Positions 1 to 36,246 of a DNA stretch of 36,246 nucleotides are shown here, one piece after another. Source of the stretch: a virus; IMG/VR virus record IMGVR_UViG_3300020192_000038, positions 1-36,246 of that record; one strand, written 5' to 3'. Within the stretch, counting starts at the first letter, position 1. Every line of letters begins with the position of its first letter. Under the pieces are notes generated by a model, which worked only from the letters and a program-made list of their open reading frames with translations, was not told the DNA's origin and made no database searches. The translations under genes were made by a program, and so were the position numbers.

Positions 1-219
1 ATACGACCTACACCACCAGTAAAGCCACAGAAGCTGACAACGGGGTCGTACTAATGGCAGACTACATTAAATCAGTCGATAAACCGCTTGTCCATGGCTT
101 GGTTGTGGTCAACCCTGACGGCACATCTATCACTGGTGGGGCAACCTCTGGAGTGGCCGCCTTTTCTGATTCTGGAAGCGTAGATCGAAAGGGCTTAGTC
201 GACATCGACAGACACGTTC
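1..219. repeat. Terminal direct repeat, left copy
   Basis: Bases 1-219 recur as 36028-36246. The only difference I find is T at 128 versus C at 36155, the third base of a serine codon and so silent. This makes the window one unit of about 36,027 bp plus an overlap. It reads as circular assembly closure or circular permutation; a true fixed terminal repeat is possible but less likely because it cuts through two genes. Confidence 0.95.
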
Positions 220-1391
220 AGGTGGACGTTCTCACTATGCCCGCGTCCACCATAGACACGACCGGCTTGGCCACGTCCGCGAATCAGACGACGATCATTG
301 GGCACCTTGACGGAGTTGAGGGGTCACTCTCATCGCTTGACACTAAAACACCATCTCTCGGACAAGCTCTCGCAGCTGCCTCGTCTCCTGTAGTTCTCAC
401 AGCAGTACAGATGACGACTCTCACGCCACCAGCTGCGATCACCAACTTCGCTAATGAAACAGGTGGGAATCTCGCATCAATTAAGGCAAAAACAGACAAC
501 ATACCATCTCTGGGTCAAGCCTTGGCAGCAGCTTCGACTCCTGTGGTGCTAACAGCAGCCCAAATCACAACACTTACCCCAATAGCTGCCATTACAGGCT
601 TCGCCACAGAGGCAACGCTTGGCACACGCCTTGCAGAGGCGACATTCACAACTCGATTCCCCGTACAAGGTCAGGCTCTCGCAGCAGATTCGGTGCCTGT
701 GGTACTCACAGCAGCGCAGATGACCACTCTCACTCCTCCCGCTGCTATTACAGGTTTTGCTACCTCAGCTCTCCAAACGACTCAAGACACTTCAATCAAC
801 ACGCTCCTCAAGCCTGCCAGCACCCTTTCAGCGGTGACGACAGTCACTAACCTTTCACAACAGGGCGGGGTGGCAATTTCACTCAATACAGGAGTGCGAG
901 ACACAGGGACTCAGCGGGTTACGATTGCCACGGACGATGTTGTGCCAGTCACCGACAACTCGGGAAGCCTGACTGTTGATGCCCCTGTGGGAACGCCAGT
1001 CTTTGTGAGGCTCTCAGATGGTACGACAGATATCTCAACCCTCCCAGTCTCGCTCGCCTCAGTCCCAAGTCACGCAGTGACGAATGCGGGAACCTTTGCC
1101 GTACAGTCTACCGAGGCAACATACGCAACGTCATCGGTTACAAGCATTGCGGGATCAGCGTCAAGTGTCCAGCTTCTTGCCTCAACAGCTGGGCGCAAGG
1201 GCGCATACTTTTACAACGACTCAACGGCTATCTGTTACCTAAAACTTGGGACAACCGCTTCAACATCGAGCTTTACCATAGCAATGGCTGCTACAACTTT
1301 TTACGAGCTCCCAAACCCGAACTATACAGGGAGAATTGATGCTATCTGGGCATCAGCTACAGGGGATATGAGAATCACGGAAATCACATAG
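54..1391 (+). CDS. Repeat-containing tail fibre-like virion protein
   Basis: A 445-residue protein rich in Ala, Thr, Ser and Val with few charged residues, as is usual for trimeric beta-rich fibre or baseplate appendages. Three imperfect repeats of the form GQALAAxSxPVVLTAxQxTTLTP, each followed by AAITxFA, occupy about residues 100-250. The C-terminal half has the low-complexity, strand-prone character of fibre shafts and ends in a compact segment (about 360-445) that could be a head or knob. The ATG overlaps the TAA of the preceding virion gene (TAATG, seen intact at 36079-36083 across the circle junction), which suggests translational coupling. The gene follows the internal virion genes and precedes another fibre gene. 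Function in adsorption is inferred from composition, repeats and position; no catalytic motif is seen. Confidence 0.65.
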   Translation: MADYIKSVDKPLVHGLVVVNPDGTSITGGATSGVAAFSDSGSVDRKGLVDIDRHVQVDVLTMPASTIDTTGLATSANQTTIIGHLDGVEGSLSSLDTKTPSLGQALAAASSPVVLTAVQMTTLTPPAAITNFANETGGNLASIKAKTDNIPSLGQALAAASTPVVLTAAQITTLTPIAAITGFATEATLGTRLAEATFTTRFPVQGQALAADSVPVVLTAAQMTTLTPPAAITGFATSALQTTQDTSINTLLKPASTLSAVTTVTNLSQQGGVAISLNTGVRDTGTQRVTIATDDVVPVTDNSGSLTVDAPVGTPVFVRLSDGTTDISTLPVSLASVPSHAVTNAGTFAVQSTEATYATSSVTSIAGSASSVQLLASTAGRKGAYFYNDSTAICYLKLGTTASTSSFTIAMAATTFYELPNPNYTGRIDAIWASATGDMRITEIT

Positions 1392-1392
1392 T

Positions 1393-2172
1393 ATGCCTTA
1401 CTACCCAACCTCTGGCGGAGTAACTGATGGAGATAAGGGTGATATTGTCGTTACTGGAAGTGGGGCAACCTGGGAGATTGACGCGGGGACTATCGTCAAC
1501 GCTGACGTTGCGGCGGGTGCTGCTATCGCACTTTCTAAATTAGGCACGACAACAGCAAATAGAGTAGTGACGACTAATGGAAGTGGAAATATAGGAGCTG
1601 CGGTTACAACTGCAACAGAGATCGGTTATGTCGATGGAGTAACCTCAGCAATCCAAACACAGCTAGATGCTAAAGCACCATTAGCCTCACCCACCTTTAC
1701 TGGAACGGTAACAATTCCCACCCCATTTACCTTGGGAGCCGTCTCTGTCTTACCGACTGGGACTGAGCTTAATTTTGTCGATGGAGTAACCTCAGCAATC
1801 CAAACACAGCTAGATGCTAAAGAACCATTAGCCTCGCCTAGCTCTGCAAAGTTCTTTTTAGAAGCTGTTGTATCGGCAGGAGTGCCATCAATTACAGCCT
1901 CATACAACATCACCTCTATCACCGATGCAGGCGTTGGATTGCTGACGGTTACAATTGGTACTGATTTCTCAAGTACGAGTTACGCTGTGTTGGCAACAGT
2001 TGAAAAAGCGGGTACTGGACTCACAGTTGCTGCGGCTCGAAATGTTGTAATTAGAAGTGCAACACTTGCTGCAGGGTCTTTCCAGCTGGACTGTTACGAC
2101 TCTACAGCAGTAACAAACGTCGTCAAAGACCCCGATTCGTGGCATTGCGTGGGATATGGAGATCAAGCATGA
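1393..2172 (+). CDS. Tail fibre protein with duplicated fibre repeat
   Basis: A 259-residue fibre-like protein. Its repeat VDGVTSAIQTQLDAKxPLASP occurs twice (about residues 80-100 and 129-149); this family of repeats is common in phage tail fibres and precedes shaft strands such as TFTGTVT. The C-terminal 110 residues lose the repeat and may form the tip. It starts 2 bp after the upstream fibre stop, and its own stop overlaps the next ATG (ATGA), so the three form one operon. The underlying DNA repeat is nearly identical at nucleotide level, which allows length change by recombination. Receptor binding is inferred. Confidence 0.7.
   Translation: MPYYPTSGGVTDGDKGDIVVTGSGATWEIDAGTIVNADVAAGAAIALSKLGTTTANRVVTTNGSGNIGAAVTTATEIGYVDGVTSAIQTQLDAKAPLASPTFTGTVTIPTPFTLGAVSVLPTGTELNFVDGVTSAIQTQLDAKEPLASPSSAKFFLEAVVSAGVPSITASYNITSITDAGVGLLTVTIGTDFSSTSYAVLATVEKAGTGLTVAAARNVVIRSATLAAGSFQLDCYDSTAVTNVVKDPDSWHCVGYGDQA
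1630..1688 (+). repeat. 59-bp direct repeat in fibre gene, copy 1
   Basis: Bases 1630-1688 match 1777-1835 at 58 of 59 positions (C versus A in the Ala/Glu codon). The copies lie 147 bp apart, a multiple of three, so recombination between them would delete or add 49 residues without breaking the frame. Confidence 0.9.
1777..1835 (+). repeat. 59-bp direct repeat in fibre gene, copy 2
   Basis: Second copy of the element at 1630-1688, differing by a single base. It encodes the second VDGVTSAIQTQLDAK unit of the tail fibre. Confidence 0.9.
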
Positions 2173-2612
2173 CACACATTCTTCTTACATTTTCAGATCA
2201 CTCTATCGGTATCATGCAGTATGTGCCAGAAGATTCCTCAGACGATGCTCTTGCCAATGAGATATCTCGAAGTAGCTTTGAGAAAACGGTTCTTTCTTGG
2301 AAGCGTATCCAGCCCGAAGATATCCCGAAAGATAGGACGTTTCGAGGTGCTTGGACTGAGGAGCTTGCGATCGATATGCCAAAAGCTCGAGATATTTACA
2401 GGGAAACACTGCGCAGCGCAAGAGTTCCGCTTTTTGCTAAACTAGACACTGAGTACATTCGGGCAGATGAAACGGGTGATAATCCAGAAAAGGCTCGAAT
2501 CGCTGGAGTGAAGCAGCAGTTGAGAGACATTACAGATCTCTCAGAAATTGAGCAGGCGCAGACTCCCGAGGATCTGAAAGCCTTCTGGCCAGATGTTTTG
2601 GAGCAGGACTAA
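2169..2612 (+). CDS. Fibre-associated small protein, possible tail assembly chaperone-like
   Basis: A 147-residue protein. I place the start at the ATG inside ATGA, overlapping the upstream fibre stop; an in-frame start 30 bp earlier would overlap the fibre gene more and lacks support. Residues about 60-147 contain IDMPKARDIYRETLRSAR followed by a conserved-looking run ending in DLKAFWPDVL. I recognise this arrangement (MPKAR, then R..R.P.LA.LD, then VKQQLRD) from small proteins found just after fibre genes in many phages of proteobacteria, usually left unnamed or called tail fibre assembly-like. Role in fibre maturation is inferred from position only. Confidence 0.6.
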   Translation: MTHILLTFSDHSIGIMQYVPEDSSDDALANEISRSSFEKTVLSWKRIQPEDIPKDRTFRGAWTEELAIDMPKARDIYRETLRSARVPLFAKLDTEYIRADETGDNPEKARIAGVKQQLRDITDLSEIEQAQTPEDLKAFWPDVLEQD

Positions 2613-2613
2613 T

Positions 2614-2844
2614 ATGGAACTACTTGGAAGACTCGCCGAAAATGGCCTCTTAGCTCTCTTGCTAACAATCTCTCTCTCTGGCCTTTTTTTTATCTTCTCT
2701 CTTTATAGAGACTCTATGGAGAAAAGACTTTCTGAGTATAAAGACACTCAAACCACAATTTACAAAGCAATCGAAGAAATGCGCACAACTGTTGCGGCCA
2801 CAATATCTGCCCTCAAGAGCGGAAGGGGTGAAAATGAGAAGTAG
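2614..2844 (+). CDS. Small membrane protein with coiled-coil, lysis-region
   Basis: A 76-residue protein starting MELLGRLAENG. Residues about 7-27 form one hydrophobic helix (LLALLLTISLSGLFFIFSL), followed by a charged amphipathic helix (about 30-70) likely to be a coiled coil. One N-terminal membrane anchor with a helical tail fits an inner-membrane spanin or a holin accessory, but no family is recognised. It begins 1 bp after the preceding stop and its 3' end overlaps the next gene by 11 bp, so it is part of the late operon leading to the endolysin. Confidence 0.55.
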   Translation: MELLGRLAENGLLALLLTISLSGLFFIFSLYRDSMEKRLSEYKDTQTTIYKAIEEMRTTVAATISALKSGRGENEK

Positions 2845-3040
2845 AGTTTTTTCGTTCCTCAACCCCTTTGATACCCAAGTTGATAAAAAAATTGAGGACA
2901 TGAAGCAGGAGACAGATGCTGTCGTGGGTGCGTTTATGAAAGAACAAAAAGTCGTTCGGGAAGTTGTTCAGAAATACGATGGGCACATTAGCCGAGACAT
3001 TCTCCGGGCAATGGGTTGGGAGATTAAACATGAACAGTGA
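2834..3040 (+). CDS. Small charged hypothetical protein, lysis-region
   Basis: A 68-residue protein starting at ATG 2834 just behind a GGGGTGAAA segment; a longer in-frame reading from 2792 would lie inside the previous gene. It is charged and helical (DKKIEDMKQETDAVVG then EQKVVREVVQKYDGH), without a membrane segment. It overlaps the genes on both sides by 11 bp, a tight packing that supports it being real. No family recognised; the context is the cluster of membrane proteins before the endolysin. Confidence 0.5.
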   Translation: MRSRVFSFLNPFDTQVDKKIEDMKQETDAVVGAFMKEQKVVREVVQKYDGHISRDILRAMGWEIKHEQ

Positions 3041-3350
3041 AACCCCTCAAATTCTATCTTTCATCATCAGGATCATTTCAACACTCGCCTTCCCCTTCGT
3101 GTTCTCCACGATGTGGAGGGAAGCGACCACAAAAGACGAGCTCACAATCCCTCGAAAACTTCTCTTTTTCTCTTTCAGCTCGTTCTGGCTCTGCATCCTC
3201 TGCGTCAGTTTGTACCAAGGACTGAGTATTTTTGGGTTCGTTTTCCCAAGGATTGTAGCCGACTTAATCCTCAACATAAGCTCTTTTTCTATTCTTATCA
3301 TTACCGTCACGGTTGTGCTACTATACTCTGACAAGTATAAAAAAAGGTAA
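3030..3350 (+). CDS. Three-helix membrane protein, candidate holin
   Basis: A 106-residue protein starting MNSETPQIL, with start inside the upstream gene's last codons. Three hydrophobic segments are visible at about residues 8-27, 41-65 and 75-99, separated by a charged stretch (REATTKDELTIPRK), and it ends in a basic tail (SDKYKKR). Size, three membrane helices, polar N-terminus and lysine-rich C-terminus match class I holins. It sits about 320 bp upstream of the M23 endolysin. Other membrane proteins nearby compete for the holin role, so the assignment is tentative. Confidence 0.5.
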   Translation: MNSETPQILSFIIRIISTLAFPFVFSTMWREATTKDELTIPRKLLFFSFSSFWLCILCVSLYQGLSIFGFVFPRIVADLILNISSFSILIITVTVVLLYSDKYKKR

Positions 3351-3355
3351 CTTTT

Positions 3356-3574
3356 ATGGATGACCGCTCGATTCTAAAATACTTGCTTTTTTCCTCAACA
3401 GCGGTTTCTTTCCTTCTCGTCGTTCTTTTCCTCGTCCTTCTAGCCAATATCTCTCAAACGAATAAATCTATTGAAAAAATATCTTCATTCGTGCAGGATT
3501 GGGAGCAATTAATTTTGGTCGAAGAGCTGGACGAGTTTGGGGTGGTAGAAGCGCGGGGGAGTTATGCCAATTAA
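3356..3574 (+). CDS. Single-span membrane protein, lysis-region
   Basis: A 72-residue protein with a ribosome site (AAAAAAGGTAAC) before ATG 3356. Residues about 9-32 are a strongly hydrophobic helix (LLFSSTAVSFLLVVLFLVLLA); the remainder is acidic and polar (WEQLILVEELDEFGVVEARG). One N-terminal span with an acidic tail could be a spanin partner, a pinholin or an antiholin. The stop is overlapped by the start of the next small gene. Confidence 0.5.
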   Translation: MDDRSILKYLLFSSTAVSFLLVVLFLVLLANISQTNKSIEKISSFVQDWEQLILVEELDEFGVVEARGSYAN

Positions 3575-3677
3575 AATCCGCAACAAGTCGACGGGGAGAG
3601 TCTTTAGCGTTTCCGTAAAGCCTAAAACAACCCCTATCCGAAAAAAATACAAGTCTGTAAAGAAAAAGCTTGCGTGA
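3564..3677 (+). CDS. 37-residue basic peptide
   Basis: A short ORF beginning MPIKIRNKSTGRVFS and ending KSVKKKLA. About a third of its residues are Lys or Arg and it has no acidic residue. A strong GGGGGAG site lies 3 bp before the ATG (GCGGGGGAGTTATG), its start overlaps the upstream gene by 11 bp, and its TGA overlaps the GTG of the endolysin gene (GTGA). This bounded, coupled arrangement argues that it is translated and helps start endolysin synthesis. No family is recognised; nucleic-acid or membrane binding would fit its charge. Confidence 0.55.
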   Translation: MPIKIRNKSTGRVFSVSVKPKTTPIRKKYKSVKKKLA

Positions 3678-4486
3678 GCTATCCATTCTCCCCAAACAAG
3701 ATTGACTCTTTTTTTAATCAAAAGGTTTCCTATGGGAATCATGAGGGGATTGATCTCAATGGGGTTGGTGGGGGGAATACCGACTGTGGAGAGCCCCTCA
3801 AGTCGATCTCTCTCGGGAAGTGTGTCCACGTCTCTAGCTCATCGAAAGACTACGGCCTTCTTGTTGTGATAGAAACCCAGTGGAGCGGATCGACCTACTA
3901 CATCCGGTACTGCCATCTTCAACAGGCAAACGTTGTTGTGGATCAGCTCGTTTCTCAGGGACAAGTTGTTGGTCTTATGGGATCGACTGGAAACTCTACC
4001 GCCTGCCACCTTCACCTCGACATTCTCAAAAAGAAGCCCCGCTCTTGGAGATTTTATACCCAAGACGTGCTTGCGTGGTTTGTAGACCCAGTGCTGTTCA
4101 TAAAGGAATATAAGGGAGTGGTTGTGTATAGTGAAGAACAGATGACTCTCGCTCGTTTAGAGCGCGACAGAAACTGGAACCTCTACCAAGATACTTTGAG
4201 GGAATCACAAAAAATAAAGGAGGAGTCTGATACCGCTGCCAAGTATTCTGCTCAACTTGAAAAACAGGTGGAAGGCCTACTCTCTGAGGAAAAGTCTCTC
4301 CAACTGTCTCTCAAGGCTTCCACAGACCGGAACGGAATTCTCCAAGACGAAAACGACACTCTTCGAGATCAAGTGGAGGCTCATGTTTGCCCCCCTCAAG
4401 AAGCTCCCATCCAAGAGGGAAAAGTCGAAGAGGTAGGAATTGGCACTCTTATATCCCTTCTGCTAAAAAAGATACTGAAAGGCTAG
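3674..4486 (+). CDS. M23-family peptidoglycan endopeptidase, endolysin
   Basis: A 270-residue protein starting at GTG coupled to the previous stop (GTGA). The N-terminal half is a LytM/M23 zinc metallopeptidase: HEGID (H23, D27), the catalytic RYCH (H81), GLMGSTGNST and the HLH pair (H112, H114) are all present, so the active site looks complete. Residues about 155-245 are a long charged helical region (EKQVEGLLSEEKSL, ENDTLRDQVEAH), probably a coiled coil or wall-binding stalk, and the end is weakly hydrophobic. There is no signal peptide, so release through a holin from the neighbouring membrane genes is expected. M23 enzymes cut peptide cross-links in peptidoglycan; the lysis role follows from context. 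Confidence 0.85.
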   Translation: MSYPFSPNKIDSFFNQKVSYGNHEGIDLNGVGGGNTDCGEPLKSISLGKCVHVSSSSKDYGLLVVIETQWSGSTYYIRYCHLQQANVVVDQLVSQGQVVGLMGSTGNSTACHLHLDILKKKPRSWRFYTQDVLAWFVDPVLFIKEYKGVVVYSEEQMTLARLERDRNWNLYQDTLRESQKIKEESDTAAKYSAQLEKQVEGLLSEEKSLQLSLKASTDRNGILQDENDTLRDQVEAHVCPPQEAPIQEGKVEEVGIGTLISLLLKKILKG

Positions 4487-4487
4487 T

Positions 4488-4736
4488 GTGGCAGTCAAAA
4501 AGTTTACAAAAACCTCATCCAGCCGTTGGGATCTATCAAGAGACGACGTGTGGAAGGTTGGGAAAAACTCCCTCAAGTACCTCTCTGTTGGTGTTATCTT
4601 ATTCTTATCTCAAATCCAAAGTGGGAAAAGCTTGGAGGACGCTGGGCAAGTCTTCTGGTACTGGGGAATATCAAGTGCGATTGATCTCTTGACGAAGTTT
4701 TCACAAGAAACCACCTACTACAAAAAAGTAAAATAG
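4488..4736 (+). CDS. Small membrane protein after endolysin, holin candidate
   Basis: An 82-residue protein starting at GTG 4488, one base after the endolysin stop, with AAAGG just upstream. Residues about 27-44 (LKYLSVGVILFLSQIQSG) and 50-68 (AGQVFWYWGISSAIDLLT) are moderately hydrophobic and could form one or two membrane helices; the ends are basic. Phages often place a holin directly beside the endolysin, making this a rival to the three-helix protein at 3030-3350. No family is recognised with certainty. Confidence 0.5.
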   Translation: MAVKKFTKTSSSRWDLSRDDVWKVGKNSLKYLSVGVILFLSQIQSGKSLEDAGQVFWYWGISSAIDLLTKFSQETTYYKKVK

Positions 4737-4737
4737 C

Positions 4738-5076
4738 ATGGCAAACGCTCGTAGAGAGAAATACGAGTTTAGCTATCAAACGAAATTAGACGCCCTTAAA
4801 AGGGATTCGTTCACTTGTCAGAATTGCCACAAGCATAAGCGGGAGGTTGAACCGCCATGCCTAGAGATTCACCACATCGTTCCCATTTGGTTCGTCGTTC
4901 GATACCTTCCAGAGATGTCTGCGATATACTTTCGCTCGATAGACAACGCCGCCTGTCTTTGTAAAGAGTGCCACCTGAAAGAACACGCGAGGCAGGGGGT
5001 AGCCGACTACTGGACACTTGCCATCGCTCTTCTCGGGGTAAACTATGACCAAAGCCATCAGGAAAGCGTGGCTTGA
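4738..5076 (+). CDS. HNH endonuclease
   Basis: A 112-residue HNH nuclease. Cys27-x2-Cys30 and Cys75-x2-Cys78 form the structural zinc site, and the His-Asn-His signature is visible as EIHHIVPIW (H45/H46), N70 in SIDNAACLC, and the histidine of CKECHLKEH. It has no intron next to it and sits as the last rightward gene of the late block, where HNH nucleases often assist packaging or act as free-standing homing enzymes. Its final 19 bp overlap the 3' end of the leftward VRR-NUC gene. Confidence 0.85.
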   Translation: MANARREKYEFSYQTKLDALKRDSFTCQNCHKHKREVEPPCLEIHHIVPIWFVVRYLPEMSAIYFRSIDNAACLCKECHLKEHARQGVADYWTLAIALLGVNYDQSHQESVA

Positions 5077-5435
5077 TCTCCTACAACCTTGTCGATAAAC
5101 ATCTTCGCCTCATCAAAGCCCCTACAAAGCCCATATTGCCCATCTTTTGAGTCAGAGATCGCCTTGCCCCACATCTTCTGCTCTGGAGATAAAACGCCCC
5201 CTTTGACTCGCTTGACCTCCAGAAAAACAACGTGTTCTCTTGTTATGAAGATAATGTCTGGGACCCCCTTCCTCACCCCTTCACGGACTTGCTTTCGTTT
5301 TTGATTCCAGGAGCGAGTAAAAGTGTTATTCGGTACAGCGGAATATATTGATACGATCCCTTTTTCTTTGAGATCCTCTAGGTATTCGATAATCTTTTCT
5401 TGTTCGTCAATTTCAAGGGGTACCTTTTGCTTCAC
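5058..5435 (-). CDS. VRR-NUC (PD-(D/E)XK) nuclease
   Basis: A 125-residue protein starting at GTG (AAGGATAAAAAGTG). It carries the VRR-NUC signature: N-terminal acidic helix (IDEQEKIIEYLE), VRKGVPDIIF with D60, FLEVKRVKGG with E73 and K75, then SPEQKMWG. Family members are small stand-alone nucleases common in phages, related to the nuclease domain of FAN1 and to Holliday-junction-type enzymes. The GTG overlaps the previous stop (GTGA). It is the last gene of the leftward early transcript, converging with the HNH gene. Confidence 0.88.
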   Translation of the reverse strand: MKQKVPLEIDEQEKIIEYLEDLKEKGIVSIYSAVPNNTFTRSWNQKRKQVREGVRKGVPDIIFITREHVVFLEVKRVKGGVLSPEQKMWGKAISDSKDGQYGLCRGFDEAKMFIDKVVGDQATLS

Positions 5436-5617
5436 TTTTTATCCTTATAGGATTTTCTCCAGCTACTGTTTTGGCTATTTTTCTTCCCGTTTATTTTCCC
5501 AAGAAGGCCGTAGCACTCGGGGGAGCAGGTTTTTCTAAACCCTGACTTTCTCCCATACGGCTGAGTCTCGCCGCCACATATTTGACACCTATTGTCCAAT
5601 GTATCCCTCTTTTGCAT
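5432..5617 (-). CDS. Small zinc-finger protein
   Basis: A 61-residue protein beginning MQKRDTLDNR. C11-x2-C14 and C31-x3-C35 (CQICGGETQP, RKTCSPECYG) form one zinc finger similar to zinc ribbons in phage HNH-like or transcription factor-like peptides; the C-terminal third is basic (GKKNSQ, SYKDKK), suggesting nucleic-acid binding. A TTG five codons upstream is possible, but the ATG is preferred although no clear ribosome site precedes it. It overlaps and is probably coupled to the VRR-NUC gene. Confidence 0.55.
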   Translation of the reverse strand: MQKRDTLDNRCQICGGETQPYGRKSGFRKTCSPECYGLLGKINGKKNSQNSSWRKSYKDKK

Positions 5618-5627
5618 GAGTACACTG

Positions 5628-5702
5628 TACAATTATTTTCAAGACTTTACAATCGGCTTACAATTATTTTTCAAGACTTTACAATTGGCTTACAATTATT
5701 TT
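5628..5702. repeat. Tandem 31/32-bp AT-rich repeat
   Basis: Unit A 5628-5658, unit B 5659-5690 and a 12-base partial unit 5691-5702. Units share TACAATTATTTT, CAAGACTTTACAAT and GGCT; A and B differ by one T insertion and one C/T change. The array fills the gap upstream of the leftward zinc-finger gene. On the minus strand it offers TTGAAA and TGTAAA-like boxes about 17 bp apart. It could be a duplicated promoter, a set of binding sites, or a recent slip duplication. Confidence 0.8.
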
Positions 5703-5728
5703 AGATCATCAGTGCTGTCTGTCATAGG

Positions 5729-6292
5729 TTATTCCTTTTTAGCTACTGGTTTGTCTAGGGAGGAGAGCCTAGTGAGAACATCTTGCGAAGTGTGTCCATC
5801 CCATTTGTCTGCCAATTCTCGCTCTTCACACCTAAACAAATCCCAATCCTTTAACTCATAATGGTTGCTTATTTGTCCAGTTGGTAGTGTCGCTATAACA
5901 ATAAACCACCCACCTCCAAAACATTCTTCACCATCACTGTGTTTTTTACTTTTATGGATTTGGTACTTTCTGCCACTTGTCCACTCATTGAACAGTACCG
6001 CGTTATATATCTTTCTAAAATCATATAACTCTTTGAAAGTATGGTAGCCATCTGATGTATTCTCAGTTACCACCGCCCCCTTCCTTTCTTCTGCTACAGC
6101 TCTGGCTAGTTCAGCAGAACAAGCTCTTCGGACGCTTTTTTCAAAATCCAACAAGACGCCTTTGACTTCTTCTCTGCTGTCAAAAACAAGATCGTCTTTG
6201 ATTACATCTAAAACACTGTCAGTCCATTGATCTATGACTGGTCGGTGATCCACTGTAAATGCTAGTTTTAGTTCATTTTGTGTGTCTGTCAT
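5729..6292 (-). CDS. Conserved phage WDGHT-motif protein
   Basis: A 187-residue protein. The C-terminal half has the landmarks YHTFKELYDFRK, HSDGEECFGGGWFIV, GQISNHYELKDWDL and DKWDGHTSQDVLTRL (WDGHT at 164-168). I recognise this pattern, with the histidine/aspartate-rich centre and terminal WDGHT, from many phage proteins of unknown function. The N-terminal half (about 1-75) is a separate helical region with acidic and basic faces. It begins MTDTQ after the junction GGACTAACTATG shared by several neighbouring genes. No enzymatic role can be assigned from the sequence. Confidence 0.7.
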   Translation of the reverse strand: MTDTQNELKLAFTVDHRPVIDQWTDSVLDVIKDDLVFDSREEVKGVLLDFEKSVRRACSAELARAVAEERKGAVVTENTSDGYHTFKELYDFRKIYNAVLFNEWTSGRKYQIHKSKKHSDGEECFGGGWFIVIATLPTGQISNHYELKDWDLFRCEERELADKWDGHTSQDVLTRLSSLDKPVAKKE

Positions 6293-6294
6293 AG

Positions 6295-6483
6295 TTAGTC
6301 CTTTTTAGTTATTTCTTCTATAAAATCATTAAATATAATATCAGCAACACAATGAATGCCCTCGAGCTTTCCACAACCAGAACACTTCCAGCTCATCATC
6401 AATTTTTCATCTTCATAAAAACTATATGGCACACCATAATTCCAACCAAGCCAGTGTGCTATTTTATGTAGTATCTGTGTCAT
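6295..6483 (-). CDS. Small CxxC protein
   Basis: A 62-residue protein starting MTQILHKIAHWLGW. A CSGCGKLEGIHC segment (C34, C37, H44, C45) may bind zinc; small phage proteins with this CSGCG..GIH pattern are widespread and uncharacterised. The N-terminus is hydrophobic and aromatic. It lies between two genes joined by near-identical GGACTAA-type junctions, and its own stop (KKD then TAA) forms the ribosome site of the next gene. Confidence 0.6.
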   Translation of the reverse strand: MTQILHKIAHWLGWNYGVPYSFYEDEKLMMSWKCSGCGKLEGIHCVADIIFNDFIEEITKKD

Positions 6484-6486
6484 AGA

Positions 6487-6717
6487 TTAGTCCTTCTTAG
6501 TGTCCAACTTATCAAGGATACACATGGTGTTGTCAACCCAACTACCAACCATCTTTTCTGCAATGTAATTATGTTGGGCATACCAGTTTTGTCCTTCAGC
6601 TAAAGTTTTAAACTCTGGCTTATCAGTCTTTGAAAAAACAAAATATGCCTGAGCTAAAGTGCGTTCTAGTTCTGTTCTTATTTTCTCGAGTGCTAGTAGT
6701 CTTGTGGTATCTGTCAT
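6487..6717 (-). CDS. Internal in-frame small protein within the HTH fusion
   Basis: A 76-residue product predicted from an internal ATG at 6717. The sequence before it, GGAGGGCCAACCTATG, has a strong Shine-Dalgarno and keeps the ACCTATG ending that precedes other genes here, and the first residues (MTDT) repeat the MTDTQ start of neighbouring genes. The protein is helical (LLALEKIRTELERTLAQAY) and ends LDTKKD, the same KKD-stop pattern as adjacent genes. Function unknown. It resembles short phage proteins with the EGQNWYAQHNYIAEKMVG type of helix. Confidence 0.55.
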   Translation of the reverse strand: MTDTTRLLALEKIRTELERTLAQAYFVFSKTDKPEFKTLAEGQNWYAQHNYIAEKMVGSWVDNTMCILDKLDTKKD

Positions 6718-7098
6718 AGGTTGGCCCTCCAATTTTGTAACTCTGTATACACCATTTTTATCTGTGATAGTTACTGTGCCAAACAATGAAGCACTCTCAA
6801 GAACTGAGGCAATCGTCGCCTTGAATGGTTTTCCTTCCACCACATAGTTGCCCCGATTCCTCTCTGTCTTTTTCTCAACAACGGGTGGAGATGCTATTTT
6901 ATTATAAGCTGTTGGTAAAACAAAGCAGTTATCCATGTAATTAAGTATTTTTTCCCTTCTTGCTCTCCTAGGACTCGCTTTTCCATTTAGAAAGTTTGAG
7001 ATTGATCCCTCAGAGTAACCAAACAATTTAGCCAAACTTCTTCCACTCATCTTGGTTTTGTTCTTAAAAGCTATTAGCCTTTTATTAAATGATTCCAC
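6487..7098 (-). CDS. HTH regulator fused in frame to a small phage protein
   Basis: A 203-residue ORF starting at GTG 7098 (AGGAAGAAAATTGTG). Residues about 8-50 are an XRE-like helix-turn-helix (MSGRSLAKLFGYSEGSISNF, then LNGKASPRRARREKI), as in phage repressors and host Cro-like proteins. Residues about 75-127 form a second, strand-rich part (FKATIAS, GTVTITDKNGVYRVTKLEG). From residue 128 the chain continues without a stop into MTDTTRLLALEK, which has every sign of a separate small gene of the local cluster, including its own ribosome site. The fusion could be genuine, with two products from one frame, or the scar of a deletion. It is the best candidate for the regulator of the early arm. 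Confidence 0.65.
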   Translation of the reverse strand: MESFNKRLIAFKNKTKMSGRSLAKLFGYSEGSISNFLNGKASPRRARREKILNYMDNCFVLPTAYNKIASPPVVEKKTERNRGNYVVEGKPFKATIASVLESASLFGTVTITDKNGVYRVTKLEGQPMTDTTRLLALEKIRTELERTLAQAYFVFSKTDKPEFKTLAEGQNWYAQHNYIAEKMVGSWVDNTMCILDKLDTKKD

Positions 7099-7109
7099 AA
7101 TTTTCTTCC

Positions 7110-7125
7110 TGGCGAATTAACGCCA
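7110..7125 (-). promoter_or_regulatory. Palindrome in leader of HTH gene, candidate operator
   Basis: TGGCG and CGCCA arms surround AATTAA, giving a 16-base inverted repeat 12 bp upstream of the GTG start. A second short palindrome (GCTTTTAAGC, 7130-7139) lies just beyond. Placement right before a helix-turn-helix gene suggests autoregulation; no binding evidence exists. Confidence 0.35.
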
Positions 7126-7144
7126 TATTGCTTTTAAGCGTTTT

Positions 7145-7174
7145 TCAAACTTTAATCTTTTTTTTGGTTGTCAT
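7145..7174 (-). other. Nine-residue ORF, leader peptide or gene remnant
   Basis: ATG ACA ACC AAA AAA AAG ATT AAA GTT TGA, encoding MTTKKKIKV. It follows a full GGACTAACCTATG junction, so a ribosome site and start remain although no long reading frame follows. It lies 46 bp before the HTH gene start. It may be what is left of a deleted cassette gene or a small leader peptide. Confidence 0.4.
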
Positions 7175-7177
7175 AGG

Positions 7178-7387
7178 TTAGTCCGTAGCTAATGATAAGC
7201 CCTTAAAGTTCTCCTCTACCCATCTGGCATCTACTTCTTGACTATTATATTTGGCGATAAGTTCAATTACTTCTTTAGCTCCTCTGAAAAATCCTTCTTT
7301 GAATTGATCAGTGCCTTTAATATCTTTGACAGATTCGTCAAAAATGTCTCTCAAATCTGGTTTTGTTATTTTTTGTTGTTTATTCAT
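7178..7387 (-). CDS. Small hypothetical protein
   Basis: A 69-residue acidic, helical protein (DIFDESVKDIKGTDQFKEGF, then FRGAKEVIELIAKY, WVEENFKGLSLATD). AAGGACTAACCTATG precedes it. Its own end (GAC TAA) forms part of the next junction. No family recognised; it belongs to the string of short early genes likely to tune the host. Confidence 0.6.
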   Translation of the reverse strand: MNKQQKITKPDLRDIFDESVKDIKGTDQFKEGFFRGAKEVIELIAKYNSQEVDARWVEENFKGLSLATD

Positions 7388-7400
7388 AGGTTAGTCCTTT

Positions 7401-7613
7401 TTAGCCAATTTTAACTGGCTTATATTCTTCATAATCTATGATCTCGCCCAGAAGTTCATAAGACATCAACTCAACTGGTTGCATCAAATCTTTTCTGGCT
7501 ATTTCCTTGAACATAAATTGAATCTGATCTTCTATGCAGTGGAAATAAAGATGTAATATCCTATATTCATGTTTATAAGTAATTTGCCACAATGCTTTTT
7601 GTTCTGGTCCCAT
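7401..7613 (-). CDS. Small hypothetical protein
   Basis: A 70-residue protein with aromatic and His-rich helices (WQITYKHEYRILHLYFHCIE, then MFKEIARKDLMQPVELMSYE). The upstream GGCAGAAAGAAATATATG region provides the ribosome site and contains a small GCCGAAAGGC hairpin. No family or membrane segment recognised. Confidence 0.6.
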   Translation of the reverse strand: MGPEQKALWQITYKHEYRILHLYFHCIEDQIQFMFKEIARKDLMQPVELMSYELLGEIIDYEEYKPVKIG

Positions 7614-7634
7614 ATATTTCTTTCTGCCTTTCGG

Positions 7635-7802
7635 CTAGTCCTTTTTGGTTAGCTTCTTTAATTGCAACCAATTGCCAATGTTGCTAATAATTGCCTCAGC
7701 GTTTTCTCTACTTAAATCGGGCTTGCTGATTCTCAAAGCGTTCAGCAACAGTTCAAATCCTTTTGCATAATTTTCGTCTTGTACTTTTTGTGTGTCTGTC
7801 AT
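7635..7802 (-). CDS. Small MTDTQ-type hypothetical protein
   Basis: A 55-residue ORF starting MTDTQKVQDENYAKG and ending QLKKLTKKD before TAG. It is preceded by AAGGACTAACCTATGACAGA, identical in type to its neighbours, and fills what would otherwise be a 200-bp gap. Content is helical (FELLLNALRISKPDLSRENA). The MTDTQ start and KKD end match the neighbouring cassette genes at 6292 and 6717. Function unknown. Confidence 0.6.
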   Translation of the reverse strand: MTDTQKVQDENYAKGFELLLNALRISKPDLSRENAEAIISNIGNWLQLKKLTKKD

Positions 7803-7816
7803 AGGTTAGTCCTTAG

Positions 7817-8095
7817 TTAGTTTTTCTCTAGCCAGTCAAAATGTTCTTTATGCCATCTATCTATTTCTTTTTGATTATTACCTGTTTTATAGGTTGGGAT
7901 ATCTATCCAGCTGTTAAGTGGTGGTGGAGTTATAAACATCCTTTTATACCTTTCTTCAGCTTTAATAGCATCAATCCCTTTGGCAATTTCATCTTCACTG
8001 GGTCTATAATTTTTTAGTTTATTCCATCTTATTTCCTCATTGATATCATTGAGTATTAAAATTGCTAATGCTGTTAAAAGTAAAAATATTATCAT
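7817..8095 (-). CDS. Membrane-anchored small protein
   Basis: A 92-residue protein. Residues 1-17 are a hydrophobic helix (MIIFLLLTALAILILND), either a signal anchor or a type I-like membrane segment with an in/out orientation I cannot settle; the rest is polar and charged (RWNKLKNYRPSEDEIAKG, WHKEHFDWLEKN). AGGGGAGAAGCTATG gives a strong ribosome site. It is the first gene behind the promoter at 8115-8143, so it should be strongly expressed early. A host-envelope target such as superinfection exclusion is possible but unproven. Confidence 0.6.
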   Translation of the reverse strand: MIIFLLLTALAILILNDINEEIRWNKLKNYRPSEDEIAKGIDAIKAEERYKRMFITPPPLNSWIDIPTYKTGNNQKEIDRWHKEHFDWLEKN

Positions 8096-8114
8096 AGCTT
8101 CTCCCCTCTTATTT

Positions 8115-8143
8115 ATTGTAACTGTCTGTCGCTAGAGTGTCAA
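8115..8143 (-). promoter_or_regulatory. Sigma-70 promoter for the distal early genes
   Basis: On the minus strand TTGACA (8138-8143) and TACAAT (8115-8120) are separated by 17 bp. The -35 overlaps the end of the upstream HTH gene. The stretch TTGACACTCTAGCGACA and the downstream AATAAATAA-AGGG leader repeat those of the promoter at 13026-13054, pointing to a duplicated promoter cassette that may share a regulator. Confidence 0.85.
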
Positions 8144-8145
8144 TA

Positions 8146-8349
8146 CTAGAGTAATGAATCCGTCGACCATCTCTTTTTAGCCCATTTTTCAACGAATGTT
8201 TTGCAAGCCTCCAGGTCGTAGCCATAGATTATCTTTTCAGTGATTATCGGGTTCCGAGGCATTCCACCAGAAACCATTCTGTAAAACGTTCTCTTGTTGA
8301 CTCCAAGGGCTTTGGAGATGTTATTTGCTCCAATTATTTGGTCGCTCAT
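8146..8349 (-). CDS. Small helix-turn-helix DNA-binding protein
   Basis: A 67-residue protein. Residues about 7-30 (ANNISKALGVNKRTFYRMVS) are a helix-turn-helix of the excisionase/AlpA/Nu1 kind, followed by GGMPRNPIITEKIIYGYDLE and a terminal helix (ACKTFVEKWAKKRW), the same layout as winged-helix N-domains of small terminases and AlpA-like activators. Starts at an ATGA overlap with the previous stop; AAGGATCTCGC is the ribosome site. It could be a regulator of early genes; lack of an integrase argues against a true excisionase. Confidence 0.65.
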   Translation of the reverse strand: MSDQIIGANNISKALGVNKRTFYRMVSGGMPRNPIITEKIIYGYDLEACKTFVEKWAKKRWSTDSLL

Positions 8350-8507
8350 GCGAGATCCTTATTTAGTTTAATATTTTCTTGCCTATCTATTTCTTCACAC
8401 CTAGCCTTATAGTCATCCCACTTTGCGTTTGTTGTTGCAAAATAGTCTTCCAATGCTTCTCTTTTCTGCTGCACTACATCGAGTTCTTTTGGGGTTAGGT
8501 TTTGCAT
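8346..8507 (-). CDS. Small coiled-coil hypothetical protein
   Basis: A 53-residue protein starting MQNLTPKELDVVQQKREAL; a longer reading would start with TTG inside the previous gene, whereas GGAAGTTAAATAATATG gives this ATG a good ribosome site. It is highly charged and helical (FATTNAKWDDYKARCEEIDR) with a basic/acidic C-terminus. No family recognised. Confidence 0.55.
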   Translation of the reverse strand: MQNLTPKELDVVQQKREALEDYFATTNAKWDDYKARCEEIDRQENIKLNKDLA

Positions 8508-8508
8508 A

Positions 8509-8727
8509 TTATTTAACTTCCTCTTGAGCGTCTCTGGCTGTTTTTGTGTAGGGTTCAAGTTTGGAGAAGTTTATATAACAAGAATTGGTTTTATCCGCAT
8601 TCCAAAATTGTGGACAATCGCTGCCATCGTCCCTTTGAAGCGTGATAATCTCTCCCGACTTGAATTTTCTACTCCTCCCATTCATTCTAAACATATCGCC
8701 TACTTTTAAGTTTGTTGGTCTTTGCAT
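8509..8727 (-). CDS. Truncated member of the local two-domain family (copy E)
   Basis: A 72-residue protein keeping only the N-terminal domain of the family: NLKVGDMFR, FKSGEIITLQRDDGSDCPQF, WNADKTNSCYINFSKLEPYT, KTARDAQ. After DAQ, where the complete copies go on to VGDVVI and the second domain, it ends EEVK. The N-terminal domain (VGD...GEIITL.DDG.D.P.FWN) is a small beta-barrel type also seen alone in phage proteins, so this copy may still fold. It is downstream of the frameshifted copy D and probably arose by internal deletion after duplication. Confidence 0.65.
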   Translation of the reverse strand: MQRPTNLKVGDMFRMNGRSRKFKSGEIITLQRDDGSDCPQFWNADKTNSCYINFSKLEPYTKTARDAQEEVK

Positions 8728-8744
8728 ATTATTCCTTCACAATT

Positions 8745-9164
8745 TTATATCCCGCTTCTTCCAACAGCTTCATCACTTCGGCTGTTTTTGGCAGATTTTA
8801 CCTCTGGTGCATTTTTGAGGGTGAAGTTTTTCTCTAGTTCGTGGAAGTGGTAACTAATACCCGCTACTTCGAAATCAGCAACCCGCGAAAGCATGACTGT
8901 ATTCTGTCCTCTCTCAAGCACCATGCGTTCATTTCCACCACGAATCACAATATCCCCAACTTCAGCGTCTCTGACTGTTTTGGTGTAGGGTTCGAGGTCG
9001 GAGAAGAATGTACAATGCCAGTCAGACTTATCTGCATTCCAGAAGTATGGACAACCAGTGCCATCGTCCTTTTTAAGCGAGATAATCTCTCCCAACTCGA
9101 AGCTGCTATCTCTCACAATCACTCTAAATTGGTCTCCTACTTTTAAGATTGTTGGTCTTGTCAT
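8745..9164 (-). CDS. Two-domain family member, frameshifted C-terminus (copy D)
   Basis: A 139-residue product with both domains of the local family (VGDQFRVIVRDSSFELGEII, WNADKSDWHCTFFSDLEPYT, then VGDIVIRGGNERMVLERGQN, FHELEKNFTLKNAPEV). From about residue 120 it departs from the relatives and ends SDEAVGRSGI. In another frame the DNA still encodes AEVMKLLEEAGYKIVKE ending at 8729, matching the end of copy C (AEAMKLLEEAGYKVTKE). One extra A in the run at 8785-8789 explains the break. Either a recent mutation, a sequencing error or a +1 recoding site. Function of the family is unknown. Confidence 0.65.
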   Translation of the reverse strand: MTRPTILKVGDQFRVIVRDSSFELGEIISLKKDDGTGCPYFWNADKSDWHCTFFSDLEPYTKTVRDAEVGDIVIRGGNERMVLERGQNTVMLSRVADFEVAGISYHFHELEKNFTLKNAPEVKSAKNSRSDEAVGRSGI

Positions 9165-9200
9165 ATTATTCTTTCTGCCGTTGGGTTATTATTCTTTTTT

Positions 9201-10184
9201 TCATAAAGTTTTTGCTTTCTCTCGAATATAGCTTGTTACCTTCCCAAGCATTTCCTCGGTAGCTCTAATCACTGACGATGCCTCTTTACTATTCACCGCT
9301 GGCATACCAATCTGCTCAATCATGCTTGCCAGTTCCAGTAACTTATCTTTGTCCGGTGCGAGTAGCTTTTTGCGGTCTTGATCTTCTTGAGCCTTTTTGA
9401 GAGTATCAAGTCGTGTGGCTTCTGCTGCTTCTTTTTCTGCTTGAGCATCTTTTTCTGCTTTAGCTTTGGCCTCAACTGCTTCTCTGGCTTTACGCTCAGC
9501 GTCAAGTATCTTCTGCCCGGCTTCTCGCTCTTTGGCAAGCTCTTTTTCTTTGATCTCTGCCTGCGCTCTAAGCTCTATATTTTCTAGTCTTACAGCTTCC
9601 TGTCGATCCGCTTCTGCTTTGGCTTCTAATGCTGCATCCGCCTCAGCTTTTTTCTGCGCTGCAATTCTTGTGTCGTAAGCTAGTTTTTCGTTTTCCAAGA
9701 GCTGTTCAAAGGCTCCATCGGTCATATCTGAGAGCGCATAGATACTTGGATCTGTGCCGAACTGGTACAGCTTCGCCACCCTGGTTTCATATCTGATCTG
9801 CTTTTGCTCAGCCTCGTAGCGCTCCGCGAACTTCTCTTTTTCTTCACACTTGCTCTCAAGGTTGTCACAAACTGCCTCAAGCATCTGGAATGACTTCAGC
9901 CACAATGTATCCTGCAGCTTAAAGTCTGACATTGCGTTTTTTAGCTTCTCGCGTTCTTCTTTTACGATGTCCCTGGCTAAAAACCTTCTCTTTGCTATCT
10001 GCAATCGGATACCTCTGGCTTGTTGCATCTCTACCACTTGGTCTGGTTGTGTAACTACAATCCCCTCAATCACTGCTCTCTGCGCCTCTGCATCATTAAA
10101 AAATGATGACATCTTTTCCATGAGTGTTTTGGTTATCGCCTCTGGTGCTGATAGTTCTTGGGTTAGTTTTGCTAGGTCATTCAT
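9201..10184 (-). CDS. Coiled-coil protein of the recombination locus, DUF1351-like
   Basis: A 327-residue protein. Residues about 40-120 contain QARGIRLQIAKRRFLARDIV followed by KEEREKLKNAMSDFKL, close to the pattern of phage proteins found beside RecT/ERF-type recombinases and often labelled DUF1351. Residues about 170-290 are a very long charged coiled coil rich in Ala, Glu and Lys, and the C-terminal 45 residues form a separate helical piece (DKLLELASMIEQIG). No catalytic motif. Placement near ERF and the YqaJ exonuclease suggests a structural or accessory role in recombination; this is inference. Confidence 0.55.
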   Translation of the reverse strand: MNDLAKLTQELSAPEAITKTLMEKMSSFFNDAEAQRAVIEGIVVTQPDQVVEMQQARGIRLQIAKRRFLARDIVKEEREKLKNAMSDFKLQDTLWLKSFQMLEAVCDNLESKCEEKEKFAERYEAEQKQIRYETRVAKLYQFGTDPSIYALSDMTDGAFEQLLENEKLAYDTRIAAQKKAEADAALEAKAEADRQEAVRLENIELRAQAEIKEKELAKEREAGQKILDAERKAREAVEAKAKAEKDAQAEKEAAEATRLDTLKKAQEDQDRKKLLAPDKDKLLELASMIEQIGMPAVNSKEASSVIRATEEMLGKVTSYIREKAKTL

Positions 10185-10209
10185 ATTATTCTTTCTGCCT
10201 TTTCGGCTA

Positions 10210-10644
10210 TTATTCTTTAGTAACTTTATATCCCGCCTCTTCCAACAGCTTCATCGCCTCGGCTATTGTGTCTACTACCTCTGGCTCAGCTTTGAGGGTG
10301 AAGTGTTCTTCTAATTCATCGAAGTGGTAGTTGTCCTTTGACTTTTTGAAGTTATTGCTACAGGAAAGCTCAACAGTATTCTGCCACCTCTCAAGCACAA
10401 GGTATTCATCTCCACCTCTACCAATCACAATATCCCCAACTTGAGCGCATCTGACTGTTTTGGCGTAGGGTTCGAGGTTTGACCAGAACATACCACGATA
10501 GTTAGACTTATCTTCTTTCCAGAAGTATGGACAATCACTGCCATCATCATGTTTAAGCGTGATAATCTCACCTGCATTAAAGAGTCCTTTTTCCTCAATC
10601 ACTCTAAACATATCGCCTACTTTTAGGTTTTCTGGCTTTGTCAT
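10210..10644 (-). CDS. Two-domain family member (copy C)
   Basis: A 144-residue protein. Domain 1, residues about 5-65: LKVGDMFRVIEEKGLFNAGE, IITLKHDDGSDCPYFW, SNLEPYAKTVR. Domain 2, about 68-120: VGDIVIGRGGDEYLVLERWQ, LSCSNNFKK, FDELEEHFTLK. Tail: AEAMKLLEEAGYKVTKE, shared with the out-of-frame end of copy D. The repeated VGDxxxV and GEIITL...DDG strands suggest two SH3-like barrels. Single-domain relatives are common among phages and have no assigned role. Copies C and D share their tail while A and B share another, indicating tail exchange. Confidence 0.7.
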   Translation of the reverse strand: MTKPENLKVGDMFRVIEEKGLFNAGEIITLKHDDGSDCPYFWKEDKSNYRGMFWSNLEPYAKTVRCAQVGDIVIGRGGDEYLVLERWQNTVELSCSNNFKKSKDNYHFDELEEHFTLKAEPEVVDTIAEAMKLLEEAGYKVTKE

Positions 10645-10668
10645 ATTACTCTTTCTGTTTTTTATTTA

Positions 10669-10896
10669 TTAAAAAGGGATCTCGTCAATATCGACCTGTT
10701 GTGTTATTTGTTGAGGGGCTTCCTCAACGGTTTCATACGCTCTGTAGTCTGGCCTGGCCTCAACCCCGTTTTTTGCGTTAGTAAAGAGCCGAACAGTTTC
10801 CCCCTCCCGAATATCCCTTGATGCTTTCATGGAAATGAAGTCTTTCCCGTTTTTGTCTTTTCTTATCCATGCGACGGCGACATCTTTATATGTCAT
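10669..10896 (-). CDS. Small protein ending in an SSB-like tip
   Basis: A 75-residue protein (MTYKDVAVAWIRKDKNGKDF...). It has a compact strand-rich N-terminal part (FISMKASRDIREGETVRLF) with aromatic and basic residues, a linker (EEAPQQITQQV), and the C-terminal tip DIDEIPF, strikingly like the DDDIPF tip by which bacterial SSB recruits repair and replication proteins. It is placed among recombination genes. It may be a minimal ssDNA-binding protein or a decoy of SSB partner binding. The full OB fold (about 100 residues) does not fit easily in 60 residues, so binding to DNA is open. Confidence 0.55.
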   Translation of the reverse strand: MTYKDVAVAWIRKDKNGKDFISMKASRDIREGETVRLFTNAKNGVEARPDYRAYETVEEAPQQITQQVDIDEIPF

Positions 10897-10898
10897 AT

Positions 10899-11348
10899 TT
10901 ACTCCTTCTTTATCTTTAATTTACTAACGTCAACTCCAGGCTTCTCAGCAATCTGAGACATTGTTGGGATTGTCTCTCCCACTGGCGCATCTTTGAGGGT
11001 GTAGCCTTCCTCTAGTTGGTCAAAGTGATGGTCACTTTGTGCTCTTTTGAAATTATCGGCTGACGAAAGCAGCACAGTATTTTGCCCTCTCTCAAGCACC
11101 ATGTATTCAAATCCAGTATTATTCCCAATCACCACATCCCCAACTTGAGCGTATCTCACTGTTTTGGTGTAGGGTTCGAGTTTGGAGAAGTGTATGCAAT
11201 AATAATCAAACCTATCTGTATTCCAGAAGCATGGTTTAGTGCTGCCGTCATCTTTTTTAAGATAGATAATCTCTCCCAACTTGAATTTGCTACCTCTCAC
11301 AATCACTCTAAACATATCGCCTACTTTTAGGTTGTCTGGTCTTGTCAT
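10899..11348 (-). CDS. Two-domain family member (copy B)
   Basis: A 149-residue protein of the local family: LKVGDMFRVIVRGSKFKLGE, IYLKKDDGSTKPCFW, SKLEPYTKTVRYAQVGDVVI, MVLERGQNTVLLSSADNF, FDQLEEGYTLKDAP, tail SQIAEKPGVDVSKLKIKKE. The tail is shared with copy A. AAGAAGGAGTAAATATG provides a strong ribosome site, itself formed by the 3' end of copy A, a third type of recurrent junction. Function unknown; structural prediction should show two small barrels plus a helical tail. Confidence 0.72.
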   Translation of the reverse strand: MTRPDNLKVGDMFRVIVRGSKFKLGEIIYLKKDDGSTKPCFWNTDRFDYYCIHFSKLEPYTKTVRYAQVGDVVIGNNTGFEYMVLERGQNTVLLSSADNFKRAQSDHHFDQLEEGYTLKDAPVGETIPTMSQIAEKPGVDVSKLKIKKE

Positions 11349-11350
11349 AT

Positions 11351-11806
11351 TTACTCCTTCTTTATCTTTAGTTTACTAGCGTCAATTCCAAACTTCTCTG
11401 CGATTTGAGACATGGATAAGACTACGTTGTCGTCTACTACTGGAGCATCTTTGAGGGTGCAGTATTCTTCTAATTCATCAAAAGTAGCATTAAAACCTGC
11501 TGTTTTGAACATATCTGCACACGAAAGGGATACGATATTCTGACCCCTTTCCAGGACCAGGCGTTCAGATCCACTACTTTTATTAACAACAACATCCCCA
11601 ACTTGGGCATCTCTGACTGTTTTTGCGACGGGTTCGAGGTCGGAGAAGTTTATACAATGCCAGGCAGACTTATCTGCATTCCAGAATAATGGACAATCAG
11701 TACCATCGTCCTTTTTAAGCGTGATAATCTCTCCCAACTCGAAGACGCCGTCTTCCTCAATCACTCTGAACATATCTCCTACTTTTAGGTTGTCTGGCTT
11801 TGTCAT
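11351..11806 (-). CDS. Two-domain family member (copy A)
   Basis: A 151-residue protein and the most promoter-proximal of five paralogues. LKVGDMFRVIEEDGVFELGE, IITLKKDDGTDCPLFW, SDLEPVAKTVRDAQVGDVVV, LVLERGQNIVSLSCADMF, FDELEEYCTLKDAP and tail SQIAEKFGIDASKLKIKKE give the family consensus. It directly follows the YqaJ exonuclease gene with two bases between stop and start. The consistency of the two-domain plan with changing surface residues suggests selection for variety, as in decoy or inhibitor families, but that is inference. Confidence 0.72.
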   Translation of the reverse strand: MTKPDNLKVGDMFRVIEEDGVFELGEIITLKKDDGTDCPLFWNADKSAWHCINFSDLEPVAKTVRDAQVGDVVVNKSSGSERLVLERGQNIVSLSCADMFKTAGFNATFDELEEYCTLKDAPVVDDNVVLSMSQIAEKFGIDASKLKIKKE

Positions 11807-11808
11807 AT

Positions 11809-12411
11809 TTACTCCTTTATTCTTTTTATAATTTGCTGAACCATCTCAATCCCGCGGGCTTTGGAGGCCTCGAGTTCACTACACATCTTGTCATCTCGGT
11901 TGATTCGCTTGATGAGAAGCTTTCCCATAATGTTTGGGTTGTAGATTACATAGTCAACCCAGCTCCTGCCCGAGTCGAGCATTGCCCACTGCATTTGCGC
12001 CATATGGGATGGGTTGATTTTTTCTATAAATCGGTGGGCGTACTCTATAAAGACGCGATCTCCTGGACACTTAATTTCAATTATGCCGTCATCTCCGACC
12101 AGACCATCTGGAGAGAAGCCGCTGTACTCACCCGTTTGAATGAACCCCACCTCCGTCACCCGAGACCCTGTCTGAAGCTCATACATTGCCCGAGCGACCG
12201 GCTCTAACTCCCGACCTCTGAGCATATCTGCGCTGATAAACCCCTCCTCCTGGATCTTGCCTGTGATGATCTCTCCAGCTTTCTCGAAGCAGAGAGACTC
12301 AAACCCTAAACCTTTCGAGTTGAGTACTTTGGCATCTGAGCCTGTGAACTTCCCAAGCCGAAGCTCCAACCACTCTACCGTTCCCTGTTTAAGCTCTGAG
12401 TGAATAATCAT
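11809..12411 (-). CDS. YqaJ-like (lambda-type) recombination exonuclease
   Basis: A 200-residue PD-(D/E)XK exonuclease. Signature parts are in order: QGTVEWLELRLGKFTGSDA (the Q..W...R.G..T.S.. motif), GRELEPVARAMYEL (66-79), GFSPDGLVGDDGIIEIKCP with catalytic D102, E112 and K114. This family digests one strand of double-stranded DNA to expose 3' ends for the annealing protein. It is coupled to the ERF gene by an ATGA overlap, the classical exonuclease/annealase pair for phage recombination. Confidence 0.92.
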   Translation of the reverse strand: MIIHSELKQGTVEWLELRLGKFTGSDAKVLNSKGLGFESLCFEKAGEIITGKIQEEGFISADMLRGRELEPVARAMYELQTGSRVTEVGFIQTGEYSGFSPDGLVGDDGIIEIKCPGDRVFIEYAHRFIEKINPSHMAQMQWAMLDSGRSWVDYVIYNPNIMGKLLIKRINRDDKMCSELEASKARGIEMVQQIIKRIKE

Positions 12412-13007
12412 TGCGCATCCTGTTCTATTTTAATTTTCTTATATTGGAAGTAGGGGAGAATTGTCGAGTTAGAATACTTCTCTTTTAATCCTCCGCACAC
12501 AACAAGCAGGTCTTCGAAGGTTTTGGTTTGCTCAATCGCTGAGATGTCTTCATCTTTCATCACCTCAACCTTTGGGGCTTTTTGGGCGTCATTCTCTACA
12601 GTATCCGTCTCGGTCAAATCAAGCGCGTTGATGAATAAGTACCGCTTCATGTAGGTTGTCTTGCCCCCCAGGTTTTGGATAGGCTGTGCGCCGCCCTTGC
12701 CGTCCTTTGAGCCGATGAATACCTCAGCTGTTGGGTATTGGAATGAGACCCTTTCACCATCTTGCATATTATAAATATCCAGAGTAGCCCACTCTCTCCC
12801 TTGGCTATCAGTCTCGATATTAAAGAGAGAGGTTATCCCCAAGTCTCTCATAATGAGGGTTGTCTGCGGGAGGAAGTCTTCCATCTCGTAGTATGAGTAT
12901 TTGGAGTGGTTATTTCTCCCACTCTTTTTTAAGCTCTTCTCCAAGATTAAAACTCTCAGCTGTTGCAGCTTGAAGTATATGTTTTTGATCGGTTGTCCTG
13001 ATTCCAT
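12408..13007 (-). CDS. erf: ERF-family single-strand annealing protein
   Basis: A 199-residue protein with the ERF core: HSKYSYYEMEDFLPQTT (about 34-50), LGITSLFNIET, and GGAQPIQNLGGKTTYMKRYL then FINALDLTE (105-134), matching the KY.Y....D....P and (G)...TY..RY.....L motifs. ERF proteins anneal complementary strands and circularise phage DNA, as in P22. AAAAGGGAGAGAATATGG gives a strong ribosome site just downstream of the consensus promoter at 13026-13054. Stop overlaps the exonuclease start. Confidence 0.9.
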   Translation of the reverse strand: MESGQPIKNIYFKLQQLRVLILEKSLKKSGRNNHSKYSYYEMEDFLPQTTLIMRDLGITSLFNIETDSQGREWATLDIYNMQDGERVSFQYPTAEVFIGSKDGKGGAQPIQNLGGKTTYMKRYLFINALDLTETDTVENDAQKAPKVEVMKDEDISAIEQTKTFEDLLVVCGGLKEKYSNSTILPYFQYKKIKIEQDAQ

Positions 13008-13019
13008 ATTCTCTCCCTT

Positions 13020-13193
13020 TTATTTATTATAGATGTTTGTCGCTAGAGTGTCAATAGGCATGACACACTGCTTTTGTCTGCCCCACTGGTCTCTCGGATA
13101 AAGACCCATTGAGTAGCTTAGGTACATCCCAAACCAGGTGCCGAGTACGAAGAAGAGGGCTGTGAAGAAGAAAAGGGCGTCAGGCGAGATCAT
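13020..13193 (-). CDS. 57-residue membrane protein
   Basis: A short ORF starting MISPDALFFFTALFFVLGTW inside the last codons of the previous gene. Residues about 5-30 are a membrane helix rich in Phe, and the rest is polar (YPRDQWGRQKQCVM, PIDTLATNIYNK). GTTAGGAACAA lies before its start. Its last codons overlap both the -35 and -10 boxes of the ERF promoter, which is unusual: the promoter is coding sequence on the same strand. Function unknown. Confidence 0.55.
   Translation of the reverse strand: MISPDALFFFTALFFVLGTWFGMYLSYSMGLYPRDQWGRQKQCVMPIDTLATNIYNK
13026..13054 (-). promoter_or_regulatory. Consensus sigma-70 promoter for the recombination operon
   Basis: TTGACA (13049-13054), 17-bp spacer, TATAAT (13026-13031): a perfect match to the bacterial consensus, 19 bp upstream of the ERF start. 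The first 17 bases are identical to those of the promoter at 8115-8143, and the downstream AATAAATAA-AGGG leaders also match. Confidence 0.92.
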
Positions 13194-13386
13194 TTGTTCC
13201 TAACTCCTCAAGCAGGTTCTCATGCTCAACCTCAAGCTCCCTTATGTGGGTCATGATGGCCGCTAGGTCTGACGAAGCTCTTTGGATTTGATCGAATGAT
13301 CTCTTAACCCCGACCATATAGGGATCTGCTGACACAAGTTGCTGCTGCACAAAGGATAGCTCCCACCCAAGTTGCTTGTATGTCAT
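13180..13386 (-). CDS. Small helical hypothetical protein
   Basis: A 68-residue protein, mostly helical: YKQLGWELSFVQQQLVSADP, then KRSFDQIQRASSDLAAIMTH and IRELEVEHENLLEELGTN, which looks like a coiled coil. Starts MTYK, like the small SSB-tip protein. It overlaps the following membrane gene by 14 bp. No family recognised. Confidence 0.6.
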   Translation of the reverse strand: MTYKQLGWELSFVQQQLVSADPYMVGVKRSFDQIQRASSDLAAIMTHIRELEVEHENLLEELGTNDLA

Positions 13387-13387
13387 A

Positions 13388-13504
13388 CTAAAACCCCTTC
13401 TGTGTGAGAATGAGTGCTGCGATCAACCAGAAGACAAGAATCCATGGGAGATATACCGCGAGGGAGATTGTCTCGCGCTTCTTCTTTAAGACGTAAAGCT
13501 TCAT
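13388..13504 (-). CDS. 38-residue membrane peptide
   Basis: A short ORF starting MKLYVLKKKRETISL and ending LILTQKGF. A perfect AAGGAGG ribosome site (AAGGAGGGCTTTTTATG) precedes it, and it overlaps the previous stop (ATGA). A basic N-terminus followed by a single hydrophobic helix (YLPWILVFWLIAALIL) suggests an inner-membrane peptide with the N-terminus inside. Early-expressed micropeptide of unknown target. A longer ORF on the same strand in another frame (13383-13589) has no ribosome site and is rejected. Confidence 0.6.
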   Translation of the reverse strand: MKLYVLKKKRETISLAVYLPWILVFWLIAALILTQKGF

Positions 13505-13668
13505 AAAAAGCCCTCCTTATTGTTTGAGCAAGCGCAAAGGTACATCCAGCCGGTGTCTTCGTCATAAAGCTCTGTGGTCTCTTCGCCACAGTATTCGCAG
13601 TACGCCTCGAAGTGGTACACGCTTCGGCTCACTCTCATTGACTGGTGTATTTCAAGTAATTGATCCAT
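13501..13668 (-). CDS. Small zinc-binding peptide, first gene of the early arm
   Basis: A 55-residue protein starting MDQLLEIHQSM at ATG 13668 with AGGGGAGAAAAG directly before it; a TTG reading eight codons upstream is less likely. C24-x2-C27 and C45-x-C47 (YCEYCGEETT, WMYLCACSNN) form a probable zinc knuckle. As first gene behind a strong promoter it should be among the earliest made. Function unknown. Confidence 0.6.
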   Translation of the reverse strand: MDQLLEIHQSMRVSRSVYHFEAYCEYCGEETTELYDEDTGWMYLCACSNNKEGFL

Positions 13669-13691
13669 CTTTTCTCCCCTTGTTTCACTCA

Positions 13692-13721
13692 ACTATAAAC
13701 GTTCTGCCCCCCCAGTGTCAA
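13692..13721 (-). promoter_or_regulatory. Sigma-70 promoter for the early arm
   Basis: TTGACA (13716-13721), 18-bp spacer with a run of seven G, TATAGT (13692-13697), 24 bp upstream of ATG 13668. It shares TTGACACT with the two promoters downstream but has a different spacer, so a different control is possible. Confidence 0.85.
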
Positions 13722-13789
13722 GAGTGAGATTGTGAGGCTGGGGCTGTTGATTTTTTCCCTTTAGTGTGCTTTTATATTGATACATCGAG

Positions 13790-13855
13790 AGCTTTAGAAA
13801 AATCACTTGGCGGCGTCCACAAGACTATGCGAGGTGATCCTTCTAGAGCTTTTTT
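13790..13855 (+). terminator. Hairpin with T-run on the plus strand
   Basis: Arms 13790-13806 and 13834-13850 pair over 17 positions (two A-C mismatches and one G-T in plus-strand reading), loop of 27 bases, followed by TTTTTT. Read rightward it has the form of an intrinsic terminator that would stop antisense transcription entering the gene-free region. Read leftward it is the last helix of the candidate RNA (16 of 17 paired). Both uses are possible. Confidence 0.5.
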
Positions 13856-14337
13856 GCCGTTTTCTAAACAGAGCCTTGCATCGCTAAGCAATTGGAGATA
13901 TGGTTACTCGTAATCGTCTAGGAGAACTTTAATGTGAGGGTGCGACGTTAAAATACCCCTCTAGGCTCATACAGCGACCAACACACGGACTGCATGAGAA
14001 TGGATGCTTGACCCTTCGAGCTTTAGGTGGGTGTGTCCCCCAGATTGAAACATGATCTGGCTGAAGTAATCGCTCTCAATGCTATGTTCTCTCTAAGAGG
14101 GGGGTAGGGGGGAGAACGGCTTCTCAGCTCCCTCAACCGTCCTGCATATTAGTTTGCTCTCATAAGCCGAGAGAAAAGATTGCTCTTTCAGGGTGGGGCT
14201 ACCGTAGCCCTATCAAAGCCTTAAAAAACGACCCGCGCTAAATTTTTGGGAATAGACAAACCCCCGCAGGTATTGAAAATTTTCGGGGAGAAAATCTGGA
14301 GAACTTCTTATCCGTTCAATACCAACGAGGGTTTGTT
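13790..14337 (-). ncRNA. Candidate large structured noncoding RNA, about 550 nt
   Basis: The 693-bp stretch 13669-14361 has no supportable gene in any frame. On the minus strand it begins just after a TGGTATAAT box with a 22-position helix (14315-14336 with 14256-14277, loop 37) in which two positions are G-U pairs in minus-strand RNA but A-C mismatches in plus-strand RNA, favouring leftward transcription. More hairpins follow: GGGCTA/TAGCCC (14196-14210), CTCTC/GAGAG (about 14157-14173), GAGAA/TTCTC (about 14112-14125), CCAGAT/ATCTGG (14040-14060), GCAT/ATGC (about 13992-14007), a CTAGAGG-type stem enclosing TTTAA/TTAAA (about 13917-13965), and a final 17-position helix (13790-13850). Size and setting resemble the large ornate phage RNAs ROOL and GOLLD, but I see no diagnostic match. 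Confidence 0.5.
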
Positions 14338-14343
14338 GTGTTT

Positions 14344-14352
14344 ATTATACCA
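14344..14352 (-). promoter_or_regulatory. Extended -10 promoter in front of the candidate RNA
   Basis: TGGTATAAT on the minus strand, a perfect -10 hexamer (14344-14349) with the TG extension (14350-14352). No -35 box is seen at the right distance, as is typical of extended -10 promoters. Predicted start is about 14337, the first base of the long 5' helix. It lies 10 bp after the stop of the zinc-knuckle gene. Confidence 0.65.
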
Positions 14353-14361
14353 AATAAAAGA

Positions 14362-14784
14362 CTACGCGTCGTTATCAAACGCGAAAGCTTCCCCATACTT
14401 CTTCTTTTGATACCGGCAGAAACTACAGGTTCCATCTCTTTTCCCAGAAGAATCTTTCTTGAAAAAGTGGTCAGCGCGACTTTTCCCACAGACGTCACAG
14501 AAGAAACCACCCTCTATCTGGATAGAATCGGCGAACTTCGATTTGTAGTCTTTTTTAAGCCTCGACAAATCCCCAAGTTTTTCGTTGACCTCTCGGAAGT
14601 CTTGAATGACTCCAATTGAGCGGCCATAGGCGTTGATCTTCTGGCGATCCTTGAGGGTAAGGCAGAGAGACTCCTTCTTCTTCGGGAGAGCCTTTGGAAA
14701 CCGCTTTTCTTTGCAAGGGGGGCAGTATTTCGCCACTCCGAGGGAGTCGAAGTATTTGTCGCAAGTTATGCAAAATGAGTTCAT
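14362..14784 (-). CDS. Double zinc-knuckle protein
   Basis: A 140-residue protein with two zinc sites: C5-x2-C8 with C21-x2-C24 (FCITCDKYF, YCPPCKEKR) and C96-x2-C99 with C120-x2-C123 (FFCDVCGKSR, GTCSFCRYQKKKYG). Between them is a basic helical region (LTLKDRQKINAYGRSIGVIQ). The second unit resembles the zinc part of phage HNH or recombination-endonuclease-VII-like proteins, but no nuclease histidines are seen. Nucleic-acid binding is likely. It stands alone between the gene-free region and the divergent GroES gene, reading towards the candidate RNA. Confidence 0.65.
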   Translation of the reverse strand: MNSFCITCDKYFDSLGVAKYCPPCKEKRFPKALPKKKESLCLTLKDRQKINAYGRSIGVIQDFREVNEKLGDLSRLKKDYKSKFADSIQIEGGFFCDVCGKSRADHFFKKDSSGKRDGTCSFCRYQKKKYGEAFAFDNDA

Positions 14785-14810
14785 ATACTCTTCTATTCTA
14801 CCCTCTTTTG

Positions 14811-14819
14811 TGCTATTGT
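14811..14819 (+). promoter_or_regulatory. Possible extended -10 promoter for the rightward arm
   Basis: TGCTATTGT lies 45 bp before the GroES start in the only divergent gap. A TG extension and TATTGT hexamer are present, with no convincing -35. Similar strings occur at 19788-19796 (TGCTATTAT) and 21991-21999 (TACTATTGT) before portal and scaffold genes. Confidence 0.4.
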
Positions 14820-14864
14820 AGAACTAGCCAGTCGCGTAATTAAGAACGACCAAGGAGAGACAAT

Positions 14865-15170
14865 ATGGATCAACTTACCATCAAGAGCATTCACCCACTA
14901 GCCGGATTCGTGCTGGTTGAGCCGCAAGAAGTTGCAGAAGAAACGACCTCAAGCCTTTATTTGGGGAAGCCTAAAGAAGAAAAGGATAGCATTGGCACCG
15001 TGGTAGCTGCTTCCGAGAGCGTTATGACGGAACATGGCAAAGAAATCAAGTGTCCGGTGAAGGTTGGCGACAGAGTGCTTTACAAAAAGTGGAGTGGCTA
15101 TGAGGTGAATGCTGACGACAAAAAATTTCAGATTCTCACGTATGAAGATCTGATTGCGGTTGTGCAGTAA
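14865..15170 (+). CDS. groES: GroES-like co-chaperonin
   Basis: A 101-residue cochaperonin-10. Landmarks: IHPLAGFVLVEP (9-20, for the usual I.PL.DRVLVEP), the mobile-loop zone (about 22-36) with SSLYLGK standing for the GroEL-binding hydrophobic tripeptide, IGTVVAAS (43-50), and KCPVKVGDRVLYKKWSGYEV (62-81), ending YEDLIAVVQ. GroES caps the GroEL cage; phages such as T4 (gp31) carry their own to fold capsid protein. AAGGAGAGACAATATG is a strong ribosome site. First gene of the rightward arm, so it could be made ahead of the coat protein. Confidence 0.92.
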   Translation: MDQLTIKSIHPLAGFVLVEPQEVAEETTSSLYLGKPKEEKDSIGTVVAASESVMTEHGKEIKCPVKVGDRVLYKKWSGYEVNADDKKFQILTYEDLIAVVQ

Positions 15171-15196
15171 AAGAAGAATTGGAGAAAGATTAACCT

Positions 15197-15412
15197 ATGA
15201 AAGCACTATTTTTTAATCAAGATTTATTTATGGGTACGGAAGAAATTAGATATGCGCATAAAGAACATAGAATACCAATCAGAACTATCAATGAACTAGA
15301 AGTGCGTGTAGGACAAAAAGCACCAATGCAATCTATACCATGCTTTTTATACGAATTGGTTGATGTGGGTAGAAGTCATGCTATTTACGAACTCAAAGGG
15401 ATTGAGGAATAA
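15197..15412 (+). CDS. Small hypothetical protein
   Basis: A 71-residue protein (MKALFFNQDLFMGTEEIRYA...), mixed alpha/beta, with a strand-rich C-terminal half (PCFLYELVDVGRSHAIYELK). Preceded by GGAGAAAGATTAACCTATG, the ACCTATG ending that recurs at gene junctions in the leftward arm. No family recognised. Base composition here is A+T-richer than in the capsid genes. Confidence 0.6.
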   Translation: MKALFFNQDLFMGTEEIRYAHKEHRIPIRTINELEVRVGQKAPMQSIPCFLYELVDVGRSHAIYELKGIEE

Positions 15413-15416
15413 TCGC

Positions 15417-15599
15417 ATGAATATGAAAAACATGATCTGTCGAATAATTGGGCATGATACTGAGGCAAAAGCAAATCGGAAAAGGTATCAAAAAATGGAG
15501 GTCACTTTTATAGGAATAAAAATGCCTGACGCTATTTGTAGGAGATGTGGAAAAGACACCCAGTTGGCATATTTTAGTGGCGGAGTGAATGACCTATGA
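15417..15599 (+). CDS. Small zinc-ribbon-like protein
   Basis: A 60-residue protein starting MNMKNMICRIIGHDTEA; an earlier in-frame start inside the upstream gene is rejected because GAGGAA precedes this ATG. C8 and H13 with C41-x2-C44 (ICRIIGHD, AICRRCGKDT) make one zinc site. This C.I.GH...C.RCG pattern is common among tiny phage proteins of unknown role. Its stop overlaps the next start (ATGA). Confidence 0.6.
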   Translation: MNMKNMICRIIGHDTEAKANRKRYQKMEVTFIGIKMPDAICRRCGKDTQLAYFSGGVNDL

Positions 15600-15925
15600 A
15601 GCAACACATAACAGTAGAACAATTCGACGAGCTAGGAAACAAACAAAGACAGTTGCTTAGAGACTGGTGGAGACTTCGACCTGGAGATCATGCTTACTTT
15701 GAGGGTAGGTATAAGGTGATGATAGAGGCAGACACTCCTTTTGTGGGTACTTCTGGTGTTAAGTATTACCCACTTCTCTCAATCGGTCAGATGATTGAGT
15801 TTTTAGAAGATAGTGGTCACTGGCTTCACAACAAATCAATGGTTTCGTTAAATCTAAGAGAGGATAGTGTTGTAAACATTTGCGACACTCTTTGGGACGC
15901 TGTAAAAAAAGAATTGGAAAAGTAG
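15596..15925 (+). CDS. Conserved phage hypothetical protein
   Basis: A 109-residue protein starting MKQHITVEQFDELGNKQRQL. Segments such as LRDWWRLRPGD and YYPLLSIGQMIEFLEDSG resemble small proteins seen in many phages (ITVEQLNEL... LLSIGQMIEFL), which have no assigned role. It is acidic and helical with tryptophan-rich centre. Coupled by ATGA to the upstream zinc protein. Confidence 0.6.
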   Translation: MKQHITVEQFDELGNKQRQLLRDWWRLRPGDHAYFEGRYKVMIEADTPFVGTSGVKYYPLLSIGQMIEFLEDSGHWLHNKSMVSLNLREDSVVNICDTLWDAVKKELEK

Positions 15926-15943
15926 TAGCAGGATACAATCAGG

Positions 15944-16228
15944 ATGGCAGGACAGACAAGTAGCACTAAATTTAAGCCAGGACAGTCGGGCAACCCAAAA
16001 GGAGCTCCTGGAAAGGGCTATTCTATTACAGAAATGTTTCGTGAAATGTTTGCGAACAATCCAGAGCGAAAAGTCGCGCTGGGAGAGGCTATCTATGAGA
16101 AAGCTAAACAAGGAGATCCCACTGCTATTAAGCTAGTCTGGTCGTACATGGACGGTATGCCTAAGCAGGCGATTGATCACACAAGTAATGGGAACACGAT
16201 ATTGGTCAAAGGTTTAGAAAATATATAG
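15944..16228 (+). CDS. DUF5681-like protein, possible small terminase
   Basis: A 94-residue protein beginning with TKFKPGQSGNPKGAPGKG, the hallmark of DUF5681 (F.PGQSGNP.GRP), followed by a helical part (SITEMFREMFANNPERKVAL, GDPTAIKLVWSYMDGMPKQ). Such proteins often sit upstream of large terminases and may act as small terminase subunits or DNA-binding partners. Here the large terminase is four genes downstream and no other small terminase is evident. The role is inferred from position and its basic, glycine-rich N-terminus. Confidence 0.55.
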   Translation: MAGQTSSTKFKPGQSGNPKGAPGKGYSITEMFREMFANNPERKVALGEAIYEKAKQGDPTAIKLVWSYMDGMPKQAIDHTSNGNTILVKGLENI

Positions 16229-16237
16229 AATTAACCT

Positions 16238-17278
16238 ATGAAATTATACAACGGAGATTGTTCAGAAGTAATGAAAAAGCTACCAGATAATAGTGTGGAT
16301 AGTATCGTTACCGATCCGCCCTACGGGTTGAAGTTTATGGGGAAGAAATGGGATTATGAGATTCCTAGCGTTGAGATATGGCAAGAGGCTATCAGAGTTC
16401 TAAAACCAGGTGGACACTTACTATCATTTGGTGGCTCAAGAACCTATCACAGAATGGCTGTGGCTATAGAAGATGCGGGGTTTGAGATACGAGACCAGAT
16501 TATGTGGGTGTACGGCTCGGGATTCCCTAAAAGTCATAATATCTCTATTGCGATAGACAAGCAAACAGGTGGTATGGAACACAGAGGAAGGGCAACCGCT
16601 CACGCATCAACCCACCACCCAGACGGAACAAAGCACGATAGTGGAAAAGCTGTAAAAAAGCACGAGTCAATAACGCAAGAAGCCAAAAAGTATGAGGGTT
16701 GGGGTACAGCTCTAAAACCGAGCCACGAGCCTATTTGTATGGCACGCAAGCCACTCTCTGAAAAGACTGTTGCACTCAATGTAATCAAATGGGGTTGTGG
16801 CGGAATTAACATAGATGGGTGTAGGGTGGGGTTTGATAAAGAAAAAGAAAACTTTGGTAAAGAAGTTCGTGACTATGGAGATAAAGCAGGTGGTCAATGG
16901 CAACAAGGTAAGCAAGAAAGAAGTGTCCCTCCATCTCAGGGTCGCTTCCCCGCAAACTTTATCCACGATGGAAGTGATGAGGTGGTAGGGTTGTTAGGAG
17001 AGCCTGCACGCTTCTTTTATTTCCCGAAGGCTTCAAAGAAAGATAGGAATGAGGGGTTGCTAGAAGGCGAAACTTCGACGCATCCTTGTGTAAAACCCAC
17101 CTCACTCATGCAGTACCTAGTAAGACTAGTAACCCCAAAAGGGGGGATCTGCCTTGATCCATTTATGGGTTCAGGTTCAACAGGCAAGGCTTGCGCGCTA
17201 GAGGGCTTTGATTTTATCGGTATAGAACTTGACCCAGAATATTTTAAAATAGCTGAGGCGAGAATAGAAAACATATAG
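16238..17278 (+). CDS. DNA adenine/cytosine-N4 methyltransferase (DPPY type)
   Basis: A 346-residue amino-methyltransferase in beta-class order: catalytic DPPYG at residues 26-30 near the N-terminus and the SAM-binding DPFMGSGSTG at 307-316 near the C-terminus, followed by FIGIELDPEYFKIAEARI. The middle (about 100-260) is a long target-recognition region with the KPSHEPICMARKPLSEKT segment. THPCVKPTSLMQYLVRLVTP is typical of the family. It probably methylates adenine (or N4-cytosine) in a short site, protecting phage DNA from host restriction. No matching restriction enzyme gene is next to it. Confidence 0.92.
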   Translation: MKLYNGDCSEVMKKLPDNSVDSIVTDPPYGLKFMGKKWDYEIPSVEIWQEAIRVLKPGGHLLSFGGSRTYHRMAVAIEDAGFEIRDQIMWVYGSGFPKSHNISIAIDKQTGGMEHRGRATAHASTHHPDGTKHDSGKAVKKHESITQEAKKYEGWGTALKPSHEPICMARKPLSEKTVALNVIKWGCGGINIDGCRVGFDKEKENFGKEVRDYGDKAGGQWQQGKQERSVPPSQGRFPANFIHDGSDEVVGLLGEPARFFYFPKASKKDRNEGLLEGETSTHPCVKPTSLMQYLVRLVTPKGGICLDPFMGSGSTGKACALEGFDFIGIELDPEYFKIAEARIENI

Positions 17279-17286
17279 GACTAGTT

Positions 17287-17502
17287 ATGCCAGACAAAAA
17301 ACTAACGATAAAACAAATAATAATAGAACCAGATGGATGGGAGTGTTTAATAGAGGAGTGTCAGTCAGGGCATTTCATGTTTGAGGACGATTTGTGTTTC
17401 AAAACAGAATATGGAATGGAAGTTTACTGTTCTTCTGGAGAGACATTTATGCCGAGAAAAGTCTTGGTACAACCAGTTGCAATTGTTATTACAAAGGGAT
17501 AA
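17287..17502 (+). CDS. Small hypothetical protein
   Basis: A 71-residue protein (MPDKKLTIKQIIIEPDGWEC...) with alternating hydrophobic strands and three to four cysteines (C30, C34, C47 and C58 approximately), not in a clear zinc pattern. Preceded by AGGACTAGTTATG, close to the AAGGACTAACCTATG junctions of the leftward arm. Short beta-rich phage proteins of this sort are common and unassigned. Confidence 0.55.
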   Translation: MPDKKLTIKQIIIEPDGWECLIEECQSGHFMFEDDLCFKTEYGMEVYCSSGETFMPRKVLVQPVAIVITKG

Positions 17503-17505
17503 CTT

Positions 17506-17715
17506 ATGATTAAAGAAAGCATAATCTATTTATTAAATACGGCAATACGGACAGTCAAGCCTTGTAAGATTAGATTTGGTCATGAAGAGTACCAAAAGGG
17601 CTGGAACGACTGTATTAAAGAGTTAAACAAAAGGCAAAAGAAATATGTACTACTATTTGGTGAATATTTGAGTGCTGCTCAATTTGAAGAAGATGAACTA
17701 ACTAAGAAGGAGTAG
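17506..17715 (+). CDS. Small hypothetical protein
   Basis: A 69-residue protein (MIKESIIYLLNTAIRTVKPC...). The centre FGHEEYQKGWNDCIKELNKR has the G...GWND.I.....K pattern of many small phage proteins that I cannot name. Basic middle, acidic end (EEDELTKKE). It follows the previous stop by 3 bp. Confidence 0.55.
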   Translation: MIKESIIYLLNTAIRTVKPCKIRFGHEEYQKGWNDCIKELNKRQKKYVLLFGEYLSAAQFEEDELTKKE

Positions 17716-17717
17716 TT

Positions 17718-17930
17718 ATGACTCAAAAAACAATTTTGATAGCAGTGCTGGCTCGGTGGACTGTAACCGTCATTTTACTTTACTTCTTTTTCAAAGAACA
17801 ATCTGGTCTAGCAACGAGAACACTATTATTCGCTATAGTTTTTAGCCTTGAGGTAAGTACATTGACTAGAAATATAAAACAGTGGCTAAAAGTAATGATA
17901 GTTAAGAGAATGAGAGAGAGGAGTCGCTAG
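17718..17930 (+). CDS. Small two-span membrane protein
   Basis: A 70-residue protein with two hydrophobic helices (about 4-24, TILIAVLARWTVTVILLYFF, and 33-47, TRTLLFAIVFSLEV) and a strongly basic C-terminus (KVMIVKRMRERSR). AAGGAGTAGTTATG is the ribosome site. Membrane topology with the tail inside is likely. It directly precedes the terminase and has no recognised family. Confidence 0.55.
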   Translation: MTQKTILIAVLARWTVTVILLYFFFKEQSGLATRTLLFAIVFSLEVSTLTRNIKQWLKVMIVKRMRERSR

Positions 17931-17941
17931 CTACTCAAAGT

Positions 17942-19324
17942 ATGGATAACGTAAGTTTTGACTTTACGAGCATACAGGAAAAGCAAAAACAGGCACTCAA
18001 ACTGTCACTGAGTACGCCTGTTCTTTTCTATGGTGGAGCGAAAGGTGGTGGAAAGTCGTGGCTGGTTAGATGCAGAGAGATCGCAAGAAGATTAAAATAC
18101 CCCAATACGCAAGGGCTGATTGTCCGTAGAACATACCCAGAACTACGAGCTAATCACATCGTCAAGATGTTTCAAGAACACCCTATTTTAAGGGAATGGT
18201 ACAACAAGTCAGAAAAAACAATCTACTACCCCAATGGCTCAACCACTGAGTTTTCATATTTAAAAAACACTGACGACGTGTACACCTATCAGGGACGTCA
18301 GTATCAGGATATTTCAGTCGATGAAATTACCCAGCACGAAGAGCAAGTTTTTAAAACTCTGCGATCCTCTTTGCGTACCTCTGATGCTGGTATTAAGCCA
18401 AGCGTGTTTTTAACAGGTAATCCAGGTGGAATTGGTCACTCTTGGATCAAGCGTATCTTTGTTGACCGCAAGTTTAACGAACATGAAAACCCCGATGACT
18501 TTGATTTCGTTCAAGCGTTTGTCACAGACAATACCGCCCTAATGACCGCTGATCCTGATTATGTAAAGCGTTTACAAGATCTACCTGAGCATTTACGTAA
18601 AGCCTATCTTGATGGTGATTGGACTATATTTGCAGGGCAAATGTTCTCAATGCTCACCCATGCTAAGCACGTCATAGATCCGATCAAGCTACCCGCTGGC
18701 ACACAATACTTTGCTGGCTACGACTACGGCTACAATCACCCATTTGCATTCGTTGTTTGTGCTCTCACTCCCTCTGGCGACTACTTTGTCGTGTCTCATA
18801 TCCGTGAAAGATTTGTTGACGTGGCCGATCAGGCCATGATGATGCTCAAGATGTTAGAAAACAAAGGTGAGGTGGTTGTGTACGCTGGACACGACATCTT
18901 TGATAATCGTCAAGGGGGGAGTAGAACAATCGAAGACCAATTGTATGATGCAGGATTTGCTAAGAGTGGCCACGCAATTACACGAGCGGGGATTGATCAC
19001 GTCAACGGAATTGCTGAGATGAGAAAAGCATTTGCACTACGGCCAGACGGCACGCCAAACCTACGATTCTTCAGGAACGCTCAGGAGGTCTACGACAGTG
19101 TTTCAGAACAGCAGATTGACCCCAACAAGCCAGAGGATGTAATCAAGCTCAATGCGGTTGATGGAGCGGGTGGCGATGACCTTTACGATTCGTTACGCTA
19201 CGCACTAAGATCATGGACTTTACCCAAGACTTTACAAAAAAACATTAAACCAGACACTGGTGCTATGCTTTTAGAGAAGAGAAGGCTTTTTATAGAAGAA
19301 AGACAGAATGGAGATTGGCGATGA
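17942..19324 (+). CDS. terL: Terminase large subunit
   Basis: A 460-residue DNA-packaging motor. The ATPase half has Walker A GGAKGGGKS (31-39), a conserved arginine segment (LIVRRTYPELR), and Walker B QDISVDE (122-128) with catalytic E128, then the coupling motif FLTGNPGG (156-163). The RNase H-like nuclease half begins at YFAGYDYGYNHPF with D261 and closes with GDDLYDSLRYALRSW (411-425). All expected residues are there and length is normal. Start at ATG 17942; ribosome site weak. Stop overlaps the next ATG (ATGA). It cuts and pumps DNA into the prohead through the portal. Confidence 0.95.
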   Translation: MDNVSFDFTSIQEKQKQALKLSLSTPVLFYGGAKGGGKSWLVRCREIARRLKYPNTQGLIVRRTYPELRANHIVKMFQEHPILREWYNKSEKTIYYPNGSTTEFSYLKNTDDVYTYQGRQYQDISVDEITQHEEQVFKTLRSSLRTSDAGIKPSVFLTGNPGGIGHSWIKRIFVDRKFNEHENPDDFDFVQAFVTDNTALMTADPDYVKRLQDLPEHLRKAYLDGDWTIFAGQMFSMLTHAKHVIDPIKLPAGTQYFAGYDYGYNHPFAFVVCALTPSGDYFVVSHIRERFVDVADQAMMMLKMLENKGEVVVYAGHDIFDNRQGGSRTIEDQLYDAGFAKSGHAITRAGIDHVNGIAEMRKAFALRPDGTPNLRFFRNAQEVYDSVSEQQIDPNKPEDVIKLNAVDGAGGDDLYDSLRYALRSWTLPKTLQKNIKPDTGAMLLEKRRLFIEERQNGDWR

Positions 19325-19782
19325 AAAATAAACAAATCAAAGAAACGATAGTCGACTGCATTGCTTCAGATATCGGGGATTTTGGTATCGAAAAGTTCGA
19401 GCTTGCGCTGAGGACAACGGTGAAGCTTGACGAGGAGCAGTTCAACCCAAACGAAGATGAAGGGGTGTGGTTGCAAAAAAGAGGCAAGACCGCAAAGGTG
19501 TGTGAGGTCTACTTTGACAACGTCTGGTGCTGCGACGTGAAAAGCACTGATATTAAAACAAGTATACGTATAAAGTATTTCCGAGGATTCCTAAAGGGCT
19601 ATGAGTCTGGGAAAATCAGGCTCAATAGGTTCCTAGCAACTATAGAAGCAGAAAAAGAAGAAGCGGCCTTTAAGCAGATAAAAATAGATCGCGACAACAT
19701 TATCGAAAACCTTCCGACAGCTACTCCAGAGGAAAAAATGTCGAAATCCATCATACGAGAGATCGCTCTCGAAAATGATTAA
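19321..19782 (+). CDS. Hypothetical protein between terminase and portal
   Basis: A 153-residue protein starting MKNKQIKETIVDCIA at the ATGA overlap with terminase (a TTG reading 6 bp upstream is less likely). Predicted soluble, alpha/beta at the start (IGDFGIEKFELALRTTVKLD) with a helical, highly charged second half (EAEKEEAAFKQIKIDRDNII). Two cysteines (VWCCDV) stand together. Not recognised; position suggests a packaging or portal-associated role, for example a terminase helper. Confidence 0.55.
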   Translation: MKNKQIKETIVDCIASDIGDFGIEKFELALRTTVKLDEEQFNPNEDEGVWLQKRGKTAKVCEVYFDNVWCCDVKSTDIKTSIRIKYFRGFLKGYESGKIRLNRFLATIEAEKEEAAFKQIKIDRDNIIENLPTATPEEKMSKSIIREIALEND

Positions 19783-19787
19783 TCTTC

Positions 19788-19796
19788 TGCTATTAT
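19788..19796 (+). promoter_or_regulatory. Possible extended -10 box and palindrome before portal
   Basis: TGCTATTAT in the 47-bp gap before the portal start, overlapping a short palindrome ATTATC-T-GATAAT (19792-19804). No -35 is convincing. Either a weak promoter or a control site for late genes. Confidence 0.35.
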
Positions 19797-19829
19797 CTGA
19801 TAATAACACCTATTACACAAAGAAGAAAA

Positions 19830-21674
19830 ATGACCGATCAAACTATCCACAAAACACTGCTCTCAAGACTTGACGTCGCCCAGAGAGCCACGAAAACCTT
19901 TCAAGCAGATGTGAAGGAGTGTATTGAGGGATATAAGGCGGAGACTCCAAAGGCCTCCACCCTCAGTGATGCCACCGATAAAGAGTCCCGCTACCAGTAC
20001 ACCTCCCCAGTGATCTTCGACAACGTGGAAAAATATCGATCCTCATTCTTTGAAAAGCCTCCTGAGGTTATTTACTCAAAAAAGGGGAAGAACGACGAAG
20101 AAAAAGCAGTGAAGATCACCGCTGCTTGGGAATACCTAAAAGAAAAGATCAGCTTTAAGCAATTCATGGACGACTCATACACCTACTTCGGCCTCTGCGG
20201 GTTCGTCTCTGGACACGTTGGATATAAGAAGGATGTAGAAACGGCCGTTGGAGAAGATGGCATCGAGTACACTAAATATATCAACGATGATCCGTTCCTT
20301 GAGGTCTTTGATTACGAAAATGAATGGTTTATGCCTGATAGTAAGTTCAGCTCAAGTGCAAAGGGCGTCTGCTACTTTAGAAAAAAGAAAATGACAAAGT
20401 CTGAGGCTTATAAAGCTTTCCGGAAAGAGATCAAGCTTGACGAGTCGATATTGAGTGAAAACATTGATAGTGAAAAAGAAGGCATTAAGGGCGAGATAAT
20501 GCGCCTCGGAGTGTACTACTACTCTGGAACGCTTCCTCAAAAACAGGTGTCTGAGTACCTAAAAAAGATGGCAGATGAAGAGGGAGAACCTCAAGAGGAA
20601 ATGGCCGTTGGAGAAGAGGCTGCAAAAGAAGAGGCGGAGCTTGAGTTTGCAGAGACGAGTGATATTTTGTACGCAGTGTTCACAAAAGAGGAAGTGCTGG
20701 CAATCTCAGAGTCTCCAATCGGAGAGTCAACCTGCGCCCTCGGTCGGTGGTATTCAGACCCAAACAAGTTTTTCGGGTACGGATTAGGGAAAAAGCTTGC
20801 AGAGAACCAGAGACAGGAGAGTATCCGCATTGGCCAGCTCGTTCGATATGCCGACCTCTACGCCTTCCCAAAGCTTGCCCTTGACCTCAAGGACTCGGGA
20901 GCTGATCCAAAGCAGATCATGAGTCGGACAAGTCAAGTCATCCAATTCAGGAAAACCCCGCCATCATTCATAAACCCACCAGGGTCAAACGGGGCGATAA
21001 ACGCTATGATGGGACAGAATCAGTCTGACACTCAGATGAACTCTGGGATCACAGACATCTCTCGCGCTCAGGAAAGCAAAACGATCACGACCGCAACGGG
21101 TCAAACACAGATCGCAGACTCCAATGAGAAGCGGATCAAGGTCGCAAAAGAGAAGTATTTCGAATTCTTAAAGCAAATTATTGTTAAAACCTTTAAGTAT
21201 GCCCAGGCAGAGTGGGAAGAGTCAAAGGTGCAGTACATCACCGACGAGGACGGCGTCTCGAGTGCCGTAGAGCTTTCAAGGGAAGATTTCGTCGACATAA
21301 ACTTTGATACAGACATTTCAATTGATTTTGAGAACATAAGCGTCAACAAAGACGTGATGAGACAACAGGTGATTGCCATGTACGACAAGATGAAGGACGA
21401 TCCAATTGTTGACAGAGCAGCGGTTGTGAAAAAAGTCTTTAGAGATGGATTTGGAGAGAAGAACCCCGATCAGTTTATCAAGCAAAGTGGTATCCAACCT
21501 GGCATGACCTTCCAAGGATCGGACGGCCTGCAGTATGTAGCGGATGACTCTGGCACCGTCGTTCCACAACAGGCCATGGACGAGACAGCTCCCTCAAGTG
21601 ACGGATCCATGCAGCCAGCGAGCGATCAGTCGGCGGTGCAATCAAACCCAATGACCCAAGCAAATGGAATATAA
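19830..21674 (+). CDS. Portal protein (P22 type)
   Basis: A 614-residue portal. Typical of podovirus portals are the N-terminal helices (LLSRLDVAQRATKTFQADVK), YTSPVIFDNVEKYRSSFF, the stem segment GYGLGKKLAENQRQESIRIG with LVRYADLYAFPKLALDLKDS, and DISRAQESKTITTATGQTQI in the crown side. Residues about 245-275 are an acidic insertion (EEGEPQEEMAVGEEAAKEEA). The last 70 residues are low-complexity, rich in Gln, Ser and Asp, like the barrel extension of P22 portals though shorter. The protein forms the dodecameric gate for DNA entry and exit. Confidence 0.88.
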   Translation: MTDQTIHKTLLSRLDVAQRATKTFQADVKECIEGYKAETPKASTLSDATDKESRYQYTSPVIFDNVEKYRSSFFEKPPEVIYSKKGKNDEEKAVKITAAWEYLKEKISFKQFMDDSYTYFGLCGFVSGHVGYKKDVETAVGEDGIEYTKYINDDPFLEVFDYENEWFMPDSKFSSSAKGVCYFRKKKMTKSEAYKAFRKEIKLDESILSENIDSEKEGIKGEIMRLGVYYYSGTLPQKQVSEYLKKMADEEGEPQEEMAVGEEAAKEEAELEFAETSDILYAVFTKEEVLAISESPIGESTCALGRWYSDPNKFFGYGLGKKLAENQRQESIRIGQLVRYADLYAFPKLALDLKDSGADPKQIMSRTSQVIQFRKTPPSFINPPGSNGAINAMMGQNQSDTQMNSGITDISRAQESKTITTATGQTQIADSNEKRIKVAKEKYFEFLKQIIVKTFKYAQAEWEESKVQYITDEDGVSSAVELSREDFVDINFDTDISIDFENISVNKDVMRQQVIAMYDKMKDDPIVDRAAVVKKVFRDGFGEKNPDQFIKQSGIQPGMTFQGSDGLQYVADDSGTVVPQQAMDETAPSSDGSMQPASDQSAVQSNPMTQANGI

Positions 21675-21930
21675 ATTCGTCAAAAATGTAGCTCACTCAG
21701 AAAAGACCCGCGGCCTCTGGAACGTCTATGAGGGAGAAAATGGCGAATCGTCTCTAACGACCGAAATAATCCCGAAGGTAATTTGGGAATCATGTCCCCC
21801 AGAGGTTTGTTATTTTGAGCTCGTCAGTCCCTCCTCAAGAGAGGTTGTCTGTAGAAAGTGCCAAAAGCAAACGACGTTCATTCTTGGCATGCAAAAGCTT
21901 ATTGACGGCAAACTCGTCAAAATGTTGTAA
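21664..21930 (+). CDS. Small zinc-binding protein
   Basis: An 88-residue protein overlapping the portal end by 11 bp. C44-x4-C49 and C63-x2-C66 (WESCPPEVCYFELVS, REVVCRKCQKQT) look like a zinc ribbon of the kind seen in small phage proteins (C....FELV......VVCRKC). It lies inside the capsid operon and its role there is unknown; morphogenetic or regulatory functions are both possible. Confidence 0.6.
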   Translation: MEYKFVKNVAHSEKTRGLWNVYEGENGESSLTTEIIPKVIWESCPPEVCYFELVSPSSREVVCRKCQKQTTFILGMQKLIDGKLVKML

Positions 21931-21990
21931 CAAATACTCCACCCTAACAATTTTAATAACTCTTTGGTAGTCTCCAAAATAGACCAACCC

Positions 21991-21999
21991 TACTATTGT
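21991..21999 (+). promoter_or_regulatory. Possible -10 box before scaffold gene
   Basis: TACTATTGT in the 97-bp gap before the scaffold start resembles the boxes at 14811 and 19788. No -35 is evident. Independent strong expression of scaffold and coat would make sense here. Confidence 0.3.
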
Positions 22000-22027
22000 G
22001 GGAAGTCTACAATGGAGCACCTTGTCT

Positions 22028-22834
22028 ATGGATGAGACTCAATCACTAGATCAAGCATTGGATTCAGCAGTGAGCCCAGATGCTGGCACATTAAAAACCA
22101 ACGAGGAAGCTCCTGAAAGCTCCGAGACTTTAGAGCCCAAAGCTCAAAGCAACGAGGAACAGTCGGAAGCAACCGAAGAAGAGACGTACACTCGGATCGA
22201 TCCGAAGTCTCTGCCACCAGAGCTGCAAGCAATGCACAAAAGTCTTCTCCGTGATTACACGAAGAAAACCCAAAGTCTTGCACAGCAACGGAAAGAGTAC
22301 GAGCACTGGAAAAGCCAGGTAGCACAACCTCAAAACGAGGAAGCTCCCCAAAACATTCCCAGTGATATAAATTCTCAAGAACCTGAGGATTATATAGCCT
22401 CAAGGGTAAATGAGCTCCTCTCACAAAGAGAGCAAGAGACTCAAGACGCCAATGAGCAACAGTACCTTGAACGGGCAGCGATAGAGGTGAGAATCCAAGA
22501 CGAACGCCTCAACCCTGAAAGTCCAGCCTACGACTCCTATATGCACTCAGTAGTCGGGACAGAACTTGACAGAGCTCTTGATGAATATACTCAAGAGAAC
22601 GGGACAGCAATTGGTTTTGACTATGTGGAGAATGCAAAGAATTTAATCGGACAGTATGAGGAATACCTCGACAAGAGAGCTCAAGAGCTTTCTAAACAAA
22701 AAACGCGCAAAGCATTTGAAAGCGTGAAGCGAGTTGCTCCACTTGGAGCGAGCAGTTCACCAGCAAGCAGCAAGCCTGTGGGTGGAATGAGTCTCGATGA
22801 AGCGTTTGAAAATGCTTTTGACACGACAAACTAA
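22028..22834 (+). CDS. Capsid scaffolding protein
   Basis: A 268-residue acidic, helical protein. I choose ATG 22028 (GGAG 10 bp upstream), not a GTG 30 bp earlier. Acidic low-complexity N-terminus (EEAPESSETLEPKAQSNEEQ), then RIDPKSLPPELQAMHKSLLR followed by DYTKKTQSLAQQRKEYE, a pattern I know from phage scaffolds, a long coiled-coil centre and a C-terminal piece (GGMSLDEAFENAFDTTN) likely to touch coat protein. It guides coat assembly and exits or is cut later. Position directly before the coat gene supports this. Confidence 0.82.
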   Translation: MDETQSLDQALDSAVSPDAGTLKTNEEAPESSETLEPKAQSNEEQSEATEEETYTRIDPKSLPPELQAMHKSLLRDYTKKTQSLAQQRKEYEHWKSQVAQPQNEEAPQNIPSDINSQEPEDYIASRVNELLSQREQETQDANEQQYLERAAIEVRIQDERLNPESPAYDSYMHSVVGTELDRALDEYTQENGTAIGFDYVENAKNLIGQYEEYLDKRAQELSKQKTRKAFESVKRVAPLGASSSPASSKPVGGMSLDEAFENAFDTTN

Positions 22835-22842
22835 AGGAAAAC

Positions 22843-23784
22843 ATGCCAGTTAATATCGGCCAACTCGCAGCGACAACGCTGCAAAACTATCAAAAATCAT
22901 TTGCTGACAATATTGGTCGAGAAGTTGTTCTCACAAACCATATGAAGGCAAACGGCATGATCCAGCTGGAGCCAGGTGGTCGAGAAATCGTGATGCCGAT
23001 TCAGCACGCGAATAGTACCGCAATTGGTACTTACAGTGGAACCTCAACCACGACGAATCCATACCAAGAGGGTATTGATGCCGCAACATGGGACTGGGTG
23101 AACTACTACGCTGGTATTTCTATCTCGAAAGATGATGAGCTCAAGAACAGTGGTGAATTTGCAGTCAAGAAATTGATCAAAGCAAAAATCACTCAAGCCG
23201 AGCGCTCACTTAGAGAGAGACTTGAGAGCGACTATCACGTCGGAGCAGGTGGAACAAGTGCTGTTGTCGGTATGCAATCAATTGTAGCCGCTACAGGAAC
23301 TGTCGGAGATATCTCTGGAACCACTGAGACCTTCTGGCGCTCTGTTGTTGAGACAACGGGTACTGCTTTGACCGTCCTTCACATTCGAGACATGGTCAAC
23401 GCGATTGACTCCCTCCCAGGCGACGGCGTTTCTTTGATCGAGATGCCTGTTGATTTGCACGGAAAGTACGAGTCTCTTTTGACCGCAACGGTGCAATACA
23501 ACAGCACCACGAGTAAAGAGATGAAGCGTCTTGGTGACGCAGGTTTCGCAACCCTCGGGTTCCGCGGAATTCCAGTGGTATACAACCGCTTTGTCACAGC
23601 TGGTGAGGTTTATGCTATCTCAAGTGCTCTGAAACTTATCCAACACAAGGATGCCAACTTTGACATTCTCCCGTCGGAAAAGATCACAGGACAGCTTGTA
23701 TACGAGCAGTACATCTTGTCCACCCAATCGCTTGTCACTGACAACCGCCGCAAGCTGGGCAAATTGACCGGAAAAACTGCATAA
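22843..23784 (+). CDS. Major capsid protein
   Basis: A 313-residue HK97-fold coat. Strand and loop landmarks include the N-terminal arm (MPVNIGQLAATTLQNYQKSF), EVVLTNHMKANG, the WDWVNYYAGISISKDDELKN segment typical of the spine region, RERLESDYHVGAGGTS, LHIRDMVNAIDSLPGDG and GFRGIPVVYNRFVTAGE. AAAGGAAAAC gives a strong ribosome site. It may depend on the phage GroES for folding. No internal domain insertions seen, and length is in the usual range for single-domain coats. Confidence 0.88.
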   Translation: MPVNIGQLAATTLQNYQKSFADNIGREVVLTNHMKANGMIQLEPGGREIVMPIQHANSTAIGTYSGTSTTTNPYQEGIDAATWDWVNYYAGISISKDDELKNSGEFAVKKLIKAKITQAERSLRERLESDYHVGAGGTSAVVGMQSIVAATGTVGDISGTTETFWRSVVETTGTALTVLHIRDMVNAIDSLPGDGVSLIEMPVDLHGKYESLLTATVQYNSTTSKEMKRLGDAGFATLGFRGIPVVYNRFVTAGEVYAISSALKLIQHKDANFDILPSEKITGQLVYEQYILSTQSLVTDNRRKLGKLTGKTA

Positions 23785-23804
23785 AGAAAATATAAGGAGT
23801 ATAT

Positions 23805-24266
23805 ATGCCAGAAAGAATTATCTCATTTCCAGTTAGCACTGTTTTTGTCTCTACAGACACAGACCTGCCTACTTTAATGGAAACATACCGAGAGGGTGGA
23901 AAAGAGTACATTTGTCTACAAGGTGTAGCAAGCACCGTACTTGGTAGTGTCGTTACCTTCGACGAAGTCGGAGTCTCAACACTTTTAGCTGCTAGTGCCA
24001 TCGGATTTGTAGCAATCGCTCAAGGAGCAGTTGATGCAACCAGCAAGCGAGGTTGGTACTTAGTCAATGGCTCATGCCAGGCTAAAGTGAGTGCAGGATT
24101 TGCTGACAATGCAAACTGTTACGCTACTGCAACCGCAGGTGAAATTGATGATGCAATCGTAGCTGGTGATCGTGTTAAAAACATGATTGGTCGCTCTGGA
24201 ATCGCATCAGGTACAGCCCTAGTGCAAGTTATCCATCCATTCATGGATGACGCTCTAGCTGCTTAA
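23805..24266 (+). CDS. Head decoration protein
   Basis: A 153-residue beta-rich protein right after the coat gene, with a strong AAGGAGTATAT ribosome site. Segments such as GFVAIAQGAVDATSKRGWYL, GSCQAKVSAGFADNANCYAT and AGEIDDAIVAGDRVKNMIG match capsid cement/decoration proteins that bind the outer shell (GWY...G...A...A..A......TAG...D). It would stabilise the filled head. A strong hairpin follows the stop. Confidence 0.75.
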   Translation: MPERIISFPVSTVFVSTDTDLPTLMETYREGGKEYICLQGVASTVLGSVVTFDEVGVSTLLAASAIGFVAIAQGAVDATSKRGWYLVNGSCQAKVSAGFADNANCYATATAGEIDDAIVAGDRVKNMIGRSGIASGTALVQVIHPFMDDALAA

Positions 24267-24271
24267 TCTTC

Positions 24272-24319
24272 ATCTAGCTAGGGAGAGAAAAAATCCTCTT
24301 GGATCCTCCCTAGCTAGAT
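24272..24319 (+). terminator. Large stem-loop between decoration and next gene
   Basis: Perfect 14-bp arms (24272-24285 and 24306-24319, ATCTAGCTAGGGAG) with an inner ATCC/GGAT stem and TCTT loop, separated by an asymmetric A-rich bulge. There is no T-run after it, so it is not a classical intrinsic terminator. It could be a partial terminator or a 3' stabiliser of the coat and decoration mRNA. Confidence 0.7.
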
Positions 24320-24361
24320 AAGTGAAAAGAATTAAAAAATAGTTATAACAACAAGGGAACT

Positions 24362-24799
24362 ATGAAAAAATCAGTAACGTCTGTAAGCGAATTGGTTACA
24401 CAAATCGAAGCAGATCTTTCTGCTAAATTTGATAGCCTTGAGATCCAAAAAGAAGCACTCCAAGAGAGAGAAAACGCTTTTATAAAACAGAAGGCCTCTT
24501 TTGAGCTTGGCCTAGAGTCATTTAATACAGAAAAAGCCGGTTTTGACGCTCTGAAGAGCGAAGTAGACCAAAAATTCAGCAAAATTCGATCAAATGATCA
24601 ATTGTCGGAAGACCTCATCTCTCAAGCAAGCAAAGCCAAGCAAATCGAGCAGAACTTAAAGGAAGTAAAAGAAGAAAGAGCTCTCACAGATATTCAACTG
24701 CAAGAGGTCCTGAAGCGAGAGTATGCAGCGAGTGAGCGCGATAAGAACTACGAAGAAGAACTGAAAAAAAAGATTGCTGAAAACTTCCTGAAAGGCTAA
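24362..24799 (+). CDS. Coiled-coil protein in head-tail region
   Basis: A 145-residue, Lys/Glu/Gln-rich protein that is helical almost throughout (MKKSVTSVSELVTQIEADLS, EKKKIAENFLKG-type end). Heptad-like spacing suggests an elongated coiled coil. It lies between the decoration protein and the gp4-like adaptor. It could be an internal scaffold-like helper, a tail needle-like component or an assembly factor; no sequence match is certain. Confidence 0.5.
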   Translation: MKKSVTSVSELVTQIEADLSAKFDSLEIQKEALQERENAFIKQKASFELGLESFNTEKAGFDALKSEVDQKFSKIRSNDQLSEDLISQASKAKQIEQNLKEVKEERALTDIQLQEVLKREYAASERDKNYEEELKKKIAENFLKG

Positions 24800-24801
24800 C
24801 C

Positions 24802-25659
24802 ATGTTGGTGAGCGAAGTTCTTGCCTCAGTCGCATCCCGGATGGGTCTTGATGGCATCCCAGATGACGTCAGCGAAAAGTCGCGCTGGCTTTCCCATTGT
24901 GCCGACGCGCAAAGATCAATCGTTCGCAAAAACCTCTACTGGTTCACTCAAGATACAAAAGGGCTCTCAACCGTCACCGGCCGCAACCGATACTCTCTAG
25001 ACTCCGCATTTCGAGAGATGATTAGCGTCACTCTCAACGGGAACTACATCGATCCAAGCACAGAGCATGAGAGTTCGGTGAGGGTGACCAATGGCCTCCC
25101 ATTCCGACCCAACCTGCTCAACTTTAGCTCCACCTATTTTATCTATAACAATGAGATTAACATTCCACATGGAGGGATAACCGCTCCAACAACATTTTCG
25201 GTCTCCTCAATAACACGCAGTGGAACAACAGTAACAGTAACAACAACGGCGGAGCACGGCTTTCTGGCAGATGAATTCATCATGGTTGAGGGAGCAGTTC
25301 AGACGGACTACAACGGCTCACAGCGGATCTACACGATCCCAAGTGCCACAACCTTCACGTTTTTGACCACCACAACCCCGACCACTCCGGCCACTGGAAC
25401 CATAACCGTTACTCAACAAAACCTTGTATATCGCTTCTATAAGACGCCAACAACTCCAACGGCGATGACCTCAACCCTCATCATTCCAGATTTATTCTGG
25501 GAAGGTTTCGTCTCTTATGTAAAGGCTCGAGTGGATATGGCAAACGATCAACGGGGATCTGCTGGAGACGGCCTGGATGAATTCAATCAGATTATCGAAG
25601 ATCTCGACGTTGAGAATAATCGACGGAATTTCGCCAACGTAACGATATCAACATACTGA
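24802..25659 (+). CDS. Head-tail adaptor, gp4-like, with beta-rich insert
   Basis: A 285-residue protein. The N-terminal VSEVLASVASRMGL...RWLSHCADAQRSIVRKNLYW resembles podovirus tail accessory factor gp4, and the C-terminal helices (LFWEGFVSYVKARVDMANDQ, DEFNQIIEDLDVENNRR) fit the same family. Residues about 130-205 are a Thr/Ser-rich beta insertion (SITRSGTTVTVTTTAEHGFL, then GSQRIYTI), a domain type that also occurs in nozzle and fibre proteins. It would attach to the portal and receive the nozzle. Starts 3 bp after the previous stop. Confidence 0.7.
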   Translation: MLVSEVLASVASRMGLDGIPDDVSEKSRWLSHCADAQRSIVRKNLYWFTQDTKGLSTVTGRNRYSLDSAFREMISVTLNGNYIDPSTEHESSVRVTNGLPFRPNLLNFSSTYFIYNNEINIPHGGITAPTTFSVSSITRSGTTVTVTTTAEHGFLADEFIMVEGAVQTDYNGSQRIYTIPSATTFTFLTTTTPTTPATGTITVTQQNLVYRFYKTPTTPTAMTSTLIIPDLFWEGFVSYVKARVDMANDQRGSAGDGLDEFNQIIEDLDVENNRRNFANVTISTY

Positions 25660-25660
25660 T

Positions 25661-27592
25661 ATGCTCAAGATCTCTCCTATTAAAAACCCAACCAAGGAGT
25701 CAGAGGTAGTAAGTAGTTTTCTGGGGGGGCTGAATACCTTCCAAGACGAAACGCTTCTGAAAGACTCCGAGCTCACAGAGGCGAAAAACATAAGTCTTTC
25801 GGTTGACGGGATTGAGCCAAGGCCTGGTACGGAGTACTACGGATCCTCTGCTGGAACACAAGTCCTTGGAGCGGCTGGACTCTACCTATCAAATGGGACG
25901 AGGCAGTTTTTGAGATACGTTAAGGGGTCGAATAATAAGTTGCAGAAATATGTGTCTGGGGTTCCTACGGACATAGGATCCACGACCTTCAACGCCTCAG
26001 CTCGAATGAGTTTTGTGCAAGCACGAGACCTTCTTTTCGGGTTTAATGGGATCGATCCACTTTGGAAATATGACGGCACAACAATCACAGTCTTCACAGC
26101 TATTACGACTCCGACTGGCTTGGGAATAACGGTAACCGGCACATCAGGATCAACTCCGTATTCATACCGAGTCTCTGCCTTTAATAGTACGGGAGAGACT
26201 CTCGCCTGTACCTCGGTTGCGGTCGCTAACGGAAATGAGACCCTTTCAGCCACAAACTTCAATGCGCTCGCCTGGACTGCCGTTTCAGGGGCAACCGGCT
26301 ATAATATTTGGGGGAATAAAGCCACAGGCTTGGGTGAGACATACATGGGGACGGTGTATGGGGTGATTGTATACAAGGATCAAGGGCAAGACGACCCCTC
26401 TCTGGCACTTTTGCCACCAGAGGGGAATAATAGTGGTGGAGTAAAGGGGACGATGGCAGAGTTTGCCATTTCTCGACTTTTTACAGCTGGAGATCCAGCA
26501 AACCCGTCGAGACTCTCTTTCGGCGGGACAGGCGAAAACATCTCGAACTTTTCAGGCTCAAGCGTTGGTGGGGGCTCCGTTGACGTCTTCAAAAATGACG
26601 GGACAGAGATCCGAGGAATAAAGCCATTCCAAGGTGGTGTTATTATTTGGAAAGACAACGCGGTTTACAAATTCTCCTTCACAGATACAGGGCTTCAGAG
26701 ATTAGAAGAAATCACAAGATCCTTTGGTGGTATTTCTTATCGTGGAATCAAGCACGTTGAGAACGATATCATTTTCCCGGCAAAGAAGGATGGACGTCTC
26801 GCCTTCTACTCTCTGGGGAACCAGGAAAACTACGCCTCAAGTGTTCTCCGCACAAATGAGCTCTCTATCAAGATCGCCTCTCGGCTTGTTGATATCAATC
26901 CAGATTTGCTCGACAACGCCGCCGCCTTCTACTACAACAACCTTTTCGGCTGCTCGGTTGCCACTGAGGGATCAACGGTCAATAATAGAACCTGGTGCTT
27001 AGATACAAGATTTGGCGCCTGGGTATACTGGGAGGGAATCTCTCCAAACTGCTATACAACATACACCGACACAAACGGTTCTGAGAACCTCTTTTATGGT
27101 GACGACTCTTCGGGTTATGTTCGTAAAATGTTCACAACGACGAGGTCTGATGCAGGGGTAGCCATCTCTGTTGAGTGGGCGCACAAAGCTTTCAATCAAA
27201 AAACTTTCATGAAGTATAAAAAATACTTCAACCCAACATTCCAGTTCAAAAACGTGACTGTCTCTGGCGCACTATCGGGAGACATTATCCTTGACGGCGT
27301 GTCAGTTACGGCAACGTTCCCACTCAATCAGCAATCAACGGGTGGGGCAGGATTTGGCGCGACTCTCTTTGGAGAAACTCTTTTCGGAGATGCTCCAAAC
27401 GGAACGAACCTAGATTTTGCAGCGTCGGCAGATCTTCTTGTCGAGACTCGGGGAAATATGACGGCACGGTCAATTAAGTATAAATTTAGATCAAACTCTG
27501 CAACGGCGCGATATAAGTTTTTGTCGCTCACACACGAATATATGGTACTCGCCAACAAAAATCTGCCCTCAAGTGGTAGAGTCTATTTATAA
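25661..27592 (+). CDS. Tail nozzle protein, gp10-like
   Basis: A 643-residue beta-rich protein: SFLGGLNTFQDETLLKDSEL then EAKNISLSVDGIEPRPGTEY at the start is typical of short-tail nozzle proteins, in which beta-propeller repeats follow (GLYLSNGTRQFLRYV, ARDLLFGFNGIDPLWKYDGT, RLFTAGDPANPSRLSF, GVIIWKDNAVYKFSFTDTG). Residues about 150-230 form a fibronectin III-like insert (TGLGITVTGTSGSTPYSYRV, ALAWTAVSGATGYNIW). It ends in a beta-sandwich-like region. It would form the lower tail tube and anchor fibres. Confidence 0.75.
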   Translation: MLKISPIKNPTKESEVVSSFLGGLNTFQDETLLKDSELTEAKNISLSVDGIEPRPGTEYYGSSAGTQVLGAAGLYLSNGTRQFLRYVKGSNNKLQKYVSGVPTDIGSTTFNASARMSFVQARDLLFGFNGIDPLWKYDGTTITVFTAITTPTGLGITVTGTSGSTPYSYRVSAFNSTGETLACTSVAVANGNETLSATNFNALAWTAVSGATGYNIWGNKATGLGETYMGTVYGVIVYKDQGQDDPSLALLPPEGNNSGGVKGTMAEFAISRLFTAGDPANPSRLSFGGTGENISNFSGSSVGGGSVDVFKNDGTEIRGIKPFQGGVIIWKDNAVYKFSFTDTGLQRLEEITRSFGGISYRGIKHVENDIIFPAKKDGRLAFYSLGNQENYASSVLRTNELSIKIASRLVDINPDLLDNAAAFYYNNLFGCSVATEGSTVNNRTWCLDTRFGAWVYWEGISPNCYTTYTDTNGSENLFYGDDSSGYVRKMFTTTRSDAGVAISVEWAHKAFNQKTFMKYKKYFNPTFQFKNVTVSGALSGDIILDGVSVTATFPLNQQSTGGAGFGATLFGETLFGDAPNGTNLDFAASADLLVETRGNMTARSIKYKFRSNSATARYKFLSLTHEYMVLANKNLPSSGRVYL

Positions 27593-27599
27593 GGATATT

Positions 27600-28751
27600 G
27601 TGCCAAACTTATTATACGGAAATCAATATTTCACTACGACCCTCAATGTGGGCGGCGGACTTACGAATTCACAAACGACTGGGATCATTGTTGCCAGTGT
27701 TACTGGGCTAGATATTACGAAACCGGGGATGGCTCTTATAAACTACGCTGTACCTCTCAGCACAACCCTCGCCGAGTGGATTGAGTATTCATCCATCAAT
27801 GGATCAAATGAGCTACAGGGAGTGGTCCGAGGCTCTGAGGGATTCTCGGCTAAAGCTCACGATAACGGTGTCTCGATAGCATTTCCAATCTCTGAGAGTC
27901 ATATCAACCGACTCGCGGCTGCGCTTTCTATCGGGGGAGTTGCAACAAATGGGGTCAGCACAACCCTTGATGAAGACGACATGGTATCCAACTCTGCGAC
28001 TGCCTTAGTCACTCAACAAAGCGTAAAGGCGTATGTTGACGCAAAAGCTGGGGCAGACGGTTGGGCTGCTGCTGGAGAAACCTGGGTATATGCTTCGGCC
28101 GACGATCCAACATTCACATTTACAGTTGCTGGGGTAGACCTGACAACAAAGTACAGTGCTGGAATGAAGATTAAACTCACACAAACCACCGTAAAGTATT
28201 TTATTATCACTCGGGTTACTTTTTCAACAAATACAACAATCACCGTCTATGGTGGCGCTGACTATGATCTAGCAAACGCAGCGATTACTCTCCCCTTTTA
28301 CTCTACCTCAAGATCCCCAGCATTATTCCCTCTAAGTCGCGATAAGTGGATGGTTCGATTGACAGACACTACAGATAGAAGTCAAGGCTCTCCAGTGGCT
28401 AGCACTATTTATAATCTTGGAAGTCTTTTTATTTCAATCCCAATTGGAGCATGGCGTGTCTGGTATAGCATTTGTCTTCAAATTGACAAAACTGGAGTAA
28501 ACGGTGGGTTTACGGGTCTCTCAACAGGTGCCTCCAGCTACTCCGACCTCGACCTCGTCTCCAACGTGAACGCTTCGGGAGCATTTACGGGGAACTCTTT
28601 GAGCAAGGAAAAAAGCATTTCGGTAACTTCTAAGACAAGCTACTTTGTAGTTTCTTCAACATCATCATCGGGGGTGACAACTCTCTACAACAGAAATAAC
28701 ACCACCTCTGGGGCGACTCTTATCGTAGAGGCAATTAGTGAGTACATTTAG
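27600..28751 (+). CDS. Tail fibre or receptor-binding protein
   Basis: A 383-residue beta-rich protein. I choose the GTG at 27600 (AAGGATATTGTG) over an earlier GTG inside the nozzle gene. N-terminal NLLYGNQYFTTTLNVGGGLT, YSSINGSNELQGVVRGSEGF then SAKAHDNGVSIAFPISESHI are typical of proteins joining fibre to tail tube. The C-terminal 200 residues (WVYASADDPTFTFTVAGVDL, RSPALFPLSRDKWMVRLTD) look like a separate beta-sandwich head. Likely touches the host. Fibre class not determined. Confidence 0.65.
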   Translation: MPNLLYGNQYFTTTLNVGGGLTNSQTTGIIVASVTGLDITKPGMALINYAVPLSTTLAEWIEYSSINGSNELQGVVRGSEGFSAKAHDNGVSIAFPISESHINRLAAALSIGGVATNGVSTTLDEDDMVSNSATALVTQQSVKAYVDAKAGADGWAAAGETWVYASADDPTFTFTVAGVDLTTKYSAGMKIKLTQTTVKYFIITRVTFSTNTTITVYGGADYDLANAAITLPFYSTSRSPALFPLSRDKWMVRLTDTTDRSQGSPVASTIYNLGSLFISIPIGAWRVWYSICLQIDKTGVNGGFTGLSTGASSYSDLDLVSNVNASGAFTGNSLSKEKSISVTSKTSYFVVSSTSSSGVTTLYNRNNTTSGATLIVEAISEYI

Positions 28752-28773
28752 CAGTACAAATCTAGGAATATCT

Positions 28774-31700
28774 ATGGCACAAAAAAGATCTCCAAAACTT
28801 CAATCGTCTAACTTGAAATCTGCTCAAGAATATTTGTTGGATCTAGAAAATCTTCTCAAGCGAAATACTGGAACGAGCACCTTTGTTGGTCAAGACACCT
28901 CCTCAAACACTCCAATGTATCTCCCCGGCCGAGTCCGTGATCCAAGTGGTTTGGGTGAGTCTGCCGCGTCTATTCAAGCCCAGGGGAATGGAATGGTTCA
29001 GAGCGCAAGAGTCGCTCGCCCAAATCCAATGGTGTATGAAGAGCCTCAAGAACCTCAAGACACTGGGAATTATGGAGAGCCATCGCCGGACGCTCCAGAG
29101 AATATCGATGAGATCTTAAAGAAGATTGACTTATATCAAACTCAGGGAAGAGGGAGAACCTCAGAGCAGCTGGGTCGGTCATATGCTCAGACTGGGTCTG
29201 CCTACGGCATCGCTAGCATGAGAGACGGTGGAATACTCCACAATGACGGACTTATTCGATACAACGACGGGACGGTGCGGGAGTTTAAGGGAGCGGGCGA
29301 CTCTTACGCCATACAATCTAACGTTGACGGGTCAATTGGCTACAGTGATGGATCAAGCCGAAGAGCTCCAACCCAGTTTGAGAGGCAAACCCAAGACTCT
29401 GGAGCTGTCGAGGGTCGCATGAGCCTTCCAAATGGACAGGTTTTATTCTCAGACAACATGGTAAGAAATCCAAACGAGCGTTTTGAGGAGAGAACGAGAA
29501 CCATTCCAGGTACTAGAGGCAATGTTGACTACGATATTCTACAAAGAGCTTTAATTGGAGATGCTCCCGTCAACATGAGAACACCCTACGGGGACAGTGA
29601 GACTTACGGCGGATTCAACAGAGGCTTTGACCTTGGAATCAAGCAGAACACTAAAATTATGGCACTCCCAGGCGAGTGGGAAGTTGTAAAGGCTGTTAGT
29701 GGGTATCAAGCCGTGGGACCGAGAGGCCAAGGCGGCATGAGACAAAATAGCGGTTGGGGCAACCAGGTTATTCTGAGAAATATTGAAAATGGTTGGTATC
29801 AATCAGCTGAGCACTTAACCTCAACTGACTTAAGGGTTGGTGATCGAATTAGTGGGGGAGATGTTGTCGGTTTGTCCGGGAACACTGGGAACGTAAGAGG
29901 AGCCACCGGACAGCATTTATCGAGTGAAATCAGAGATGCCGAGGGCAACCTCACAGACCCAAGAAACTATCCAGGATTTAAGAATGAGGATCAGATCATA
30001 ACAACCCTTGAAAAGATTATCGGGCCACTAGAGGAAGGGATCTCGTACAACGAGTATCTCTCCAGCGTTTTTGGAGGTCAATTGTCTCCAGAAGGGAACG
30101 ACTCAGCGCAGCCTCAGAATCAGCCTCTTATGTCCAGAGACCAGCCAGACACTCAGGGGGCGCAACCTCAGAATCAATCTTTTGGACAACCGCAGCAACC
30201 ACAAAACCAATCTTTTGAACAACCACAAGGGATTGTCTTACCAGCTGCTCAAAGGGTAGGGCAAGTCGCTCAAGGCGTGTTTAGTGCCGCCAACAATTTA
30301 CCAGATGCTGTAAAGCCAATGAGTCCAGAGCGACAGGCTATCGGCGAGGGCATCAATCAGGCTGGGCTAGAACTTGCTCAACAGGGAGTTGGAGCGCGAT
30401 TTGGCAACTCTCCAGAGGGGTTCTTGGGAGCTGGTGAGGCTTTTGCAGGAGATCTTCCTGGCGCAGGTCGTGAACTATCAAGCACTATTGAGAGAGCAAA
30501 CTTCGCTCCTAAAATTGATACAGGTCTCAGTGAACTTCTTCGAGGAGACGTTTCGGGAGCTGCAAACAACTTCTCGAACACTTTGGGTCGGGTTGCCTCC
30601 AGAGTGGGAAAGCTCCCTGGCCAAGTTGGAAAAGAGATCGTCAAGCCAGCGTATGCAGACGACGGAAGCCAGAAGTCTCTCCCAGAGTCACTCAAGGATA
30701 ACCTCTCTGGAGCTGCAAAATCTGTGGGGAATTACGCGCAAGATAAGTTAGCTCAAGCCGGAGATGGTATCGAGTCTCTTGGGCAGGCTGGGGCAGCCTC
30801 ACTCCAAAGCGTTTTCAAGCCAGTACAAACAAAGGCGAAAAGAGTCATCGGAGATGTAACGGGTACGGCCGAGAGCCAAGATGGAGGGCAGTTTAGCTCG
30901 CTCATGGATACGGCCTCATCTCGCGCTGGCATTGCTAAAAATGACGTCAGAGATCCATTCTTCAAGATGGGTGGCTCTGAGATGTATAAGAGTTTCCTTA
31001 AACCTGGATCTGAGACCTCACGGGGTGGGGCTCTCTCTCTAGATCTATTTAATGAAGATTTCTTCAAAGATTTGGGGAACGTCTCCTCAGTGTTCGGCGG
31101 TTCAAAAGACCTCGGGGCTGCCACCGAAAAGTTTATCTCATCAGAGCGTAAAAAATACCCATCACTGTCCCGAATGAATCACGAAGAGGGGTTCGACCGA
31201 GGAGAGATTGATCGCTATAATCGAGAGGTTGATCAATATAATCAATCTTTAGAGAGCTATTACAACTCTGCGAGAAGCTCTGTTCGGAACGTTCCCGGCA
31301 TTTTCAATCCAGGGGCTCGCTCGTCGTCAAGGAACATTTTTTCTAGCAGAGCTACCCCTTCGTCTGCCCCAATGTCTTATGCTAGCCCAAACCAATCAAT
31401 GTCTATGGCAGCCCCTCGAGCAATGAGCCCTGCAAGCCCGTCAATGAGACAGTCGGGGAGCTCGTCTCCAAATATGTCCATGGCTCGGCCAAACTCTTCA
31501 CCAAGTCGGAATATGAGCTCGCCTGCCTCTGCACCAAATCGGAGTGCCGCTCCCAATCGAAGCGTTGCACCAAATCGAAGCGTTGCACCAAATCGAAGCG
31601 TTGCACCAAATCGGAGTGCCGCTCCTAATCGAAGCGTTGCACCGAACAGAAGCGTTGCCCCGAACAGAAGTGTTGCACCAAGAATGAGCGTTGCACCAAA

Positions 31701-31857
31701 TCGAAGTGTTGCACCAAGAATGAGTGTTGCGCCGAACAGAAGCGTTGCGCCATCTAGACAGTCACAACCTCAGTCAAGATCAAACCAATCCTCACAATCT
31801 TCATCAAGGTCAAACCCCGCGTCAAGAGTGGTGAACAACGTGTTCAGAAGGAGATAA
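28774..31857 (+). CDS. Large virion protein with degenerate M23 domain and repeat tail
   Basis: A 1027-residue protein; ATG 28774 has TAGGAATATC before it, a GTG 36 bp upstream is less likely. Residues about 135-230 hold DG-rich short repeats (GGILHNDGLIRYNDGTVREF, DGSIGYSDGSSR). Residues about 265-395 form an M23/LytM-like domain (SGWGNQVILRN, AEHLTSTDLRVGDRISGGDV, VGLSGNTGNVRGATGQHLSS), but HxxxD reads N282-R-G-F-D286 and HxH reads H381-L-S383, so two of three zinc ligands are missing. A Gln/Pro-rich linker (about 430-490), helical stretches, and a C-terminal Ala-Pro-Asn-Arg-Ser-Val repeat (31531-31764) follow. Likely a tail or ejected protein. Catalysis is doubtful. Confidence 0.65.
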   Translation: MAQKRSPKLQSSNLKSAQEYLLDLENLLKRNTGTSTFVGQDTSSNTPMYLPGRVRDPSGLGESAASIQAQGNGMVQSARVARPNPMVYEEPQEPQDTGNYGEPSPDAPENIDEILKKIDLYQTQGRGRTSEQLGRSYAQTGSAYGIASMRDGGILHNDGLIRYNDGTVREFKGAGDSYAIQSNVDGSIGYSDGSSRRAPTQFERQTQDSGAVEGRMSLPNGQVLFSDNMVRNPNERFEERTRTIPGTRGNVDYDILQRALIGDAPVNMRTPYGDSETYGGFNRGFDLGIKQNTKIMALPGEWEVVKAVSGYQAVGPRGQGGMRQNSGWGNQVILRNIENGWYQSAEHLTSTDLRVGDRISGGDVVGLSGNTGNVRGATGQHLSSEIRDAEGNLTDPRNYPGFKNEDQIITTLEKIIGPLEEGISYNEYLSSVFGGQLSPEGNDSAQPQNQPLMSRDQPDTQGAQPQNQSFGQPQQPQNQSFEQPQGIVLPAAQRVGQVAQGVFSAANNLPDAVKPMSPERQAIGEGINQAGLELAQQGVGARFGNSPEGFLGAGEAFAGDLPGAGRELSSTIERANFAPKIDTGLSELLRGDVSGAANNFSNTLGRVASRVGKLPGQVGKEIVKPAYADDGSQKSLPESLKDNLSGAAKSVGNYAQDKLAQAGDGIESLGQAGAASLQSVFKPVQTKAKRVIGDVTGTAESQDGGQFSSLMDTASSRAGIAKNDVRDPFFKMGGSEMYKSFLKPGSETSRGGALSLDLFNEDFFKDLGNVSSVFGGSKDLGAATEKFISSERKKYPSLSRMNHEEGFDRGEIDRYNREVDQYNQSLESYYNSARSSVRNVPGIFNPGARSSSRNIFSSRATPSSAPMSYASPNQSMSMAAPRAMSPASPSMRQSGSSSPNMSMARPNSSPSRNMSSPASAPNRSAAPNRSVAPNRSVAPNRSVAPNRSAAPNRSVAPNRSVAPNRSVAPRMSVAPNRSVAPRMSVAPNRSVAPSRQSQPQSRSNQSSQSSSRSNPASRVVNNVFRRR
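31531..31764 (+). repeat. Tandem 18-bp repeat encoding APNRSV
   Basis: Thirteen 18-bp units in frame (last one degenerate, 31747-31764). Most read APNRSV, with APNRSA and APRMSV variants. DNA copies differ at synonymous positions (GCACCAAATCGAAGCGTT versus GCGCCGAACAGAAGCGTT types), so some are old and some recent. A related 27-bp stretch recurs in the next gene at 32132-32158. Confidence 0.9.
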
Positions 31858-31858
31858 T

Positions 31859-33502
31859 ATGGCAGCAAGCGTATTCAAACCAAAACCATACCGGAACCCA
31901 TACGAGTCACTCGTTGGCTCGGTTTCTCCAAGAAGTCTCGTCAATCCTGGAACAAGCAAGAACCAATCCTACAAAAGCATTATTACCCCAGGGAAAGTCG
32001 TGGCGAGCGGCGTTAGAGCTGGAGTCTCAAGCTCACCACTCACTCAGGGGGCAAGCAATGTCTCCAAAGCTATCGGGGGGACTCTCTCCGCTCTCAGACC
32101 TCGAGGCGGTCAATCACAGCCACAGACCCCAGCACCAAACCGAAGCGTTGCGCCAAATATGGGGATCAAGCCTCCAATGATCCAAGGCTCCGGGAACACC
32201 TCTCAATACGCCTCAAACAAATCTAACTACACTCCACCTGCTGGAAATACTCCCCCTCCCGTTCCAACACCACCACCCGCGCCAAACCTCCCACCTCAAA
32301 ATCCGTATTTGAGCGAGATTGAGACAAACTCCAAAAATCAACAGCAGTTTGCCGAAACCCAGAGGAAACAAAAAGAAGACATGATTAGAGCTCAATACGG
32401 GCTTTCAAACGAGTCACTCGAGGCCTCTATCCCACAATATCAGGGAGAATTCCAAGACTTCAAGTCAAACACTGAAGCAGGGATCGCTGACCTCCTTGCG
32501 AGTGGAGACCGTCAAAAGTCAGGGGCAAGAGATTATTACGGAGAGGCTCAACGTGGGGCTGCTAAGACACGGCGAGAGACTCAGGGACAGACTCAGAGAA
32601 TGTTCTCCAATCTAAACACTCTAGACTCTCGTGGCGAGGGATCGTTTCAACAGGCCACAGAAAACTCAGACAGTGAATTTAACCGATACACTGAGCAAAA
32701 CCGAAAGGCTCAAGCTGACAAGTTGAGTGAGATTGATGCATCGGTTGGCACTGCTGAGCGTCAGGCAAGGGCTGCTATTACAACAGAAGAGCGGAAGATG
32801 CAGGGGCTGGTGCAGCAAATTCGTATGGCACAGTCGCAAAACCGACTCGGTGAGGCTAGTGAGCTTGTAGACGCATACAATAAATCTCAAGAGTACATCT
32901 TCGCTATCGAGGATAATGTTACTCAAATGAAAAACTCCTTTGCTCAAGAGCAGCAAAAGCTACAAAATGAGATGGCAAAAACCCAGTCATTTACGCCAGG
33001 GTTTATGAATGGTGGGAAACCAACAAACCAGGCTGAGTACGAGTTCTTTATCAAGAATAGAGAATCAGTAAATGCCTTCACTGGTGGTGGACAGGCAAAC
33101 TCAGGAAAGCAAGAAGTTGTGAATGCTATAAAAGATCTCATGTCATCTCGTGGTGGATTAAAACAGGTCGTTGGATATGGTAGTTATAACCCTCTAAACA
33201 GACTCCCAGAGTCTGACGCTGGAGCTACTCGAGCAAAACTAGAGCGAGTAAAAGCTCTTGTATCACTTGAGAACGCATCAAAACTCAAGGGAACTGGTGC
33301 TATTTCTAACGAAGAACGTGCGCTTTTAGCGTCGGCTTCTGCTGCAATCAACGGAAATATGTCTCCTGAACAGGTAGAATCAGAACTCAACCGAATTATG
33401 CAACAGTTCGGAGGATCTGCATCAACAGGAATGTTGCAAAATCAAACAAGCGGTAGATTCGTTACTGCCCCAGACGGTCAACAAATAGAAATCACAGACT
33501 AA
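31859..33502 (+). CDS. Large internal or tail virion protein, coiled-coil
   Basis: A 547-residue protein. It opens MAASVFKPKPYRNPYESLVG, has Gly/Ser/Pro-rich low complexity to about residue 155, including APNRSVAPN (92-100), a unit of the repeat in the previous protein, and a proline run (PPPVPTPPPAPNLPPQNPY). Residues about 155-385 are a helical, glutamine-rich region (NSKNQQQFAETQRKQKEDMI, REEKRKMQGLVQQIRMAQSQ-like) probably coiled-coil; the end is helical and globular (LKGTGAISNEERALLASASA). It is like ejected internal proteins of podoviruses in composition. Starts 1 bp after the upstream stop. Confidence 0.55.
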   Translation: MAASVFKPKPYRNPYESLVGSVSPRSLVNPGTSKNQSYKSIITPGKVVASGVRAGVSSSPLTQGASNVSKAIGGTLSALRPRGGQSQPQTPAPNRSVAPNMGIKPPMIQGSGNTSQYASNKSNYTPPAGNTPPPVPTPPPAPNLPPQNPYLSEIETNSKNQQQFAETQRKQKEDMIRAQYGLSNESLEASIPQYQGEFQDFKSNTEAGIADLLASGDRQKSGARDYYGEAQRGAAKTRRETQGQTQRMFSNLNTLDSRGEGSFQQATENSDSEFNRYTEQNRKAQADKLSEIDASVGTAERQARAAITTEERKMQGLVQQIRMAQSQNRLGEASELVDAYNKSQEYIFAIEDNVTQMKNSFAQEQQKLQNEMAKTQSFTPGFMNGGKPTNQAEYEFFIKNRESVNAFTGGGQANSGKQEVVNAIKDLMSSRGGLKQVVGYGSYNPLNRLPESDAGATRAKLERVKALVSLENASKLKGTGAISNEERALLASASAAINGNMSPEQVESELNRIMQQFGGSASTGMLQNQTSGRFVTAPDGQQIEITD

Positions 33503-33507
33503 CGAAT

Positions 33508-36081
33508 ATGATTAAAATGACGAGACAGCAATACCAGAACACTTATGGACAAGCTCCTAGTGTGTCAAGTCAGCCGATCAAAATGACTCGCCAAGAGTAT
33601 TCTCAAAAGTATGGTTCAGGTGTCGAAGAACCTAAGACCTTGGGTGGGTTTGCTGGAAATGTTGTCAAGAGTGGTGGCCGTGCCGTCGGTGGGGTTGTCT
33701 CCAGTGCTGTGAATGTCTTGAACCCAAATGCAGACAAAAACACGCTCGTTGGAATGGGTCGTCTGGCATCAGGAGCAGCGCAACTCCTTGACCCGACCGA
33801 AGGGAACAAGATTGCAAAAGAAATCCCAGGCATTGGGCTGTTTGGGAATAATGAGCAGACCGCACGTAACGTTGGAAGCTTTTACAATCAGCGATATGGA
33901 GGTCTTGATAAGATTGGGAATACCCTCTACAACGACCCCATTGGTGTTGCAATGGACGTCTCCACCGTAGCTGGTGGTGCTGGAGCGTTAGCCACAAAGG
34001 CAGCTGGATTAGCCACAAAAGGAGCTACCGCAGTCAGCTTATCCTCTAACGCCGCTAAACTTGGTAGAGCTGGTCAAACACTTGGAAAAGTCTCTAGGTT
34101 TACCGATCCTCTTCAAGTAGTAGGTATGGGGCTTGGAAAAGCTGGATCTAAGGTTTCGAGTTTTGCCAGAGGTACAGCTAGAGTTGCTGAGAACGCCGAT
34201 GATATAGCTCGACTTGAAAGCATATTTGCTAAAAATAACGTGGAGCTACCAGCTAGTGCCACTACTAATAACCAATTTGTGAGACAGACTGAGGCGTTGA
34301 CTGCTAAAGGACCATTTGGGTCAAAGGTAGATGCGAGATTTCAAGCCAGTTCACAACTACCCAAAACACTACTTCAAAATGTCACTGATGCTAATACTGG
34401 TGATGTATCTGCTGCTCGTAACTCACTGGGGCAATCTGTCAGAGGTGATCTGAAAAAGTACGCTACAGGATTTAAAAAGCAGGCTAGCGCAATCTATGAT
34501 GATCTTGAAAAGACTTTGGGAGACGCTCCAGTACAGCCGCTGAAGACTCAGACGATGATAGATAAGCTCTACGATCAACAGAGAATTTCAGCCTTACCAC
34601 AGGGAGCAGGTCAAAAACTACTTGAGGACTTATATCTTAACTTAGAAAATACCAACACCTACGCAGCTTTAAATCAAACAAGAAAAGATGTGGGACAACT
34701 TTTGAATTCTACCGACCCACTGGCAAGCGGTCAAAAAGCTCAGCTAAAGGCTATTTATGGTGCTATTGAGTCAGACTTAAAGAATGTGGCAGATGCTGGT
34801 AATCCAGCTCCAAACCCACTCATAGCAAAAGCCCCAGCCACAAACCCACTTATGGCAGAAGCTCAGAAGTATGGAAGTGCTGAGGAGTTTATGGGAGAAG
34901 TAAAGAATAGAGTAGATAAGGTATGGAGACTTGCTGGAAATGAAGCCTTAGATATATCAGTTGTTGGATCTACTGCTAGAGGAAAATTAATACCAAACGA
35001 CTTAGATATACTTATTACTCCAAAGAATAAGTTAGACCCACTTACTCCAGATAAGCTAAAAACTAGAACAGAACTTACAAAAGTGTTTAAAGATGAGATA
35101 AGAGACTTATTCCCAGACAAAAAGATTCACATTATTCTTGGAGAGTTTGATCCTACTCGAGGACCCAAATCCCAACTCGCCGACGTCTACAACCAAGCTA
35201 CCCAAGCCAAACCTATTACCGATATACTACAACCAAAAAGTGCCGCCAATCCAGATATTGCAGCAGCGTTAAAAACTAAAGCTGAAATTGATGCAAAATG
35301 GAATGAGTTTAGAAAATTGATGAATAAGCAAGAAGGTAAAAATATCTTCTCTGATGTGACCGATATTGAGGACATTGTACCAAGAATATACAAGCCTAAT
35401 AACGCCTCAAGTATCAACAGACTCAAACAGTTCACAAACCCAGCCACGTTCAAAGAGTTAGGCGACACACTTATTACTCAGATTGTGAATAGTAGCGTAA
35501 ATCAACGAACTGGACTGATTGATCCTCTTAAGTGGAAAAACGTACTTGCTAAGTGGGATACACCAACGCTTCGAGCTGCTCTTGGTGATGATGGATTAGC
35601 TAGAATTGAGGCTCTGAGCAAAACAATTGATGATGCTGGGTTTTCTCAGAACATGATTACCAATTCATCTAAGGCATACGCCGGATCACAAACAGCTATG
35701 CTAGGAAGTGCGGCAGTTGGTGGTAGTTCACTCGTAGGCTCAATCTTAACGCTTAATCCTGTGCCTATCTTGTCATATCTGGGAGTCAATGCCTTAGGAA
35801 GTGCTATCTTTGGAAGTAATGCAGGGAGAAGTGTAGTATTTGGAACGGCTAAGATGCCTGGATTAGGAAAGTTCGGATCTGGGGCTAAAAGCGTATTCTC
35901 AAAATCTTACAATCTTGGAAAAGTAGGTAGACTTATTCCCTCGAACTCCACGGAAAAAGAGCCAACGCAACCATCAAGACAACAACTATTAGAGAGAGAA
36001 CGTAAGGATCTATCATATCCTCCTATTATACGACCTACACCACCAGTAAAGCCACAGAAGCTGACAACGGGGTCGTACTAA
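33508..36081 (+). CDS. Large virion/ejection protein with nucleotidyltransferase-like domain
   Basis: An 857-residue protein. N-terminus has a doubled motif (IKMTRQQYQNTYG at 2-14, IKMTRQEYSQKYG at 24-36); then Ala/Gly-rich helices (about 45-225). Residues about 450-555 hold a polymerase-beta-superfamily nucleotidyltransferase signature: VVGSTARGKLIPNDLDILI with G487, S488, D498, D500. The usual third carboxylate strand reads KKIHIIL with H541. It is inserted between SAEEFM and SQLADVYNQA, a linker pair common in phage polyvalent proteins. Near the C-terminus about 35 residues are membrane-like (AMLGSAAVGGSSLVGSIL, VPILSYLGVNALGSAIFG). Virion location inferred from gene order; an injected effector is possible. 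Confidence 0.6.
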   Translation: MIKMTRQQYQNTYGQAPSVSSQPIKMTRQEYSQKYGSGVEEPKTLGGFAGNVVKSGGRAVGGVVSSAVNVLNPNADKNTLVGMGRLASGAAQLLDPTEGNKIAKEIPGIGLFGNNEQTARNVGSFYNQRYGGLDKIGNTLYNDPIGVAMDVSTVAGGAGALATKAAGLATKGATAVSLSSNAAKLGRAGQTLGKVSRFTDPLQVVGMGLGKAGSKVSSFARGTARVAENADDIARLESIFAKNNVELPASATTNNQFVRQTEALTAKGPFGSKVDARFQASSQLPKTLLQNVTDANTGDVSAARNSLGQSVRGDLKKYATGFKKQASAIYDDLEKTLGDAPVQPLKTQTMIDKLYDQQRISALPQGAGQKLLEDLYLNLENTNTYAALNQTRKDVGQLLNSTDPLASGQKAQLKAIYGAIESDLKNVADAGNPAPNPLIAKAPATNPLMAEAQKYGSAEEFMGEVKNRVDKVWRLAGNEALDISVVGSTARGKLIPNDLDILITPKNKLDPLTPDKLKTRTELTKVFKDEIRDLFPDKKIHIILGEFDPTRGPKSQLADVYNQATQAKPITDILQPKSAANPDIAAALKTKAEIDAKWNEFRKLMNKQEGKNIFSDVTDIEDIVPRIYKPNNASSINRLKQFTNPATFKELGDTLITQIVNSSVNQRTGLIDPLKWKNVLAKWDTPTLRAALGDDGLARIEALSKTIDDAGFSQNMITNSSKAYAGSQTAMLGSAAVGGSSLVGSILTLNPVPILSYLGVNALGSAIFGSNAGRSVVFGTAKMPGLGKFGSGAKSVFSKSYNLGKVGRLIPSNSTEKEPTQPSRQQLLERERKDLSYPPIIRPTPPVKPQKLTTGSY

Positions 36082-36246
36082 TGGCAGACTACATTAAATC
36101 AGTCGATAAACCGCTTGTCCATGGCTTGGTTGTGGTCAACCCTGACGGCACATCCATCACTGGTGGGGCAACCTCTGGAGTGGCCGCCTTTTCTGATTCT
36201 GGAAGCGTAGATCGAAAGGGCTTAGTCGACATCGACAGACACGTTC
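36028..36246. repeat. Terminal direct repeat, right copy
   Basis: Right copy of the 219-bp overlap with 1-219, one silent difference (C at 36155). It includes the end of the 857-residue gene and the first codons of the fibre gene. Confidence 0.95.
36081..36246 (+). CDS. 5' end of the fibre gene repeated at the window end (partial)
   Basis: Codons 1-55 of the repeat-containing fibre gene at 54-1391, cut by the end of the window. It is the same gene met again through the circular overlap, not a second locus. Its ATG overlaps the upstream TAA. Confidence 0.9.
   Translation, partial: MADYIKSVDKPLVHGLVVVNPDGTSITGGATSGVAAFSDSGSVDRKGLVDIDRHV

Follow-up and report, generated by a model that had tools for sequence, protein, structure and literature searches.

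The window analysed here is the whole stretch of 36,246 nt, a phage genome that carries a direct repeat at its termini (1-219 and 36028-36246; 219 nt, 218 of them identical). Because of this repeat the genome is probably complete, with a length of about 36,027 bp, and circularly permuted or circular. The plus strand holds the late genes, which run from GroES (14865) to the terminase, capsid and tail genes and round to about 5 kb. The early genes occupy the minus strand from 14784 down to 5058, and include an Erf-like annealing protein (12408-13007, minus strand; Erf by both Pfam and PHROGs), a YqaJ exonuclease (11809-12411) and a VRR-NUC protein (5058-5435). The labels 'early' and 'late' are our reading of the gene content. 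Five neighbouring paralogues (8509-11806, minus strand) encode proteins that start with MTKPDNLKVGDMFRV or similar, and among the four that were aligned the identity to the first copy is 60-64%. The start signal AAGGACTAACCTATGACAGAC, or a near variant, is common to many small early genes, both in the window and in two mosaic relatives described below (L010 and L011).

One gene into the early arm lies a gap, 13693-14361; the original prediction had singled out 13669-14361 as the only long gene-free region of the genome. This is borne out: the gap is 669 nt long, threefold longer than every other intergenic stretch of the window, the next longest being 203, 172 and 114 nt. It was also said to hold no supportable ORF, and the frames that lie wholly inside it are indeed at most 49 amino acids long and lack a good Shine-Dalgarno (SD) sequence; none of the gap frames tested has a PHROG match. 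The covariance models of Rfam 15 give zero matches at gathering score on either strand of the whole window, and within the gap only chance hits to miRNA models (E 0.76-4.5). ARAGORN finds no tRNA or tmRNA in the window, hence there is no tRNA island, and no tandem repeats, iterons or DnaA boxes were found in the gap. A single homologue of the gap was found, in L001 (IMG/VR 3300020213_000616). The features discussed below are these:

14344-14352, minus strand: extended -10 promoter box TGGTATAAT, the only TGNTATAAT in the window, identical in L001
13722-14340, minus strand: candidate RNA gene of about 600 nt, proposed from the lack of genes and the fold z-score
14256-14336, minus strand: 5′ hairpin with a helix of 22 positions, the strongest in the genome
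14278-14314, minus strand: apical loop of this hairpin with UCCAGAUUUUCUCCCC, antisense to early-gene ribosome-binding sites
14171-14185, minus strand: second stretch complementary to the ribosome-binding site of gene 13669 (87% of 15 nt; inverted repeat I3)
13787-13853: 3′ hairpin, better on the plus strand and then followed by T6, a possible plus-strand terminator
13692-13721, minus strand: sigma-70 promoter TTGACA-18-TATAGT of the next operon (11 of 12 consensus positions)
13664-13679, minus strand: ribosome-binding site and ATG (13669) of the downstream gene, the proposed target in cis or trans (rank 1 of 54)
12994-13054, minus strand: promoter TTGACA-17-TATAAT (13054-13026; 12 of 12) and ribosome-binding site of the Erf-like gene, loop-target rank 2 of 54
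8086-8143, minus strand: promoter (8143-8115; 11 of 12) and ribosome-binding site of gene 8095, a weak third loop target (rank 3)

Several features that point to an RNA lie at the upstream end of the gap. A TGNTATAAT box had been noticed in front of a long helix, and it is there, as TGGTATAAT at 14352-14344 of the minus strand; it is unique in the window, in which 0.85 occurrences are expected by chance, and there is no good -35 element at 17 nt from it. A candidate RNA would start at about 14338, just behind this box. The helix (14256-14277 paired with 14315-14336) begins a few nucleotides past the box, just where such an RNA would start, and is the best in the whole 36-kb genome. Its score of 31.9 on the minus strand is equalled by none of 100 shuffles, and the plus strand reaches 26.2, in agreement with the earlier remark that pairs which are G-U on the minus strand are A-C mismatches on the plus strand. 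The paired part of the hairpin is unchanged in L001, and a model of the hairpin (R1) matches only the window and L001. As a sequence feature, the 5′ hairpin is solid.

At the other end of the gap the picture is more mixed. The predicted helix of 17 positions is present (13787-13853), within a stretch identical in L001, but it pairs better in the plus-strand sense, with a score of 27.0 there and 22.9 on the minus strand. The two helices thus disagree on strand, and since T6 follows it on the plus strand, the 3′ helix could be a plus-strand terminator. No minus-strand terminator was found inside the gap. Its 3′ border is formed by the predicted promoter at 13721-13692, which is a separate promoter of the downstream operon. 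In L001 both of its hexamers are intact, while the spacer is substituted at several positions and has gone from 18 to 17 nt, as one would expect of a functional promoter. It is one of three strong early sigma-70 promoters with TTGACACT, the others being those of the Erf-like gene and gene 8095; all three are kept in L001, and two of them have TTGACACTCTAGCGACA in common. With a candidate promoter before the gap and the promoter of the next operon behind it, the layout is that of an independent RNA gene.

What such an RNA might do is suggested by its apical loop. In a repeat search, 16 nt within the loop (14285-14300) proved to be 88% complementary to the SD and start codon of gene 13669 (13664-13679). 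When duplexes were computed with the starts of 54 genes, the whole RNA ranked gene 13669 first (-26.0 kcal/mol, p 0.03 against shuffled RNA). The 37-nt loop alone has gene 13669, the Erf-like gene 13007 and gene 8095 as its top three, each of which follows one of the three strong TTGACACT promoters. In a comparison with 1000 shuffled loops the duplex with gene 13669 (-24.6) has p 0.004, that with the Erf-like gene (-20.7) p 0.003 and that with gene 8095 p 0.047, values to be read in the light of targets picked post hoc, from a hypothesis that arose from inspection. No shuffled loop in 1000 matches the joint duplex sum. In 31 of 1000 shuffles these three genes again take the first three places, as their starts, which have strong SDs, attract shuffled loops too (ranks 1, 3 and 4). 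In a genome-wide scan by joint score the loop comes third, with one locus antisense to the start of GroES and another inside a gene ahead of it. The pairing with gene 13669 comprises 10 contiguous pairs plus 4, but the predicted fold of the loop already engages part of CUCCCC in internal pairs. L001 has an identical loop and identical SDs at genes 13669 and 13007 and is therefore uninformative on the pairing; at gene 8095 its SD has one G to A change.

What can be read directly from the sequence is the gap with its hairpin, the promoter of the downstream operon and the complementarity of the loop to the gene starts. We consider it somewhat better than an even bet that the gap is a transcribed RNA gene. 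For what the RNA does, we tentatively propose the following. The gap would hold an RNA gene of its own on the early (minus) strand, transcribed from just behind TGGTATAAT. The 22-position hairpin would shield the 5′ end of the RNA and display its C-rich loop, and the UCCAGAUUUUCUCCCC of this loop would pair with the SD and start of gene 13669 and of the Erf-like gene 13007. Translation of early genes may thereby be kept down in trans, or in cis on messages that read through from the RNA promoter, and the promoter at 13721-13692 would yield an mRNA of the downstream operon that lacks the RNA. The proposal as a whole, an independent early-strand RNA with a C-rich loop against ribosome-binding sites in the manner of RNAIII, is one that we hold to be possible but doubtful, and its mechanistic part should be treated as a lead, at best no surer than the whole.

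Two known systems illustrate how such an RNA could work. RNAIII of Staphylococcus aureus is a regulatory RNA of 514 nt whose C-rich hairpin loops pair with the Shine-Dalgarno regions of several mRNAs (PMC2837412), and our candidate resembles it in being several hundred nucleotides long and in setting a C-rich loop against SDs, here as a prediction from sequence. Unlike RNAIII, the candidate is phage-borne, and by Rfam the two have no sequence match. RNAIII additionally encodes a peptide. The alphaproteobacterial anti-SD sRNAs (alpha-r14/cuckoo) carry an anti-SD motif in unpaired regions of hairpins (PMC10746234), and the candidate would likewise display such a motif in a hairpin loop. These sRNAs, however, have three hairpins with an identical CCUCCUCCC, whereas here there is one clear loop with UUUUCUCCCC; the candidate is also much longer and its complementarity extends to the start codon.

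Comparison with L001 is the only view that we have of how the gap evolves. Those structural genes of L001 that could be compared share nothing detectable with those of the window, so the early block with the gap is a module common to both phages, and the pattern points to a recent exchange of this module. Within the early block, gap included, most genes are 96-100% identical. Two of the MTKPDNLKVGDMFRV paralogues stand apart, with 74-79% DNA identity beside most neighbours at 97-100%, which suggests rapid diversification or recombination. The gap itself (13693-14361) is 96.4% identical, with 24 substitutions and 3 single-base indels, a divergence of 3.6% as against about 0.7% at third codon positions of the adjacent genes; this faster divergence weighs against the RNA gene. 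The changes are clustered: one cluster falls within 38 nt (13972-14009), four changes lie within 6 nt (13906-13911) and several are in the promoter spacer. Two long stretches are unchanged, one of 162 nt (13744-13905) and one of 130 nt (14256-14385). In a test limited to this one homologue, the 21 substitutions in the RNA part neither avoid paired sites nor show an excess of kept pairs on either strand; as they are blind to the predicted fold, a large global fold is unproven. A double change from C-G to A-U separates L001 from the window at 13743 and about 13708, and we count it as weak because one side lies in the spacer of the downstream promoter.

Further homologues of the gap were sought by several routes. 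A DNA search of the phage collection gave chance matches only, even at E 10, and with the zinc-ribbon protein as bait nothing was found in genome contigs or among GenBank phages. Baits made from the Erf-like protein and from DNA patterns of the conserved 3′ block recovered L001 and nothing else but L008, a phage that is unrelated and whose Erf is 33% identical, and L003, found with the terminase as bait, is a fragment that stops short of the gap. The MTKPDNLKVGDMFRV early protein family did lead to mosaic relatives (L010, L011, L013 and L014), in none of which the RNA or hairpin of the window is present. These relatives have other recombination genes, RecT- and RusA-like by eye in L010.

L010 nevertheless has a gap of its own near the late/early border, 612 nt without genes (4541-5152, plus strand), with a sequence unrelated to that of the window's gap. 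The z-score of its fold is -3.5 for the early strand against -1.4 for the opposite one, and it contains a strong hairpin (4702-4754) reached by none of 100 shuffles. The loop of this hairpin, TTGTTCGTT, matches an upstream AACGAACAA over 9 nt (4674 and 4726), a possible pseudoknot. GAAA tetraloops can also be seen in this gap by eye, and no Rfam family reaches its gathering score here. The gap of L010 is a second structured RNA candidate, arguably better than that of the window. L011 has a gap of 540 nt at the late/early border, without clear excess structure. Soon past the border in L011 there is a terminator-like hairpin with T6 (8886-8970, plus strand), which has a weak, sub-gathering score as a Phe leader (E 0.028) and is possibly an attenuator. 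Neither L010 nor L011 has a match comparable to that of the window's loop at the start of its first early gene. Gaps at this place, the base of the early arm, thus recur in the group, and two types look RNA-like; another reading is that of a habitual control region.

This is the main alternative to an RNA gene, and a serious one that we nonetheless judge short of probable: an early control region at the base of the early arm, with promoters, operator sites and terminator hairpins and no RNA gene. The 3′ helix and its T6 would then be a plus-strand terminator, and the 5′ helix possibly another. There is a promoter at the downstream end of the gap, the 3′ helix and T6 favour the plus strand, the substitutions disregard the fold, and the L011 gap indicates that such gaps need not hold an RNA. 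Against this, a phage control region of 640 nt would be long, the 5′ helix, placed immediately after a -10 box, favours the minus strand, and about 600 nt have been kept with changes that, apart from the clusters, are few and scattered. Of the original prediction, the minus-strand RNA gene therefore still gives the best reading, by virtue of the box, the 5′ hairpin, the separate downstream promoter and the gap in L010; the single large RNA lacks support.

Such an RNA had been envisaged as large and structured, like ROOL and GOLLD in size and phage setting, and rich in inverted repeats. Structure beyond chance is present, but only moderately so: over 13722-14340 the fold lies 3.4 standard deviations below shuffled sequence on the minus strand (z -3.4) and 2.8 on the plus strand (z -2.8). 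Among 300-nt windows of the minus strand the 5′ third of the gap stands out (z -3.6, rank 6 of 480 genome-wide), the five windows with lower z-scores all being in coding sequence, while the middle and 3′ parts fold like shuffled sequence. The size class and phage setting are those of ROOL and GOLLD (PMC12286853). In contrast to these RNAs, the gap has no covariance-model match and no tRNA island, and its structure is unsupported over the whole length. With Rfam negative on both strands, neither ROOL nor GOLLD can be recognised in it, and OLE, tmRNA and the rest of Rfam give no match either. It could belong to a new class, a functional analogue that acts as scaffold, cage or protein-binding RNA, in which case the match between loop and ribosome-binding sites would be due to chance. 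Size, setting, whole-region fold and the analogous gap in L010 speak for this; the missing Rfam match and tRNA island, the shuffle-like middle and 3′ parts and the lack of support from the substitutions make it unlikely.

An origin of replication is less probable still, whether plain or primed by transcription. ColE1 RNAII, a preprimer of about 550 nt, likewise consists of a promoter followed by a structured transcript, and the cumulative GC skew of the window has its minimum at 12.6-15 kb. However, the skew tracks the switch of gene strand, the gap shows no origin hallmarks such as iterons, tandem repeats or DnaA boxes, and no initiator was recognised among the proteins searched, so that we give this reading little credence. 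Missed short genes or a decayed gene are the least credible explanation, since short open frames do exist in the gap but have no good SD and no PHROG matches, and 1-nt indels separate the window from L001.

For the early-strand RNA gene that we favour, a broader reading may be ventured, which spans the type of the window and L001 and that of L010, with their unrelated sequences. Mosaic uncultured phages might keep a fast-evolving regulatory RNA gene of 500-650 nt near the base of the early arm, and in the window type the loop would mimic the antisense of the early translation-start consensus and so throttle several early operons. This is speculation, and we would be surprised if all of it were correct.

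Should there be no transcript, what remains is an ordinary control region. To our knowledge, large phage ncRNAs have rarely been given a mechanism, and for ROOL and GOLLD one is still lacking. For the candidate phage RNA described here we propose a concrete base-pairing target, and the presence of a structured candidate at the same place in L010 suggests that the site beside the early promoter may be a hot spot for RNA genes.
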